A stretch of DNA of 64,000 bases from Chryseobacterium tructae (lineage in GTDB: Bacteria; Bacteroidota; Bacteroidia; Flavobacteriales; Weeksellaceae). A program made the translations under genes and the position numbers. The stretch is taken from NCBI RefSeq assembly GCF_030409875.1, contig NZ_JAUFQR010000001.1:682001-746000 (forward strand), written 5' to 3'. Positions 1-64,000 of the stretch are shown piece by piece. The notes below the pieces were generated by a model that was not told the DNA's origin, did no database searches, and saw only the letters and a list, made by a program, of their open reading frames with translations. Positions within the stretch are counted from its first letter, which is position 1. Each line of letters starts with the position of its first letter.

Positions 1-450
1 GTCTATTTTTTTGAAAGGATTTTATTTATGTTTTTATTATATTAATTTATTCATATTTTTCATTAAATCTGTAGTGCATTTTTCGTTGTTTGCACGACGT
101 TCTAGCTTTTTTTAGCGATAATAAAAAATATATGCTAAGCATTGTATGTGGTTAAATAGCGTGAGTTTTATTCCAATAATAGTGATTAATAATCCTGTAA
201 ACCAGTGTGTTAATGTGGTATATGGAGATTTTGACCATAGAAAATATCAATAATTGATGCCATTGATTTATTCAAAAAAAAATATCGATTAATTTTCCTT
301 GTTTTTGTTAAAAAAAGCATTTTTAACTTAATTTAATAGTTTATTGATTGTTTTCATTCTTGATTATTGAAATATTGATATTTTTTTTAAAAAATCCTTT
401 GTGTTGTTAGGAAAGTTTTACAAATTTGTAGGGTACAAAATTAATTTGAT
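1..450. other. AT-rich upstream region, no gene seen
   Basis: Very AT-rich stretch with no open reading frame of note and no recognisable RNA. It ends just before the SusC-type gene and probably holds its promoter: an AAATTTG element around 422-428 resembles the Bacteroidota -7 box but lacks the leading TA. No terminator hairpin is obvious. Confidence 0.5.
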
Positions 451-3410
451 ATGAAGAAACTAACAACAGGTCTTCTTGTTTTAGTATTGTCATCTTCTAT
501 TGCAGTTGCAAATGCTCAGCAAAAGAAAGATACTATTAAAACAAAAGAGATCGAGGGCGTGGTAGTAACCGCTCTTGGTATTAAAAGAGAAAAAAAATCA
601 CTGGGCTATGCTTCAGAAGAGGTAAAAGCAGCCGAATTAGTCGGCGGAACTACCAATACAGGAAACGTGGCATCTCTTCTTTCCGGAAAGGTAGCCGGAT
701 TACAGGTAAATACAAACAACAACTTTGGTGGATCTTCAAACCTATTGATCAGAGGGTATAAATCCTTATCAGGAGGTTCTCCCCTTATTGTAATTGATGG
801 ATCTCCTGTTAACAACTCATCCTTATCAACAAATGCGCCATTTGATTATGGTAACTTCCTATCAGATATCAATCAGGAAGATATTGAATCCATCAACGTT
901 TTGAAAGGTGCAGCAGCTTCTGCACTTTACGGAGAGAGGGGTAGTGATGGGGTAATTTTGATCGTTACTAAAAATGGTAGAGGTAATAACGATGGCAGCT
1001 GGGGGGTTACTTTAACTTCAGGAATTACGGCAGGTTTTGTAGATAAATCTACATTCCCTACATATCAGACAAAATATGGAGCCGGATATGGTGGTGAAGA
1101 TTGGAACTTTCCATTAAGTAAGGATGGGTATCATTATACCAACTTCCAGGATGATGCTTCTTATGGTCCTAAATTTGATCCTAGTCTTTTGGTATATCAG
1201 TGGGATTCATATGATCCTTCTTCTCCGAATTACAAAAAAGCAACACCTTGGGTTGCTGCCAAAAACGGGCCAATCAAATTTTTTGAAACACCAGTCACTT
1301 ATGTTAATACAGTAACCATTGAGAAAGGAAATAAGACATCAAATCTTTCCTTATCATATTCCAATATGCTTTCTAATGGTTTATTACCGAATTCAGAGTT
1401 AAGAAAAAATACGATTTCAGCTAAATTTAATCACGATTTTACGGATAAGTTACACGCTTCAGTTTTTACAACTTTAACGTTGCAGGATACGAAAGGACGT
1501 AATGAAACCGGTTATTCTGATAACGTTGTTTCTGGTTTCAGACAATGGTGGCAGACGAACGTTGATGTCTATGCATTAAGAAATGCCTATTTAAATAATG
1601 GAAATACGAATTTTTCATGGAACAGAACTTCACCAGATGAAGCAACTCCTCAATTCTGGAATAACCCTTATTTCCAAAGATACCAAAACTATCAGTCTGA
1701 TAACAGAACGAGAGTATTTAGTTATGCTCAGTTAAAATATGATATTTCTAAAAATTTAGGAATTACAGGTAAATTGTCTTATGATGATTTACAGATGGTT
1801 GTAGAAGAAAGATTAATGAATGGATCAATTCCACAAGTATTCGGTGCTTCAGGATTGAATGTTTCTTCAGGATATGCCAGAACCAACATGAAAAACTCTG
1901 AATTAAACTTCGATGTATTCTTAAATTATAAATTTAATATTACGGAGGACTTAAGTTTGAGCGGAATTGCAGGTGGAAACGTTAGAAGAAATTTAATCGA
2001 TAACGTATATATGAGTACTGAAGGCGGGTTATCAAACCTGGATTGTTTGCCATCTCCAATTCAGTAAGAACAATACTTCCTCCTGATGAAAATTATGCAA
2101 AATGGCTTACTTCAAGTTATTATGCAACAGCATCATTAGGATATAAAAACTTCTTATTTGTAGATGCTACCTATCGTCGTGACCAGTCTTCAAACTTACC
2201 AAAAGGAAATAATAGCTACGGATACCCTTCTATTACTGGAGCCGTGATCTTATCGGAATTTGTGAAGCAGCCATGGTTGAGCTTCTGGAAAGTTAGAGCT
2301 AACTACGCAGAAGTTGGATCTTCTACAGGAAATTATAGATTAGTAAATACATTTAAGGCAAGAGGAGAAGGATTATTTGATCAGCCTTACTTCCTTGCTA
2401 ATCCAAACTTGAAACCTCAAAGATCGAAAGAAACTGAATTTGGTATGGAGGCGCAGTTTTTCAAAAACAGATTAGGATTTGATTTCGCCATCTATAAGAC
2501 AAAAACATTTGATCAGATTATTAATTTACCGGTTTCACCAGCTACGGGATATAGAACATTCTTGGTAAATGCAGGGCAAATTGACAATAAAGGGGTTGAA
2601 GTACAGTTAAATGGTACACCCATTAAAACAGATAACTTTTCTTGGGATATTAATGTAAACTGGTCTAAAAATGAAAATAAGGTAATTGCATTAAATGGGA
2701 ACTCTCAAAACTATTTATTAGCAAGATATCAGAACAACGTATCTCTTAATGCACGTGTAGGAGAAGCTTTTGGTGCTTTAGTAGGATCAGATTATCAGTA
2801 TGATGCTAACGGAAATAAGATTGTAGATCCTACATCAGGAAATTATCTTAGAAACAATAACCAAGTGATCGGAAATGTTACTCCGGATTGGGTTGGTGGA
2901 GTTAGAAACAGTTTCCGTTATAAAGATTTTTCAGTAAGTTTCCTTATTGATGTGAAGCAAGGTGGTGATGTATTCTCTCCAGATATGGGATATGGATTAG
3001 CAACCGGACTTTACGCAGAAACAGCTGATTATAGAGAAAGTGGAGTTGTAAATCCAGGAGTAAATCCAAACGGAGCTCCTAATACAACAGTTGCAGGAGA
3101 TCCAAATGGTGCTGGTAGTATAGATGGGTACGGTGTTATGCCAAACAAGAGATTTGTATATGATGCTTCTTATGTAAAGTTAAGAGAAGCAAGTATCGGA
3201 TATAACTTACCAAAGTCAATTTTAGCCAATACAGGTATCAGAGATGCTAAAATTTCTATTGTAGGTAGAAACCTTTGGATTATTCACAAAAATCTACCTT
3301 ATGCAGATCCTGAAACAGGAACAGGTAATGGTTTAGCAGCGAAAGGCCAGTCGATTGGATCACTGCCTACGACTCGTGATATTGGTATTGATGTAACTTT
3401 AAAATTCTAG
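451..3410 (+). pseudogene. SusC/RagA-family TonB-linked outer-membrane receptor (one-base frameshift)
   Basis: SusC-type receptors form 22-strand beta-barrels that import oligosaccharides or peptides with a SusD lid lipoprotein, powered by TonB. The first frame (451-2067) has a signal peptide ending near ANAQQ, a TonB-box-like EGVVVTALGI segment, and the plug with LLIRGYKS and PLIVIDGSPVN. The second frame (2043-3410) holds the remaining barrel, including NPNLKPQRSKETEFGMEAQF and an aromatic C-terminus (VTLKF). Restoring one C in the CC run at 2037-2038 fuses the frames through SNPGLFAISNSVRT into about 986 residues, the family's usual length. The break is therefore a single-base deletion, probably a sequence error. 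A SusD-like gene follows four bases after the stop, so the two form an operon. The substrate cannot be told. Confidence 0.9.
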
Positions 3411-3414
3411 AAAA

Positions 3415-4875
3415 ATGAAAAAATTATTTTTAATAATAGGTTTGGCTTCATTGGCGTTAACGTTTACCTCTTGCGAAAGAGATATTACGTCACTGAATGA
3501 TGATCCAAAACACCCAACGGTAGTTCCTTCAGGAGTACTTTTTGCAAGTGCTGAACAAGCTCTTCTTGATCAAATGTTAACTCCTAACGTTAACCGTAAT
3601 ATTACACGTTTCTTCACTCAACAGTGGACAGAAACCACTTATATTGACGAAGCAAGATATGATATGGTACAAAGACCAATTCCTACCAATCATTACAATC
3701 GAATGATGGCTTCTTCATCAGCTACGATAAACTCTCCGGGAGTTTTATCTGCATTGAGAGATGCAAGGAAATTTCTAGAATCAGAAGATGTAAGCGCTGC
3801 TCAGAAAAAAAATAATATCGCCATGATAGAATTGGTGAATGTGTATACATGGGCTAACTTAGTAGATACATTTGGAGATATTCCTTATTTTGGAGCATTA
3901 AAAGCTACAGCAGAGAATCCTGGTGATGCAGAAATCCCTTATGACGATGCTAAAACAATCTATCTGGATCTTATCAAAAGAATTGATGCTGCTATTGCTA
4001 TGATGGATACTTCAGTGAAAGGATATGATAAAGATCTGATTTACAAAGGAGATATGGCTAAATGGAAAAAAATGGCTAATTCTTTGAAATTTAGAATGGC
4101 TGTTACCTTATCTGATGTAGAGCCAGGTTTGGCTAAAACTTATGCAGAAGCAGCTTTTGCTGGAGGGTTATTTGCTGATAAATCTGATAATTTCGGATTA
4201 CAGACTTTTCCGTCAGGTTTATTATCAAATCCTGTTTATCAGGATGTTATCCAGTCTGGTAGAAATGACTTTTTACCTTCTGATGTTTTAGTGAACTATA
4301 TGAACTCAACAAGCGATCCAAGAAGAGCTGTTTGGTTTACACTATATGAAGGACAATATGTAGGAGGAAAATATGCTAAAACGAATACTTTTGGTTTATT
4401 CTCGCACTTTACAGATGCAATTACCAATGAAAATGCACAAGGTTTCTTATTGGATTATACAGAAATTATGTTCTTAAAGACAGAAGCTGCTGCCAGAAAT
4501 TTTAACGTTGGAGATACAGCTACTAACTTATATAAGGAGGCAATTAAGGCTTCAGTAACAGAATATGGAATGGATGTTTCTAATGCAGATGCAATTGTTG
4601 CAGCAACTCCATATGATGCGACTAACTGGAAAAAGTCTGTAGGATTCCAATCATGGGTAGCAATGTTTAACAAAGGTTTCCAAGCATGGAACTTTGCAAG
4701 AAGATTAGATTACCCAGTATTTGTAAATCCATCAAACTCTAGAGTAGAGGCAGTTCCAATCAGAATGAAGTATTCTCAGGATGAATATCTTGTGAATTCT
4801 AAAAATGTAAATGCTGCAGCTGCAAAAATCGGAGGAGATAAAGTTTCTACAAAGATCTTCTGGGATAAATTTTAA
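3415..4875 (+). CDS. SusD/RagB-family nutrient-binding outer-membrane lipoprotein
   Basis: Surface lipoprotein that caps the SusC-type barrel encoded just upstream and binds the incoming nutrient. The 486-residue product starts with a lipoprotein signal peptide and a lipobox ending at Cys20 (TFTSC). The body matches the SusD-like_2 type: an alpha-helical TPR-like fold with YTWANLVDTFGDIPYF, a motif typical of these proteins near residues 144-159, and a C-terminal IFWDKF. It begins four bases after the susC stop, so the two are co-transcribed and very likely co-translated. No peptidase or glycoside hydrolase gene sits next to the pair, so its substrate is unknown. This is the SusD-like_2 subgroup, which is often paired with SusC proteins lacking the N-terminal carboxypeptidase-like domain, as here. 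Confidence 0.92.
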   Translation: MKKLFLIIGLASLALTFTSCERDITSLNDDPKHPTVVPSGVLFASAEQALLDQMLTPNVNRNITRFFTQQWTETTYIDEARYDMVQRPIPTNHYNRMMASSSATINSPGVLSALRDARKFLESEDVSAAQKKNNIAMIELVNVYTWANLVDTFGDIPYFGALKATAENPGDAEIPYDDAKTIYLDLIKRIDAAIAMMDTSVKGYDKDLIYKGDMAKWKKMANSLKFRMAVTLSDVEPGLAKTYAEAAFAGGLFADKSDNFGLQTFPSGLLSNPVYQDVIQSGRNDFLPSDVLVNYMNSTSDPRRAVWFTLYEGQYVGGKYAKTNTFGLFSHFTDAITNENAQGFLLDYTEIMFLKTEAAARNFNVGDTATNLYKEAIKASVTEYGMDVSNADAIVAATPYDATNWKKSVGFQSWVAMFNKGFQAWNFARRLDYPVFVNPSNSRVEAVPIRMKYSQDEYLVNSKNVNAAAAKIGGDKVSTKIFWDKF

Positions 4876-4935
4876 ACTAAATAATTATCCAGATTACTAA
4901 AACATTAGTAATCTGGATATAGAAATACTTAAATT

Positions 4936-5382
4936 ATGAAATTTTTTATTGGAATTCTTTTATTAGCCGGAATGGTATCGTGTTCAAGTAATGATGATAC
5001 TCCTACAGTTGTAGACAATACAAATATAACGGGCACATGGAAACCTGCTAACTATGAATTTAGAGGAAAAACTATTTCTCTTAATGATTGTGAAAGTAGA
5101 AGCCAGATATATATTAATACAGATTATTCCGGATCTTATGAAAGAAATGAAGCAGGAGCTGATGATACTTGTAATTTAGTAGATTCTTTTACCGGAAAGT
5201 GGGCTTATGATAAGTTATATAATGTTCTGATTCTTACCTATACAGAAGGAGGTGAAACTAAAACTTTGAGAAAAGAAGTGGAATCATATTCTGAAACTGA
5301 ACTTAGAATTAAGGATAATAATAAGAACTTGGATAATGTGCCAGGAAACGATGCCGGAATTTTGATCTTTAGAAAAGGATAA
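4936..5382 (+). CDS. Lipocalin-like lipoprotein
   Basis: A 148-residue predicted lipoprotein with a short signal peptide and a lipobox at Cys16 (GMVSC). The mature part has the pattern of Bacteroidota lipocalin-like proteins: NITGTWKP near the start, then alternating beta strands (GKWAYDKLYNVLILTY, ELRIKD). It follows the SusD gene by 60 bases without a clear terminator between them, so it may be the third gene of the operon. Its ligand and role are unknown. Two cysteines in the mature domain (near residues 55 and 78) could form a disulfide. Confidence 0.7.
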   Translation: MKFFIGILLLAGMVSCSSNDDTPTVVDNTNITGTWKPANYEFRGKTISLNDCESRSQIYINTDYSGSYERNEAGADDTCNLVDSFTGKWAYDKLYNVLILTYTEGGETKTLRKEVESYSETELRIKDNNKNLDNVPGNDAGILIFRKG

Positions 5383-5397
5383 ACATTCTTATCATAA

Positions 5398-5425
5398 AAA
5401 GAACCGCTCAAAGTCGGTTCTTTTA
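5398..5425 (+). terminator. Rho-independent terminator after the lipocalin-like gene
   Basis: Inverted repeat AAAGAACCG / CGGTTCTTT with an 8-base loop, followed by a T-rich tract, 15 bases after the stop codon of the lipoprotein gene. Confidence 0.75.
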
Positions 5426-5438
5426 TATACTAAACAAA

Positions 5439-5467
5439 AAAGGAGGTCTTTATGACCTCTTTTTTTA
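5439..5467. terminator. Bidirectional terminator between convergent genes
   Basis: GAGGTC / GACCTC hairpin flanked by an A-run on the left and a T-run on the right, so it can work on both strands. It abuts the stop codon of the minus-strand bacteriocin-like gene. Confidence 0.6.
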
Positions 5468-5623
5468 TGCAATATTACAATTTACAGACATAGGTAAACA
5501 AGCTCCCCATTCTCTGCATTGTTTATATCCATCAGGGCATCTGCCCCAAGGTTCGCAGCATGGAGCATTTCCAGCAGTAATTTTTTTTAACTCAGTTTTC
5601 GTGAATTTTTTTAGATTTTTCAT
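5465..5623 (-). CDS. Small cysteine-rich bacteriocin-like peptide precursor
   Basis: A 52-residue peptide. The ATG at 5621-5623 is chosen because MKNLKKFTKTELKKITAG is a typical leader of the bacteriocin-like small proteins common in Chryseobacterium. A longer in-frame start at 5701 would add 26 unrelated residues. The leader ends in a double-glycine-like AG at residues 17-18. The remaining 34 residues carry six cysteines (22, 23, 29, 36, 42, 49), enough for three disulfides, and are rich in Gly, Pro and Trp. Such leaders are normally cleaved by peptidase-containing ABC exporters, but no exporter or modification enzyme is encoded nearby. Whether it is antimicrobial, a signal or a metal-binding peptide cannot be told. 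Confidence 0.7.
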   Translation of the reverse strand: MKNLKKFTKTELKKITAGNAPCCEPWGRCPDGYKQCREWGACLPMSVNCNIA

Positions 5624-5761
5624 AATAAAGTTTGGTTTAATGAGTATAATAAATATATGAAAAACATAGACAAAATTTTGATTTTCAATATAATTTTTCA
5701 AAAAATGTTCAAATAATTGAATGTCTGTCCCTGCAGTATAGAGTTGTCTTTTTTATTTCAC

Positions 5762-5769
5762 TAAATTTG
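5762..5769 (+). promoter_or_regulatory. Putative -7 element of the argS promoter
   Basis: TAAATTTG matches the Bacteroidota -7 consensus TAnnTTTG and lies 16 bases upstream of the argS start. A TTG 15 bases further upstream is closer than the usual 19. Confidence 0.5.
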
Positions 5770-5785
5770 TACTTTAAATTTTGAG

Positions 5786-7546
5786 ATGAATATTAAAGAT
5801 ATTATTGAACAAAAACTTTCAGAAGTCATTTTAAATGTATTTCAGTTAAAAGACATTAAGCTGGAAGTTCAGGAAAATAAAACGGAATTTGAAGGTGACT
5901 TTACCATTGTTACTTTCCCATTAGTAAAACAATTGAAGAAAAACCCTGAGAGTATCGGGGTAGAATTGGGCGAAGCTTTAACGGAGCAGACAGATATTTT
6001 TGAAAGCTTTAATGTGGTAAAAGGATTCCTTAATGTTAAAGTTAAAAATCAATTATTTGTAGATAATTTCAGATCTGTACATGATGGATTTTCAACAATA
6101 GATAAGAAAAATGCTACCGTAATGGTGGAGTATTCTTCACCCAATACCAACAAGCCTCTGCATTTAGGGCACATCAGAAATAATCTGTTAGGATTTTCAG
6201 TGGCTCAGATCTTAAAAGAGGCTGGATATGATGTGATCAAAACTCAGATCATCAATGACAGAGGAATTCATATCTGTAAGTCTATGTTGGCTTGGGAGAA
6301 ATTCGGAAACGGAGAAACTCCTGACACAACCCATACAAAGGGAGATAAATTTGTAGGAAACTATTATGTAGAGTTCGACAAGAATTATAAGAGAGAAATT
6401 TCTGAATTGGTAAGCCAGGGAGTCGCAGAAGAGCAGGCTAAAAAAGAAGCTCCGGTAATGAAGGAAGCTCAAAAAATGCTTTTGGATTGGGAGAATGGAG
6501 ATGAAACGGTAAGAAACCTTTGGGCAGAAATGAACTCTTGGGTGTATAAGGGATTCAATGAAACGTATAAGAGATTAGGCGTTGATTTTGACCAGGTTCA
6601 GTATGAAAGTAATACTTATATCCTAGGAAAAGACCTTATCCAGACGGGACTAGATAAAGGGGTTCTATACCAAAAAGAAGATGGTTCTGTTTGGTGTGAT
6701 CTAACAGATGAAGGCCTTGATCAAAAATTATTACTACGTTCTGATGGTACTTCAGTGTACATGACTCAGGATTTAGGAACTGCAGTAGAACGTTTTAAGC
6801 AAAATAATATTCAAAAACTTATCTATACGGTAGGGAATGAGCAGGATTATCACTTCCAGGTTTTATTCAAGATTATGAAAAAACTAGGATATGAGTGGGC
6901 TGATCAATTATTCCATCTTTCTTATGGAATGGTTGAATTACCGGAAGGAAAAATGAAATCCCGTGAAGGAACTGTAGTAGATGCCGATGACCTGATGCAG
7001 GAAATGTATGAAACAGCAAAATCTAAAGCTCAGGAACTAGGAAAGCTTGAAAACCTTTCTGAAGAAGATAAAGAAGTATCTTATGAAACAGTGGGGCTTG
7101 GTGCATTGAAATATTTCATGCTAAAAGTAGATCCTAGAAAGAAAATGCTTTTCAATCCGGCTGAAAGTATCGACTTTAACGGAAATACTGGGCCGTTTAT
7201 TCAGTATACTTATGCTCGTATCCAGTCATTGTTGTCGAAAGCAGAATTTGCTTATCAAGAAACTGCTGATGTAGTGTTGAATCAATTTGAAAAAGAATTG
7301 ATCATGCAGCTTACCAATTTCAAAACGGTAGTCGCTAAATCTGCAGAGACATTAAGCCCAGCTTTGGTTGCCAACTATGTATATGACCTCGTGAAATCGT
7401 ATAATTCATTCTATCAGAATAATCCGATCCTGAACCAGGATGATGAAAATATCAAACAATTCCGTTTGAATGTATCCGATCTTACAGCCAAGACGATTAA
7501 AAAATCGTTGGAGTTACTGGGAATTGGAACAGTAAACAGAATGTAA
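5786..7546 (+). CDS. argS: Arginyl-tRNA synthetase
   Basis: Cytosolic class I aminoacyl-tRNA synthetase that charges tRNA-Arg with arginine using ATP. The 586-residue product has the N-terminal ArgRS domain, the HIGH-type signature HLGH at about residues 126-129 inside SPNTNKPLHLGHIRNN, a KMSK-type loop GKMKSREG near residue 389, and the all-helical anticodon-binding domain at the C-terminus ending in ELLGIGTVNRM. RM or VxRM endings are typical of ArgRS. The length fits the family. It stands alone between a bacteriocin-like gene and a convergent envelope block, with its own promoter element and a strong terminator. Confidence 0.98.
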   Translation: MNIKDIIEQKLSEVILNVFQLKDIKLEVQENKTEFEGDFTIVTFPLVKQLKKNPESIGVELGEALTEQTDIFESFNVVKGFLNVKVKNQLFVDNFRSVHDGFSTIDKKNATVMVEYSSPNTNKPLHLGHIRNNLLGFSVAQILKEAGYDVIKTQIINDRGIHICKSMLAWEKFGNGETPDTTHTKGDKFVGNYYVEFDKNYKREISELVSQGVAEEQAKKEAPVMKEAQKMLLDWENGDETVRNLWAEMNSWVYKGFNETYKRLGVDFDQVQYESNTYILGKDLIQTGLDKGVLYQKEDGSVWCDLTDEGLDQKLLLRSDGTSVYMTQDLGTAVERFKQNNIQKLIYTVGNEQDYHFQVLFKIMKKLGYEWADQLFHLSYGMVELPEGKMKSREGTVVDADDLMQEMYETAKSKAQELGKLENLSEEDKEVSYETVGLGALKYFMLKVDPRKKMLFNPAESIDFNGNTGPFIQYTYARIQSLLSKAEFAYQETADVVLNQFEKELIMQLTNFKTVVAKSAETLSPALVANYVYDLVKSYNSFYQNNPILNQDDENIKQFRLNVSDLTAKTIKKSLELLGIGTVNRM

Positions 7547-7551
7547 AAAGT

Positions 7552-7583
7552 AAGCCTCCTGAAACTTCAGGAGGCTTTTTTTG
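7552..7583 (+). terminator. Terminator after argS
   Basis: Perfect 12-base stem AAGCCTCCTGAA / TTCAGGAGGCTT with a 2-base gap at the centre, followed by a run of T, a few bases after the argS stop codon. Confidence 0.9.
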
Positions 7584-7614
7584 TATTTATATGCTAATGA
7601 TAGTTGCTCAATAA

Positions 7615-8550
7615 TCATTCACTTTTTTCACTATGCATCTGCTTCAAACTATCCGCATAGAGTTTTGCAGGAGTCCATCTTGCATGCTTAGAGAGAATGA
7701 CTTTGTAACCTTTTTTATAGGTATATACTTTGGTAAATTTAGCACCGAAAAATATGAGCATACAGGAATAGTTGATCCACATCATGATTAAAATTACAGT
7801 TCCGGCAGCTCCAAATGCTGAGGTAGGTTTCACCTGATTGAAATAAAGACTCAGTAAAAATTTTCCTAATGTAAATAATGCGGTTGTTAAAAAAGCTCCC
7901 CGCCAAACAGATTTCCAGCTGATTTGTACATCCGGAAGAACTTTAAACATAAGGGCGAATAAGAGCATAACCAGTCCAAAGCCAATTGAAAAATTGACGA
8001 CTTCAACAAGAAGATACGTTTCAAATCCAAAATATTGGGTAATGATTGTATTAAAAAGACTGATTAATGAAGACAAGATCATAGTGATCATGAGCAGAAA
8101 TCCCAGAATCAAAATCATTCCTAAGGAATTGGCTCTATCCAGTAAAAATTTGAGTAATGCTTTTTTCGGTGCAGATTCTACATCCCAAAGAGAATTTAAT
8201 GTATGCTGAAGTTGAAAGAATAGAGTAGTAGAACCAAAAACCAATGCTCCCACTCCCACAGCTTTCATAAAAATATTCTTTTTGTCGATTAAGGCTCCGG
8301 CAAGCATCCCTTCAATACTTTTAGCGACATCAGATCCCATAATTCCACTGATTTGGGTACTGATCTGCCCTCTGATAGCTTCTTCACCAAAAAAATTACC
8401 AAGTACCCAGATAATAATGATCAATAATCCCGGGATGGAAAAGATCGCGTAATAGGCGAGACTCGCTGAATCTTTGGATGCAGAAGAGCTGTTCCATTCC
8501 GTAAAGGTGTCTTTTAAGACTTCCCAGAAAAATTTAGCATTATTAATCAT
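7615..8550 (-). CDS. YihY/virulence factor BrkB family membrane protein
   Basis: Integral inner-membrane protein of the YihY/BrkB family. The family was once called RNase BN in error, and its function is still unclear. About six hydrophobic helices follow a short amphipathic N-terminus. Family features include ASLAYYAIFSIPGLL near residue 30, GVGALVFGSTTLFFQLQ, and AAGTVILIMMWINYSCMLIFFGAKFT near the end. The ATG at 8548-8550 (MINNAKFF) is preferred; an upstream ATG at 8574 would overlap the tamL stop region by 23 bases. It is the last gene of a tamB-tamL-yihY run on this strand. A brkB-like gene beside tam genes suggests an envelope role, which is inference. Confidence 0.85.
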   Translation of the reverse strand: MINNAKFFWEVLKDTFTEWNSSSASKDSASLAYYAIFSIPGLLIIIIWVLGNFFGEEAIRGQISTQISGIMGSDVAKSIEGMLAGALIDKKNIFMKAVGVGALVFGSTTLFFQLQHTLNSLWDVESAPKKALLKFLLDRANSLGMILILGFLLMITMILSSLISLFNTIITQYFGFETYLLVEVVNFSIGFGLVMLLFALMFKVLPDVQISWKSVWRGAFLTTALFTLGKFLLSLYFNQVKPTSAFGAAGTVILIMMWINYSCMLIFFGAKFTKVYTYKKGYKVILSKHARWTPAKLYADSLKQMHSEKSE

Positions 8551-8551
8551 A

Positions 8552-10879
8552 TTAAAAAGGATATCCGATGGCAATATTTAATACAAGATTATCTTTCCTC
8601 CAGTTGGGATCTCCGAAATTAATTTTATCGAAGGCCCATCTGCTTCCCTTCTCATAGTAAGGTACTCTCAATGGCATAGCTAGATCTAATCTTAAGATCA
8701 GGATAGAGAAATCAAGTCTCAGACCAACTCCGGCTCCTACAGCGATTTCATTTAAGAAATCTTTTGTGAATTTAGCGCCAGGTCTGTCTTTATCAGTATT
8801 AAGAAGCCAGATATTTCCAGCATCTACAAAGATGGCCGCATTTAAAAATTTATATAGATTGGCGCGGTACTCAGCATTTAATTCCAGTTTAATATCTCCC
8901 GATTGGTCAAAATAAGCTCCTTGTTGTATAGTTCTTGGATCAAAACTTCCCGGGCCTAATGTTCTCGCTCGGAATGCTCTGATACTGTTACTACCTCCTG
9001 AGAAAAACTGCTTGGAAAAAGGAACAAACTCTGAATTTCCGTATGGATAAGCAATTCCAGCAATAATTCTTGTTGCTAATGATGATTTTTCCGTGAATTT
9101 ATGATAGAATCTGAAGTCATTTTCGATCTTAGCATATTGGCTGAAAGGAATTCCAAAAATCTTTTTCTCTTTATCTTCTTTTACATTCGCACCAGTTACC
9201 AGTCCTGTAATATTTCCGGCCAGATCAAGCGTACCTTTGTAATAGAAGGTATTCTTTCTGGGCAGCATAGTGTTGGTATAGGTATATGAATAAGTAGGCC
9301 CAAAAATAAGCTGTTTTTCCACAATTCGCTTCATTGCCGGATTACTCGCTGCAATGGCCTCATATTCAGCGGTAATCTTTTGTGGAGATACAAGGGTAAT
9401 ATCAATTATTTTAAGGTCATGCTCCTTTCTTGCATTTTCTTTCCATACATATCCGAATGAACCTGTAAAATTATTAAGGGTATAATATTTTGTTCTGTTT
9501 TGGAACTCATATCCTAACGTTATATTTGTTCTTGGAACAAATTCACTGGAAGAGTGAAAACGGAATGGTGCCACAATTCTCGGAATCGAAAGCTGAACAT
9601 TCGCTCCTCCACGGAAAATATTATTGGCATCCTGAGCTCCTCCCATTTGAAAATCAAAAGCACCAAAGATAGCCGCTTTGAATTGTTCTGCTCCTTTGAA
9701 GAAGTTTCTATGCGTCCAGTTTAAGTTAAGTTCACTACCTGCATAATTGGCCGAGTTGGTTCTTCCCAATGCTTCAAGGCGTAAAGACTGAATTTGCCTT
9801 GGCGTTAATAAATAATAAGCATCAAATTTATGATTCAAAGAATCAGAAGTAATAAACTCATTTTTTACAAACTTAAATACCCCTAAACTAATGAGTCGGT
9901 TGAGGGTAAGATTATGGTTAGAACGGTTGTAAAGATCTCCCTTTTTAAAGTATAAGGCTCTGTCGAAAATTTTCGGTTTGAATTTATGTTGCGGATCAAT
10001 GACGTAGATATCATCGAAAGCATATTTACTTAAGGAATCTTGGTTCATCGGAACACTGTATTTTCCTTCTTTTACATCCTGAATATTGTAATTCGGGAAT
10101 ACAATCACTTTATCAATACTGAATTGCTGAGTCGATAGAGCAGGCGTGTTATCCTTCAATTTTACATTCAGTTCTACCTTATGGTTTTTGTTGACGGTGC
10201 TGTCTGCCTGTACAATGATATTATCCGGATGGAAATAATAAAACCCTCTTTCCTTTAATCTGTTATCAATTCTTTCTCTTTCTGCTTTGATCACATCCAG
10301 ATCAAACGGTCTCCCATTCTTAAGAAGTGTTCTGCCAGCGACATTTTGAATTTCCTGATTGATAAGAGTAGAATCTTTTTGGAATTTAACTCCATCTACC
10401 AAATACCTGGCTCCAGGCTTTAAGGTATAGATTACTTTTGCTCTTTTATTTTTCGATACGGTATCATAAGTGGCTTTGGCATTAAAATAACCTTTGTTCT
10501 CAGAATAGTTTTCAATAATATCTTTATTGAATTCGCGGTCTACATCTCCCAATAAGACTGGTTTTTCACCCATCTTATACTTAAGCCAGTAATTAAACCC
10601 TTTGTCTTTTTTAGGCTCTTTGGCAATATTGTAGAAATAAAGCTTAGGACGCATTCCTAAAAATGTAGAATTCGGTTTGGGAGTAAGGTTGGCTTCCAGA
10701 GCTGCTTGAAGATCCTTTTTATCTTTTTTGGAAATAGTGTCGTTTTCAATTTTTACTTCTGCTCCAGTGTAGAGCAACTGGTTTTCTTTCAAAAACCTGG
10801 TATTGCTACAGGAAACTACCGCCGAAGCAAATCCGGAAATCAACAGATATTTACAATATGTATGAAATGTATTACTCAT
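8552..10879 (-). CDS. tamL: Translocation and assembly module lipoprotein TamL (BamA/TamA superfamily)
   Basis: Outer-membrane Omp85-family protein of 775 residues that works with TamB in assembling or supplying the outer membrane. It has a lipoprotein-type signal with a lipobox at Cys24 (VVSC), POTRA-like segments in the first half (LVDGVKFQKDSTLINQEI), and a 16-strand-type barrel in the second half. The barrel carries the superfamily signature GGSNSIRAFRARTLGPG near residue 630 and ends in an aromatic strand (IAIGYPF). In Bacteroidota the TamA homologue is a lipoprotein, TamL, encoded directly after tamB. Here the stop of tamB and the ATG of tamL overlap by one base (TAATG), so translation is coupled. 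Confidence 0.9.
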   Translation of the reverse strand: MSNTFHTYCKYLLISGFASAVVSCSNTRFLKENQLLYTGAEVKIENDTISKKDKKDLQAALEANLTPKPNSTFLGMRPKLYFYNIAKEPKKDKGFNYWLKYKMGEKPVLLGDVDREFNKDIIENYSENKGYFNAKATYDTVSKNKRAKVIYTLKPGARYLVDGVKFQKDSTLINQEIQNVAGRTLLKNGRPFDLDVIKAERERIDNRLKERGFYYFHPDNIIVQADSTVNKNHKVELNVKLKDNTPALSTQQFSIDKVIVFPNYNIQDVKEGKYSVPMNQDSLSKYAFDDIYVIDPQHKFKPKIFDRALYFKKGDLYNRSNHNLTLNRLISLGVFKFVKNEFITSDSLNHKFDAYYLLTPRQIQSLRLEALGRTNSANYAGSELNLNWTHRNFFKGAEQFKAAIFGAFDFQMGGAQDANNIFRGGANVQLSIPRIVAPFRFHSSSEFVPRTNITLGYEFQNRTKYYTLNNFTGSFGYVWKENARKEHDLKIIDITLVSPQKITAEYEAIAASNPAMKRIVEKQLIFGPTYSYTYTNTMLPRKNTFYYKGTLDLAGNITGLVTGANVKEDKEKKIFGIPFSQYAKIENDFRFYHKFTEKSSLATRIIAGIAYPYGNSEFVPFSKQFFSGGSNSIRAFRARTLGPGSFDPRTIQQGAYFDQSGDIKLELNAEYRANLYKFLNAAIFVDAGNIWLLNTDKDRPGAKFTKDFLNEIAVGAGVGLRLDFSILILRLDLAMPLRVPYYEKGSRWAFDKINFGDPNWRKDNLVLNIAIGYPF

Positions 10880-13800
10880 TATTTAAATTCTACCACTTGA
10901 TTGTTTTGATTCTTTTTAGGCTTTTTTTCTTTAGATTTTTGGAAAATCTCCCGAAATTTATCATAATCCAAGGTGATGATAAATCCAACTCCGGTTTCTA
11001 TGATCTGCCCTTGTAGAGCTACTTGATATTCATCTTTACGATAAGCACGCAACATATATCTTCCATCTTTGGAAAGACTGTAATCTACAGAAACATTTCC
11101 TGCAATATTCGTCATATTTTCATTCTGGCGGGCTTGTCCTTCCAATCCGAAATTACTTCCAACTGTTACTTTCAGCCTGTCATTCAATAATTTTTTACTG
11201 ATATCTACATTCAGGTCGGTTCTTGTATTTTTTTGTCCTGTGGAATAATCTTCTGAAGAATCAAGTCCAAAGTTAAGATCTACTCCTTTGATCAATCCGG
11301 AAGCCAGATTATTTAATTGCTGAGAAAGTATTTTACTCACACTTTGTCTTGCCATTGTTTCAGCAGACATTCCTGCACCGCTTTCAAAAGGATTCTCACC
11401 AATAAAACGGTTCAAAAGTAACAGGGCAAATACCTGTTTATTCAGTTCAGACTCTTGGGTTCTGAGCTGAGAAAGTTTTTGATCAATAACATCTTTTACA
11501 TTAGACGATACAGCATTGTTTTTTTCATCTGTTGTAATATCAAAGCTAAGTTGTGGCTTTAGCAGCTCGCCTTTCATTTTTAGCAATGTGTTGAAAGGGA
11601 TTCTCTGTTTGTATTGATTCATTATTGATGCACTTTGGCCACTGATCTGTTGTTCTACAAGATCAATTGGAGGAGCTTCAGTTTTATAGACTGCCGTAAT
11701 ATTCATAATGGCCATTGTCGGTTCGCCTGTCCAGGTGATAGTACTCCCTTTCTGAATATCAAACTTACGTTTTAGGAAACTTACTGAAAGGTCATAGCTT
11801 CCTTTGTCTACCTCATAAACTCCTACCAGGGTAGTTTTTCCTGAAGGATCAATTCCTCCGGTTAATTCTGCCTCTCCCTGAAGCTGTACAAAGTCTCCAT
11901 TCGCTTTATCAATAATGATGGATAGTTTTGCTTCTTTGCTTACTTCAATATTTACACTGACATCCATTCCTTTAATGCGGCTTGAAGCATTAAGAGAATC
12001 TGTTTTGATGGTTTTATTTAAAACGACCTGATCCTGATCTACAAATTCTACAATTCCATCTCTTTCCTGTAATGAAGGATTAGATTGCGGAAGCACAAAT
12101 GTGAAATCTGTATTGTCTGCAACACTCAGTCTACCTTCTACTTTTGGAAGATCAAGGTTTCCACGAATACGAAGCCCGGCATCAATAGCCAGTACTCCAT
12201 ACAGCATAGCATCATTTGATTTCTGAGAATTGACGACTTTGAAATCTTTGGCATTGACATTAAGATTAAAAGCGAAATCTCTATAAGTCTGTGTAAGAAC
12301 CTGCCCATCTACAACCAAAGCATTTCCATCCTTATCTTTGATTTTAAATTTATTAAATTCAATTCCGCGGTTGGTAAAATTGATCTCATCATTCAATTTT
12401 CTGAAATCACTTCCTATTTTGGCAATCTCCAGCCCTGCATCATTGAATTTTACCTTTCCTAAAATATTAGGTTTATCTGTAGTTCCTGTTATTGTGAGGT
12501 TTCCGGAGAGATACCCTTCCGTATTGGTAATGGCATTCATAGAAAAACCTTGAATACTCTTCATCTGAAGCTGATTGATGGCCATATTCAGATCAAAAGA
12601 ACTTGAAGCCGTGTTGTAATCTCCAAGAATTCTCACATCATTATTGTTTCCGGAAAGAGCAATGTCAGCATTTAAAAGTTTCGGTGAAGAATTGTTCACT
12701 TTTACTGCTAAATTTCCAACAGGGCTTCCATAGACAATAAGATTGGAAACATTCAAATCAGAGGTGAATGTCATATCTTTCATTACATTTCTGAGCTGAG
12801 CTGTTCCGTTAATTGTTCCTCTTGCCAGAACTGTGTCTTTTTTAATCAGTTCTGTAATGGTTTCGATTTTAAAATCCTTCAGGGCGATGTTCAAAGGGCT
12901 ACTTGGGCTTTCACTTTCCGACTGAATGGAAATTTCGCTTCCGCCATTACTTAATCTGAAATTGTCTGCTAAAATTCCTTTTTTACTGATCTGAATTTTA
13001 TTGTTTTCAGCAACATTCCAATCGGCATAATTTAGTTTCAGTCCATTGGGATTCAAAGAAACCTCTGTGATGTCATTCAATGATTTGGCGTTTCCTGCAA
13101 TCAGAAATTGAGTGACATCCTTATCATCTTTTGTTGTGACATTGTAATTAATTGTATTATCAGCAATATCTCCGTCAATATTAATTTTTTTCAACGAAAA
13201 GCTTGAACTTTTTAACGCTGCCACATTCAAGTTATACTGTAATGCCTGATTTTCATTAGTGACTTTTAATGTCCCTTTTTCAATGGTGTTTTCACCATAT
13301 AATAATTGAGGAATCTGACCGTCGATTTCAATTTTTTGTGAATCAGCATCATAGTTTCCTGCCAGATTAATGGTTTCAAAATCTTTTAAGTCTGGAACGA
13401 ATTTCCTGATCAGATCATCATTCTTAATCTTTGCAACAAAGGTAAAATGCTGTCCCGGATCAATCTTTTGCGTTTTATCCGGTTTCTGGAATTGATAATA
13501 CTGATTAATGGTTTGCGTTAAAGCACCAAAAATCTGGGTAAGTTTATATTTACCTTTCAATTCAACATCTGCAATTTGAGAATTGAAAACAATCTGTGTA
13601 GAATCTGTGGTAGATGAAGCCTTAAGAAGAACCTCCTGTACCGGATAGACCTCTTTGGTATCTGAAAAAGCAAAATCTTTAAGGTTTAAATAACCATTCA
13701 GATTATTGGGGTCAAGATTTGTAAAGTTACCATCTATTTTTCCGGCAAGAATCATCGGCTTTTCATAGAAACCAAGCTTGTTGACATCCAATTTGATCAC

Positions 13801-15927
13801 TTCTCCATTCACTTTGATGGTTGGATTTTTTTCGTCATAAACTCCGGAAGCCATAAGCTGTAAATCAGCATTTGGATCTTTTGAATTTAAAATAACATCG
13901 TAAGCTCCTTTGTTGATCTTACCGGTTAAATTCATATTTTGATAACGATAGCCTTTGTAAGTCGCAGAAGCAACATGTCCCTTTAAGTTGGCATTAGCAT
14001 TTTTGAAATCAAAACTTTCTCCTTTGGCAGAAATCTGAGCTGTGATGGAACCTATATCTTTATTCTGGATGATTTTTCCAACCTGTATTCCCTGAAGATT
14101 GGCTTTTACATCATATAATTCGTGATTTTTTCTACGCATATCCACATTGGCAACAACAGCTGCATTTCCAAGAGTAGAGTAGAGGTTGAGGTCTGTATTG
14201 ACCATCTTTGTTGTTCCCTTTGCATTTCCTTTGATGCTAAAGCTCGAAGGAAGAGAAATATTAGATGGAATGGTGTTTTTCGGAACAAGGTTGAAAATCG
14301 TTTGAGCATGGGAAGAAAATTCTTCAATCCTTAGATCGTAGTATAACTGACTAGGATTCATTGCATTTTTAATTCTTCCGGACGCAGCCACTCTCAATTG
14401 ATCCAATCCTGTAACCTTAAGATCCTGGATTAAAAGATCATTTACGCTTCCTTTCACATTCGCATTAACGTTTAGGATAGCATTGGGATACTTATTGAAT
14501 GGAACTGTATTTTTTAAAGTAGGAACCAAATTTAAAATATCAGAAAACCCGATTTTTGAATCCTTAATATTGGCTGAAATTTTTACAGCACCTAAATTGG
14601 ATGTCAGCTGATCGATGGAGTTATAGTTTAAAATAACCTCATCACGTAATACCGTTTTGGGAGTTTGTAGATATAAATCTTTCAGATAAGCTTCTTTTTC
14701 TGCATATACAAAATCTGTATTGAATTTCTGAATATCCAATCCTCTTGCTTCCTGAATTTCTGCAGAATTAACTGTCCCCGCGAAAGTATTGTTCTCCATT
14801 TTGAAACTTCTTACTTCCACATTCATTTTTGAAAAATTCAGATGGTTGAAGTCTATTCCCTGCTGAGTAGGAGCAATCGCAGTGTTATTATAGGTTGCTT
14901 TTACATCATTTAGAACCAGCTTTCCTAGAAGGAGATTCATCGCTTTATCCTGATCTGATACTTTGGATGGTTCTGGCTCTTTTTTGTTTTTTGGATTGGC
15001 ATTTTGTGCAGGGAGATAAAGGTTGGCGTTGATATCCGCTCCGGAAAGAAATACGTTGCCAACGTTGAAGGCATTATTTTCCAGATCAAGTTTGTTAACC
15101 TTTGTGCTTAATTCCTTGAATATAACCTTTGCGTAAGTTTTGGTATTTTCATCACCGTAGTCAATATCAAAATGGGTCAGTTTGATTCCTCTCAGCCCAA
15201 TGTTCATAGGCTTCTTCTCATTGAGAGAATCCACTTTTTTCTCTACTTTTTTGGAAACTTCTTCTACAATGCCTTGCTTTAGTTTTAATTTTAATCCATC
15301 AAGATTAATATCGTTAACAGCGTAGGTATTTTTATTGAGGTCGAATTTTTTTACTCTGGTATCAAAAGATTTGAAATAAAGATTAATATCATTCTTTGAT
15401 TGTTGGTCATTGAAAGTGACTCCAACATCTTTCAGATTAATTTTATCAAGAGAAATAATAAAAGGTTTGGAAGTACTTTCTTCCTTATCATTGGTGGCAA
15501 AGGCATCAATAATATAATCAAAATTGAATTTGCCATCCGGTTTTCTTACGACATTGGCGCGCGCTCCTTCCAAATCTAGAGAGGTAATATCTGCAGTAGA
15601 GTTGATGAGTTTCAGCATATGTAAGCCGACATCCAGTTTTTTTACGGCCAACAGAGTGTCCACATCCTGTCCTTTGAGGTAAAGGTTTTCCATGACAAGA
15701 CTGTTGGGAAATCCGATATAGACCCTTTCCAGGCTTACTTTGGTTTTAATTTTTTTCTCCAGATAAACAATCAGTCTGTCTTTAATAAAGTTCTGAACGG
15801 CTGGAAGTCTTAGGCTTAGGATCAACAGGGTAAGAAAAACCAATATTGAAATAAAGGTTATTGCAATACGCCTTAATAGTTTGGTTGTGTTGATTTTCAG
15901 TTTCAAAAGTGAGAAGGTTTCTAACAA
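10879..15927 (-). CDS. tamB: Translocation/assembly module protein TamB
   Basis: Very large (1682 residues) AsmA/TamB-type bridge protein. An N-terminal membrane helix (residues about 21-39) anchors it in the inner membrane. It is followed by an extended beta-groove of repeating strands, and the C-terminal TamB domain (about 1300-1650) has GRLSVADNTDFTFVLPQSNP, VGVYEVDKGSYDLSVSFLKR and LNFGLDSSEDYSTGQ. Such proteins span the periplasm and are thought to move phospholipid or help outer-membrane protein assembly together with an Omp85 partner. The C-terminus is rich in Lys and Asn. The partner tamL follows with a one-base overlap. Nothing is broken over five kilobases, which is notable given the indels elsewhere in the window. 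Confidence 0.92.
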   Translation of the reverse strand: MLETFSLLKLKINTTKLLRRIAITFISILVFLTLLILSLRLPAVQNFIKDRLIVYLEKKIKTKVSLERVYIGFPNSLVMENLYLKGQDVDTLLAVKKLDVGLHMLKLINSTADITSLDLEGARANVVRKPDGKFNFDYIIDAFATNDKEESTSKPFIISLDKINLKDVGVTFNDQQSKNDINLYFKSFDTRVKKFDLNKNTYAVNDINLDGLKLKLKQGIVEEVSKKVEKKVDSLNEKKPMNIGLRGIKLTHFDIDYGDENTKTYAKVIFKELSTKVNKLDLENNAFNVGNVFLSGADINANLYLPAQNANPKNKKEPEPSKVSDQDKAMNLLLGKLVLNDVKATYNNTAIAPTQQGIDFNHLNFSKMNVEVRSFKMENNTFAGTVNSAEIQEARGLDIQKFNTDFVYAEKEAYLKDLYLQTPKTVLRDEVILNYNSIDQLTSNLGAVKISANIKDSKIGFSDILNLVPTLKNTVPFNKYPNAILNVNANVKGSVNDLLIQDLKVTGLDQLRVAASGRIKNAMNPSQLYYDLRIEEFSSHAQTIFNLVPKNTIPSNISLPSSFSIKGNAKGTTKMVNTDLNLYSTLGNAAVVANVDMRRKNHELYDVKANLQGIQVGKIIQNKDIGSITAQISAKGESFDFKNANANLKGHVASATYKGYRYQNMNLTGKINKGAYDVILNSKDPNADLQLMASGVYDEKNPTIKVNGEVIKLDVNKLGFYEKPMILAGKIDGNFTNLDPNNLNGYLNLKDFAFSDTKEVYPVQEVLLKASSTTDSTQIVFNSQIADVELKGKYKLTQIFGALTQTINQYYQFQKPDKTQKIDPGQHFTFVAKIKNDDLIRKFVPDLKDFETINLAGNYDADSQKIEIDGQIPQLLYGENTIEKGTLKVTNENQALQYNLNVAALKSSSFSLKKINIDGDIADNTINYNVTTKDDKDVTQFLIAGNAKSLNDITEVSLNPNGLKLNYADWNVAENNKIQISKKGILADNFRLSNGGSEISIQSESESPSSPLNIALKDFKIETITELIKKDTVLARGTINGTAQLRNVMKDMTFTSDLNVSNLIVYGSPVGNLAVKVNNSSPKLLNADIALSGNNNDVRILGDYNTASSSFDLNMAINQLQMKSIQGFSMNAITNTEGYLSGNLTITGTTDKPNILGKVKFNDAGLEIAKIGSDFRKLNDEINFTNRGIEFNKFKIKDKDGNALVVDGQVLTQTYRDFAFNLNVNAKDFKVVNSQKSNDAMLYGVLAIDAGLRIRGNLDLPKVEGRLSVADNTDFTFVLPQSNPSLQERDGIVEFVDQDQVVLNKTIKTDSLNASSRIKGMDVSVNIEVSKEAKLSIIIDKANGDFVQLQGEAELTGGIDPSGKTTLVGVYEVDKGSYDLSVSFLKRKFDIQKGSTITWTGEPTMAIMNITAVYKTEAPPIDLVEQQISGQSASIMNQYKQRIPFNTLLKMKGELLKPQLSFDITTDEKNNAVSSNVKDVIDQKLSQLRTQESELNKQVFALLLLNRFIGENPFESGAGMSAETMARQSVSKILSQQLNNLASGLIKGVDLNFGLDSSEDYSTGQKNTRTDLNVDISKKLLNDRLKVTVGSNFGLEGQARQNENMTNIAGNVSVDYSLSKDGRYMLRAYRKDEYQVALQGQIIETGVGFIITLDYDKFREIFQKSKEKKPKKNQNNQVVEFK

Positions 15928-16081
15928 AGATAATAATACTATTTTATACAGTCTTTGTTGTGGTATCCCTTATGAATGCAAAAATCCTGCCTTGGCTGCC
16001 TTATTATGGAATTTTTAGTTGTGTAGTTGTCAAGTGAATAGTTGAGTAAGATGAGCCAAGGCGTGGATTTTATCTTTTAAA

Positions 16082-16167
16082 AAGCCCCCTTTATATCATT
16101 TTTTAAATGTTGAAAAGGTTAGTTAGCAAAAATGAAAATTCAAATGTTAGTGTAGTAAAGGGGGCTT
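16082..16167. repeat. Long inverted repeat between tamB and ccoP
   Basis: Perfect 12-base arms AAGCCCCCTTTA (16082-16093) and TAAAGGGGGCTT (16156-16167) enclose 62 bases. Slightly outside and upstream, GCCTTGGCT near 15990 is complementary to AGCCAAGGC near 16052. The left arm is followed on the minus strand by a short T-run, so it may end the ccoNOP transcript. The loop is too long for a standard terminator. The rest of 15928-16201 shows no gene. Confidence 0.45.
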
Positions 16168-16201
16168 GGCATGGTTTGTATAATTGAGATAATAAATTTT
16201 T

Positions 16202-17089
16202 CTAGTTGTTTCCGTTTTCCCATTTTACTTCTTCTCCCTGTGGTGCTGCACCACCTTGGGCTTGTGTAATAGGAGCGGTTTCCTGGTTGATATGGTAAAT
16301 ATATGCAGCAATTTTTTCTGCATCTCTTCCGGTAATGGTGCCTTCCTTGATGAAAGGTCTCATGGTAGGATTGTTTGGAGAACCATTTTCAAGCATCCAA
16401 AAAACATTTTTGAATAAACTTTTTTCCTTGATGTTGATCCAGTGTGTATCGGTAAGATTAGGCCCGATACCTCCTTTTCCTCCATCTCCATGACATGTTA
16501 CACAATTGGTTTTAAATAGTTCCTGACCTTCTGCGATATTATCTGCACTGTATTTTGCAGATTCCAGATTGATCTGTGGAGCACTTTTTTCATACTCTTC
16601 GATAGATGCCAACATGGTTTTGGTCTCTTTTGTGTATTCTGCTTCCGGATGAGCATAATCTGTGAAAGAGAAGGCTACAAGATACACTGCACAGAAAATA
16701 CATCCGAACCAGAACAGACCTATCCACCATTTAGGAAGAGAGTTGTCAAGCTCTGTAATTCCATCGAAACCATGGTCGATCAAAATATCTTTTTCTTCAG
16801 TAGCAGACTGCTTTTTGAAAGCCGAATTCCAAAGTTTTTGATAATAAGGGATATTTTTTTCTTCCAGATATTGTTTTTTTTCTTCTTCTGATAACCTGCT
16901 GAAACTTTCATTTTCAATCATGTCTCCGATAGAGTTCATAATCATCAGAAGGATAATGGCAATCAATATTAATGCCCAGAAAAAAGGGGAAGAAAAATAT
17001 CCTGAATCACTGGCGAACATTTCAAAGGCCATGATTGTTAAGCCTATCGTTGTTGCAATATATACTGAAATAGGGGTTCTCGTTTTCAT
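16202..17089 (-). CDS. ccoP: cbb3-type cytochrome c oxidase subunit CcoP (monoheme form)
   Basis: Membrane-anchored c-type cytochrome of the high-affinity cbb3 oxidase, passing electrons towards CcoN. The 295-residue product has two hydrophobic helices near residues 33-52 and 121-142, a CcoP N-terminal-type segment (HGFDGITELDNSLPKWWIGLFWF), and one heme-binding site CVTCH at residues 196-200 followed by GDGGKGGIGPNL. The probable axial Met is in TMRPFIKEG. Proteobacterial CcoP has two heme sites; only one is present here. It lies 18 bases after the true end of ccoNO, so the two form an operon. No ccoQ or ccoG/H/S assembly genes are in the window. Confidence 0.9.
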   Translation of the reverse strand: MKTRTPISVYIATTIGLTIMAFEMFASDSGYFSSPFFWALILIAIILLMIMNSIGDMIENESFSRLSEEEKKQYLEEKNIPYYQKLWNSAFKKQSATEEKDILIDHGFDGITELDNSLPKWWIGLFWFGCIFCAVYLVAFSFTDYAHPEAEYTKETKTMLASIEEYEKSAPQINLESAKYSADNIAEGQELFKTNCVTCHGDGGKGGIGPNLTDTHWINIKEKSLFKNVFWMLENGSPNNPTMRPFIKEGTITGRDAEKIAAYIYHINQETAPITQAQGGAAPQGEEVKWENGNN

Positions 17090-17107
17090 TACATCAATTT
17101 TTAATGA

Positions 17108-19386
17108 TTACTCTGCACTTGCGGTTTGGATCTGTGTCGTTTTAATGTCTGTACCTAATCTTTGCAAGTAGGCGATCATGGCTACGATTTCTCTTTGTTC
17201 AAGCGGCACATAAGCTCCTCCTTTGCTGTTTTTTCTTTAACCATCTGATCTTTTACGTCAGTAGCTTCTGAATAAATTCTCTGTACAATAGCTTTTGACT
17301 GGTTGTCTGCCCATTGATTGGCAGAGTCGATCTGAGCTTTTGTATAAGGAACATCAAATGTGTTTTTCATTAATTTCATTTTATCCACCATCTGAGTACG
17401 ATCCAGTTTGTTGGTGATTAACCAAGGGAAACGTGGCATGATAGAACCTGCGGAGGTAATTCTTGGATTATACATGTGCTTAAAGTGCCATGAATCAGGA
17501 TTTCTACCGCCTTCTCTATGAAGATCCGGTCCTGTTCTTTTAGAGCCCCAAAGGAATGGTCTGTCGTAAATGAATTCCCCAGCTTTGGAGTACTGCCCGT
17601 TCTTTCCTTCAAATCTTACTACTTCATCACGGAAAGGACGGATCATCTGAGAGTGGCAAGAATTACATCCTTCACGGATATATAAATCTCTTCCTTCCAG
17701 CTCCAATGGTGTATATGGTTTTACGGCGGTAATCGTAGGAACGCTTTGTTTCAATGATAAGGTAGGAACAATTTCTACAAGCCCACCAATAGCTATCGTA
17801 ATGAAAGCCAGGATAGAAAGTAAGGTAGGTGTTCTTTCTAACCAAAGGTGTATTCCTTCTCCCTCTTTTCTTGTTCCCCCGATATTAGCTAATGCAGGTG
17901 CTTCTGACGGAACGTTTTTCTGAAATGAACCTGATTTAACGGTTTTGATAACATTGATTACCATTAAAATAGCTCCTGAAAGATAAAATACTCCTCCTAA
18001 GAATCTCATTTTAAAGTAAGGAATGATTGCCGTAACGGTGTCCAGCCAGTTTTTCCATAATAAGGTTCCATCCGGGTTGAACTGTTTCCACATTAATCCC
18101 TGTGTAAATCCTGCAATATACATCGGCACAGCATAGAAGATAATTCCTAATGTTCCCAACCAGAAGTGCCAGTTGGCAAGTTTTACAGACCAAAGTTTTG
18201 TTCTCCACATGATCGGAACCAGGTAATATACCACCCCGAATGCCATGAAACCATTCCATCCAAGAGCTCCTAAGTGTACGTGACCGATAACCCAGTCAGT
18301 ATAGTGACCAATTTTATTTAAAGATTTTGTGGCTAATAACGGCCCTTCAAAAGTGGCCATACCATAACATGTAATGGCTACTACAAAGAATTTAAGGATC
18401 GGATTTTCTCTTACTTTATCCCAGGCTCCTCTTAACGTAAGAAGACCATTCAGCATTCCTCCCCAAGATGGAGCAATCAACATGATAGAAAACCCAGTTC
18501 CTACAGCCTGTGCCCAAGCGGGTAATGCTGTATATTGTAGGTGGTGAGGGCCAGCCCAAAGGTATACAAAGATCAGCGACCAGAAGTGAATAATGGATAA
18601 TTTGTATGAGAATACCGGTCGCTGAGCTGCTTTTGGCATAAAATAATACATAAGACCTAATACAGGGGTTGTCAATACGAATGCTACTGCATTGTGACCA
18701 TACCACCATTGTACTAATGCATCTTTTACACCTGAGTATACAGAATAAGATTTCCAGCTTGTGAAAGATAAAGGAACTTCAAGGTTATTGAAGATGTGAA
18801 GCATGGCTACGGCAATCCATGTGGCAAGATAGAACCAGATCGCTACATATAAATGTCTCACCCTTCTTTTGGCAATAGTTCCAAACATATTGATACCGAA
18901 TACAATCCATGAAAAGGCAATTAATATATCAATAGGCCATTCATGTTCAGCATATTCTTTTGAAGTATTGATCCCCATTAAGAAGGTAATCACTACGGTA
19001 ACGATCATAAACTGCCATGACCAGAAGTGAATCCAAGAAAGGGTATCACTATACATTCTTGTTTTCAGTAATCGTTGCATACTATAGTAAGCACCGCAGA
19101 AGAAGGAATTACAAACGAAGGCAAAAATTACAGCACTGGTATGAAGCATTCTGATTCTTCCAAAGCCCATTGCTCCTTGAGTATTGATCAATCCCTGAAT
19201 GTTACCCGAAGCCAAGCTTTTAATAGTTGTATCATCCGTACCGAATAAAAATTCAGGTAATTCAGGATAAAAAAGCATCAATGCAGCAGTAAGTCCCAGC
19301 AGAAATCCGACAAGTCCGAATGCGATTGTTGCATAGAGGAATGCTCTGACAATATTATTGTCATAATTAAATTTTTGCGTCTCCAT
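17108..19386 (-). pseudogene. ccoN: Fused cbb3 oxidase subunits CcoN-CcoO (one-base frameshift near the 3' end)
   Basis: Catalytic subunit of the cbb3 oxidase, which reduces oxygen to water at low oxygen levels, fused to the monoheme subunit CcoO. The CcoN part has about 14 helices and the metal-ligand histidines in LHTSAV, WYGHNAVAF, AGPHHLQ and GHVHLGALGWNG. The CcoO part carries CNSCHSQMIRP near residue 577 and TGPDLHREGGRN. The reading frame as given stops at 17182. Adding one T to the TTT at 17222-17224 (plus strand) restores GGAYVPLEQREIVAMIAYLQ and continues to a stop at 17108-17110, about 760 residues. A missing C-terminus in an otherwise intact key enzyme suggests a sequence error. 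The ATG at 19386 (METQKFNYDN) is preferred over 19395. CcoNO fusion is usual in Bacteroidota. Confidence 0.9.
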
Positions 19387-19566
19387 AAATTCCAATAGTG
19401 TTTACCGAAGTGATATTTGCTTTGAAAAAGGTTTATTTTTTGCCGTTTTCTATGTTAAAAGTAAATATCATGTAACGTGTATAATGTTTTGCCAAAGGTA
19501 TTTATTAACTTTGTTGGAGGCTAATAGATAATCTTCTAAAATATACCGAAAACTACTAAAACAGAA

Positions 19567-19866
19567 ATGATGAAAATATGTGGTCAAAATATCAGGAAAA
19601 TCCGTAGGAGCAAAGATTTTACGCAAGAGTATATGGCTTTTGAAATGGGGATTTCCCAAAAGGCGTATTCCGATATTGAGAATTCCAAGGTGAAGATTAA
19701 CCTGGAAATCCTGACTAAAATCTCAGATATTTTAGAGATCAAGCCTTCCGATATTTGCAGCATCTCTCACAAATGTGGAATAGATGATGATTATGAAGAT
19801 AAATACCAGGGACTTCTGGAGTATATGAAAAAGAATAATATTTCAGTTCCGAAAGAATTTCTTTAA
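19567..19866 (+). CDS. Small XRE-family helix-turn-helix regulator
   Basis: A 99-residue DNA-binding protein. Residues 6-62 form an XRE/HTH_3 domain: IRKIRRSKDFTQEYMAFEMG, ISQKAYSDIENSKVKIN, LEILTKISDILEI. A short tail (DDDYEDKYQGLLEYMKKNN) could mediate dimerisation. Its start lies about 180 bases from the ccoNO start on the opposite strand, so the two promoters share one intergenic region, which makes autoregulation or oxidase regulation possible but unproven. The start could be either of two adjacent ATGs. No toxin partner is encoded next to it. Confidence 0.8.
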   Translation: MMKICGQNIRKIRRSKDFTQEYMAFEMGISQKAYSDIENSKVKINLEILTKISDILEIKPSDICSISHKCGIDDDYEDKYQGLLEYMKKNNISVPKEFL

Positions 19867-19894
19867 TCTTTCAGTTTTACCTTATATATACACT

Positions 19895-19935
19895 TAATGA
19901 CCTCCTCAGGATGACTGAATGAGGTCATTATTTTG
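19895..19935 (+). terminator. Terminator after the XRE gene
   Basis: Perfect 10-base stem TAATGACCTC / GAGGTCATTA with a 16-base loop, followed by TTTTGTT, about 30 bases after the stop codon. Confidence 0.75.
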
Positions 19936-20137
19936 TTGTAATAAAATTATGTTACGTCTTGAGCATTTCAAATGTATATAGCAAAATGTCATTTTTGCAG
20001 TACCTACAAATTAAAAATTATATAGGCCTGCAAGAAAAATGAATCACACTATTGAGATCTGAATTCTCAATTTGCCCCGTGGAATGTGAATTTCTCTGAA
20101 AAGTTTTTATATATTTAGCGACCGAATAATTCATTCA

Positions 20138-21556
20138 ATGAGCAACGAAAATAAAACAGGACAAAACGAGACTTTAGTTAGAGGATTAACAAATCGACAT
20201 ATACAATTAATTGCCCTTGGAGGTGCCATAGGAACCGGATTATTTCTGGGAATCGGGCCAGCGGCAGTATTGGCTGGACCCTCAGTAATTTTAGGGTACG
20301 CCTTAGCCGGAATTATTGCCTTTTTTATCATGCGTCAGCTGGGTGAAATGGTAGTTCAGGAACCGGTATCGGGAAGCTTTAGTCACTTTGCCTATAAATA
20401 TTGGGGAAATTTTCCAGGTTTTGCCTCAGGGTGGAACTACTGGATCCTGTATATTCTTGTAAGTATGGCCGAGCTTACAGCTATAGGCCATTATATTCAC
20501 TTTTGGTGGCCGGAAATACCACTTTGGGTATCCAGTTTATTCTTTTTTGTAGTCATCACTGCGCTTAATCTTGCTTCTGTAAAAGTTTATGGAGAAACCG
20601 AATTCTGGTTTTCCATCATCAAAGTAGTCGCTATTATTGCGATGATTGTTTTCGGTATTTATCTTTTAATAAGTGGAACAGGAGGAGAAAAAGCAACAAT
20701 CACAAACTTGTGGAATGACGGTGGATTTTTTCCAAAAGGATTATTCAATAAGACTGAAACCGGGTATTCCGGATTATTTGCTGCAATGGCGATGATAATG
20801 TTCTCTTTTGGCGGATTGGAACTGATTGGAATCACAGCAGCAGAAGCTAAAAATCCTGAAAAAACAATTCCGCAGGCAACCAATCAGGTAATCTACAGAA
20901 TCTTAATTTTCTATGTGGGAGCTTTGGTGATCTTATTCGCATTAAGCCCTTGGAGAGATATTACAGAAGGCTCAAGCCCATTTGTAATGGTATTCGAGAA
21001 TTTAAATGGATTAGAATTCAGCCTTTTTGGTAAAGTGATTCAGTTCAATGTCTTGATTGCAAATGTTCTTAACCTTATTGTATTGACTGCTGCTTTATCG
21101 GTTTATAACAGTAGTGTTTACAGTAATAGCCGGATGCTTTTCGGATTGGCTCAGCAAGGAAATGCGCCTAAGTTTTTGAAAAAACTTAATAAAAATTCTG
21201 TGCCTACAAATGCCATTCTTATTTCTTCATGTTTTGCAGGAATTTGTATTGTTATTAATAAATTGGTGCCGGAAAAAGCATTTCAGTATCTGATGGCACT
21301 TGTTGTATCTACATTGATTATTAACTGGCTGATGATTTGTTATACACACTTGAAATTTAAAAAATCAATCATCAAAGAAGGAATTCAATCTAAGTTCCCG
21401 TCTATATTTTATCCGATTTCCAATTACATTTGTATAGCATTTTTAGTGCTGATTTTAGGATTAATGTGCATTACAGGAATGGAAATTCAGGTGATTCTGA
21501 TTCCGATATGGATTGGCTTTTTGTTCGTGATGTATAAATTGTACAAACCAAAGTAA
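20138..21556 (+). CDS. Amino-acid permease (APC superfamily, AAT family)
   Basis: Inner-membrane proton-coupled amino-acid importer of 472 residues with about 12 transmembrane helices. The N-terminus carries the AAT-family signature: LTNRHIQLIALGGAIGTGLF followed by GIGPAAVLAGPS and GEMVVQEPVSGSFSHFA. The region EFWFSIIKVVAIIAMIVFG and FGGLELIGITAAEAKNPEKT are also typical of AroP/PheP/LysP-type permeases. The exact substrate (aromatic, basic or other amino acids) cannot be fixed from sequence alone. It is transcribed alone and ends in a clear hairpin terminator. An exported agmatine deiminase downstream hints at arginine or polyamine metabolism in the neighbourhood, but that link is speculative. 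Confidence 0.92.
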   Translation: MSNENKTGQNETLVRGLTNRHIQLIALGGAIGTGLFLGIGPAAVLAGPSVILGYALAGIIAFFIMRQLGEMVVQEPVSGSFSHFAYKYWGNFPGFASGWNYWILYILVSMAELTAIGHYIHFWWPEIPLWVSSLFFFVVITALNLASVKVYGETEFWFSIIKVVAIIAMIVFGIYLLISGTGGEKATITNLWNDGGFFPKGLFNKTETGYSGLFAAMAMIMFSFGGLELIGITAAEAKNPEKTIPQATNQVIYRILIFYVGALVILFALSPWRDITEGSSPFVMVFENLNGLEFSLFGKVIQFNVLIANVLNLIVLTAALSVYNSSVYSNSRMLFGLAQQGNAPKFLKKLNKNSVPTNAILISSCFAGICIVINKLVPEKAFQYLMALVVSTLIINWLMICYTHLKFKKSIIKEGIQSKFPSIFYPISNYICIAFLVLILGLMCITGMEIQVILIPIWIGFLFVMYKLYKPK

Positions 21557-21586
21557 AAATATAAAACAGATTGAAACATGTTTTGG

Positions 21587-21618
21587 AAAGGTGAAAATTA
21601 AATGATTTTCACCTTTTT
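21587..21618 (+). terminator. Terminator after the permease gene
   Basis: Perfect stem AAAGGTGAAAAT / ATTTTCACCTTT with a 6-base loop, followed by T-run, 30 bases after the stop codon. Confidence 0.85.
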
Positions 21619-21822
21619 TATTTGTATTTTCTGTAAATTGGTAGTAGGATATATTTTGAAAATAGGTCATTATTTCTATGGTTTTGGCTTGTTGAATATT
21701 TTCTGCTGTTTGAAAAGAATGTCAATTTAGGACAAGATTTGGTTTTTTGAGAGATGTAATTTTGCACCTGTAAATCATCACAAGGATGAATTTACAATGT
21801 GAAACTTCAAAAAACAAATAGA

Positions 21823-22434
21823 ATGAAAAATATATTTCTCCTCATCTTATTACTTCCTTTTTATGCCAAGTCACAAATTTCTATACAGGCATATGGCGGA
21901 AATAAAGAGACAGAACTTCTTGGAATTTATAATAAAGATTTCAGTGGAAAGTGGAATTATTTTGCTTCAGGAACCATTAGCTACGATTATAAGTCAGGAA
22001 AAGTAACTCCCGAGCTCTATCAGAATATTAATTATGGAATTATAAAGAACCTGGGTGTTTCTGCAGGAGTCCATATTTCAGAGAAAGATATCATGCCGTC
22101 TGTAGGACTGGCATATGGAAAAGAAAATGATGTTTTTGCCATCAACGTATTTCCTGCATTTACCTATTCTACTGATGCAAAAGAATTCGGGCTTGGGCTT
22201 TATACTTTATTGGAATATACTCCAAAAATCAATGATAAGCTTAATCTTTACAGCATGTTGATTGTAGAATCTGATTTCAGTTTTAAAGAACATCAGTCCA
22301 GTAGTCAGATCATCCGTTTAGGAATAGAAAATAAGAAAAAAATGCAGTTGGGTATTGGAAGTAATATTTCCCAGGCAGGAAGCAGTTTTGATACCGATAT
22401 CAATTTCGGTGTATTTATAGGAAAGAAATTTTAA
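21823..22434 (+). CDS. Exported beta-barrel-type protein of unknown function
   Basis: A 203-residue protein with a signal peptide (MKNIFLLILLLPFYAKSQ) and a mature part of short amphipathic strands alternating with turns, ending in an aromatic strand (DINFGVFIGKKF). That is the pattern of a small outer-membrane beta-barrel. The ATG at 21823 is preferred over an in-frame GTG at 21799, which would put extra charged residues before the signal peptide. It lies four bases before the agmatine deiminase gene, so the two are one operon. I do not recognise a named family. Confidence 0.65.
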   Translation: MKNIFLLILLLPFYAKSQISIQAYGGNKETELLGIYNKDFSGKWNYFASGTISYDYKSGKVTPELYQNINYGIIKNLGVSAGVHISEKDIMPSVGLAYGKENDVFAINVFPAFTYSTDAKEFGLGLYTLLEYTPKINDKLNLYSMLIVESDFSFKEHQSSSQIIRLGIENKKKMQLGIGSNISQAGSSFDTDINFGVFIGKKF

Positions 22435-22438
22435 TGAT

Positions 22439-23545
22439 ATGAAAAAATTATTCACACTCACTTTTGTATTGAGTTTTATACTAAGTATGGCACAGACAGA
22501 TTATCATTTTCCAGAGGAATCTTCACGACATGAAGGAACGTGGCTGCAATGGCCGCATCATTATCAGCATGGAATGACTTACCGTAAAAGGGTAGAGCAA
22601 ACATGGGTAGATATGACAAAGGCTCTTCAGTCCGGCGAAAAAGTTCACATCATTGCATATAATGCTGAAGAGAAAAACAGAATTATCCGTCTTTTGGAAG
22701 AAAATAAAGTTCCGATGAAGAATGTTGATTTCAAGGTTTATCCTACAGATGATGTATGGATCAGAGATAACGGACCTATTTTCGTAAAAGATAAGAAAGG
22801 AAATGTTCTTATTGAAGATTGGGGATTCAACGGATGGGGCGAGAAATTTGATTTTGAAAACTGTGATGAAATTCCACAAAAGATAGGTGCAGACCTGGGC
22901 ATAAAAGTAATCAATCTTAATGAAGAAATGGTAAACGAAGGAGGTTCTGTGGAAACTGATGGAAATGGAGTTTTAATGGCTTGTAAAAGTTCGGTAATCA
23001 GCCAGAAAAAAGATGCTACCAGAAACAAAGATATCACACAGGATGAAGCTGAAGAAATGTTTAAAACCTATTATGGAGTATCCAAAGTAATTTGGCTGGA
23101 CGGAGTGACAGGATTGGACGTTACCGATATGCATATTGATGGTTTTATGAAGTTTATTAATCATAATACAATGATTACCATGAAAGAAGATGACCTTCTT
23201 GAATTGGGACTTTCCGAGAAGGATGTCAATACGCTTTATACAGCAACCAATGTAGATGGAAGAGAGTATAAAAAAGTCTATGTACCGGCTACCAAAAACA
23301 AAGTGAAAACAGCGTACGGAAAACAACTGGAAGAAAAAGGTTCCTATGTTAATTATTATGTAGCCAACACCGTGGTATTAGTTCCAAACTATGGAGATCC
23401 TAATGACAAAATTGCCAATAAGATTATTCAGGATCAGTATCCAGATAGAAAAGTAATAGGAATAGATGTAAGAAATCTATATGAAAATGGCGGAATGGTG
23501 CATTGTGTTACCCAACAGCAGCCAGCTGGAAATCTGATGAAATAA
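22439..23545 (+). CDS. Agmatine deiminase / peptidyl-arginine deiminase family protein, exported
   Basis: Guanidino-group-modifying enzyme, most likely converting agmatine to N-carbamoylputrescine and ammonia. The 368-residue product has the family landmarks: FPEESSRHEGTWLQWPHH near the N-terminus, TDDVWIRDNGPIFV near residue 103, NEGGSVETDGNG, the catalytic His in DMHIDGFMKF, and the catalytic Cys356 in ENGGMVHCVTQQ. Unusually for an agmatine deiminase it starts with a clear signal peptide (about 18 residues, ending SMAQ), so it acts in the periplasm or outside the cell. It is co-transcribed with an upstream beta-barrel protein. Because the family also contains peptidyl-arginine deiminases, a peptide substrate is possible. 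Confidence 0.85.
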   Translation: MKKLFTLTFVLSFILSMAQTDYHFPEESSRHEGTWLQWPHHYQHGMTYRKRVEQTWVDMTKALQSGEKVHIIAYNAEEKNRIIRLLEENKVPMKNVDFKVYPTDDVWIRDNGPIFVKDKKGNVLIEDWGFNGWGEKFDFENCDEIPQKIGADLGIKVINLNEEMVNEGGSVETDGNGVLMACKSSVISQKKDATRNKDITQDEAEEMFKTYYGVSKVIWLDGVTGLDVTDMHIDGFMKFINHNTMITMKEDDLLELGLSEKDVNTLYTATNVDGREYKKVYVPATKNKVKTAYGKQLEEKGSYVNYYVANTVVLVPNYGDPNDKIANKIIQDQYPDRKVIGIDVRNLYENGGMVHCVTQQQPAGNLMK

Positions 23546-23915
23546 AATAAAGATTTATAAAGGTATTATGATAAGATCTATAGATGTGAATCTGTCTGAA
23601 CTTATCATGATATCTTTTTTTTTGCAAATAAATTTTATTATAAAAAATAGAAATTTAACTGTTGTATTTTCATGGTTTATTAGAAATGGGAGTAAAAGAG
23701 TATGGTAATAAGACTTAGTTAGGCTTTTTCTGCTGAATACATTGAGAGCTTTGGTACATGTTTTACATAGAATATGATAGCTTGGTCTATTATTTTTTGT
23801 AAATTAGTAATAAGGTATTATTCAAAATCAGGTGAAATTATAATTCTTTTTTTGAATTTCCGGCGGACGAGCCGAACACCGCATCACAAAGTAGGCAGAC
23901 CTAAAAAACACTCCT
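23546..23915. other. Intergenic region without a gene
   Basis: 370 AT-rich bases with no convincing frame. The last 60 bases before the HdeD-like gene (23860-23915) are distinctly GC-richer, with CCGGCGGACGAGCCG, which may be a structured 5' leader. A weak hairpin ATAAGATC near 23570 lies after the deiminase gene. Confidence 0.4.
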
Positions 23916-24548
23916 ATGGCTAATCTATTTCAAACACTTACTAACACAGTTAAACATTGGTATATTCCATTGATCTTTGGAATCCTCTTTCTGATTTGCG
24001 GCTTTTATGTATTTAGTGTACCACTGGCAACGTATGTAACACTTTCTATCATTTTCAGTGTTTCGTTCTTGTTTTCGGGGATTACGGAAATATTCTTTTC
24101 CATACAGAACAGCAAATCTCTTCAAGGATGGGGATGGTTCCTCGTAAGTGGGCTTTTGACCACTGCAATTGGAGTTTATTTAATTGCTTATCCTCAGATT
24201 TCAATGTCTATTCTTCCTTTTGTGGTAGGATTTACCCTTTTATTCCGTTCCTTTCAGTTACTAGGCTTTGCCTTTGATCTGAAAAGTATGAAAATAATGA
24301 GTTGGGGAAATGTAGCCTTAGCAAGTGTAGGAGGTATTATTTTCTCTTTATTGCTTATATTTAATCCAATATTTACAGGTATTTCTCTGGTTACCTTAAC
24401 AGGAGTTTCCTTTATTTTTATGGGAATAGCCTCTATTATGTTGGCTTTAGATCTTAGAAAAGTTAAAAAGATTCCGGGAAAAGTGAGCCAGGAACTTAGA
24501 GATAAAATCAGATCCATCCAGGATGAAATCGATGATCTCAAAAAATAA
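23916..24548 (+). CDS. HdeD/DUF308-family membrane protein
   Basis: A 210-residue inner-membrane protein with six predicted helices arranged in pairs, as in the HdeD family (DUF308). In E. coli HdeD contributes to acid resistance at high cell density; a direct biochemical activity is not known. The sequence shows the repeating pattern of the family: LIFGILFLICGFYVFSVPLA, LVSGLLTTAIGVYLIAYPQI and GGIIFSLLLIFNPI. A charged C-terminal tail of about 35 residues (from LRKVKKIPGK) is predicted to be a cytoplasmic coiled coil. It is transcribed alone and followed by a terminator-like hairpin. Confidence 0.8.
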   Translation: MANLFQTLTNTVKHWYIPLIFGILFLICGFYVFSVPLATYVTLSIIFSVSFLFSGITEIFFSIQNSKSLQGWGWFLVSGLLTTAIGVYLIAYPQISMSILPFVVGFTLLFRSFQLLGFAFDLKSMKIMSWGNVALASVGGIIFSLLLIFNPIFTGISLVTLTGVSFIFMGIASIMLALDLRKVKKIPGKVSQELRDKIRSIQDEIDDLKK

Positions 24549-24569
24549 CTGATTAGCAAATAATAATAG

Positions 24570-24597
24570 AAAGATCTCCATTGGAGGTCTTTTTTTG
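24570..24597 (+). terminator. Terminator-like hairpin after the HdeD-like gene
   Basis: AAGATCTCCA / TGGAGGTCTT arms with one mismatch, then a seven-base T-run. Placed 22 bases after the stop codon. The rest of 24598-24845 is AT-rich with no visible gene. Confidence 0.65.
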
Positions 24598-24845
24598 TTT
24601 TAATTGGGCTGTTCCTAACGAATCTTCGTGCTCTTCAAAATGATAAACATTGTAGGGTTTCCGTTTCATTATAAAAAGGGAAAATAGTGATTGTTTTGAT
24701 TCAGAAAAGAATATTACATTGTTCAATCAATACTAAATAAAAATGGAGAATTTAAAAAAAATAAATTTTTATTAAAATATATTGATATTTTTACTTCAAT
24801 CATAGCGATAAGAACTATTAAAAGAATTTTTCAATTAAAAAAATT

Positions 24846-25238
24846 ATGGAAGGAGAAGTGAATTTAAAGAATATTTTGAAAAATTTAAATCCATCATTGA
24901 ATAAAGGGAAATACGTGTATTGTACCGTAGATAGTATTGATAAAATTCCTTTATCAAAAATTTTATTTCTCTTTAAAGAAACAGAAAGTATAACGATTGT
25001 GGTCAAAAAAGAAGATGCGGAAGAATTGAATTTAGACTTCAGTTATGTGGCTTCATGGATTACTCTGGAAGTTCATTCCTCTTTATCAGCAGTTGGTTTA
25101 ACGGCAGCGTTCTCACAAGCTTTGAGTGAAGCTGGGATAAGTTGTAATGTAGTTGCAGCTTATTATCATGATCATATATTTGTGGATGAGAAGGATACTG
25201 CGAAAGCGATTGAGGTGCTGAATATGCTTAAAAAGTAA
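24846..25238 (+). CDS. ACT-domain protein (COG3602 type)
   Basis: A 130-residue cytosolic protein made of an N-terminal ACT_3-like part (YVYCTVDSIDKIPLSKILFL) and a second ACT-type half with the conserved run LEVHSSLSAVGLTAAFSQAL followed by GISCNVVAAYYHDHIFV near residues 90-115. The second run is highly characteristic of this family, in which the His and Asp residues are conserved. ACT domains usually bind small ligands such as amino acids; no catalytic domain is attached. The ligand and target are unknown. It has no obvious operon partner. Confidence 0.8.
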   Translation: MEGEVNLKNILKNLNPSLNKGKYVYCTVDSIDKIPLSKILFLFKETESITIVVKKEDAEELNLDFSYVASWITLEVHSSLSAVGLTAAFSQALSEAGISCNVVAAYYHDHIFVDEKDTAKAIEVLNMLKK

Positions 25239-25328
25239 TACTAAATCTTATTATGATCTCTTGGATTAGTTTAAACTTGTCATATCATTACAGAAAAATA
25301 TCAAGAGATTATTAAATTTATAAAAAAA

Positions 25329-25357
25329 CAAAAACCATCCTTAAAAAGGATGGTTTG
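25329..25357 (-). terminator. Terminator of the first tRNA-Gln gene
   Basis: Inverted repeat AAACCATCCTT / AAGGATGGTTT directly 3' of the tRNA on the minus strand, followed by a T-rich tract on that strand (an A-run on the plus strand). Confidence 0.85.
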
Positions 25358-25428
25358 TAGACCCACAGGGATTCGAACCCCGACTGACGGTACCAAAAAC
25401 CGGAGTGCTACCGTTACACTATAGGTCT
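25358..25428 (-). tRNA. tRNA-Gln (anticodon TTG)
   Basis: On the minus strand a 71-base cloverleaf can be drawn: acceptor AGACCTA pairing with TGGGTCT, D arm GTGT/GCAC, anticodon loop TTTTGGT (TTG at its centre), T loop TTCGAAT in GGGGTTCGAATCCC, and discriminator base A. The CCA end is not encoded. The anticodon stem has one mismatch at its base. A near-identical copy lies 227 bases away. Each copy has its own terminator hairpin. Confidence 0.9.
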
Positions 25429-25553
25429 GTTTTATTTTGGTTTTGCAAATTTATGTATTTTTTTCTTATTTACAAATACCTCTCTTGAAAATTTTGATTT
25501 TTTTCTTAAAATGACCTCTAATTTTTATAGGAAAATAAGACATCTAATCTAAA

Positions 25554-25584
25554 AACAAAAACCATCCTTAAAAAGGATGGTTTG
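25554..25584 (-). terminator. Terminator of the second tRNA-Gln gene
   Basis: Same hairpin as after the other tRNA copy: AAACCATCCTT / AAGGATGGTTT with flanking A-run (T-run on the minus strand). Confidence 0.85.
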
Positions 25585-25655
25585 TAGACCCACAGGGATT
25601 CGAACCCCGAATGACGGTACCAAAAACCGGAGTGTTACCGTTACACTATAGGTCT
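25585..25655 (-). tRNA. tRNA-Gln (anticodon TTG), second copy
   Basis: Almost identical to the tRNA at 25358-25428, with changes only in the D arm (GTGTTACC for GTGCTACC on the plus strand) and the variable region (AATGACGG for ACTGACGG). Same anticodon loop TTTTGGT. The duplication includes the terminator but not the long AT-rich spacer. Confidence 0.9.
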
Positions 25656-25753
25656 GTTTTATTTTGGTGGTGCAAATTTACATCTTTTTTATTTATGTAC
25701 AAGGGTTTTTGATTTTTTTTTTAAATTTACTGTGGATTTTATTTACAGAAAAC

Positions 25754-26782
25754 ATGCTGATAGACTTCAATAATCTCAATATTAATAAATTATCTTTCCA
25801 TTCTGAGTTTGAAAAAAAAGTTGAAAATTTTTTAAAAGAGTGGGCTTCCGAAGAGGAAATGGTAAAAGTACAAACTTCAGGCTCTACAGGAGTTCCTAAA
25901 ATTTTCGGGATCGAAAAACAAAAAATGATCAATTCTGCAGTGATGACCTGCAATTTTTTGGGTTTAAAAGAAGAAGATACTGCATTACTTTGCTTACCTG
26001 TAGAATATATTTCAGGTAAAATGATGATAGTGCGCTCCATGGAAAGAAAGCTCAATCTAATAATAAGTGAGCCCTCTTTACACCCTGTTGAAAATTTGGA
26101 TCAGGAAGTAGATTTTTGTGCTATGACTCCGCTTCAGGTAGAAAACTCACTGGATAAGCTACACTTAATTAAAAATTTGATCATCGGGGGAGCCGCTGTC
26201 TCTGAAAGTTTGAAAAATAAGATCCTTCAGATGAACCTGAACCGCTCAAACCGTATCTTTGAAACGTATGGAATGTCTGAAACACTTTCCCATATTGGCT
26301 TAAAGCAGCTCATGCCTGAGCCGGAAGATTATTTCACCGTTTTTGAAAATGTTTCCATTTCTCTGGATGAAAGAGGTTGTTTAGCTATCTTTGCTCCTAA
26401 TGTGAATGCAGAACAATTGGTAACTAATGATTTAGTTGAAATTAAAAATGATAAACAATTTAGATTTCTGGGAAGAATAGATAATGTAATTAACTCCGGT
26501 GGAGCAAAAATTTTTCCGGAAGCATTGGAGAAATTAGTTAAAAAAGAGATCCCAAATGAAGCCCTATTTCTAGGTTTACCTGATGAAAGCCTGGGACAGA
26601 AATTAATATTGATCATAGAGGGGCATCAATCTGATGAGGTTATCCGGAAAATTTCAGATGTTCCTTTTGAGAAGAATTTCCATAAGCCGAAAGAAATTAT
26701 TTTTATAGATCAAATTCCAAGAACTCCCAATGGTAAGGTTAGTAGAATGGAATTGTATAAACGCATTAACGAAAATATTTAA
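25754..26782 (+). CDS. menE: AMP-binding enzyme, probable o-succinylbenzoate-CoA ligase
   Basis: Adenylate-forming enzyme of 342 residues, most likely activating o-succinylbenzoate with ATP and CoA in menaquinone synthesis. It has the phosphate-binding loop TSGSTGVPK at residues 41-49, the adenine motif FETYGMSET, the hinge region FLGRIDNVINSGGAKIFPE, and the catalytic lysine in TPNGKVSR near the C-terminus. It is shorter than most acyl-CoA ligases because the N-terminal subdomain is reduced, as usual for Bacteroidota MenE. The ATG at 25754 is chosen because the upstream extension to 25664 is a hydrophobic, non-conserved run reaching almost to the tRNA. arfB follows 39 bases downstream. Confidence 0.8.
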   Translation: MLIDFNNLNINKLSFHSEFEKKVENFLKEWASEEEMVKVQTSGSTGVPKIFGIEKQKMINSAVMTCNFLGLKEEDTALLCLPVEYISGKMMIVRSMERKLNLIISEPSLHPVENLDQEVDFCAMTPLQVENSLDKLHLIKNLIIGGAAVSESLKNKILQMNLNRSNRIFETYGMSETLSHIGLKQLMPEPEDYFTVFENVSISLDERGCLAIFAPNVNAEQLVTNDLVEIKNDKQFRFLGRIDNVINSGGAKIFPEALEKLVKKEIPNEALFLGLPDESLGQKLILIIEGHQSDEVIRKISDVPFEKNFHKPKEIIFIDQIPRTPNGKVSRMELYKRINENI

Positions 26783-26821
26783 TTCCGAATTCTGGAATCA
26801 GAACGCTCAAAATGTACAACA

Positions 26822-27214
26822 ATGAAGGATTTTTCAAAAGAACTCAGTTTTAAAACCTCCCGCAGCAGTGGTGCAGGCGGGCAGAATGTCAATAAAGTAG
26901 AGACTTCAGTAACGGTATTATGGAAAGTAATAGATTCTGAATTTTTTAATGATCATGAAAAAATATTGATTCAGGAAAAACTTAAAAACAGAATCAACGC
27001 AGAGGGATTATTATTTCTAACGGTTTCTGAAAGCAGAACTCAGTTGATGAATAAAAATAAAGCAATTGAGAAAATAACAGAGATTGTTAATAAAGCTCTT
27101 ATCGTTCCTAAAAAAAGAACAGCTACGAAGCCTTCCAGAGCCCAAAAACAAAAGAGGCTAGATAGTAAAAAGAAGCTTTCCGATAAAAAAGAAAACAGAA
27201 GGTTTAAATTGTAG
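26822..27214 (+). CDS. arfB: Alternative ribosome-rescue factor ArfB
   Basis: Codon-independent peptidyl-tRNA hydrolase that frees ribosomes stalled without a stop codon. The 130-residue product has the GGQ catalytic motif at residues 19-21 within SSGAGGQNVNKVETSV, as in class I release factors, and lacks the codon-recognition domains. Its C-terminal tail is long and strongly basic (KKRTATKPSRAQKQKRLDSK and on to RRFKL), which in this family enters the empty mRNA channel. The length and layout match ArfB (YaeJ). It sits 39 bases after menE, probably in one transcript. Confidence 0.92.
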   Translation: MKDFSKELSFKTSRSSGAGGQNVNKVETSVTVLWKVIDSEFFNDHEKILIQEKLKNRINAEGLLFLTVSESRTQLMNKNKAIEKITEIVNKALIVPKKRTATKPSRAQKQKRLDSKKKLSDKKENRRFKL

Positions 27215-27244
27215 TTGCTTGTTTCGTGTAAAGCCCTATTTTTG
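27215..27244 (+). promoter_or_regulatory. Bacteroidota-type promoter of the beta-barrel gene
   Basis: TTG at 27215-27217, exactly 19 bases, then TATTTTTG at 27237-27244, a full match to the TTG-N19-TAnnTTTG consensus. The downstream ATG is at 27262. Confidence 0.7.
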
Positions 27245-27261
27245 CCGGAAATTTTTTAAAA

Positions 27262-27900
27262 ATGATAAAAAAACTAATGCTACTGGGAGCTATTTCGACT
27301 TCTCTATTTTCTTTTGCCCAAAAATTTTCATTTATCCCTTCTGTGGGGTACGGATGGAGAGTGGCAGAGACACCTTCAGGAGCTTCAAAACAAGAAAAAG
27401 ATTATATCAAAGGATTAAAAAGCGGACTTCATTTTGATATTTCTGCTTATTATCACGTGAAGAATATTGGGATCGGTCTAAAATTTTCTAATTACAGTGC
27501 ATCAAGTAATGGGATGTTATCCATGCCTAATTCTCAAGGAAATAATGTTTATTTTGCAGTGAGTACCAAAGACAATATTACTTTTATTGGGCCTTCTATC
27601 ATGTATTCAAACTATAATGAGCCAACGAAACACAAACTGCTTCTTGATATGGCACTAGGGGTTATTTCCTATACCACAAAAACAGGAAACATAAAAGGAA
27701 CAGGATCTAATTTAGGTCTGGATGCTGGTTTTGGATATCAATACGAGCTATCTGACCACCTTTTTATAGGGCCTAAATTAAGTGTGACAGCAGGAACCTT
27801 AAACAAAATGACGTTTAATGGAACAACAGTTGACCTAAGTGATATGAAAGAAGGTTTAACCAGAGTTTCTTTGAGTGGAGTCGTTACATTCCATTTTTAA
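27262..27900 (+). CDS. Outer-membrane beta-barrel protein
   Basis: A 212-residue exported protein with a signal peptide (MIKKLMLLGAISTSLFSFAQ) and a mature part of about eight to ten amphipathic strands, ending in VSLSGVVTFHF with a C-terminal Phe, as expected for insertion by the Bam machinery. It resembles the small porin/OmpX-like barrels common in Flavobacteriia (outer membrane protein beta-barrel domain). It has its own strong promoter. Function unknown. Confidence 0.75.
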   Translation: MIKKLMLLGAISTSLFSFAQKFSFIPSVGYGWRVAETPSGASKQEKDYIKGLKSGLHFDISAYYHVKNIGIGLKFSNYSASSNGMLSMPNSQGNNVYFAVSTKDNITFIGPSIMYSNYNEPTKHKLLLDMALGVISYTTKTGNIKGTGSNLGLDAGFGYQYELSDHLFIGPKLSVTAGTLNKMTFNGTTVDLSDMKEGLTRVSLSGVVTFHF

Positions 27901-27904
27901 GTCC

Positions 27905-27912
27905 TATCTTTG
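27905..27912 (+). promoter_or_regulatory. Putative -7 element before a 37-codon frame
   Basis: TATCTTTG matches TAnnTTTG. It lies right after the beta-barrel gene stop and 22 bases upstream of an ATG at 27934, so a separate short transcript may begin here. Confidence 0.45.
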
Positions 27913-27933
27913 GTAAAATTAAAATAACATCAT

Positions 27934-28047
27934 AATGACAGCAACCATCTTTTTATCTGAAGATCGCCGACGAGCAGGGTTGTTGCTGTCATTATTGTAT
28001 CTCCATACAGATTCCTTTCTGAAAAGTTCTAAGGACTTTATCAATTA
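27934..28047 (+). CDS. Possible 37-residue leader peptide or structured leader RNA
   Basis: An ATG frame of 37 codons (MTATIFLSEDRRRAGLLLSL at its start) is preceded at proper distance by a good -7 box. It is itself spanned by a perfect 12-base inverted repeat, AATGACAGCAAC at 27934-27945 and GTTGCTGTCATT at 27982-27993, so the RNA start region could fold back on the ATG. A second hairpin CCCTGTC / GACAGGG follows at 28050-28072, upstream of the GreA/B-like gene. Peptide coding is uncertain; a cis-acting RNA leader is equally possible. Confidence 0.3.
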
Positions 28048-28193
28048 AGCCCTGTCAGGATCCAAGACAGGGAAATATTCCAAATTTTATTTATTGTTTT
28101 TGCAGTTTTCTATAGAAGAAAGCATGTTTTTGCCTAGGTTCTACATTGGATCGTTCGTGAAACACTGCATTTTTAATCTTAAAATTTTAAAAA

Positions 28194-28574
28194 ATGTCCA
28201 ATCATATTACGGTTACCACAGGAATTTATGATGCTATAAAAGATACACTTAGAAGAAAAAGAGTAAGCATCAATGAAGAGAAAAGATTAATTGATGAATT
28301 GAGAAAAGCCAAACAGGTATTGAGAAGAGATCTGCCTGAAGATACTGTTACAGTTAACAAAAAAGTGACTTTAAAAGATCATACACTGGATTTTGAACAC
28401 GAATATATTTTTGTACCCTCTACCAAAGAAAAACTTAAGAAGAATAAACACTCCATTCTTTCTAATATTGCTCTAGCTGTAGTGGGATACAAAGTAGGAG
28501 ATATCATTGATTGGCCTTTTAAAGAAGGCGAAAGAAAAATTGAAATTGTAAAAGTGGAAGCCTGGGAAGGATAA
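28194..28574 (+). CDS. GreA/GreB-family elongation-factor-like protein
   Basis: A 126-residue protein whose second half (residues 45-126) matches the FKBP-like C-terminal domain of GreA/GreB: VTLKDHTLDFEHEYIFVPS, NIALAVVGYKVGDIIDWP and KIEIVKVE. The AVVGYKVGDIIDW stretch is the signature of this domain. The N-terminus is helical and charged (DTLRRKRVSINEEKRLIDEL) but shorter than the GreA coiled coil. It may bind RNA polymerase like Rnk or the GreA-like proteins, modulating elongation. The catalytic acidic tip of GreA is not clearly present. It stands alone downstream of a possible structured leader. Confidence 0.75.
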   Translation: MSNHITVTTGIYDAIKDTLRRKRVSINEEKRLIDELRKAKQVLRRDLPEDTVTVNKKVTLKDHTLDFEHEYIFVPSTKEKLKKNKHSILSNIALAVVGYKVGDIIDWPFKEGERKIEIVKVEAWEG

Positions 28575-28655
28575 AACTTTGTCATATAGGGTTGAATTTA
28601 CGAAGAAAACGTAGTCTATTTTTGGGCTGCGTTTTCTGTTTCTTGAGAATAAATA

Positions 28656-28893
28656 TTGGAAAACGCTAAGGCGCAAGTTTTTTACATGCATGATGTTTTA
28701 AGGCGTGAAGATTTTATCTATGATAAAATGATATGCTGAATGATTGCCACGAATTCCCGAATAATTTTAATTATAACCTATCTATCTGGTAAAAGATTTT
28801 AAACCAAATAAGCACATAGATTTTAGAGAAGATAAGGGGGGCTGATTTTAATATAAAAAGCATTCCTGAAAGAAATTCGTGCATTCGTGGCTA
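28656..28893. repeat. Dispersed intergenic repeat, copy 1
   Basis: Contains AACGCTAAGGCGCAAG, TTTTATCTATGATAAAAT, TGCCACGAAT and, about 130 bases later, ATTCGTGCATTCGTGG, motifs shared with regions near 30.2, 31.7 and 49.8 kb. The CACGAAT and ATTCGTG motifs are inverted relative to each other. There is no open frame. Together with 28894-29086 it fills the gap before the deoxyhypusine-synthase-like gene. Confidence 0.65.
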
Positions 28894-29064
28894 AAAAGTA
28901 TCAGCATGTTTTTTGCTGAATATCTTTGATCTTCTTGCGTCTTCGCATCTATCCAGCAAAATATGGCTAGTACAAGTTTTGCCTGATTATTTAACAAATG
29001 ATAAAAAATCACTCCTCTATGAGACTTTCTTGAAGTGCTTGGGCTGCATTCCGTTTTTAAGTTT

Positions 29065-29072
29065 TATCTTTG
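29065..29072 (+). promoter_or_regulatory. -7 promoter element of the deoxyhypusine-synthase-like gene
   Basis: TATCTTTG matches TAnnTTTG and lies 14 bases before the ATG at 29087. It falls inside the longer in-frame extension that starts at 28913, which argues against that upstream start. Confidence 0.6.
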
Positions 29073-29086
29073 CAAAAATTAAAAAA

Positions 29087-30061
29087 ATGAGCAAACCGAT
29101 AACTGAATTCATAGAAAAGTATTACCTGCACTTTAACGCAGCTGCATTGGTGGATGCTTCTAAAGGATATGTTGCACATCTTAAAGATGGCGGAAAAATG
29201 ATGATTACTTTAGCAGGAGCAATGTCTACTGCTGAATTAGGAAAAATTCTTGCTGAAATGATCCGTCAGGGGAAAGTAGATTTTATCTCTTGTACAGGAG
29301 CGAACCTTGAAGAAGATTTAATGAACCTTGTAGCACACTCTCACTATGAAAGAGTTCCTCATTACAGAGATTTAACTGCTCAGGATGAATGGGATCTTTT
29401 AGAAAGAGGTCTCAACAGAGTTACAGATACTTGTATCCCTGAAGAAGAAGCTTTCAGAAGGTTACAGAAGCATATTGTGGAAATCTGGAAAGATGCAGAA
29501 GCTAAAGGAGAAAGATATTTCCCACACGAGTTTATGTATAAAATGATCCTTTCAGGAGTATTGGAGCAGTACTATGAAATTCCTAGAGAAAATTCTTGGA
29601 TGATCGCTGCTGCAGAAGCAAACTTACCAATCGTAGTTCCAGGATGGGAAGACTCTACAATGGGTAACATCTTCGCTTCTTACTGCATCAAAGGTGAGCT
29701 TAAAGCAACTACAATGAAATCAGGAATCGAGTATATGACTTACCTTGCTGACTGGTATACTAAAAATTCAGCTGGAAAAGGAGTTGGATTCTTCCAGATT
29801 GGTGGTGGTATCGCAGGAGATTTCCCTATTTGTGTAGTACCAATGTTATACCAAGATATGGAAATGCATGACATTCCTTTCTGGTCTTATTTCTGCCAGA
29901 TCTCTGACTCTACTACATCTTACGGTTCTTATTCAGGAGCTGTTCCAAATGAAAAAATCACTTGGGGTAAATTAGATATCACTACACCGAAGTTTATCGT
30001 TGAAAGTGATGCGACAATCTGTGCGCCATTAATGTTCTCTTATATCCTTGAGAATGCCTAA
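29087..30061 (+). CDS. Deoxyhypusine-synthase-like enzyme
   Basis: A 324-residue NAD-dependent aminobutyl-transferase homologue. Eukaryotic deoxyhypusine synthase transfers an aminobutyl group from spermidine to eIF5A, which bacteria lack; bacterial relatives are thought to make homospermidine or act in other polyamine reactions. The NAD site signatures ITLAGAMSTAELG and FISCTGANLEEDLMNL, the FFQIGGGIAGDFPI loop, and the catalytic lysine (Lys295 in ITWGKLD, equal to the essential Lys of the WGK motif in the eukaryotic enzyme) are all present. The ATG at 29087 is chosen because family similarity starts at MSKPITEFIEKYY and a promoter element overlaps the longer frame. It is monocistronic and followed by a terminator. 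Confidence 0.85.
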   Translation: MSKPITEFIEKYYLHFNAAALVDASKGYVAHLKDGGKMMITLAGAMSTAELGKILAEMIRQGKVDFISCTGANLEEDLMNLVAHSHYERVPHYRDLTAQDEWDLLERGLNRVTDTCIPEEEAFRRLQKHIVEIWKDAEAKGERYFPHEFMYKMILSGVLEQYYEIPRENSWMIAAAEANLPIVVPGWEDSTMGNIFASYCIKGELKATTMKSGIEYMTYLADWYTKNSAGKGVGFFQIGGGIAGDFPICVVPMLYQDMEMHDIPFWSYFCQISDSTTSYGSYSGAVPNEKITWGKLDITTPKFIVESDATICAPLMFSYILENA

Positions 30062-30090
30062 GAAATAAACTCTTTACGAGATTACAATAT

Positions 30091-30118
30091 AAGCGCTTCC
30101 ATTTGGAGGCGCTTTTTT
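30091..30118 (+). terminator. Terminator after the deoxyhypusine-synthase-like gene
   Basis: AAGCGCTTCC / GGAGGCGCTT hairpin (one mismatch) followed by six T, 30 bases after the stop codon. Confidence 0.8.
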
Positions 30119-30217
30119 ATTTGGATTTCTGATACGTTTTTTAGCGCTCGCAGATTTTCCAGATGACGCAAATTCTTCTTTAATGGTTAGAAACTGCAAG
30201 ATTCACAAAAATTTTTT

Positions 30218-30388
30218 GCCAAGAATGCACGAATTTTTTATTGAAGCTCATATATGATAAGTGTAAATGAAATTATTTGTGTATTCGTGGCAATCATTCA
30301 GCAGCATACCATTTTATCGTAGATAAAATCTTCACGGCTTAAAGCATCATATATATAAAAAAACTTGCGTCTTTGCGATTTCCAACAA
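30218..30388. repeat. Dispersed intergenic repeat, copy 2
   Basis: Carries GCCAAGAATGCACGAATTTT, TTATTTGTGTATTCGTGGC, TTTTATCGTAGATAAAATC and AACTTGCGTCTTTGCG. The last part is the reverse complement of the first part of copy 1. No coding potential. It lies in the gene-free stretch 30119-30480. Confidence 0.65.
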
Positions 30389-30480
30389 ACTCAGCTTAAA
30401 ATAAAAATCTGTGTTATCAGCTAAATCTACGAATCAATAGCTATTCTAATTAAGACCATTGCTATCAGCTGAAAATAAAA

Positions 30481-30627
30481 TTAATCTAAAGAATTAACCA
30501 GCACAAAATAACGATACGCTAGAATTCCTTTTTCAATCTTTGTCAGACTATTCGGATCCTTCTTACTCAACTTCGGAAGAACCTTTTTATTGATTACATT
30601 CAGTAAACGGAAAAATGATTTTTTCAT
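30481..30627 (-). CDS. Small conserved basic protein of Flavobacteriia
   Basis: A 48-residue basic protein starting at the ATG at 30625-30627. The sequence reads MKKSFFRLLNVINKKVLP, then LSKKDPNSLTKIEKGILAYR and YFVLVNSLD. Small proteins of this pattern occur widely in Flavobacteriia and have sometimes been labelled SsrA-binding protein without good cause, since they lack the SmpB fold. It diverges from the atl gene. An upstream in-frame ATG at 30672 would add 15 unlikely residues. Function unknown. Confidence 0.6.
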   Translation of the reverse strand: MKKSFFRLLNVINKKVLPKLSKKDPNSLTKIEKGILAYRYFVLVNSLD

Positions 30628-30712
30628 ATCTTTATCTTTTAATGAAACATCATGGGTATTGTAAGAGTTCAAAAATGATGCAAAAATTAAATATGTTTTC
30701 CAAGATTAAGAT

Positions 30713-31008
30713 ATGGACGAAATTTTCAAACAACAGGTATACGAAGTAGCGAGGCTTATTCCAAAGGGAAGAGTTTCTACATATGGAGCTATAGCGAAAG
30801 CAGTAGGATATCCTAATCATTCCCGTCATGTAGGAAAGCGATGGGTGGGTGTCCGGAAGATGTTCCTGCACATCGTATTATTTCCAGTTCAGGAACATTA
30901 TCCGTTCCGGAGTTTCAGAAAAAATTGGAAGCAGAAGGGATTACTGTGGAAAACTTAAGAATAAAAGGGTTCAAGAAACTATTTTGGGATCCAATGAATG
31001 AATTATAA
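30713..31008 (+). pseudogene. Alkyltransferase-like protein, Atl/MGMT family (one-base frameshift)
   Basis: Small DNA-damage sensor related to O6-methylguanine-DNA methyltransferase. The first frame gives MDEIFKQQVYEVARLIPKGR then VSTYGAIAKAVGYPNHSRHVGK and runs out of frame. Restoring one G after the G at 30838 continues as AMGGCPEDVPAHRIISSSG, then LRIKGFKKLFWDP, to a stop at 31006-31008, 98 residues in total. The motif that is PCHR in true methyltransferases reads PAHR here, so the acceptor cysteine is absent: this is an Atl-type protein, which flips and flags alkylated guanine for nucleotide excision repair. The frameshift is probably a sequence error. Confidence 0.8.
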
Positions 31009-31099
31009 TTAGGTTTTTATTAGTATAAATTCGTGGCAAAAAATATCACTCATACATTGATATGAGTGATACAAATATTTTTACAGTCCAAAAAATATA

Positions 31100-31501
31100 T
31101 TATTTCCTAGCTCTTGAAGGACTTTGAGAAACTTTCAACTCTTCTTTTAATCTTTCATTTTCTTCTTTTAATAGAGTAATATATCCTTGTAGGTTTTCAA
31201 TAACCGCACCTGGAATATTATCATAATTATTCTGGTTCGTGATTACTCCTGCAGAAGAAGATCTATCATTAAATACAGGATGGTCATTATTAACCACTAC
31301 TGCAGCTGCCTCATCTTCATAAATATCCTCTAAAGGAACGTCTAAAAAACGGGCAATTTTGTTCCACTCATCAGGGATAATTTTTACATCACCACTTTCC
31401 TTTCTGCTATAGTTAGATACATCTGTAGCGATAAAATCAGCTACCTGCTGCTGAGTATAGCCTTTTTGCTTTCTGATAAGACGTAATTTTTCTTTTTGCA
31501 T
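31100..31501 (-). CDS. XRE-family regulator with C-terminal coiled coil
   Basis: A 133-residue protein. Residues 4-60 form a helix-turn-helix domain (LRLIRKQKGYTQQQVADFIA, DVSNYSRKESGDVKI, EWNKIARFLDVPLEDIYED). A flexible middle rich in Asn follows. The C-terminal 30 residues (IENLQGYITLLKEENERLKE) are a short coiled coil, likely for dimerisation. This layout is frequent in Chryseobacterium XRE regulators. No operon partner or toxin is next to it, and its targets are unknown. Confidence 0.8.
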   Translation of the reverse strand: MQKEKLRLIRKQKGYTQQQVADFIATDVSNYSRKESGDVKIIPDEWNKIARFLDVPLEDIYEDEAAAVVVNNDHPVFNDRSSSAGVITNQNNYDNIPGAVIENLQGYITLLKEENERLKEELKVSQSPSRARK

Positions 31502-31661
31502 GACCTACATTTTATACAAAAATGGAAAAAAACCACAATGTATACAACAGAAAACTGAAAAAAAAGCAGATGAATTTTCACTGTTGGGAGAAAATGAACT
31601 ACAAAAGCTACAAAAGCTTTATGATGAACGAAATCTTCAGCAAGAATAGCGCATATGTTTT

Positions 31662-31892
31662 AGCCACGAATACACGAATTTTTTATTGAGACTCATATAT
31701 AGAGCATTATATTCTATGTGATTATGTTGTTTAAAATCTTTCACCATCCAGGCACATAGATGATAACTGTAATTAAAATTATTCGTGCATTCGTGGCAAT
31801 ATTCATCGGTCTACAATTTTATCGGAGATAAAATCCTTGCGCCTTAAAAACATCATGTATGTAAAAGAATTTGCGCCTTAGCGTTTCCAACA
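31662..31892. repeat. Dispersed intergenic repeat, copy 3
   Basis: The most complete copy: GCCACGAATACACGAATTTT at the left, then about 110 bases on ATTATTCGTGCATTCGTGGC in the opposite sense, then TTTTATCGGAGATAAAATCC and TTTGCGCCTTAGCGTTTCC. The two CACGAAT-type ends could pair to give a long stem. It lies between an XRE gene and htpG. The rest of 31502-31937 shows no gene. Confidence 0.65.
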
Positions 31893-31900
31893 TTTAATAC

Positions 31901-31932
31901 AAAAAAGACTGCCTCATTCGAAACAGTCTTCA
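31901..31932 (-). terminator. Terminator after htpG
   Basis: On the minus strand GAAGACTG / CAGTCTTT arms with a 12-base loop, then a run of T. It lies just before the htpG stop codon region, on the plus-strand left side. Confidence 0.7.
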
Positions 31933-31937
31933 CTACA

Positions 31938-33830
31938 TTATTTTTCAAGTTGCTTATAGCTTCTCTGTATAAAATCTGTAAGGTCTTTTCCCTTCAGCAG
32001 ATTTTGAGATAACTTGGCAAGATCCAAAGCATATTTAATTAAGCTTTCCTTCTCTTCTGCATTTTCAGTTTTCAAGATTTGGTTAGAAAGTTCACTGTTG
32101 GAATTCACAACAAGATTGTACATTTCCGGGAATCCACCCATTCCGAACATGCCGCCACCGCCAGTTGCCTGCATTTCTTTCATTCTTCTCATAAACTCAG
32201 GTTGAGTAATGGTGAACGGAGCATCACTACTATCAAGATCTTCAAGCTGAACCGTGAATTTAGAATCCTGGATGGCTTCTTCTACATTCTTTTTCAATGA
32301 TTCCTTTTCAGTGTCATTCAGTTTTGAAATAACAGGCTCATCTTTTTTAATCAGATTATTGATGTGATCTGCATCTACTCTTGTGAATGAAATATTTTCC
32401 TTTGTAGTTTCCAGTTTCTGGATAACGTGTGAAATAATCGGAGAATCCAATAGCAGAACTTCATATCCTTTATCTTTTGCAGACTGAATGTAGCTGTGTT
32501 GTTCATCTGCATTGGTTGCGTAAAGAACTACAAGCTTGTTATCCTTATCCGTTTGTGTAGGCGTGATTTTATCAACCAATTCATTCCAAAGGAAATATTT
32601 TCCGTCTGTTGTTGGATATAATGTGAATTTATCTGCTTTCTCTGCAAATTTCTCTTCAGTGATAACTCCGTATTCAATGACTATTTTAATGTCATTCCAT
32701 TTTTGTTCATAATCTTCGCGGTTTTCATTGATAAGAGAAGCCATTTTATCGGCTACTTTTTTTGTGATGTAAGAAGAAATTTTCTTTACAGCACCATCAG
32801 CCTGAAGATAAGAACGGGATACATTCAATGGGATGTCCGGAGAATCAATTACTCCTCTTAAAAGCATTAGGAAGTCAGGAACGATTCCTTTTACTTCGTC
32901 GGTTACGAATACCTGGTTTTGGTATAATTGGATCTTATCCTTATCAATATTTAAATTGTTGCTTAATTTTGGGAAGAATAAAACCCCGGTAAGGTTGAAA
33001 GGATAATCTACATTCAGGTGGATATGGAATAAAGGCTCCTCAAACTGCATTGGATATAGTTCATGATAGAACTTCATATAATCCTCATTGGTAAGATCAC
33101 TAGGAGCGATAGTCCATGCTGGAGTAGGGTTGTTGATGATATTATCTACTTCCTCGGTTTCAGCCACAGCATCTTCAGGTGCATCTTCCGGTAAAGGAAG
33201 TGTATGTGTTTTTGTTCCGAATTTAATAGGAACAGGCATGAATTTGTTATACTTTAATAACAGCTCACGGATTTTTGCTTCTTCTAAAAACTCTACAGAA
33301 TCTTCTGCGATGTGAAGAATGATTTCGGTTCCTCTTTCTGTTTTATCAGTTGTTTCTTCAAGAGTAAATTCAGGGCTTCCATCACAAATCCATCTTACTG
33401 CAGGTTCGTCTTTATAAGATTTGGTAAGGATTTCCACTTTTTCAGCTACCATGAAGGCAGAATAGAATCCAAGTCCGAAGTGCCCGATAATTCCTGAATC
33501 TTTAGCAGTATCTTTATATTTTTCCAAAAACTCTTCAGCCCCGGAAAAAGCAACCTGGTTGATGTATTTTTCAACCTCTTCTCCGGTCATCCCAATACCT
33601 TGATCGATAATACGTAAAGTTTTTTGTTCTTTATCAATTTTAACCTCAAGTTTAGGATTCCCGTATTCTACTTTTGCTTCGCCAATACTTGTTAAATGTT
33701 TTAGTTTTAAAGTAGCATCTGTAGCGTTGGAAATAAGTTCTCTTAAGAATATTTCGTGGTCACTGTAAAGAAACTTTTTAATAAGTGGGAAAATGTTTTC
33801 CACTGATACATTAATATTTCCTTTCGTCAT
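31938..33830 (-). CDS. htpG: Chaperone HtpG (bacterial Hsp90)
   Basis: ATP-dependent cytosolic chaperone of 630 residues. The GHKL ATPase domain carries the Hsp90 signatures near the N-terminus: FLRELISNATDATLKL (conserved Glu and Asn), DQGIGM, and GHFGLGFYSAFMVA as lid. The middle domain with RGVIDSPDIPLNVSRSYLQ contains the catalytic arginine motif. The C-terminal dimerisation domain has FMRRMKEMQATGGGGMFGMG. The overall length matches E. coli HtpG (624 residues). It diverges from the S9 peptidase gene. Confidence 0.97.
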   Translation of the reverse strand: MTKGNINVSVENIFPLIKKFLYSDHEIFLRELISNATDATLKLKHLTSIGEAKVEYGNPKLEVKIDKEQKTLRIIDQGIGMTGEEVEKYINQVAFSGAEEFLEKYKDTAKDSGIIGHFGLGFYSAFMVAEKVEILTKSYKDEPAVRWICDGSPEFTLEETTDKTERGTEIILHIAEDSVEFLEEAKIRELLLKYNKFMPVPIKFGTKTHTLPLPEDAPEDAVAETEEVDNIINNPTPAWTIAPSDLTNEDYMKFYHELYPMQFEEPLFHIHLNVDYPFNLTGVLFFPKLSNNLNIDKDKIQLYQNQVFVTDEVKGIVPDFLMLLRGVIDSPDIPLNVSRSYLQADGAVKKISSYITKKVADKMASLINENREDYEQKWNDIKIVIEYGVITEEKFAEKADKFTLYPTTDGKYFLWNELVDKITPTQTDKDNKLVVLYATNADEQHSYIQSAKDKGYEVLLLDSPIISHVIQKLETTKENISFTRVDADHINNLIKKDEPVISKLNDTEKESLKKNVEEAIQDSKFTVQLEDLDSSDAPFTITQPEFMRRMKEMQATGGGGMFGMGGFPEMYNLVVNSNSELSNQILKTENAEEKESLIKYALDLAKLSQNLLKGKDLTDFIQRSYKQLEK

Positions 33831-33983
33831 AATATTTTAGATTTTTAATTTTCAAATATTTCTCAAAAAAAATACCACGAAGCAGAAAGTGACAGAATGA
33901 CATTTTTTCAATGGATAGGAATTCGGAATTATGTGGATTTGTCAAAGAAATATCCTATTTTTAATCCTTAAAAATTTTTAAAA

Positions 33984-36857
33984 ATGAAGATGAAATGTAC
34001 AGTCTTAATTCTGTTCATAATGGCCTGTTGCCTGTATGGACAGAAAAAGCCATTAGACCATTCTGTGTATGACAGTTGGCAAAATATTGGCTCGAGAAAA
34101 ATCTCAAATGACGGAAAATGGGTGGCTTATTCTGTAGATGCTCAGGAGGGAAATCCTACCCTTTTTTTATACTCAGTTAAAAATAAAACTTCACAGAAGT
34201 TTGCTAGAGGAACAAAAGTAAATTTTACCAATGATTCCAGGTTTGCTGTTTTTCAGATCCGTCCCTTGTATAAAGATATAAAAGCGGTAAAAGATAAAAA
34301 GCTTAAAAAAAATAAATTGACGAAAGACAGTTTGGCGATCGTTGATTTTGTGAGTGGGCAAACGGAAAAAATTGCAGGTGTGAAAACATTTAAAACTCCA
34401 GAGAAGGCAGGTTCTTATGTTGCTTATCTTCTGGAAGATAAATCTTCAGATAAAGAAGATGGTGATGAAAATAAGGAGGAAGATAAAAATGTAAAGCCCC
34501 TTCAGTTGGTAGTACGTAATCTTCTGGATGGAAAAAGTACAACCTATGATAATGTAATTCGTTATGAGTTCAGTAAAAATGGAAAACAACTGGCTTTTGT
34601 AACTAAGAAACCGGACGAGAAAAAAGATAAAAAAGAAAGTAAAGATTCAACAGATGAAAAATCTGCGGATAAAAAAGATACAGATAAATCTAAACCGAAG
34701 AAATATGCCCTTGAAACCGTTCAGGTGGTAGATCTACAGAAAGGAACAGTTGCTAAAGTTTCAGAAATGGAAGGTGATTTTTCACAATTGTCGTTTGATG
34801 AGGAAGGAAATCAGTTGGCTTATGTGGGAACTTCTTCTGCACAGAATGATTTAGTAAAGCTATATAATCTGTATTATTTTAATCTTAAAGGAAATAAGAA
34901 AGAGCTGGTAACGAATGAAAATACTCAAATGAAAAAAGATTGGGTAATTTCTGAAAATCGTTTGCCTCTATTCAGTAAAGATGGAAAGCAGTTGTATTTT
35001 GGAGTTGCTCCAAGACCTGTTGCAAAAGACACGGCGATGATTGCCAACGATCATGCAGTGGTAGATATCTGGAATTACAGAGATGATTATCTGCAAACCG
35101 TACAACTCAAAGAATTGAAAAATGACTTGAAAAAATCTTATGCAGCGGTAATGCAAACTGAAAAGCCTGATTTCTTTAGAAATATTGATGGTGAGGATTT
35201 AGATACTTTACGAGTAGTAAATGAAGGAAATGCTGAATTTGCCCTTGGAGTTACAAGTCTAAACAATCGTATTTCTTCACAATGGGAAGGTTCAACAAAG
35301 AAAACCTATTTTCTTATTGATAATAAGACAGGAGAACGAAGTGAAATTATTAAAAATTTAGACGGCTCAGTTGAAGTATCTCCATTGGGGAAATTTATTG
35401 TCATTTTTGACAGGGAAAAAGGAAGATGGTTGAGTTATAATATTAAAACTAAGCAAACATTTCCTCTTACTACAGGATTGCCCGTTTCTTTCGTAGATGA
35501 AGAGTTTGATATGCCGGATTTCCCATACTCTTATGGTATTGCATCATGGACGGATAATGATGAGTCTGTGATTATCAAAGACCGTTATGATCTTTGGGAG
35601 TTTTTCCTGAACGGATCAAAAAAACCAAGAAATATCACCAACGGATATGGACGTAAAAATAAAATAACATTTGATACTTACGATTTAGATAAAGATATTA
35701 AAAGCTTAAACCGAAAGTCTTCGATTTATTTATCAGCATTTGATAATACCTCTAAGGCAAACGGAATCTTTAAAACCTCTATTCATTCGAATACTGATCC
35801 TGTAAAAATTCAAATGGAAAATGTATGGGGATATCGTAGCTTGCAAAAGGCTAAAAATGCAGATGAGTATATTGTTGTTAAAGAATCTTACACTAATTCA
35901 CCCAATATTTTTGTAACATCCAATTTTTCGGATCAGCAAAAATTAAGCAATACCAACCCGCAGCAAACTCTTTATAATTGGGGTACTGATGAATTGGTCA
36001 ACTGGACAACACCAAAAGGAAATACTTCTACAGGAGTTTTGTTTAAACCGGAAAATTTCGACCCGAATAAAAAGTATCCAATGATTGTTTACTTCTATGA
36101 AAAACTCTCGGATAACCTGAACCGTTATGTAGCACCGTCTCCAACGCCTTCAAGATTAAATATTTCTTATTTTGTGAGCAACGGATATCTGGTTTTTACT
36201 CCTGATATTTCTTACGTAGATGGTTTACCTGGAGAATCTGCAATGGATTACATCAATTCCGGAGTTGAAAAGCTAAAACAAAATGCTTGGGTAGATGGTA
36301 CTAAAATAGGAATTCAGGGACAAAGCTGGGGTGGTTATCAGGTAGCCTACTTGATTGCTCATACCGATATGTATGCAGCTGCCTGGACTGGCGCTCCTGT
36401 GGTGAATATGACTTCTGCTTATGGTGGAATCCGATGGGGTTCTGGGATGAATAGACAATTCCAGTACGAAAAATCACAAAGTAGATTAGGGAAAAATCTA
36501 TGGGAAGCACCGGATCTTTATATTAAAAATTCACCGCTTTTTGCCATTGATAAAGTAAAAACTCCGGTAGCCATTATGAGTAATGATGAAGATGGGGCAG
36601 TGCCATGGTACCAGGGAATTGAAATGTTTACGGCATTACGCCGTCTTGGGAAACCAGCGTGGCTTCTGAATTATAATGGAGATGATCATAATCTTATCAA
36701 ACGCCAAAACAGAAAAGATATCCAAATCCGTGAACAGCAGTTTTTTGATTATTATCTTAAAGGGGCGAAAGCTCCGGTCTGGATGACCAAAGGTATTCCA
36801 GCTACCAAAAAAGGAAAAGATTGGGGATTTGAATTAACAGATGATAAACCTAATTAA
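33984..36857 (+). CDS. S9-family (prolyl oligopeptidase-type) serine peptidase, exported
   Basis: A 957-residue exported peptidase with a signal peptide (about 19 residues, ending LYGQ), a long beta-propeller-like region with a charged low-complexity insert around residues 150-240 (many Lys, Asp, Glu), and a C-terminal alpha/beta-hydrolase domain. The nucleophile Ser781 lies in GQSWGGYQ. The acid is probably Asp870 in DEDGAVPW and the base His902 in GDDHNL. These are the triad positions of the dipeptidyl-peptidase IV/acylaminoacyl-peptidase group. It probably trims peptides in the periplasm. It is monocistronic with a perfect terminator. Confidence 0.92.
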   Translation: MKMKCTVLILFIMACCLYGQKKPLDHSVYDSWQNIGSRKISNDGKWVAYSVDAQEGNPTLFLYSVKNKTSQKFARGTKVNFTNDSRFAVFQIRPLYKDIKAVKDKKLKKNKLTKDSLAIVDFVSGQTEKIAGVKTFKTPEKAGSYVAYLLEDKSSDKEDGDENKEEDKNVKPLQLVVRNLLDGKSTTYDNVIRYEFSKNGKQLAFVTKKPDEKKDKKESKDSTDEKSADKKDTDKSKPKKYALETVQVVDLQKGTVAKVSEMEGDFSQLSFDEEGNQLAYVGTSSAQNDLVKLYNLYYFNLKGNKKELVTNENTQMKKDWVISENRLPLFSKDGKQLYFGVAPRPVAKDTAMIANDHAVVDIWNYRDDYLQTVQLKELKNDLKKSYAAVMQTEKPDFFRNIDGEDLDTLRVVNEGNAEFALGVTSLNNRISSQWEGSTKKTYFLIDNKTGERSEIIKNLDGSVEVSPLGKFIVIFDREKGRWLSYNIKTKQTFPLTTGLPVSFVDEEFDMPDFPYSYGIASWTDNDESVIIKDRYDLWEFFLNGSKKPRNITNGYGRKNKITFDTYDLDKDIKSLNRKSSIYLSAFDNTSKANGIFKTSIHSNTDPVKIQMENVWGYRSLQKAKNADEYIVVKESYTNSPNIFVTSNFSDQQKLSNTNPQQTLYNWGTDELVNWTTPKGNTSTGVLFKPENFDPNKKYPMIVYFYEKLSDNLNRYVAPSPTPSRLNISYFVSNGYLVFTPDISYVDGLPGESAMDYINSGVEKLKQNAWVDGTKIGIQGQSWGGYQVAYLIAHTDMYAAAWTGAPVVNMTSAYGGIRWGSGMNRQFQYEKSQSRLGKNLWEAPDLYIKNSPLFAIDKVKTPVAIMSNDEDGAVPWYQGIEMFTALRRLGKPAWLLNYNGDDHNLIKRQNRKDIQIREQQFFDYYLKGAKAPVWMTKGIPATKKGKDWGFELTDDKPN

Positions 36858-36861
36858 TGAC

Positions 36862-36897
36862 AAAATCGGCAGAGCTTTCTGCTCTGCCGATTTTTTA
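36862..36897 (+). terminator. Terminator after the S9 peptidase gene
   Basis: Perfect stem AAAATCGGCAGAGC / GCTCTGCCGATTTT with a 4-base loop and a T-run. Confidence 0.9.
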
Positions 36898-37013
36898 TTT
36901 TAAAAATATTTCTCAAAAAAACATCGTGAATGATAAACTGACACAATGGCATTTTTTTTATGATGGGCCTATTGTGAGCTTTTATTATATTTACCGCCAA
37001 TTTTAACAACAAT

Positions 37014-38471
37014 ATGGGAATCTTTGATTTTTTTAAGAAGAAAAACAACAGACAGGAAAATGTCAGTGCTCCGGTTCAGCAGCAAGAAATGCCAGAGGAG
37101 AGAATAGTAGAGCAGATCGTGGAAGAAGTGGCAGAGACAATACCGGAAACAGTACTGGAAACACCTGTTCAATCACAACTTGTGGAAGAGAAAAAAGTGA
37201 ATGAATTATATGAAAAAATCAAAATTTATAATGATTATATCGTGTATTCTATCGCACTTCAACTAAGAGGAGATTTTGCTCCGATTTCAGCGTTTGAAAA
37301 TGAGAATGGAGAGATAGAAGGATTTACTTACACAATTACTGATCCTACTTATGGGCTTGCACCGCAGGTGGTGCTCAATAATATGAAGGAAAAGTTTGAA
37401 AATGAATTAGAGGAAGGAAAAATAAAGTCATATGCTATTCTTTATCATTCCAAGTTCAATGATGATGGTAATCATGCTTTAGCAATTAATCCGGAAGATC
37501 TTAAGGCGATTACACTTGCCTATCATTTTAATGACTCTGAAGAAGGTAATATTGCATTGCCTTATGTTTTCGAAAACGAAAATGTTACTTTCAAAGGATT
37601 TACTGAGTTTTCTCATGAAGAAAATAATGAAATCATGGGTACACAGTTGGTAGATGGTAAAGACTATTTTACTTACAGAGAAGAGATCAAAAGCCCTGAA
37701 ATAATTAATGAAGCAGGAATTAAAATAAAGAAATCAAATGTTCACTCTCTTGCCAATATGTGGGGCGGAATTTTTGGTTTCCAAAATTTTCAGACTCAGA
37801 AAAAATACTCTGATTACTTAGTACATACTATGGCTATGGCTAAAGTAGATACAATACCTGCTGATGAAAAAGCTAAACATACAGAGTTTGCAGATGTAAA
37901 GTTTAAAACGATTATTTCAGATGAGTTTAATACCATTTATCCGGAAGTAAAAACCAATTTCTCTCTTGATTTTGAAACTAAAGAAATCCGTGAATGGGAA
38001 AATGTAAATAACAACGAAGCTATTGTGGCTGGCTCCGCAAGAGATACTTTTGGACTTTGGTTTTTTCCGACAGATTATGCAGAAAACAAAAATAAATATC
38101 AGACACAGAATAAGATCAATGTTAATGTGAGCGGAATTATTTTTGTGCTAGATCTTCACGAAAGCTTTGACTTACCGGATGGAACCAAAACTGATGAAGA
38201 ATTTACTGCATATAAGCCAAGTGAGGATCTTCCTGATTATGGATGTATCGATTTTATTGGTAAAGTACTTGATATTAAAGAAACAGAAGTTTTGGAAGAT
38301 GGTAGTGTGAAAGGGTTTATCCTGAAATTAAGATTGATTACCAATTCCGAGATGGAGGATTTCTTTACCATTGATGCCTTTGTGAATAATGAGAACATTC
38401 GATTTGAGACGCTTACAGTAGGTATGCAGGTAGCTGGAGCAATGCAGTTGCAAGGTAGAATTGCAGAATAA
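37014..38471 (+). CDS. Unrecognised 485-residue cytosolic protein
   Basis: I do not recognise the family with confidence. The first 60 residues are a charged, low-complexity stretch (FFKKKNNRQENV, then many Glu and Val). The body is rich in acidic residues and has no signal peptide, membrane helix or known catalytic motif. A region near residues 250-330 (GGIFGFQNFQTQKKYSDYLV) resembles bacterial DUF4026/DUF2314-type proteins. The C-terminal 100 residues (SEDLPDYGCIDFIGKVLDIK and onwards) look like a small beta domain. It is transcribed alone between two strong terminators. Confidence 0.6.
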   Translation: MGIFDFFKKKNNRQENVSAPVQQQEMPEERIVEQIVEEVAETIPETVLETPVQSQLVEEKKVNELYEKIKIYNDYIVYSIALQLRGDFAPISAFENENGEIEGFTYTITDPTYGLAPQVVLNNMKEKFENELEEGKIKSYAILYHSKFNDDGNHALAINPEDLKAITLAYHFNDSEEGNIALPYVFENENVTFKGFTEFSHEENNEIMGTQLVDGKDYFTYREEIKSPEIINEAGIKIKKSNVHSLANMWGGIFGFQNFQTQKKYSDYLVHTMAMAKVDTIPADEKAKHTEFADVKFKTIISDEFNTIYPEVKTNFSLDFETKEIREWENVNNNEAIVAGSARDTFGLWFFPTDYAENKNKYQTQNKINVNVSGIIFVLDLHESFDLPDGTKTDEEFTAYKPSEDLPDYGCIDFIGKVLDIKETEVLEDGSVKGFILKLRLITNSEMEDFFTIDAFVNNENIRFETLTVGMQVAGAMQLQGRIAE

Positions 38472-38492
38472 TATATAATATCTATATGAAAT

Positions 38493-38526
38493 AAAAACGG
38501 TCTGAATATTCAGACCGTTTTTATTT
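38493..38526 (+). terminator. Terminator after the 485-residue protein gene
   Basis: Perfect palindromic stem AAAACGGTCTGAA / TTCAGACCGTTTT with a T-run. It probably serves both convergent genes. Confidence 0.9.
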
Positions 38527-38579
38527 CATACTAATTGCTTAGTTCTGAAAATGTTTTTTACATTTTTACAGATGTATAA

Positions 38580-40055
38580 TTAAAGTATTTTATCATTCCA
38601 AATTTGAAGATTATTCAAATCTTTTACATGATTGTATTTAATTATTTCTATCTGATATTCCGGGTAAGATGGATCTAGTTTATGCTTTATTTGATAATAG
38701 TCATCTTTACCAATTTTGTTAATGATTGGCTTTTCATTCTTATTATGAATCTTATCTAAACTAATCATTAGAGAATCATAATGGGGCTTTGGAATTGAGC
38801 CTATAAATGATTTAAGAACTATCACCTTGTCTATAGAACCTGTATTGATTTGTTCTTTATTATTTATATAGGGGTTATAAGTTTTATAACCCTTCTTTAT
38901 AAGAACATCACCAATTAAAGGATCATGATTTAAAATAAGTGTTGTATTTTTATTCTCTTGCGCAAGGTTATTCAGTAAATCATCTATAGGAAGATTCCAA
39001 CTATTTTTAGTTGTGTTGATATGGAAACTTACATTATACATTCCCCAAACATTCGCACAAAATATTAATGCCAATGCAGATAAATATAAACGTTTATATT
39101 TACTTTCACCGGGGTTTGAAAAAAGTGCATTTTGAAGTGGGCTTAAAGCTACAAAATTTCTCATTTTTCCAGCAATTCCTGTGACAAAAAAAACAATTAC
39201 ACCTATTAAATAGGATATAATACCACTATCTATTTTTTTCTGCTTAATTACCAGTAAAAAATCTCTTATATATAACAGGGTAAATCCTATTATTGATAAG
39301 ATCCCTGCTACAGATGTAGGAAATACTCCTTGATTGCCTATCTGTGTAGTGATAAAGCCAACTGCAGACTTGGTAAGTGAGAAAATTTGGTCATCACTAT
39401 TTTTAACCTGATAATTTATTAATAAATAAAATTGATAGCTATATAATAAACCAAAAGTAACTAAACTAACGAATACAAATTTTATTTTTTTATTAATCTT
39501 TGATTGATCTTTTACCCAATGTATTATCAATAATGATGGAATTAAAAATACGCCTGCATATCCTATATAGCTCATTAAAGTAATAGCGATTGTAAAAAGT
39601 AACCAATGTTTTAATGAGTTTTCTGTTTTTTTTGCTGATAATAAAACAAAAAGTACAGGTATAAAATAAGCGTACCATCTTATACTTGTCCCCCAAAGTA
39701 AAAATGCTGGGTTAAGTGATACAATCGTAATGAGTGTAAAGTCCTCAATTAGAGAATTACTTTCTCTAGTTTTTTCAATATAAAAGATACCAGAAAAACA
39801 TACTAATACTGCTGAAATAATCCTAAGAGCACTCCAGCTACCAAAGATATCAAACAACCATTTATTTATTAAATAGTGAGTTGGTGGGTGAACATCTCTT
39901 GCAATAACATGATTGAATATAGTAGATTCTGTTTTTAAATTTTTTATAAGATCAATATTGATCAACTCATCATCATATCCATAAGAATAATAGGCAACAA
40001 ATATGTATACTAGTAAGATTAAAAAATAAATTAAATATCGATATTCTTTTTTCAT
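38580..40055 (-). CDS. Polytopic GT39/PMT-like glycosyltransferase or related membrane protein
   Basis: A 491-residue integral membrane protein with about ten helices and a soluble C-terminal part of about 150 residues. After the first helix it has YDDELINIDLIKNL and DVHPPTHYLINKW (residues 54-66), which fit the acidic-loop and HPP pattern of GT-C glycosyltransferases such as PMT/GT39 enzymes using polyprenyl-phosphate sugars. The donor and acceptor are unknown. The gene is visibly richer in A and T than recA beside it, with many AAT/ATA codons, which may indicate later acquisition. It starts 17 bases after the recA stop. Confidence 0.7.
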   Translation of the reverse strand: MKKEYRYLIYFLILLVYIFVAYYSYGYDDELINIDLIKNLKTESTIFNHVIARDVHPPTHYLINKWLFDIFGSWSALRIISAVLVCFSGIFYIEKTRESNSLIEDFTLITIVSLNPAFLLWGTSIRWYAYFIPVLFVLLSAKKTENSLKHWLLFTIAITLMSYIGYAGVFLIPSLLIIHWVKDQSKINKKIKFVFVSLVTFGLLYSYQFYLLINYQVKNSDDQIFSLTKSAVGFITTQIGNQGVFPTSVAGILSIIGFTLLYIRDFLLVIKQKKIDSGIISYLIGVIVFFVTGIAGKMRNFVALSPLQNALFSNPGESKYKRLYLSALALIFCANVWGMYNVSFHINTTKNSWNLPIDDLLNNLAQENKNTTLILNHDPLIGDVLIKKGYKTYNPYINNKEQINTGSIDKVIVLKSFIGSIPKPHYDSLMISLDKIHNKNEKPIINKIGKDDYYQIKHKLDPSYPEYQIEIIKYNHVKDLNNLQIWNDKIL

Positions 40056-40072
40056 GGTTAAATATATAGTCC

Positions 40073-41074
40073 CTATTTGTTTTTCAATTCTTCTTTGATC
40101 TTGTTTTCCAATTCCTCGGCAAGTTCAGGGTTGTCTTTCAAAACATCTTTTACAGCGTCACGTCCTTGACCTAATTTAGATTCCTCATAACTGAACCAAG
40201 AACCACTTTTCTTCACGATTCCCATATCCACTGCTGTATCAAGAATTTCTCCTACTTTAGAAACTCCTTCTCCATACATGATATCAAATTCCGCTTGTTT
40301 GAAAGGTGGAGCTACTTTGTTTTTAACAATTTTCACTTTCACACGGCTTCCGATTGCTTCATCACCTTGCTTGATTGGTGCACTTGCTTTTCTGATATCA
40401 ATTCTTACAGAAGCATAGAATTTAAGAGCATTACCACCAGTAGTTGTTTCAGGGTTACCGAACATTACACCGATTTTTTCTCTTAACTGGTTAATGAAGA
40501 TTACCGTACATTTCGTTCTTGAAATAGTAGCCGTTAGTTTTCTTAATGCCTGAGACATCAATCTTGCGTGAAGACCCATTTTAGAATCTCCCATTTCACC
40601 TTCAATTTCTGCTTTTGGAGTAAGAGCAGCAACCGAGTCAATCACAACGATATCAATGGCGCCGGAACGGATTAAGTTATCAGCAATTTCTAATGCCTGT
40701 TCTCCGTTATCCGGTTGAGAAATAATAAGGTTTTCCAAATCGATTCCCAGTTTTGCAGCATACGTTCTGTCAAAAGCGTGCTCAGCATCAATGAATGCAG
40801 CAATACCACCCGCTTTTTGAGCTTCAGCAATAGCGTGAAGTGTTAATGTTGTTTTACCCGAAGATTCAGGGCCATATATTTCAATGATTCTTCCTTTTGG
40901 ATATCCTCCTATACCTAATGCGATATCTAATCCTAAAGAACCGGAAGGAATAACTTCTATTGTATTGTCTATAGATTGATCACCTAAAGTCATTACAGTT
41001 CCTTTCCCATATGTCTTATCTAGCTTGTCAAGCACTAATGCGAGTGCTTTTTTCTTATCATCAATGTTACTCAT
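40073..41074 (-). CDS. recA: Recombinase A
   Basis: Cytosolic ATPase that forms filaments on single-stranded DNA for homologous recombination and SOS induction. The 333-residue product has the Walker A motif GPESSGKTT at residues 68-76, the Walker B region [12 protein letters not shown], loop L1 ([20 protein letters not shown]), [19 protein letters not shown] with loop L2, and a C-terminal acidic/lysine-rich tail ([13 protein letters not shown]). It has its own promoter upstream. No LexA-type operator was recognised. Confidence 0.98.
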
Positions 41075-41093
41075 CTCAATTAAAATAATTTCT

Positions 41094-41101
41094 CAAAAAT
41101 A
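41094..41101 (-). promoter_or_regulatory. -7 promoter element of recA
   Basis: On the minus strand TATTTTTG matches TAnnTTTG, 20 bases upstream of the recA ATG. The rest of 41075-41383 (between recA and the diverging gene) shows no gene and no other clear site. Confidence 0.55.
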
Positions 41102-41383
41102 CATAATTTATAGATCAAAAACTAATATTATTTATCCCTGAAACACGTTTTTAGAGTTAAAAAATGATAAAATTTCAAGACTGATGTTATTCATAACGAA
41201 GGAGATGCAGGATGTGGTGTTGAGAAATATTGAAAGAATAAATTAAAGATAATAAAGGTATAACAGGGAAAGCTGGAACTCAGTATTGAGCAAATGTTTT
41301 TCTAATCGTTAGCATCTTTACAATTATTCATCTAAGTATAAAAAAATGCTTATCTTAAAACATTGTTTTTTTAAGATCATTCC

Positions 41384-42568
41384 ATGGACAGAAAATTAAA
41401 ATTATTCCTGATTAAATCTTTTGCTGTATTAGCTGTTATACACTTAGCTTACTTCATTTATGGATATGTAAAGTTTAAAGGTCTTCAGACAATCTATGAT
41501 AATACAGAATTTTACAGGTTTAAATTTTATGATGATGTTTCTATATCTCACGTTTTCGTAACCGGTCTTTTTTTGTTTTTCTTTGTTATTTTTCTCCTTA
41601 AAAATCATACCAAAACAAAAAATGGATTTTCACAAAAATTGGGAATAGGCATTATACTTCTATTGGTATCCTTTTTGTCCCTGACCTTTTTCATCAGTTA
41701 TAGTTTCGGATTCAATGCAAAACTACGAACTTATTTACCTGAAAAAGATCTTAATAAGGACAAAGAACTACTTAACGTCTTGCAGCCTTTTTTATACAAC
41801 TATACTTCTTACAGTTCGGAGAAGCTGTTTAATCCCGAAAATATTTTATATCCGAAACCTTACCCGGTGATTGAACAGAGAGATACAGTGTACTACGATC
41901 CAAACGATAAGGAATATTATTCAACAGAATCCACCTATTACAGTATTGATACCCTAAAATTGCTGAGTACTGATCATAAAAAAATAAGCAATAAAGCAGG
42001 ATCAGTATTTGAATTTCTAGAGCTTGATCCTAATGAGTTGGAAAAAAGAATTATTTCTAAAAAGAAGATAGGGGACAGTACTGAAATTATATTTAAAGGG
42101 GTAGAAGTACATCCCCAATATGACGATAAGATGTGTATTTTTCTTGAAAACAAGTTTTTGTTTTTCCCATTGCATAATGTTCCTGAACGACAGCAGCAGT
42201 ACCACAATGCAGTCAAAAGGTACAATTTACTTTATAAGTATAGTCAGGATTCATTGCTTTCCTCCTTTCAGAAATTGGATGTTCTTTTAAAAAAATACAA
42301 TATAGAATCGCAAATTGTCCCGAAAGATCTCACCAAAGATGTTTTTTATTACAGAGATCATAAGCAGGAACCTTTGAATGCGATACGAAATACTTATGAA
42401 AGAAAGTACTTAAAGGAGAAATTTGCAACCCTTGATCGCTTGTTCTACAAACCGAATTATCTTCATCCTTCCATCAGGGAAATTTTTTTCAGTGCTGTTA
42501 TGGGTGTCTGGCTTATTTTATTGTTATTATATTCGATCTGGAATTTGAGGAACAGGAAGCTTTCCTGA
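41384..42568 (+). CDS. Unrecognised membrane protein
   Basis: A 394-residue protein with four predicted helices: residues about 11-27, 52-72, 84-105 and a last one near 365-385. They flank a large soluble domain of about 250 residues that contains an unusual tyrosine-rich stretch near residues 165-195 (DTVYYDPNDKEYYSTES and so on). I see no known domain or catalytic motif. It diverges from recA and converges with the MpaB-like gene. The function is not known. Confidence 0.55.
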   Translation: MDRKLKLFLIKSFAVLAVIHLAYFIYGYVKFKGLQTIYDNTEFYRFKFYDDVSISHVFVTGLFLFFFVIFLLKNHTKTKNGFSQKLGIGIILLLVSFLSLTFFISYSFGFNAKLRTYLPEKDLNKDKELLNVLQPFLYNYTSYSSEKLFNPENILYPKPYPVIEQRDTVYYDPNDKEYYSTESTYYSIDTLKLLSTDHKKISNKAGSVFEFLELDPNELEKRIISKKKIGDSTEIIFKGVEVHPQYDDKMCIFLENKFLFFPLHNVPERQQQYHNAVKRYNLLYKYSQDSLLSSFQKLDVLLKKYNIESQIVPKDLTKDVFYYRDHKQEPLNAIRNTYERKYLKEKFATLDRLFYKPNYLHPSIREIFFSAVMGVWLILLLLYSIWNLRNRKLS

Positions 42569-42578
42569 AAAATGGGGA

Positions 42579-43763
42579 CTAATGAAAATTTGAATTTTTT
42601 GTGATGTTCAGATAATCTCCCAGTACTTTCATCTGATCTTTATTTCCTCTCTTGATCCTTGAATCGCGGCTGACAAGTTGATCATAGATCTTGTTGAAAA
42701 GTATTTTTGATTTTGGAAATAACTTTCTGTTGGAAACTTCAGGAATTTGTAGTCTTTTGCAGACTTCATCATCCAACAAAAACCAGGTACAGCAGACGTG
42801 CAGGTATCTCAGGTTTTTCCTTTGAAATTCAAATTTTAAAATAGGATTTTCCAGTGATTCATTCAATAAAGAATGAGCCAAAAGAATAGAATCCTTATCT
42901 GATGGAGGTTGAATAGAAGTCCATAAATAGAAATATTCTGTAGCCTGTTTTTTATCATCAGGAAGAAGGTGTTCCGGAATTCCAAGCAAGTAACCTACGT
43001 ATTTCCATAAATGGAAAATTCCCTGTTCTTCTTCAATGGAAAATGTATTTCCTAATTTTTGAAGGCTATGAAGAAAAACGAGGCTGAAACCAATATAAGT
43101 GGCCATCATATCCCAGGAATTGATGGGCTCGCCCCAGTTTTTGGTATCCCATTCTTTATAATGTTTTTTGATGGAAAGCCTTGCGTAAGAGTGGATCAGA
43201 CGGGTTTTGACAGCAAATTCATATCCTTTGGCGTGAATTTCCAGTGCATTGTAACGGGTAGCGTTCACCCAGAAATCCAATGTTTCTGAAAGACGTTTTA
43301 CAGCTCCTTTTTTCAAAGCTTCCGTGGCGATGAGAGGTTTGTTGAGGTAAGCATAATCATAACCACCAATCAAACAGTAATCTCTCAAAGAAATTAAAGA
43401 GTCAAGGTTGCTTCTCATGCAAAGTTCAGCACCACTTTTTAAAAGATGATAATCAAGCCACTCAGGAACTTTTTGTGTTTGTGTAAATAATTTTTTTACA
43501 CTTTCAGGAACATCATCATGCTCAGAAACTCCATTTCGGATATGCCCTTCTATTTGTCTTGATGCTTCTTGGAATTTTTGAGTAAGATAAACATCTTTTA
43601 CAACAGCATCTCCGGTTTCATCTACATGATAAAAAAAAGGTGCATATTTTTCAAAATCTTTAAAACTTACTTCAGCTCCGGAAAATTCAATCAATTGTTT
43701 TCCGTTACCGCTTTCCCAGAAATTTTTAAAATGTGGAGCATCTTTAAACCGTGGCTGTATCAT
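42579..43763 (-). CDS. MpaB-like/rubber-oxygenase-family protein (DUF2236)
   Basis: A 394-residue protein of the family that holds the latex-clearing oxygenase (Lcp) and fungal MpaB, which are heme b proteins that cleave C=C bonds. Conserved family features include SLISLRDYCLIGGYDYAYLN, LIATEALKKGAVKRLSETLDFW, and FAVKTRLIHSYARLSIKKHY with the candidate His ligand, then INSWDMMATYIGFSLVFLHSL. It has no signal peptide, in contrast to secreted Lcp, so it probably works in the cytoplasm. The substrate is unknown. It lies next to a LuxR-type regulator on the same strand but 80 bases apart. Confidence 0.75.
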   Translation of the reverse strand: MIQPRFKDAPHFKNFWESGNGKQLIEFSGAEVSFKDFEKYAPFFYHVDETGDAVVKDVYLTQKFQEASRQIEGHIRNGVSEHDDVPESVKKLFTQTQKVPEWLDYHLLKSGAELCMRSNLDSLISLRDYCLIGGYDYAYLNKPLIATEALKKGAVKRLSETLDFWVNATRYNALEIHAKGYEFAVKTRLIHSYARLSIKKHYKEWDTKNWGEPINSWDMMATYIGFSLVFLHSLQKLGNTFSIEEEQGIFHLWKYVGYLLGIPEHLLPDDKKQATEYFYLWTSIQPPSDKDSILLAHSLLNESLENPILKFEFQRKNLRYLHVCCTWFLLDDEVCKRLQIPEVSNRKLFPKSKILFNKIYDQLVSRDSRIKRGNKDQMKVLGDYLNITKNSNFH

Positions 43764-43842
43764 TATTCATTCCTTTATCTATAAAAGTACAAGTTTTACA
43801 CCGAATTTTTATGGTGAGATTTATCAGGAACGAAAAGGAAGC

Positions 43843-44655
43843 TTATAAGTATCCCCATTCAAAAGCCATTTTAATGAGCTCAGAACAGTTTTTACAATTT
43901 GCTTTTCTCAAAATGTTTTTCCGGTGGGTTCTTACAGTTTCTTCAGAAATATTCAATCGTTCAGAGATTTTTACGGCAGAAAAGCCTTGTGCAATATAAG
44001 TGATAATTTCAACCTCTCTTTTAGTAAAATTAACAGAAATAGGCTCAGTTATTTTATCATTTTTTTGCCATTGCATCTGATGGAAATCTTCATTACCGTT
44101 GATTCCGGAAATTAAAATAGTGTAAGAATTCTGATGAGTGATATGTTCAATGTTGGTATGGATATTAATGGCCTGTAAAACTCTGCCACTTTCATCCCTA
44201 TAAGTGTGTAAAGATTGGTGATGAAAAAGTTCGTAATTTCCTTTGAAGGTCTTCATCCGAAAACAATAACTGAATTTCAGTTCTGAAAGGCGATTGGAAG
44301 CATTTATTTCGACCATTTTTGCCATACACATTCTTTCGGCTTCCATAACGAATTCCAGATCATCGGGATGGATGAGGTCTATGATTTCCTTGAGATGTAT
44401 GGGATATTTACTTAATCCGTGTATGCTCAGAATATCTTTATGATGATTATAAATCGTGCTATCAGCAAAATTGATTATGTAATGATAAAACCTTCCGGGG
44501 GCAAACACCTCTCCAATAATACGTTCTATAGAAGGAAACATCAACATTGTATTTTCATTCTGAAGAAGTTCCGGGTAGTTATTCCACACGTTGGTCAGAA
44601 GATGGGGCTTTTTTGCCTGAGTTATAAATTTTTTATCCATGGTTGATGTTTTCAT
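43843..44655 (-). CDS. LuxR-type regulator with PAS-like N-terminal domain
   Basis: A 270-residue transcription factor. Residues about 70-175 look like a PAS fold (HPDDLEFVMEAERMCMAKMV, RMKTFKGNYELFHHQSLHTY). The C-terminal 65 residues are a LuxR/GerE helix-turn-helix: FTKREVEIITYIAQGFSAVK, ISERLNISEETVRTHRKNIL, NCSELIKMAFEWGYL. There is no receiver domain. It diverges from a two-gene envelope cassette (44847-46558) and shares its 190-base promoter region, so it is the likely regulator. The signal sensed is unknown. An alternative start is the second Met (residue 6). Confidence 0.8.
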   Translation of the reverse strand: MKTSTMDKKFITQAKKPHLLTNVWNNYPELLQNENTMLMFPSIERIIGEVFAPGRFYHYIINFADSTIYNHHKDILSIHGLSKYPIHLKEIIDLIHPDDLEFVMEAERMCMAKMVEINASNRLSELKFSYCFRMKTFKGNYELFHHQSLHTYRDESGRVLQAINIHTNIEHITHQNSYTILISGINGNEDFHQMQWQKNDKITEPISVNFTKREVEIITYIAQGFSAVKISERLNISEETVRTHRKNILRKANCKNCSELIKMAFEWGYL

Positions 44656-44846
44656 AAAAATAATAAAATTTTGTTAAAAAAAATCACCCTTTTGTGGTAT
44701 TTCATTTAGCCTCAAAGTATTGTAGCTTTATATGAAACTAATGACCATGGAAGCTCAATTTTAAAATTCTTTTACTTTACAGTTGAAGCTTTCTTATTTT
44801 CTTTATTTCTATTCAAAAAAACTTTAACCTGAAAAAACAAATAATC

Positions 44847-45224
44847 ATGGCAACATTTCAAACACAACAGCCCAACAATACTTTTTTGTATCTAAAAGTT
44901 ATTGTAAAAGCGAACTCATTGCTTTATTCCAGAACGGTTATAATGATATATCCGGGTGCTGTAATTATAACGGAATCATCACCAGAAGCAAGTAATGGTT
45001 CTATTCCTCCGAATAAATACAGTTGGTACAAACTTGGTCGAACAGCTGATTTTGTAGGCAAAGAACTCAATGTAGATACATTAGTTTCAATTACAAATAA
45101 TGTTGATATTACCTGTTCATTGGTAGAAGATGATGATATGAATACTCCTTTTATCAATCATTCGAATTATCGTTTAGATGATATAGTAAATAATATTGCG
45201 AGATTAAGTATTGCTATAAACTAA
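44847..45224 (+). CDS. Unrecognised 125-residue protein preceding an outer-membrane protein gene
   Basis: A small predicted soluble protein with no signal peptide (MATFQTQQPNNTFLYLKVIV). It has mainly beta-strand character (SRTVIMIYPGAVIITESS, TLVSITNNVDITCSLVEDD) and a helical end (LDDIVNNIARLSIAIN). No family is recognised. It lies six bases before the exported protein gene downstream, so the two are co-transcribed, and it is divergent from a LuxR-type regulator. The regular repeats of strand and turn suggest a small beta-sandwich. Confidence 0.6.
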   Translation: MATFQTQQPNNTFLYLKVIVKANSLLYSRTVIMIYPGAVIITESSPEASNGSIPPNKYSWYKLGRTADFVGKELNVDTLVSITNNVDITCSLVEDDDMNTPFINHSNYRLDDIVNNIARLSIAIN

Positions 45225-45230
45225 AACACA

Positions 45231-46558
45231 ATGAAAACAAAATTACTATTTATTCTCTGTTTTCTTTTTTTGAAAAGTTTTTCTCAAATAAGTAATACAG
45301 TGAAGTTGGAAAATTTGGATCTTCCTACAACACCTGCTGTTGTATTGTTGGATCAGAATGTTACTTCAATTGAAAATCCAAAGACTATAAAAGAATTTGG
45401 CCTTTCAGTTATTAATTCTTTTAAAGATAATGCACTGCCTCAAAACTATGCTGTAGAATTTAATCCTTACTGGATATTTAAAAGAAATAAAGATATCTAT
45501 AAGTATTTTAATGATGAAAGATATTCGGGATTTACGCATAATCAGGCTATCTCTTTTGCTTTTATTAAAATCGATACTGTTCAAAATGTTTCTATAGGCT
45601 ATAGAACAAATTTATTTAGGGTAATGGGGGTAAGCTATGGTAATGATCTAAAATCCCTTAATGATAAGATTTTGCATTTAAATTCATTGAACAAAGATGA
45701 AAATGATAGACTTGTTAGATTATCGGAAGAAGAAAAAGCATTAATCCACGGAAATATCATTGATCTAGGGGAGACAAACTCATTTGAAGATTTTTCCAAA
45801 AATTATAAAAGTATTTTATTGGAACTTAAGGCCTCTTCTTTAGATATAACCCCTTTGAATAGTATCATTAAAAAAATTGATAGTATATCATCAGGTGGAA
45901 AACAAAGTTTTGATAATAATAAGAAGCCTCTTATAGATTTGTATAAAACTTTCAAAACAGCTATTGAATATCTTAAGTTTGATAGAACAAAGTTTAGTAA
46001 TGATAATATAAAAGCAATGGAAGAGGTTCAGAAATCTATTGTTGATTTATCAGAAATGAAACCTAAATTTTCAATCGATTTTGCAGGAGCATATAATCAT
46101 TTTTGGAATAATAAGGATTTCTCTTCGGGTAGGTTTGGAAGGTTAGGAGCGTGGCTTACTATGAATTATAACATTAGTTTGAATAAAGATAATAATGAAA
46201 AAAAGCAAAATTATCTTAAACTGTTCTTACTCAACAGATATATTGTTGATAAAATGAAATTCGATAAAGTGAGCAGTACCTATGGCAATAATTCATTTAT
46301 GATATTGGAGGAAAATTGAACTTTGAATTCAATAAATTGAGTTTTGGCTATGAATATATTCAAAGATTCGGCGATGATGAGGAATATAGGAGTGTTGGTA
46401 GTGTAATGTACAGGATTAACGATAATGTCAGCTTAATAGGTGGTTTTGGTAAAAACTTTGAGAATAAAGACAATATGATAGCCACATTAGGCCTGCGATG
46501 GGGGCTGAATTTTAACAATGATTTTGAGACAGATACACCAAAAACAAATAATCAATAA
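45231..46558 (+). pseudogene. Exported outer-membrane-type protein with internal helical region (one-base frameshift)
   Basis: A protein with a signal peptide (ends SFSQ near residue 19), a conserved-looking opening (LPTTPAVVLLDQNVTSIENP, ALPQNYAVEFNPYWIFK), an alpha-helical middle (residues about 145-280), and a C-terminal part of beta strands ending IATLGLRWGLNFNNDF. The first frame stops at 46319. Restoring one T in the TTT before 46290 continues as NSFYDIGGKLNFEFNKLSFG into the second frame (46316-46558), for about 442 residues. The C-terminal strands suggest a beta-barrel in the outer membrane. I do not know the family. The partner is the 125-residue protein upstream. Confidence 0.65.
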
Positions 46559-46562
46559 AAAC

Positions 46563-46591
46563 AAAAAAAAGCCTTCCCATCGGGAAGGCTA
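46563..46591 (-). terminator. Terminator after gapA
   Basis: AGCCTTCCC / GGGAAGGCT hairpin with a 3-base loop, followed on the minus strand by eight T. It lies 24 bases after the gapA stop codon. Confidence 0.85.
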
Positions 46592-46614
46592 TATTACGTA
46601 TCGCTCATTACTTA

Positions 46615-47631
<1,017 letters not shown>

Positions 47632-47652
47632 TTATTAGATTTATAAAAATAA

Positions 47653-48638
<986 letters not shown>

Positions 48639-48658
48639 CTAGTAAAAAATTTCGAACA

Positions 48659-48666
48659 CAAATTTA
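48659..48666 (-). promoter_or_regulatory. -7 promoter element of pfkA-gapA
   Basis: On the minus strand TAAATTTG matches TAnnTTTG, about 20 bases upstream of the pfkA ATG. Confidence 0.55.
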
Positions 48667-48721
48667 CAAAAACAAGTTCAGATTATCGTAGTAACTTTCC
48701 ATTAGTTTTGAATATATATAA

Positions 48722-49594
48722 TTAAAAGCTTCTGAAGTTTGTTGGTTTAAAAATATATCTTGCCGTTTTGGTCTCAGGAGTATCCACATCAAGATCATAC
48801 CACGGCGAAATGTTTCTCTGAAAAGGATTGGAGAGCAAATGGATAGATTGTGCAGGAGTAAATCCTTCACCCAATAAAAATAATTTTTTACCCTCTTTAT
48901 TTTGACAAACTCCGGCAATAAAAACTACATGGCCAGGACTTCCCGGAGTGATTAGAATATCTCCGGTTTTTAAATCTGAGCTTTTTAAAACGGCTTGGGT
49001 TTCTTTATTAAGAGAAATAGTTCCTGCATAATTAAAGATAAGATCCAGATAACTTCTGAACCCCTGATAAGAATCATCAAACTCTGCCGTTTTTCTAAAG
49101 TTTACAGTATTACCATTGACAAAAGCTCTTGTTCCGTTTTTATAATCATTCCAACTGAGCAAATGACCGCTGGTGAAATGGAATTTAATATCATCTGTCT
49201 TTTTTATTTTGTATAAATATTCAGCTCTCAGACGGATCACTGCATCGGCACATTGTTGAAGGTCCTTTTTTCCTGTATCAATATCAAAAACAGCTTCATG
49301 AAGATGTTGTGTAGAAATGGGAGAACCATCATATCTTAAAATCTGGCTTCCGTAAGGTTTCAATTTGAAGTTTTCAATAAAATAACCGAAAGAATCCGAT
49401 TTTTCTTCCTGCCATTGATAATCTTTTGGGGGAGAAAATCGTTCTCTGATTGTATTTTTATTCTTATTGATCTGTATCAGACCTTCAGGCATTAGATCTT
49501 CTGTTCCTTGAGAGGGAAGGTTTGCCGGTGTCTTATCTTGCGTACAACTCCATAGAACCATAGCAATCACCGTTCCTGAAATAATTTTTTTCAT
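48722..49594 (-). CDS. DUF4846-family lipoprotein
   Basis: A 290-residue predicted lipoprotein; from MKKIISG the lipobox Cys is at residue 17 (VLWSC). The body has the DUF4846 pattern: NTIRERFSPPKDYQW, SFGYFIENFKLKPYG, DLQQCADAVIRLRAEYLY, FHFTSGHLLSWNDYKNG and GDILITPGSPGHVVFIAGVC. The last part, with a Gly-His near LITPGSPGHVV and the earlier QCAD, looks like an NlpC/P60-like cysteine-peptidase arrangement, which is inference. The function is unknown. Start MKK at 49594 is preferred to MSMKK at 49600. Confidence 0.8.
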   Translation of the reverse strand: MKKIISGTVIAMVLWSCTQDKTPANLPSQGTEDLMPEGLIQINKNKNTIRERFSPPKDYQWQEEKSDSFGYFIENFKLKPYGSQILRYDGSPISTQHLHEAVFDIDTGKKDLQQCADAVIRLRAEYLYKIKKTDDIKFHFTSGHLLSWNDYKNGTRAFVNGNTVNFRKTAEFDDSYQGFRSYLDLIFNYAGTISLNKETQAVLKSSDLKTGDILITPGSPGHVVFIAGVCQNKEGKKLFLLGEGFTPAQSIHLLSNPFQRNISPWYDLDVDTPETKTARYIFKPTNFRSF

Positions 49595-49740
49595 ACTCAT
49601 TTGATTCGATTACAAATATGGTAATTTTTGTGAAATATTGAAATTGTGAGTTTATCCACTTTTGGCTTTGTTGAAAAACACTAAGAAAGAAAAGGATTTG
49701 CAAGTGTTTTTTATTAAGAAAAATTTTTCTTTTCGGTTGA

Positions 49741-49890
49741 CTATGGCGCATAGATGATAAGTGTAAATTGAATTATTCGTGTATTCGTGGCGATTTTTCA
49801 CAGTATACAATTTTATCGAAGAATCTTACACCTTAATAACATTCTATTCAGAATAATTTTGCTCTTTTGTGTTTTTCAATATCCTGCGAA
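49741..49890. repeat. Dispersed intergenic repeat, copy 4 (degenerate)
   Basis: Carries GCATAGATGATAAGTGTAAA, TTATTCGTGTATTCGTGGC and ATTTTATCGAAGA, shared with copies near 28.7, 30.2 and 31.7 kb. The left CACGAAT end is missing and the right part is more divergent. The rest of 49601-49905 shows no gene. Confidence 0.6.
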
Positions 49891-49905
49891 AATTAAAATA
49901 TCCTT

Positions 49906-50253
49906 TTAAACTTTTGGATTTCTCTCTTCAGGAATCAGCAGCTTTCCCCAATCATTCAGCTGCCACAGAATAGTAACCAGCTTTTTACCAAGTTCGGTCA
50001 GAGTATATTCAACTCTAGGAGGAAGTTCATTAAAAGATTGTTTTATAAGGATACCATCTTCTACCATTTCTGTGAGTTGCTGATTAAGAACTCTTCGATC
50101 TACCTTCGCGATTCCACGCAAAAATTCACTGGGACGTTTCTTTCCCTCATTGATCTGCCAAACGATAGGAATTTTCCATTTCCCACTGATGGTATTGACA
50201 GCGACTTCCAATGGACAAGTTTTATTTTCTTCAGCTCTTCCCTTTGTTTCCAT
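49906..50253 (-). CDS. HxlR-family transcriptional regulator
   Basis: A 115-residue winged-helix regulator. The family signature CPLEVAVNTISGKWKIPIVW with Cys13 is present, then RPSEFLRGIAKVDRRVLNQQ, LTEMVEDGILIKQSFN, VEYTLTELGKKLVTILWQLN. The single N-terminal Cys is redox- or aldehyde-sensitive in several HxlR proteins. It diverges from a peroxiredoxin-like gene with a 96-base intergenic region, so redox control of the peroxiredoxin gene is likely, though inferred from position only. Confidence 0.9.
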   Translation of the reverse strand: METKGRAEENKTCPLEVAVNTISGKWKIPIVWQINEGKKRPSEFLRGIAKVDRRVLNQQLTEMVEDGILIKQSFNELPPRVEYTLTELGKKLVTILWQLNDWGKLLIPEERNPKV

Positions 50254-50349
50254 AAAATTGACTTTTTTATCCCTATGGGTGAAAAATATGCGTTATTGCT
50301 TATGTGTAGCGGCTTTTAGACCTTTGTAAAAATAATAAAATTAAAAAAA

Positions 50350-50988
50350 ATGAATATACTGGCTACACAAATCGAACATTTGAATCAGGAATTGTCCTCG
50401 CAGCTTCCACAATTGATATTGGAGGCATTTGGAAAGTCTATTGAAGATATAAAAACCCTAAATATTGAACACAATAGTATCCAGATAGGAGATCAAATAC
50501 CAGAATTTTCATTGAGCAATGCTTTGGGGAAAATAATTAATTCGGGTGAAATTCTAAAAAATGGAAAGATGATTTTGGCTTTTTACAGAGGAAGTTGGTG
50601 CCCTTATTGTAATCTGGAGCTAAAATTTTTGCAGGATAATCTTCCCAGAATAAAACAGAAAGGAGGTATTTTAATCGCTGTTTCTCCGCAAAGTCCGGAT
50701 CATTCTCTGAGTATGGCAGGAAAAAATAATCTTGAGTTTGAAGTATTGACTGATACTGATAATAATTTTGCTAAAAAATTAGGGATTAGTTTTCAATTGC
50801 AGGATTTTGTATTTCCTTATTATAAAGATCTAGGAATTGATCTTTCTGACTTCAATAAAAATAATGAAAATACCGTACCTGTTCCGGCTGTTTTTGTAGT
50901 GGATGAAAATAGAGTGGTTACGTATAAATTTTTAGACGTAAATTACATGAATCGAATAGATGTGGAAGAACTGATACAAGCATTATGA
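50350..50988 (+). CDS. AhpC/TSA-family peroxiredoxin-like protein
   Basis: A 212-residue thioredoxin-fold protein probably reducing peroxides. The segment FYRGSWCPYCNLELKFLQ has a CxxC pair at Cys84 and Cys87, the pattern of the peroxiredoxin-like proteins (BCP/AhpC-TSA type). Then come LIAVSPQSPDHSL, FEVLTDTDNNFAKKLGI and PAVFVVDENRVVTYKF, all typical. An N-terminal helical extension of about 45 residues precedes the fold. It is the first gene of an operon; the next gene overlaps its stop by four bases (ATGA). An HxlR-family regulator diverges from it. Confidence 0.88.
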   Translation: MNILATQIEHLNQELSSQLPQLILEAFGKSIEDIKTLNIEHNSIQIGDQIPEFSLSNALGKIINSGEILKNGKMILAFYRGSWCPYCNLELKFLQDNLPRIKQKGGILIAVSPQSPDHSLSMAGKNNLEFEVLTDTDNNFAKKLGISFQLQDFVFPYYKDLGIDLSDFNKNNENTVPVPAVFVVDENRVVTYKFLDVNYMNRIDVEELIQAL

Positions 50989-51785
50989 CAGAAAAAAGAA
51001 AAGGAGCCCGTTCTATAAAAGATATTCCCACTGATATCTTAATACAATTGAACAATGGTGAAATTGAAACGGCTAATCTTACAGAATGGCTGGCTGTGGA
51101 TCAAAGACTTTTGTTAGAAAACTTATTAAAACAAAACAATCGGTCAGAATATTTCCAGAAAATTTTAAATAGAGTAGATCAATTAAAAAAGCAAACGGTC
51201 AATACCATTAATGAAGCTATTGGGTTAGGAATTCTTGAGCTTGCACTTAAAAATAAAGATGAAGAATTTCTTCTAAAGTTATCTTTCCATCAGGCAGATC
51301 TGGTGAGATGTTGGGCTGCTTATACTATAGGACGAAATAATTCTTTTAGTACAAAGGAAAAACTGAAAAAGATCCAACCTTTTGCTGCAGACTCTCATTT
51401 TGGGGTAAGAGAAATCTGTTGGATGACGGTGCGCCCGGATATTGCAACAAACCTTAAAGAATCTTTGTCTGTTTTATCAGAATGGACGAAACATGAAAAT
51501 GAAAATATAAGACGTTTTGCCAGTGAATCTACCAGACCAAGAGGAGTGTGGTGTGAGCATATTGATCTATTAAAACAAAATCCAGGGTTAGGATTGGAAA
51601 TTTTAGAACCATTACGCTCAGACTCTTCGAAATATGTGCAAGATAGTGTTGGCAATTGGCTGAATGATGCCAGCAAGTCCCAACCGGAATTTGTAGTGGA
51701 AATTTGTGATGAATGGCTTAGAGAAAGTAATACAAAGGAGACTCAATATATTGTCAAAAAAGCCTTGCGTACCATTCGTAAGTAA
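50985..51785 (+). CDS. AlkD-like DNA alkylation repair protein (HEAT-like repeats)
   Basis: A 266-residue protein of the DNA_alkylation family, whose HEAT-like repeats wrap damaged DNA and release 3-methyl- and 7-methylpurines. The region LVRCWAAYTIGRNN and the signature REICWMTVRPDI, then RRFASESTRPRGVWCEHI, fit the family; RFASESTRPRGVW is its best-conserved piece. The catalytic Asp/Trp/Arg cannot be assigned with certainty. It overlaps the peroxiredoxin gene by four bases (ATGA), a pairing that suggests combined defence against peroxide and alkylation damage. It ends at the border of the long repeat array. Confidence 0.8.
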   Translation: MTEKRKGARSIKDIPTDILIQLNNGEIETANLTEWLAVDQRLLLENLLKQNNRSEYFQKILNRVDQLKKQTVNTINEAIGLGILELALKNKDEEFLLKLSFHQADLVRCWAAYTIGRNNSFSTKEKLKKIQPFAADSHFGVREICWMTVRPDIATNLKESLSVLSEWTKHENENIRRFASESTRPRGVWCEHIDLLKQNPGLGLEILEPLRSDSSKYVQDSVGNWLNDASKSQPEFVVEICDEWLRESNTKETQYIVKKALRTIRK

Positions 51786-51787
51786 AA

Positions 51788-51796
51788 GTTATCCAT
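51788..51796 (+). promoter_or_regulatory. Degenerate DnaA box TTATCCATA
   Basis: TTATCCATA, one base off the consensus, in the AAAAG context. It sits 227 bases before the next box, in register with the array, so it is the decayed left end. Confidence 0.5.
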
Positions 51797-51907
51797 AAAA
51801 TCATCATTATGAATTAAAACCCCTCTCAAACTTTTCCAGATCAAAATATCAGCAAATTTTATATTATCATATTAAAGATCATTTATTTTGATGCTGAGTT
51901 TTAACCA

Positions 51908-51940
51908 ATCCTTGTCAAGGTCCTAAACCTTGACAAGGAT
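51908..51940. repeat. Array hairpin, copy 1
   Basis: ATCCTTGTCAAGGT, loop CCTAA, ACCTTGACAAGGAT: a perfect 14-base stem with a 5-base loop. Further copies are at 52377-52409, 52846-52878 and 53316-53348. Confidence 0.8.
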
Positions 51941-52016
51941 AATCAGATCGAAGTATTTTGAAAATCTATCAATGCATAGCATTAAAATTATCTGTGTAAT
52001 TTATGAGATGAAAAAG

Positions 52017-52025
52017 TTATCCACA
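52017..52025 (+). promoter_or_regulatory. DnaA box TTATCCACA (unit 1, box A)
   Basis: Exact TTATCCACA following AAAAAG, first of three in unit 1. The other two perfect boxes of this unit are at 52139-52147 and 52260-52268. Confidence 0.8.
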
Positions 52026-52376
52026 ATATGGAATTGTAGGAAAGCTTTTACTATATCTGTCATAAAATAAATAGGTTATGAAATATGCCTGCTAAAAAGA
52101 CTTTCCGGAAATAAGTCCAATAAATTATGATGAAAAAGTTATCCACAATATGAGATTGTAGAATAGATGTTATTGTATCTATCATACAATAAGTGGGTTA
52201 TGAAATATGCCTGTGGAAAAGGTTTTTTAAGGATAAATCTAATTTATGAGATGGAAAAGTTATCCACAAAGTCAGAATCTGAATTAAGACCCTCTCAAAT
52301 TTTTCCAGATCAAAATATCAGCTAAATTTTATATTCATATTAAAAGACCATTTATTTTGATGCTGAGTTTTAACCA

Positions 52377-52409
52377 ATCTTTGTCAAGGTTCTAAACCTT
52401 GACAAGGAT
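52377..52409. repeat. Array hairpin, copy 2
   Basis: ATCTTTGTCAAGGT, loop TCTAA, ACCTTGACAAGGAT: same hairpin as copy 1 with one C-to-T change in the left arm, giving a G-T type pair. Confidence 0.8.
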
Positions 52410-52486
52410 AATCAGATCGAAGTATTTTGAAAATCAATCAATGCATAGCATTAAAGTTATCAGTGAAACTTATGGTTAAAAAAAAG

Positions 52487-52495
52487 TTATCCACA
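52487..52495 (+). promoter_or_regulatory. DnaA box TTATCCACA (unit 2, box A)
   Basis: Exact TTATCCACA after AAAAAAG. The other two perfect boxes of unit 2 are at 52609-52617 and 52730-52738. Confidence 0.8.
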
Positions 52496-52845
52496 ATATG
52501 GAATTGTAGGAAAGCTTTTACTATATCTGTCATAAAATAAATAGGTTATGAAATATGCCTGCTAAAAAGGCTTTCCGGGAATAAATCCAATAAATTATGA
52601 TGAAAAAGTTATCCACAATATGGAATTGTAAGCAAGTTGTTACTGTACCTGTCATAAAATGAATAGGTTATGAAATATGCCTGTGGGAAAGGTTTTTTAA
52701 GGATAAATCTAATTTATGAGATGAAAAAGTTATCCACAAAGTCAGAATCTGAATTAAGACCCTATCAAATTTTTCCATATCAGAATATTAGCAAATTTTA
52801 TATTATCATATTAAAGACCATTTATTTTGATGCTGAGTTTTAACA

Positions 52846-52878
52846 ATCCTTGTCAAGGTTCTAAACCTTGACAAGGAT
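52846..52878. repeat. Array hairpin, copy 3
   Basis: ATCCTTGTCAAGGT, loop TCTAA, ACCTTGACAAGGAT: perfect 14-base stem. Confidence 0.8.
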
Positions 52879-52953
52879 AATTAGTTCAAAGTATTTTGAA
52901 AATCAATCAAGGAATAGCATTAAAGTTATCTGTGTAATTTATGGTTAAAAAAG

Positions 52954-52962
52954 TTATCCACA
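52954..52962 (+). promoter_or_regulatory. DnaA box TTATCCACA (unit 3, box A)
   Basis: Exact TTATCCACA after AAAAAAG. The other boxes of unit 3 are at 53076-53084 and 53197-53205; a last one, opening the fourth partial unit, is at 53424-53432. Confidence 0.8.
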
Positions 52963-53315
52963 ATATGGAATTGTAGAAAAGCTTTTACTATATCTGTCAT
53001 AAAATAAATAGGTTATGAAATATGCCTGCTAAAAAGGCTTTCCGGAAATAAGTCCAATAAATTATGATGAAAAAGTTATCCACAATATGAGACTGTAGAA
53101 TAAATACTATTGTATCTGTCATACAATAAGCAGGTTATGAAATGTGCCTGTGGAAAAGGTTTTTTAAGAATAAATCTAATTTATGAGATGAAAAAGTTAT
53201 CCACAAAGTCAGAATCTGAATTAAGACCCTCTCAAATTTTTCCAGATCAAAATATCAGCTAAATTTTATATTATCATATTAAAAGACCATTTATTTTGAT
53301 GCTGAGTTTTAACCA

Positions 53316-53348
53316 ATCCTTGTCAAGGTTCTAAACCTTGACAAGGAT
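53316..53348. repeat. Array hairpin, copy 4
   Basis: ATCCTTGTCAAGGT, loop TCTAA, ACCTTGACAAGGAT: perfect 14-base stem. Confidence 0.8.
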
Positions 53349-53470
53349 AATCAGATCAAAGTATTTTGAAAATCAATCAATGCATAGCATTAAAGTTATC
53401 TGTGTAATTTATGATTGAAAAAGTTATCCACAATATGGAAATGTGGAATTGAATTCTTTCTATTTTAAGA

Positions 53471-54229
53471 TCACCATTTCTCTGTTAAATACTTCCAATA
53501 TCTTTTGGGAACATGTTGAATATGCAGTTTCAGATTTTTTCTTTCAACAATATTGGTCTTGGTAAAATACCGCTGCCAAAGGGTTTGATAGTTTTTTTCA
53601 TCATTATGAAACCTCTCCTGATAATTTTTTATATCCAATTTTTCATCAGGATAAAAGAAATCAGCGGATTCAAGGTTATAAAGAATTCCATAATTTCTCC
53701 GTAAATCATAGATCATCCATTTCTGATCCTGATAGCGGTCACTAAAATGTTTTCTGATTAAGGGAAGAATATTGAAGTCGGGATCTATTTTTGAAAAGAA
53801 AATGCCATCCTGCATTTTTTCGAAACGTACAAAGGCAGTCATTCGGTGGCTTTCCCGATCTACAGATTTACAGATTTTAGAGATTTTCATAATGTCGGTA
53901 TCTGCATAGTTTTCCAAAATATTTTCTTCAGGATTCTTTACAGATTGTTTTACAGCTGATAATATTACTTTCTCTAAGTCGGGATCTTCAGATAAAAAAA
54001 CTTTTAAAAGCTTATGGACACCTTGTTTACCAAGATTCTGTTCTATTTTTTTCAATACCCGTTCCGATTTATCAGTTTGAGTAATGACTTCATGAATTTC
54101 AGCAAAAATATTTTCCTGATGAAACCTTTCTTTGCTTGCAATTTCTACATCCAGATAACGATATTCAAAAGCTTCAAATATCGCAGTAAAAAGTCCATCA
54201 AAACTTCCATCGTAGATTAGAGTTGTCAT
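53471..54229 (-). CDS. Putative DNA repair/metabolism protein (TIGR03915 type)
   Basis: A 252-residue cytosolic protein of the family found next to a radical SAM DNA modification/repair protein (TIGR03916) in many bacteria. Family landmarks are TLIYDGSFDGLFTAIFEAFE at the N-terminus, SVDRESHRMTAFVRFEKMQD and FNILPLIRKHFSDRYQDQKW in the middle, and LHIQHVPKRYWKYLTEKW at the C-terminus. The biochemical activity is not established. Its radical SAM partner is at 56853-58112 on the same strand, separated by an AraC regulator and an S41 peptidase, so the usual gene pair has been split. The left flank is the DnaA-box array. Confidence 0.8.
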   Translation of the reverse strand: MTTLIYDGSFDGLFTAIFEAFEYRYLDVEIASKERFHQENIFAEIHEVITQTDKSERVLKKIEQNLGKQGVHKLLKVFLSEDPDLEKVILSAVKQSVKNPEENILENYADTDIMKISKICKSVDRESHRMTAFVRFEKMQDGIFFSKIDPDFNILPLIRKHFSDRYQDQKWMIYDLRRNYGILYNLESADFFYPDEKLDIKNYQERFHNDEKNYQTLWQRYFTKTNIVERKNLKLHIQHVPKRYWKYLTEKW

Positions 54230-54369
54230 CCTGCTAAATTAGCCAAAAATAAAAAGATTAGAATAAGGTAACAGCATTAGAAGACCAAACAAAATTACTT
54301 ATAAATGGATGTGTGTAATTGAGAGTTAATGAATTTGTTTAACGTTGAGGTTTTAAGTCTGATGAACTA

Positions 54370-54500
54370 TTATTTCTTCTTTGTAAAATATTTCCAATGT
54401 CTTTTCGGAGCATATTGAGCATGCAGTTGTAATTTTTCGCCATAATATGTAGATGAGTAAAATTGCTTACCAACATTTTTGGCTGGAATTTTCTTGTAAA
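54370..54500 (-). pseudogene. Remnant of a second TIGR03915-type gene (C-terminal end only)
   Basis: On the minus strand a short frame ending at 54370-54372 reads NVGKQFYSSTYYGEKLQ, then LHAQYAPKRHWKYFTKKK. It matches the end of the gene just left of it (LHIQHVPKRYWKYLTEKW) closely, also at DNA level (TTTCCAATGTCTTTTCGGAG versus TTCCAATATCTTTTGGGAAC on the plus strand). No upstream part of the gene remains. It appears to be debris from a duplication or from rearrangement of the DNA-repair locus. The rest of 54230-54550 shows no gene. Confidence 0.6.
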
Positions 54501-54550
54501 ATAAAATTTATTAGTTTTATATTTAGAATTTGATTTTCGAATCTTCAATA

Positions 54551-55387
54551 ATGAATTCAGTCATAATTAAGCCCAAAAATGAGATTCTGAAAAAATATAT
54601 TCAGTACTTTCTGTTTTTCAAAAAAACAGATCATCAATTGTTGTCGTATACTACTTTTCCCAATACTAATCTTTGCCTGGCGATTTATAAACAAAATAAG
54701 ATCTCCTATATTCAAAAAGATGGAAGTAATCTCTGTAATATAACAGAAGGAAGTAGTTTTACCAGTCGTTTGTATGGATTTCATAAGACCCCTTTTCAGG
54801 TTTGTATTCAATCAGCACTTGACCAGATTTGTATTGTTTTTCAACCTTCAGCTTTAAAAGCTTTTACTCAGGAATCTTATGAAAATCTGATGCAGTCTAA
54901 TACTGTTTTTGAAGAAATTTTTTTTTCTGAGAAAAATGTCCTGAATAAAATTTTTGATAAAACTGATTTTACAGACAGGGCTAATGAATTGGAAATGATT
55001 ATGTGTAACAATTTAAAAAATAACATTGCCGATAAAATGAAAGAAGCTTTGATGTTAATTGATATTCATAAAATTGCAAGTACACATGATCTTTCTGAAA
55101 GACTTAAAGTGAGTGAAGCTACATTATTTCGTTTATTTAAAAATAATTTGGGTCAGAATCCTAAATCATTCCTGAAGACACTAAGGTTCAGAAATGTCCT
55201 TGACGATATTTTGAAACCAGGCAGATCACTTACAGAGATCGCTTACCAGAATCAGTATTGTGATCAGGCTCACTTCATCAAGGACTTTAAATTGCTTGCC
55301 GGGTTTTCTCCCAAAAAAATTACGGATAAAATATCAATAAATCAAAAAGATCTGACCTGGATCTATAATAAAAATCACGGTGAATGA
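54551..55387 (+). CDS. AraC-family transcriptional regulator
   Basis: A 278-residue regulator with a C-terminal AraC helix-turn-helix (residues about 175-270): IASTHDLSERLKVSEATLFR, LFKNNLGQNPKSFLKTLRFR, then RSLTEIAYQNQYCDQAHFIK and FKLLAGFSPKKI. The N-terminal half lacks a clear cupin motif and may sense a ligand or form dimers. The ATG at 54551 is preferred (MNSVIIKPKNEI); the frame can extend to 54530. It lies between the remnant described above and an S41 peptidase gene, and may control the latter, 54 bases downstream on the same strand. Confidence 0.85.
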   Translation: MNSVIIKPKNEILKKYIQYFLFFKKTDHQLLSYTTFPNTNLCLAIYKQNKISYIQKDGSNLCNITEGSSFTSRLYGFHKTPFQVCIQSALDQICIVFQPSALKAFTQESYENLMQSNTVFEEIFFSEKNVLNKIFDKTDFTDRANELEMIMCNNLKNNIADKMKEALMLIDIHKIASTHDLSERLKVSEATLFRLFKNNLGQNPKSFLKTLRFRNVLDDILKPGRSLTEIAYQNQYCDQAHFIKDFKLLAGFSPKKITDKISINQKDLTWIYNKNHGE

Positions 55388-55441
55388 TTTTTACAATTTT
55401 TGTAATGGTGAATTGTCTTTTTTTGTCTGAAAATAATAGTA

Positions 55442-56856
55442 ATGAAAATCAAACTAGTCTTAATTCTCATAATGTTTTCTTATGGTATAGGGAATGCACA
55501 ATCAGTATGTGGATGTAAAGATGCCCTGCAAAAAATAATTTCGAAAATTGAAACCGAATATCCCGGATTTGAATTGAAAACGAAAGATAAAATCTTGTAT
55601 GAAGCGGTGAAAAATAAAGCTATGACCTCTGCCGAAAATGTAAAGAATGATGAAGACTGTCTGGAAATATTAAAAGATTATACCGGCTTTTTTAAAGACC
55701 GCCATATCTGGGTCCTACCCAATCAAACTAATCAGCAAAAAGTATCAAATAATGTTGCCTTGAAACCATTAAAAGTCAATTTAGAAAAATTTAAAAGAGA
55801 CATTCAAAAATCAAAAGACGGCTTTGAAGGAATTTGGGAAAATGATAGTTATGAAGTTGGAATAAAAAAAATAAATGAGAAAGAATATGCCGGATTCATT
55901 ATAAAAGCAGATCCGGCCTATTGGAAAGCAAATGAGATTAAGTTCAAATTATTTTCTGACGGTAGTTATGAATATTATTTGCCGGATCACTCTATACAAA
56001 AAGGAACGTACAAAATGGAGGGAAACAGCCTTTTGTATTTTAATGAGCTTAGATCTTTTTTTATCAAAAAAAATCCTCAATCTACCATGAGCCCAGAAGA
56101 AATTGAAAATAAAAAGGATGAGATCAACGAAATTTTTATAAAAAAGATAAGCCCCAAAACGGTGATGATCAGACTTAAATATTTTAGCTATTCATTTGTA
56201 GATCAAATAGAAAAATTGATAGAGAAAAATAGAGGGATCTTGGAAGGAGCAGCATTTTGGATTATTGATGTAAGAGGCAATGGAGGTGGTACAGACGATG
56301 CCTACAGATCACTTTTGCCTTATATTACAACGAATCCGGTGAGAAATGTAGGGGCAGAATATTTGGCTTCCACCACTTTAATTCAGACATCAGAAAATTA
56401 TTTAAAAGGAATATCTAAAGATTCTATTAAAAATAGAGAAGATATCAAGGATTTAAAAGCAAGAATTGCTCTGTTGAAAAAAAATCAGGGGAAATACGTG
56501 AATTATAGTACAGATAAAGTAACTGTAAGTTCCATCCCTCATGCGGATAAAAGCCCCGCTCAGATCGTTGTTCTGGCAGATAATAAGACAGGAAGTGCTG
56601 CTGAAAACTTTCTTTTAAAGGCAAAACAAAGCAAGAAAGTTAAAATCATGGGGATTCCCTCTTCCGGTGTTCTGGATTATGCTAATGCAATGTTTTTGAT
56701 TACGGATGTAATAACTTTAAATTACTGATGCCCACTTACCGATCTTTCAGATTACCCGTTTATCCTATTGACAATATTGGAATTCAGCCGGATGTCTATC
56801 TGGATGAAACTGTTGAAGACTGGATAACATTTGCAAAAGAATATTTAGAAAACTAA
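55442..56856 (+). pseudogene. S41-family (C-terminal processing-type) peptidase, exported (one-base frameshift)
   Basis: Secreted serine peptidase. A signal peptide (ending GNAQS) precedes a mixed N-terminal domain and the S41 core, with AAFWIIDVRGNGGGTDDAYR near residue 275 and the nucleophile Ser385 in NKTGSAAENFLL. The frame as given stops at 56726-56728 after LITDVITLNY. Adding one T near 56707 restores LITDCNNFKLLMPTYRSF and then RLPVYPIDNIGIQPDVYLDE, to a stop at 56854-56856, about 471 residues. The catalytic Lys/Glu partner of Ser385 cannot be assigned with certainty. No PDZ domain is obvious. The frameshift is probably a sequence error. Confidence 0.85.
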
Positions 56857-58112
56857 AAAAGGCTCAGCTGTTGCGAAAACTGATTATGAAATTTTGAAGT
56901 ACTTCCTCCAATCAATAGTTTTCTGAAGTTTTTATCCGTTAAATATTTCAGATAGGTATTGCCGGCATCGAAATCAATAAAATATTTCGCTCTGTTGACA
57001 GCAGCTCCCAATTGTCTCAAATGTTCCAGTGTTAACATCTGAAAACGTCTTGCACTCACAATTTTCTGAGCAGATTTGACTCCAATTCCCGGAATTCTTA
57101 AAATCATTTGGTAATCTGCAGTCTGAATGTTTACTGGAAATTGATGCAAATTTCGGAGTGCCCAGCTCAGTTTTGGATCCATTTCCAAATCCAGGAAAGG
57201 AACATTTGGATCTAAGATTTCCTCCGCTTTAAAACCATAAAATCTCATCAGCCAATCTGATTGATACAACCTGTTTTCACGGAGCATTGGAACTTCAGTA
57301 GTTAAAGAAGGAAGCCTGTTATCTTCTAAAACCGGAACATATCCGGAATAATAAACCCTCTTCAGATTGAAATGTCTGTAAAAGTGATCTGCAACTTTGA
57401 TAATTTGCAGATCATTTTCATTGGTGGCTCCTACAATCATTTGAGTAGATTGGCCTGCCGGAGCAAATTTAGGAACCTTCTTTAAAATCTTTTTCTCATC
57501 CTGATATTGGATAATCCCTTTTTGAATATATCTCATAGGATTAATCATATCCTCCCTGTTCTTTTCAGGAGCTAATAATTTTAAACCACTTTCGGTTGGA
57601 ATTTCCAGATTTACCGAAAGCCTGTCCGCATATAATGCAGCTTCCTGCATAAGCTCATCACTGGCTCCAGGAATGGATTTTAAATGAATATATCCATTGA
57701 AATTCTCTTCCAGACGCAATTTCTTGGCAACTCTTACAAGTCGCTCCATAGTGGTATCTGCATTCTTGAAAATTCCCGAGCTTAGAAATAATCCTTCAAT
57801 ATAATTTCTACGGTAGAAATTAATAGTTAAGTCTACCACTTCTTCCACCGTAAATGCTGCTCTTTTTACATCATTTGAACTTCTGGATACACAATAAGCA
57901 CAATCATAGATACAATGATTAGTCAATAAAATTTTGAGTAAAGAAACACATCTGCCATCTTCGGTATAAGTATGACAGATCCCACTTACGGAACTGTCTC
58001 CCAAAGCACCCTTTTTATTCTTTCTCGTTCCTCCGCTTGATGAGCATGAAACATCATACTTTGCCGCATCAGCAAGGATTTCAAGTTTTTCTTTAAGGCG
58101 GTCAAAATTCAT
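56853..58112 (-). CDS. Putative DNA modification/repair radical SAM protein (TIGR03916 type)
   Basis: A 419-residue radical SAM enzyme. The [4Fe-4S] motif C-x3-C-x2-C is at Cys67, Cys71 and Cys74 in NHCIYDCAYCVSR, with family features before and after (GICHTYTEDGRC, NYIEGLFLSSGIFKNADTTM, YIHLKSIPGASDELMQEA, LSVNLEIPTESGLKLLAPEK). A helix-hairpin-helix near residue 345 (IPGIGVKSAQKIVSARRF) indicates DNA binding. The family is thought to act on DNA together with the TIGR03915 protein, at 53471-54229 here; the exact chemistry is unknown. Spore photoproduct lyase is a distant relative. The 3' end overlaps the S41 gene end by four bases, convergently. Confidence 0.88.
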   Translation of the reverse strand: MNFDRLKEKLEILADAAKYDVSCSSSGGTRKNKKGALGDSSVSGICHTYTEDGRCVSLLKILLTNHCIYDCAYCVSRSSNDVKRAAFTVEEVVDLTINFYRRNYIEGLFLSSGIFKNADTTMERLVRVAKKLRLEENFNGYIHLKSIPGASDELMQEAALYADRLSVNLEIPTESGLKLLAPEKNREDMINPMRYIQKGIIQYQDEKKILKKVPKFAPAGQSTQMIVGATNENDLQIIKVADHFYRHFNLKRVYYSGYVPVLEDNRLPSLTTEVPMLRENRLYQSDWLMRFYGFKAEEILDPNVPFLDLEMDPKLSWALRNLHQFPVNIQTADYQMILRIPGIGVKSAQKIVSARRFQMLTLEHLRQLGAAVNRAKYFIDFDAGNTYLKYLTDKNFRKLLIGGSTSKFHNQFSQQLSLF

Positions 58113-58268
58113 AAGGCAAAGAGATTGATATTATTTGTATCCAAATTGTATTTTAATGGTGTTCAAATTTAGTTCCAAAATTGATAAATGTCAACCTTTT
58201 TTCATAGAAGTTATCAACAAAAAACAGTCTCAAAATCATTATATTTACGCCTCATTAAAGTTTATATC

Positions 58269-59596
58269 ATGAATCATAAACCGATCGAAGGTTTTTCCAA
58301 GCTTCCAAAGCAGGGTAAAATCGACTGGCTTGTAAACGAATATCTTGAAGGAAATCAGGAATATCAAAATATATTAAAACAATATTGGAATGACGATGCA
58401 GACCTTCAGAAGCTTCACGAAGAATTTTCTGAAAATACGATTTCCAATTTCTATATGCCTTACGGAATTGCGCCTAACTTTTTAATTGACGGAAAATTAT
58501 TAGCACTCCCAATGGCTGTTGAAGAAAGTTCAGTAGTAGCCGCCGCTTCCAAAGCTGCAAATTCTGGATTGATAAAGGAGGGTTTAAAACTACCATCATC
58601 AATACAGAAAAGCTGGGACATACTCACTTTATCTTCGATGTGGAACCTCACAAATTATTACATTTCTTTAATTTCAGTTTAAAGAAAAAATTGCTGGAAT
58701 CTACAGAAGATATCACGGCTAACATGAGAAGACGTGGTGGGGGTATTTTGAACATCAGCCTTGTGGATAAAACCACAGAAATGCCTAATTATTACCAGTT
58801 GAAAGCAAGTTTTGATACGGTAGACTCAATGGGAGCTAATTTTATCAATTCATGCCTTGAGCAGTTTGGAAAAACATTGAGACAGGAAGTTGCAACCAGT
58901 GAAGATTTTACTCAGGAAGAAAAGAACTCATTGCAAATTGTAATGAATATTCTTTCCAATTTTACTCCTGATTGTATTGTAAGAGCTGAGGTTTCTTGTA
59001 AAATGGAAGACTTAAGAGATGACAGCGGAATTTCTCCTGAAGAATTTGCAGCTAAATTTAAGCAAGCCGTTACCATTGCAGAAATTGAACCTTACCGCGC
59101 AACCACTCACAATAAAGGAGTGATGAATGGGGTAGATGCTGTTGTGATTGCTACAGGAAATGATTTCAGAGCAACAGAAGCGTGTGCCCATGCCTATGCT
59201 GCAAGAGATGGGCAATACAGATCATTGACTCATTGTACAACTGATAACGGTGTTTTCAGATTTTGGATAGATCTTCCAATTTCCGTAGGAGTAGTTGGAG
59301 GTTTAACAAATCTTCACCCATTGGTAAAATTCTCTTTGGCTTTACTTGGAAAACCGTCCGCTCAGGAATTGATGAGTATTCTGGCTGTTTCAGGATTGGC
59401 CCAAAACTTTGGAGCATTGCGCTCTTTAGTAACTACAGGAATTCAGAAAGGTCATATGAAAATGCATTTACTGAACATTCTGAACCAATTAGGTGCTACA
59501 GAAGAAGAAAAACAACATTTTGTTACCTACTTCAAAGATAAGACAGTGAGCCACCACGAGGTGATCCATGAGTTTAACCGAATGAGAGGAAACTAA
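58269..59596 (+). pseudogene. mvaA: Hydroxymethylglutaryl-CoA reductase, class II (one-base frameshift)
   Basis: Enzyme of the mevalonate pathway or mevalonate use. The first frame (from MNHKPIEGFSKLPKQGKIDW at 58269) runs to YGIAPNFLIDGKLLALPMAV and EESSVVAAASKAAN, then breaks. Adding one T to the TT at 58562-58563 gives AANFWIDKGGFKTTIINTEK and joins the second frame (to 59596), with SMGANFINSCLEQFG, VVIATGNDFRATEACAHAYA, and GGLTNLHPLVKFSLALLG. The class II EESSVVAAAS and MGANFIN motifs are clear. The product is about 442 residues. Family similarity begins at the 58269 ATG, so the ATG at 58188 is rejected. A 55-residue membrane-protein gene overlaps its stop by one base. Confidence 0.9.
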
Positions 59597-59763
59597 TGTT
59601 ACAGATTATCCTGCCCATCTTATTTCTAGCCTTTGGATTCTTTTTGAAGAAAACAACATCACCAGGGTTTAAAAGCTCTAAGAAATTTGCCAATATGTTT
59701 ATTATACTCGGGATCTCTACTTTGGTAGCCAAGTTTATTTTAATGTATTTAAATTCTAAATAG
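59596..59763 (+). CDS. 55-residue membrane protein
   Basis: Short frame with two hydrophobic stretches, MLQIILPILFLAFGFFLKK and FANMFIILGISTLVAKFILM, joined by a basic linker (KSSKKF). It starts with an ATG overlapping the HMG-CoA reductase stop codon (TAATG) and ends in TAG overlapping the GTG start of the next gene. This tight fit supports that it is real and translationally coupled. Two membrane helices with a positive-inside loop are predicted. Function unknown. Confidence 0.7.
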   Translation: MLQIILPILFLAFGFFLKKTTSPGFKSSKKFANMFIILGISTLVAKFILMYLNSK

Positions 59764-60848
59764 TGAAGAAAAGTGTCTTATTTTTTATGCTGATTTCCGG
59801 TTTAAGTTTTTCACAGAAAAATTTAAAAATATCGAATTTACAGCCAAAGACTGAAGACTCTACTTTTCCGTTGATTTCCTATCCTGAAAATCCTTTAGTT
59901 GAAAATAAAATCAATACGTTTTTACAGGTTAATGAATTAGAACATGTTCCGAATTCAGGGGCTAATCCATTTAAACTGGTTTCTACAGGGACAACTTCTT
60001 ATGCTAACTATGTTTATTTCTATAGTTGGAAAAAATTGGAAGTCCCTAAAAATATTCTGAGTATTGAAATGGACGGAGAAGCTTCAGGAGCTTATCCTGA
60101 AGGTTTTGAGATTTGGCAAAATTTTGATTTGAGAACTGGAAATTTTATCAACGCCCAGGATCTGTTTCAGGCTAATGCAGTGAAAACTGTGGAACGCTTG
60201 ATTGAACAGAAAGTCAAGAAAAGGATAAATGATTTTCTAGCCCAATTGAAGGCTGAAAAGAATCCATCTGAAGAAACCGAAGATCAGATCGCCATTTATG
60301 AAGGATGTTCCACAGGAGGATCTTTAGATTATGTCAGGTATTTCTTCGGGAAAAATAAATTGACATTTGTTGTCGGAAGATGTTCCAATCATGCGATGAG
60401 AGCATTGGATGATCTCGGGAGCCACGAACTTGAATTTACCTATAAGGAGCTGGAAAAGTACTGGAGTCCTTATGCTAGAAATTTACTGAACGGGTCTGAT
60501 AAAACAGAGAAAACAAGTTTCAGAAATAAACTGTATAGAGGTAAAATTGACGGGAAATATCCCATTACAGTTCTTGTAACCCGCTTTTATTCTGCTGACA
60601 ATTCCTCAGGAATGAGCTCTTTTAACGCAGAATATTGGTACGACAAAAACAAAAAACTGATTCAATGGGATGGACAGTTGAAAGGCAGCCATATTTCCAT
60701 TACTGAAAATGATTATTATGACGATGCTACAAGCCAATGGATTCCAAGAGCTTTCGTAGAGGCAGAGCTGAAAGGAAGTACAATTTCCGGAACCTGGCAG
60801 GATTATAAGACAAAAAAATATTTAAGTATAGAACTAGAAGAGTTATAA
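59763..60848 (+). CDS. Exported protein of unknown function (DUF3298-like)
   Basis: A 361-residue exported protein with a signal peptide (MKKSVLFFMLISGLSFSQ) and a GTG start coupled to the upstream 55-residue membrane-protein gene (TAGTG). The mature part has a first half with GEASGAYPEGFEIWQNFDLR and TGNFINAQDLF, resembling the DUF3298/DUF4163-type pattern of secreted proteins, and a second half rich in beta strands (FNAEYWYDKNKKLIQWDGQL, TISGTWQDYKTKKYLSIELE). Cys residues near 180 and 204 (GCSTGG, RCSNHA) may pair. The substrate or role is unknown. It is followed after one base by the DUF423 gene. Confidence 0.65.
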   Translation: MKKSVLFFMLISGLSFSQKNLKISNLQPKTEDSTFPLISYPENPLVENKINTFLQVNELEHVPNSGANPFKLVSTGTTSYANYVYFYSWKKLEVPKNILSIEMDGEASGAYPEGFEIWQNFDLRTGNFINAQDLFQANAVKTVERLIEQKVKKRINDFLAQLKAEKNPSEETEDQIAIYEGCSTGGSLDYVRYFFGKNKLTFVVGRCSNHAMRALDDLGSHELEFTYKELEKYWSPYARNLLNGSDKTEKTSFRNKLYRGKIDGKYPITVLVTRFYSADNSSGMSSFNAEYWYDKNKKLIQWDGQLKGSHISITENDYYDDATSQWIPRAFVEAELKGSTISGTWQDYKTKKYLSIELEEL

Positions 60849-60849
60849 A

Positions 60850-61235
60850 ATGAAAACAATTACCCTGATTTTTGGAGCCGTTTATGGAATGCTGTCAGTA
60901 ATTCTTGGCGCATTCGGTGCTCACGCTTTAAAGAAAATATTATCGGTGGAAAGACTGGAAAGTTTTGAAACCGGAGTACGATACCAGATGTATGCAGCAT
61001 TTTTTCTGCTGATCATTGGGTATATCTTAAAATTTGAAACTTCTGCTGAAAGATGGACATCCATTTAATGATCGCAGGAACACTTTTATTCTCCGTGAGT
61101 ATTTATTTCCTGAGTATGCAGGATTACCTGGGAATGAACCTTAAATTCTTAGGGCCAATCACTCCGCTTGGAGGATTGTTGATGATCTTAAGCTGGGGAA
61201 TGCTGATTCTTTATTTTGCTAAAAACAAAATTTAA
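60850..61235 (+). pseudogene. DUF423-family membrane protein (one-base frameshift)
   Basis: Small inner-membrane protein of the DUF423 (YgdD) family, about 128 residues and four helices, of unknown function. The first frame gives FGAVYGMLSVILGAFGAHAL, then RYQMYAAFFLLIIGYILKFE, and stops at 61068. Adding one T to the TTT at 61064-61066 gives SILMIAGTLLFSVSIYFLSM and carries on through PITPLGGLLMILSWGML to 61235. GAFGAHAL is the family signature. The break lies in a homopolymer and is likely a sequence error. It is one base after the exported-protein gene and two before the ClC gene, so these genes form one operon. Confidence 0.85.
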
Positions 61236-61237
61236 GG

Positions 61238-62514
61238 ATGAAAATTAACAGAAGAAGAGGGATTATAAGAACGTTTAACCTTTTAGATCAACCCATAAGG
61301 TTTAACCCGTTTGTATTCAGTCGTACTTTTTTCATGTGGGCTTTCACAGGCCTTGTAGGCGGTATTATTGCCGGTGGATATTGGATTGTACTGGAACATT
61401 TTACTGAATTTTTAGCTCACTTTCAAGGCTGGCAGGTGATCCCTACAATGGCCATTTGTGGACTGTTGGCTGGATTGGTGATCCATTTTATTGGTGATCC
61501 GGGAGAAATTCATTTGATTGTTAATAACATCAGGTTCAATAAAGGAAAACTGGAACCCAAAAATAATCCTTCTATGATCTTGTCATCGCTTTTTTGTGTG
61601 GCATCAGGGGGAAGTTTAGGGCCTGAAGCCCCGCTAGTACAGGTTACCGGATCTACAGGAACCTGGCTTGGGAAAATTTTCAGACTCAAAGGTGAGGAGC
61701 TACGTTCATTAAGTATTGCTGGTATGGCTTCAGGGTTTACCGCGCTGTTTGGAGCTCCGCTTGGAGGAAGTCTTTTTTCCCTGGAAATTTTGCATCACAA
61801 ACATGCTGTGGAATATTATAAAGCTATTATTCCGGCTTTGGTAGCAAGTTGTTTCAGTTATTTGATGTTTGCTTTGATCATCCATTTGGGAATTGGAGCA
61901 ACCTGGGATCTGAAGGCTTACCATTACACTGGAGTATACGATTTCTATATGCTACGTTATTTGGAGCTGTAGGAACTTTCTTTGGTTGGATCTTCATTTT
62001 TGTGGTAAAATTTTTCAAAAAAGTTTTTGAATACAGAAAATTTCCAATCTACATCAAAACATTTGTGGGTGGGATTATTTTAGGTGTTATTGCTTACAAT
62101 TTTCCTATTACAAGATATTTTGGACACAATGAGATCAACCAGTTAATAGGTGGAAACTTTGGATTAAATTTTCTGATTCTTGTCCTGGTCTTTAAAATAT
62201 TAGCCATTGCCATTACAGTAACTTCAGGCTGGAGAGGAGGTTTTATTATTCCTTTGTTCTTTGTAGGAACCACTTTGGGATTAATTATCCACAATTTATT
62301 TCCTGCTGTAGATACAACCTTAGCTATTGTGAGTTGTATGGCAGCCATTAATGCCTGTGTAACGAGAACTCCTATGAGTACAACCATTATCCTGGGAACA
62401 TTAACAGGGTTTACTTATTTCGTACCGATATTGTTTGCAAGCCTTACAGGATATTTCCTGGCTCCAAGGATTCCGTTTATCGGGTCTCAGTCTGAAAAAT
62501 TAGCGGAAGAATAA
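61238..62514 (+). pseudogene. ClC-family chloride channel/transporter (one-base frameshift)
   Basis: Polytopic membrane protein that moves chloride or other anions, often in exchange for protons. The first frame has the selectivity-filter motif GGSLGPEAPLVQ (residues about 128-139), GEELRSLSIAGMASGFTALF, and FGAPLGGSLFSLEILHH. The second frame has GWRGGFIIPLFFVGTTLG and CVTRTPMSTTIILGTLTGF, also typical. Adding one T near 61948 gives VYDFYYATLFGAVGTFFG and joins the two frames into about 425 residues. It lies three bases after the DUF423 gene. The gating glutamate equivalent (Glu in GPEAP) is present, so it could be a channel or an antiporter. Confidence 0.87.
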
Positions 62515-62595
62515 AGGTGCTCTTAATAATTTTTAATGTTTTGATTGTTTGATAAATCATTGCATCTTTGATGACAAACAAAAAATTAATACCTG

Positions 62596-63531
62596 ATGAG
62601 TTATAAAACTTACAATGTAATCATAAAGATAAATGAAGAATCAGAAGTTGAGAATTTAAAAACGTCTTTAAGAGAGGTCTTCAAATTCTATAATATCAGA
62701 GAATTCTTTACTCCCTTCAAAGGAATGGTTTGCCAAGCTGGTGAGAGTTTTAAACATTACCCTTTTGAAAAATTTCCGGACAACTTTTTCAAGAATCAGG
62801 ATGAGGTTGAAGATTATTTTTCAGATGCTGAAAATAATGTCATTAAATTTTCTAAAGAGCAACCGAATTTAGAAGTTGCCTACATTGAAGTTGATTGCTA
62901 TGGAGGTCAATGCACATCCAACGGCTTTATTGTGAAGAATGGCGAGAAAATCCTGAATCAGGATGTTTTTCATTCCGGGCATATGAAAATATTGAACGCT
63001 CTTGATGAGCAATACAATTCATGGCATTTTTATCCTTTTACAAGGAGTTTTTTTACCGATAAAGGAGGTGTCAATGGGGAAATTCTGAACTTCAGTTTTC
63101 CAGCTATATGGATGGCTTTTAATATGGAAGTGGAGAATAATCTTAATTTTGAAATTAATGCTGCTGAAAACGAATTACAGGTTATTGACCAGAATAAGTT
63201 TGAAATCTATTTGATGAATTTAGGTAGAGAAAGAATAAAGGTTTTGGGAAGACTGTTTAAGAACGATACGGAAACCATTAATGAACTGAAGGAACTTATC
63301 TGCGAAGCATTGGAAGGCGTTGAATTTTATATTGAAATTGATGATTTTGAAAATGGAGAGAAGACTGTGGTTTCAAGTATTTCAAAGCAAATTTTTGCCA
63401 AGGTTGCTCAAATGAGTTACCGTGAAACAGCATTCAATGAAAGGAAATTCGTACTTCCTTCTGAAAATAGCAGAGATGAAAAGAAAGAAGGCTTGCTAGG
63501 CAGGCTTTTTAAAAGTATTTTTGGTAAATAG
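62596..63531 (+). CDS. Unrecognised 311-residue protein
   Basis: A cytosolic-looking protein without signal peptide or membrane helix. Composition is acidic, with a basic C-terminal tail (DEKKEGLLGRLFKSIFGK), which resembles the small amphipathic tails of proteins associated with membranes. Motif-like regions are FFTPFKGMVCQAGESFKHYP, IEVDCYGGQCTSNGFIV and SWHFYPFTRSFFTDKGG. I do not recognise the family. It has a candidate upstream promoter (CATCTTTG near 62562). A second protein in the window, at 37014-38471, has a similar FFKKK-type motif, but at its N-terminus. Confidence 0.6.
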   Translation: MSYKTYNVIIKINEESEVENLKTSLREVFKFYNIREFFTPFKGMVCQAGESFKHYPFEKFPDNFFKNQDEVEDYFSDAENNVIKFSKEQPNLEVAYIEVDCYGGQCTSNGFIVKNGEKILNQDVFHSGHMKILNALDEQYNSWHFYPFTRSFFTDKGGVNGEILNFSFPAIWMAFNMEVENNLNFEINAAENELQVIDQNKFEIYLMNLGRERIKVLGRLFKNDTETINELKELICEALEGVEFYIEIDDFENGEKTVVSSISKQIFAKVAQMSYRETAFNERKFVLPSENSRDEKKEGLLGRLFKSIFGK

Positions 63532-63658
63532 CGGCTAGGCAGTAAAGTATTATGATGTTGTAAGTTGTTTAAGATAAATAAGGATTTGGAAATGCGTTTT
63601 TGATTCATTAAGCTGATAAAAAGCATCCTCATAGACAATGCTTTCTTTAAAATAAAAA

Positions 63659-63688
63659 TTGATATTTCATCTCTTTTTAGTAAATTTG
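63659..63688 (+). promoter_or_regulatory. Promoter of sucC
   Basis: TTG at 63659-63661, 19 bases, then TAAATTTG at 63681-63688, a full match to the Bacteroidota TTG-N19-TAnnTTTG promoter. The ATG is 38 bases further on. Nothing else is seen in 63532-63726. Confidence 0.75.
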
Positions 63689-63726
63689 TCAACCTTTAAA
63701 TATTAAAATAAAATAATAAAAATAAT

Positions 63727-64000
63727 ATGAATCTTCACGAGTATCAATCAAAAGAGATTTTATCAAAGTATGGAGTAGCTATCCAACGTGGTTTCGTTGC
63801 AAACAACGTAGACGAAGCTGTAGCAGCTGCTGAAAAATTGACTGCTGAAACCGGAGCACAGGCTTGGGTTGTGAAAGCACAGATTCACGCAGGTGGTCGT
63901 GGTAAAGGTGGAGGTGTTAAGTTTTCTCCAAACATGGACAAGCTTAAAGAAAATGCTCAAAACATTATCGGAATGCAGTTGGTAACTCCACAAACTTCCG
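63727..64000 (+). CDS. sucC: Succinyl-CoA synthetase beta subunit (partial, runs off the window)
   Basis: ATP-grasp subunit of succinyl-CoA ligase, which makes ATP or GTP in the citric acid cycle. The 91 residues visible begin [18 protein letters not shown], with the characteristic [23 protein letters not shown]-grasp motif, and continue to VTPQTS. The 3' end is beyond 64000. sucD would be expected beyond the window edge, in line with the usual pairing. Confidence 0.95.

What the first reader, a model, noticed from the sequence alone, without database searches (positions are those of the whole stretch)
51786..53440. Regular array of ten perfect DnaA boxes: candidate origin or DnaA-titration locus
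TTATCCACA occurs at 52017, 52139, 52260, 52487, 52609, 52730, 52954, 53076, 53197 and 53424, all on one strand, with a decayed TTATCCATA at about 51790. The spacing cycles 122, 121, 227 bases, so the array is built from 470-base units. Chance matches of a 9-base word would be far rarer. The consensus is the known DnaA box, each unit includes an AT-rich stretch, and no gene is present for 1.65 kb. Such a homogenised tandem array differs from the compact clusters of most origins. It could be oriC, a datA-like titration site, or a repeat that happens to carry the box. Flanking genes converge on it.
Basis: partly seen in the sequence, partly recalled or inferred. Interest (0 to 1): 0.88.

Follow-up and report, generated by a model that had tools for sequence, protein, structure and literature searches.

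The report
Remote DnaA-box array in Chryseobacterium
A non-coding stretch far from the replication origin carries ten perfect binding sites for the replication-starting protein DnaA; related species that have the stretch keep these sites while the DNA between them changes, so it is probably a sponge-like control site that restrains new rounds of chromosome copying, a kind of site known from E. coli.

Summary
In detail: ten perfect TTATCCACA boxes on one strand at 52017-53424, in 470-bp units between convergent genes. It is not oriC: GC skew and a DnaA-box cluster alignable across relatives place oriC beside rpiB on another contig, and in eight relatives with both on one large contig the array lies 0.75-0.90 Mb from rpiB. 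Nor is it a repeat that happens to carry the box: in 36 of 36 orthologous gaps of at least 150 bp boxes persist (array strand 176 perfect, 8 one-mismatch; other strand none perfect) while spacers diverge. The constant word is longer, AAAAGTTATCCACAA. Box number ranges from 2-3 to about 10. Some genomes without such pairs hold other DnaA-box clusters at a neighbouring orthologous gap. Best reading: a DnaA-binding control locus working like E. coli datA, most simply by titration. DnaA binding and any effect on initiation are inferred; a datA-type IHF site was inconclusive. I found no report of such a locus in Bacteroidota (open-access papers only, and the term datA is read there as 'data').

The parts
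51786..53470 (.). Intergenic DnaA-box array (whole locus), C1:733786-735470 of the genome
   Evidence: found between the same two genes in relatives
51789..51797 (+). Decayed box TTATCCATA, one mismatch, directly after the stop codon of the left gene
   Evidence: In most relatives with the array the first perfect box starts 5-7 bases into the gap
52017..52495 (+). First 470-bp unit: boxes at 52017, 52139, 52260; next unit begins at box 52487
52487..52962 (+). Second unit: boxes at 52487, 52609, 52730; next unit begins at box 52954
52954..53432 (+). Third unit: boxes at 52954, 53076, 53197; final box at 53424
51910..51938 (.). Palindrome CCTTGTCAAGG-CCTTGACAAGG in the long spacer; further copies at about 52379-52407, 52848-52876, 53318-53346
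   Evidence: related palindromes at at least 14 other places in the genome, so a dispersed repeat captured by the spacer
50985..51785 (+). Left neighbour, 266 aa, C-terminal part like DNA alkylation repair enzymes (PF08713)
53471..54229 (-). Right neighbour, TIGR03915 putative DNA repair protein (DUF4130, PF13566)

Best explanation
The array is a chromosomal DnaA-binding control locus that works like a datA-type or DnaA-box-cluster sink. Each extended box AAAAGTTATCCACAA binds DnaA at high affinity. After initiation the fork reaches the locus about 0.8 Mb from oriC and doubles it, so free DnaA falls below the level needed to fill the weaker boxes of oriC and re-initiation is delayed. Box number is tuned by unequal exchange and gene conversion, which also homogenise the 470-bp units. 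Shown: presence, conservation of boxes over changing spacers, orthology, copy-number variation, distance from the skew-defined oriC, and that the oriC cluster of this genome has no perfect box. Inferred: that DnaA is the ligand, that binding titrates it, that timing changes, and the exchange mechanism. Whether ATP hydrolysis (as at datA) or only passive binding is involved is open.
For: 1) Conservation beyond the repeat: in 36 of 36 loci where the left gene lies downstream in convergent orientation with a gap of at least 150 bp (35 of the 80 fetched loci plus the window) there are at least 2 perfect boxes; array strand 176 perfect, 8 one-mismatch, 31 two-mismatch; other strand 0, 14 and 101. 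In the 21 loci with exactly three boxes (a set chosen for having them) non-box columns average 0.77 identity. Several lineages have spacers too diverged to align by eye yet the same word. 2) Ligand: the C-terminal piece of this genome's DnaA matches PDB entry 1j1v (DnaA) at E 8e-19 and has KDHSTV where that chain has RDHTTV; that 1j1v is E. coli domain IV on DNA and that these residues read the box is recalled. oriC, located independently, carries the same kind of word (GTTTTCCACA, CTTATTCACA, AGTTATCAACA). 3) Place: 0.150-0.187 of the chromosome from rpiB in 8 of 8 genomes with both on one large contig, boxes reading away from it in 8 of 8. 4) Strong sites sit away from oriC: 10 of the 15 AAAAGTTATCCACAA in this genome are in the array and all 15 lie in C1:555-802 kb, 4.4% of the genome. 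5) Turnover: 5 of 15 orthologous copies of the neighbouring 802-kb gap, from genomes picked for few or no 120-bp pairs, hold two or more boxes in other geometry. Of 12 genomes with at least two 12-bp-spaced pairs 11 lack the 120-bp-spaced pair, against 42 of 86 others (Fisher p 0.005; threshold chosen after seeing the counts, kinship not corrected).
Against: No binding or phenotype data. 53 of 98 genus genomes have no such pair, and some of the 45 pairs are at other loci; 0 of 137 genomes of 27 other genera in the family have one, so it is not essential to the family. 10 of the 15 neighbouring-gap copies have no perfect box. The constant word is longer than a DnaA box, which another protein could explain. 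IHF-consensus matches between boxes: exact 2 of 99 units (2.1 expected); at most one mismatch 46 of 99 against 31.7, sd 4.7, highest of 100 shuffles 47, related units not independent. No 10.5-bp phasing of the boxes. The conserved distance is weak evidence because gene order is broadly conserved: dnaA stays at 0.24-0.38 in the same eight genomes. One review that reports the B. subtilis clusters also says that clusters with significant regulatory roles have not been identified there (PMC5295017).
Confidence: 0.62

Rival explanations
1. Binding array for DnaA or another protein with a role other than titration: nucleoid organisation, segregation anchoring, or a DARS-like site that reactivates DnaA.
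For: The constant word extends 5 bases upstream of the box. DnaA-type boxes also sit in front of parA-parB-like genes and of rpoB in this genome, so DnaA or a look-alike acts at several loci. E. coli has both inactivating and reactivating sites (PMC4585315, passages).
Against: The same type of word occurs at oriC, which favours DnaA; head-to-tail geometry and varying copy number suit a simple sink (inference).
Confidence: 0.2
2. Non-functional tandem repeat kept alike by gene conversion, whose unit happens to include a DnaA box.
For: Units within the genome are alike and spacers include a dispersed palindrome.
Against: Between species the spacers diverge while boxes do not: 176 perfect to 8 one-mismatch. 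Three-box loci have just two spacers of different sequence and length, so homogenisation cannot keep their boxes alike.
Confidence: 0.07
3. The array is oriC or a second active origin.
For: Dense perfect DnaA boxes and low G+C (27.8%).
Against: Third-position skew is positive in every C1 sample from 0.05 to 2.65 Mb, total skew in all but two (641 kb -0.042, 2650 kb -0.002); the switch lies at C3:680-740 kb next to a box cluster. In relative G084 the switch is between about 20 and 300 kb, with rpiB at 170 kb and the array at 4915 kb.
Confidence: 0.03
4. Regulatory or terminator region for the two convergent neighbours.
For: It lies between convergent genes and contains palindromes.
Against: In L200 and L202 three boxes lie beside the right gene although the left gene was not found in the locus, and five convergent pairs do without boxes at gaps of 18-136 bp. 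None of 18 Rfam matches reached its gathering score.
Confidence: 0.05

Closest known systems
datA of Escherichia coli (DnaA titration and datA-dependent ATP hydrolysis)
   Same: Non-coding cluster of DnaA boxes outside oriC on one replichore at a conserved distance (0.10 of the chromosome in E. coli, PMC5010248 passages; 0.15-0.19 here).
   Different: datA has five boxes around one IHF site, only some of them consensus (PMC4585315, PMC5835720 passages). Here 2-10 perfect extended boxes stand head to tail, mostly about 100-125 bp apart; no IHF site is demonstrated and copy number varies between species.
DnaA-box clusters (DBCs) of Bacillus subtilis
   Same: Clusters outside oriC; removal of all six gave early initiation and one restored cluster partly relieved it (PMC5295017 passages; the same review elsewhere doubts a significant role).
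   Different: Described as oriC-proximal (title of Okumura 2012, seen in a reference list); a homogenised tandem array is not mentioned in the passages seen.
Streptomyces coelicolor DnaA-box cluster
   Same: Said to be analogous to datA and to repress untimely initiation (PMC5742627 passage).
   Different: Structure not compared here; only the review sentence was seen.
DARS1 and DARS2 of E. coli
   Same: Non-coding DnaA-box loci at a conserved distance from oriC (0.33 and 0.21).
   Different: DARS act by nucleotide exchange and have a core of three boxes, DARS2 with IHF and Fis sites; such a core was not looked for here.

Membership tests
oriC (chromosomal origin) | Lies at the minus-to-plus switch of GC skew | tested here: not met
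   switch at C3:680-740 kb; third-position skew positive on both sides of the array
oriC (chromosomal origin) | DnaA-box cluster kept across the genus | tested here: not met
   Box pair 90-119 bases apart in 45 of 98 genus genomes; the region beside rpiB aligns in 10 of 11 genomes fetched, one of them (G057) much diverged, one missed by the script
datA | Cluster of DnaA boxes in a non-coding region outside oriC | tested here: met
datA | IHF-binding site between two essential boxes | tested here: inconclusive
   exact consensus 2 of 99 units (2.1 expected); at most one mismatch 46 of 99 (31.7 expected, sd 4.7, shuffle maximum 47)
datA | Conserved distance from oriC | tested here: met
   0.150-0.187 in 8 of 8 genomes, sd 0.012; weak, because dnaA also stays within 0.24-0.38
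datA | Promotes DnaA-ATP hydrolysis; deletion raises origins per mass | not testable with these tools
   Needs biochemistry and flow cytometry
DnaA-box cluster (titration type) | Boxes match the DnaA consensus TTWTNCACA and outlast surrounding sequence | tested here: met
   consensus from PMC5835720 passage
DnaA-box cluster (titration type) | Bound by DnaA in the cell; removal gives early initiation | not testable with these tools
   Only indirect: DnaA domain IV conserved

The most novel reading that the evidence does not exclude
Chryseobacterium runs a multi-locus DnaA sink domain: about 250 kb, 0.7-0.9 Mb from oriC, holding most or all extended DnaA boxes of a genome, in which box arrays of different geometry (120-bp head-to-tail, 12-bp triplets, inverted pairs) arise, expand and replace one another at the same intergenic slots, tuning DnaA-sink size to lineage and perhaps genome size. 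Genomes with the 120-bp-spaced pair are larger (median 5.2 against 4.4 Mb in 98 genomes, not corrected for kinship).
Probability: 0.25. Interest if true: 0.8.

Novelty: new variant of a known kind. Interest (0 to 1): 0.6.

Why it matters
How bacteria outside the usual models keep initiation to once per cycle is little known, and for Bacteroidota I found nothing in my searches. This locus offers natural variation in box number (2 to about 10, or none) among close relatives, so the titration model could be tested by comparing or editing box copy number. The constant word may also give a sharper DnaA-site definition for the genus.

Tried and rejected
Origin reading: rejected by skew and by an independent box cluster at rpiB. 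A first idea that the boxes mark an origin-centred polarity switch near C1:590 kb was dropped: skew does not switch there, and the satellites are a few separate loci (605 kb, 802 kb, rpoB). RNA reading: Rfam gave only matches below gathering score. IHF site: inconclusive. Helical phasing: none at 10.5 bp. Conserved distance as strong evidence: weakened by the dnaA control. The number of independent expansions is unclear: on a one-gene tree 'many boxes' needs 3 changes but well-supported branches force only 1. Literature searches gave no report of such a locus in Bacteroidota; the library is open-access only, and because letter case does not count the term datA matched 'data', so those searches discriminated by their other terms alone. 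One Elizabethkingia paper (PMC8994065, passages) predicts an oriC away from dnaA, which fits the layout here.

Rows dropped before counts: contig-end samples L064, L104 and L158 were left out of the third-position skew; L282 was missed by the oriC script; of the 11 genomes, one search uses eight, leaving out the window's own (contig order inferred), G003 (pair at 0.17 of its 5.06-Mb contig from rpiB by my arithmetic, left gene not found beside it) and G057 (no 120-bp pair); one search left out three of the 102 units.

Full report
What is there. Ten perfect TTATCCACA stand on the + strand at 52017-53424, with one decayed copy at 51789, in 3.5 copies of a 470-bp unit. Spacing runs 122, 121, 227 (once 224). 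The locus is free of ORFs of 80 aa or more and lies between convergent genes: a protein with a DNA_alkylation match (PF08713) on the left and a TIGR03915 / DUF4130 putative DNA repair protein on the right. Twelve boxes in the window compare with 0.83 expected; 0 of 100 shuffles reached 12.

Where it is. The window is C1:682001-746000 of a 5.63-Mb genome in three contigs; of the 80 relatives fetched by the right-hand gene 78 are titled Chryseobacterium and 2 Weeksellaceae. I sampled GC skew in 20-kb stretches. Total skew on C1 is positive from 0.05 to 2.5 Mb except at 641 kb, and mostly negative from 2.65 Mb on (exceptions 3.9 and 4.5 Mb); on C3 it turns from minus to plus near 680-690 kb, with some negative samples again after 760 kb. 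Third-position skew, averaged over both gene strands, is positive in every C1 sample from 0.05 to 2.65 Mb and turns on C3 between 680 and 740 kb, with a few stray samples. At C3:690.0-690.35 kb, upstream of the rpiB-like gene (name recalled from sequence), is a cluster of box-like sites; the region aligns in 10 of 11 genomes fetched, nine closely, while G057 is diverged. That is the likely oriC. In this genome it contains no perfect TTATCCACA; G057 has one there. In relative G084 the skew turns between about 20 and 300 kb, where rpiB is (170 kb), with the array at 4915 kb. In eight genomes with array and rpiB on one large contig (seven of one contig, G010 of two) the array lies 751-902 kb from rpiB, 0.150-0.187 of the chromosome, and its boxes read away from it in 8 of 8. 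In the window's own genome the distance is about 0.91 or 1.06 Mb, depending on whether C2 lies between; contig order is inferred from skew. The dnaA gene is elsewhere (C1:3501 kb).

It is conserved, and the boxes more than anything else. Of 80 relatives fetched through the right-hand gene (best 80 of 156 found, so biased to close kin), 35, plus the window, have the left gene downstream in convergent orientation with a gap of at least 150 bp. All 36 have at least two perfect boxes: 176 perfect, 8 one-mismatch and 31 two-mismatch on the array strand; 0, 14 and 101 on the other. That set was not chosen by box content. Five neighbour pairs with gaps of 18-136 bp have none (L207, L215, L223, L238, L240). 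Of the 40 loci where the left gene was not found, 37 have none and three have boxes beside the right gene: L200, L202 and contig-end L167. The commonest form is three boxes spaced 168-180 and 117-119 bp; expanded forms have 5-10 boxes mostly about 100-125 bp apart with longer spacings (148-458) between. In the 21 three-box loci, chosen for having exactly three, non-box columns average 0.77 identity and pairwise identity has a median of 0.71. Across 102 units aligned (97 from this locus, five from the 605- and 802-kb loci) the word survives while many spacers are too diverged to align by eye. Over 148 of the 176 perfect boxes the flanks AAAAG (-5 to -1) and A (+9) are 98-100% constant.

Distribution. 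In 98 genus genomes 45 have a box pair at 90-119 bp spacing, some of them at other loci; the reversed control pattern hits 1. In a family-wide draw with a slightly stricter pattern 42 of 246 genomes have it, all among the 109 of this genus: 0 of 137 in the 27 other genera. On a one-gene tree of 81 loci, array presence needs 5 changes and the three box-number states 7.

Other loci. In this genome all 15 copies of AAAAGTTATCCACAA lie in C1:555-802 kb; ten are in the array. The others are at 555 kb (before rpoB), 575 kb, 605 kb and 802 kb (two). Among single-contig genomes listed (the listing is capped), all copies fall within 262 kb in G032 (10 of 10), G038 (13 of 13), G084 (10 of 10), G002 (4 of 4) and G041 (5 of 5); G025 has 6 of 7 and G020 2 of 3 together, the last copy being far away. 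The 605-kb locus is an inverted-pair cluster with AT-rich DNA, syntenic in G084 and with matching neighbour genes in L247 and L250; by eye, similar clusters appear about 85-205 kb from the array in at least 15 genomes. The 802-kb gap was checked in 29 genomes picked for few or no hits (26 have no 120-bp pair, three have one): 15 have a close orthologue of the gene beside it, 5 of these have two or more boxes and 10 have no perfect box. The five differ: two or three boxes 12 bp apart, ten boxes in 12-bp-spaced groups about 470 bp (once 205) apart, or mixed-orientation clusters. A genus-wide scan for 12-bp-spaced pairs hit 29 of 98 genomes; of the 12 with at least two, 11 lack the 120-bp pair, against 42 of the other 86 (Fisher p 0.005). 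The threshold was chosen after seeing the counts and related genomes are not independent, so this is a hint only.

How it probably works. The ligand is most likely DnaA. The C-terminal piece of this genome's DnaA matches PDB entry 1j1v (recalled as E. coli domain IV on DNA) at E 8e-19, with KDHSTV for RDHTTV, and oriC carries the same type of word. In E. coli, datA lowers active DnaA and also binds it, and its effect depends on copy number and hence position (PMC5835720, PMC5010248, passages). The array has what a passive sink needs: many consensus sites, doubled about a third of the way along the replichore, and freedom to change number and spacing. A datA-like complex would predict a bending site between boxes; the IHF test was inconclusive. 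Hence 'works like a DnaA sink' is favoured over 'is a datA'.

What is known. Chromosomal DnaA-box clusters that restrain initiation are reported from E. coli, B. subtilis and S. [quoted passage not shown] subtilis. I found no description for Bacteroidota in searches, which cover open-access papers and in which 'datA' could not be told from 'data'. The kind is therefore known; the head-to-tail homogenised geometry, the extended constant word and the differing geometries between relatives are what looks new.

Noticed in passing
C1:605.1 kb (L056), L247, L250, L303: A second DnaA-box cluster with inverted pairs (TTATCCACA, TTATTCACA, TGTGGAAAA, TGTGGATAA) and AT-rich DNA, with the same neighbour genes in some relatives, on the oriC side of the array.
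   Followed up: partly
C1:802.0-802.3 kb (L062); L325, L326, L328, L329, L331: Intergenic slot that holds DnaA-box clusters of quite different geometry in different species, including 12-bp-spaced groups about 470 bp apart (L329).
   Followed up: partly
C1:4073391-4073421 (L100): 31-bp inverted pair of DnaA boxes upstream of parA-parB-like genes (names recalled; neighbour genes checked in this genome only); near-identical pairs in many genus genomes and similar ones in some other genera.
   Followed up: partly
C1:555222 (L053); L117, L120: Extended DnaA box just upstream of rpoB, overlapping what looks like a promoter; the same box beside rpoB in two relatives.
   Followed up: partly
window 47653-48638, 58188-59596, 61238-62514; C1:3500908-3502397; C1:4073011-4073301: Several household genes, dnaA and parA among them, are split into overlapping frames; probably small insertion/deletion errors of this assembly. 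Gene names are recalled from sequence.
   Followed up: no
98 genus genomes: Genomes with the 120-bp-spaced box pair are larger (median 5.2 against 4.4 Mb); kinship not corrected.
   Followed up: partly
window 51910-51938 and at least 14 other genome places: Dispersed palindrome CCTTGTCAAGG-N7-CCTTGACAAGG, present inside the array's long spacers.
   Followed up: no
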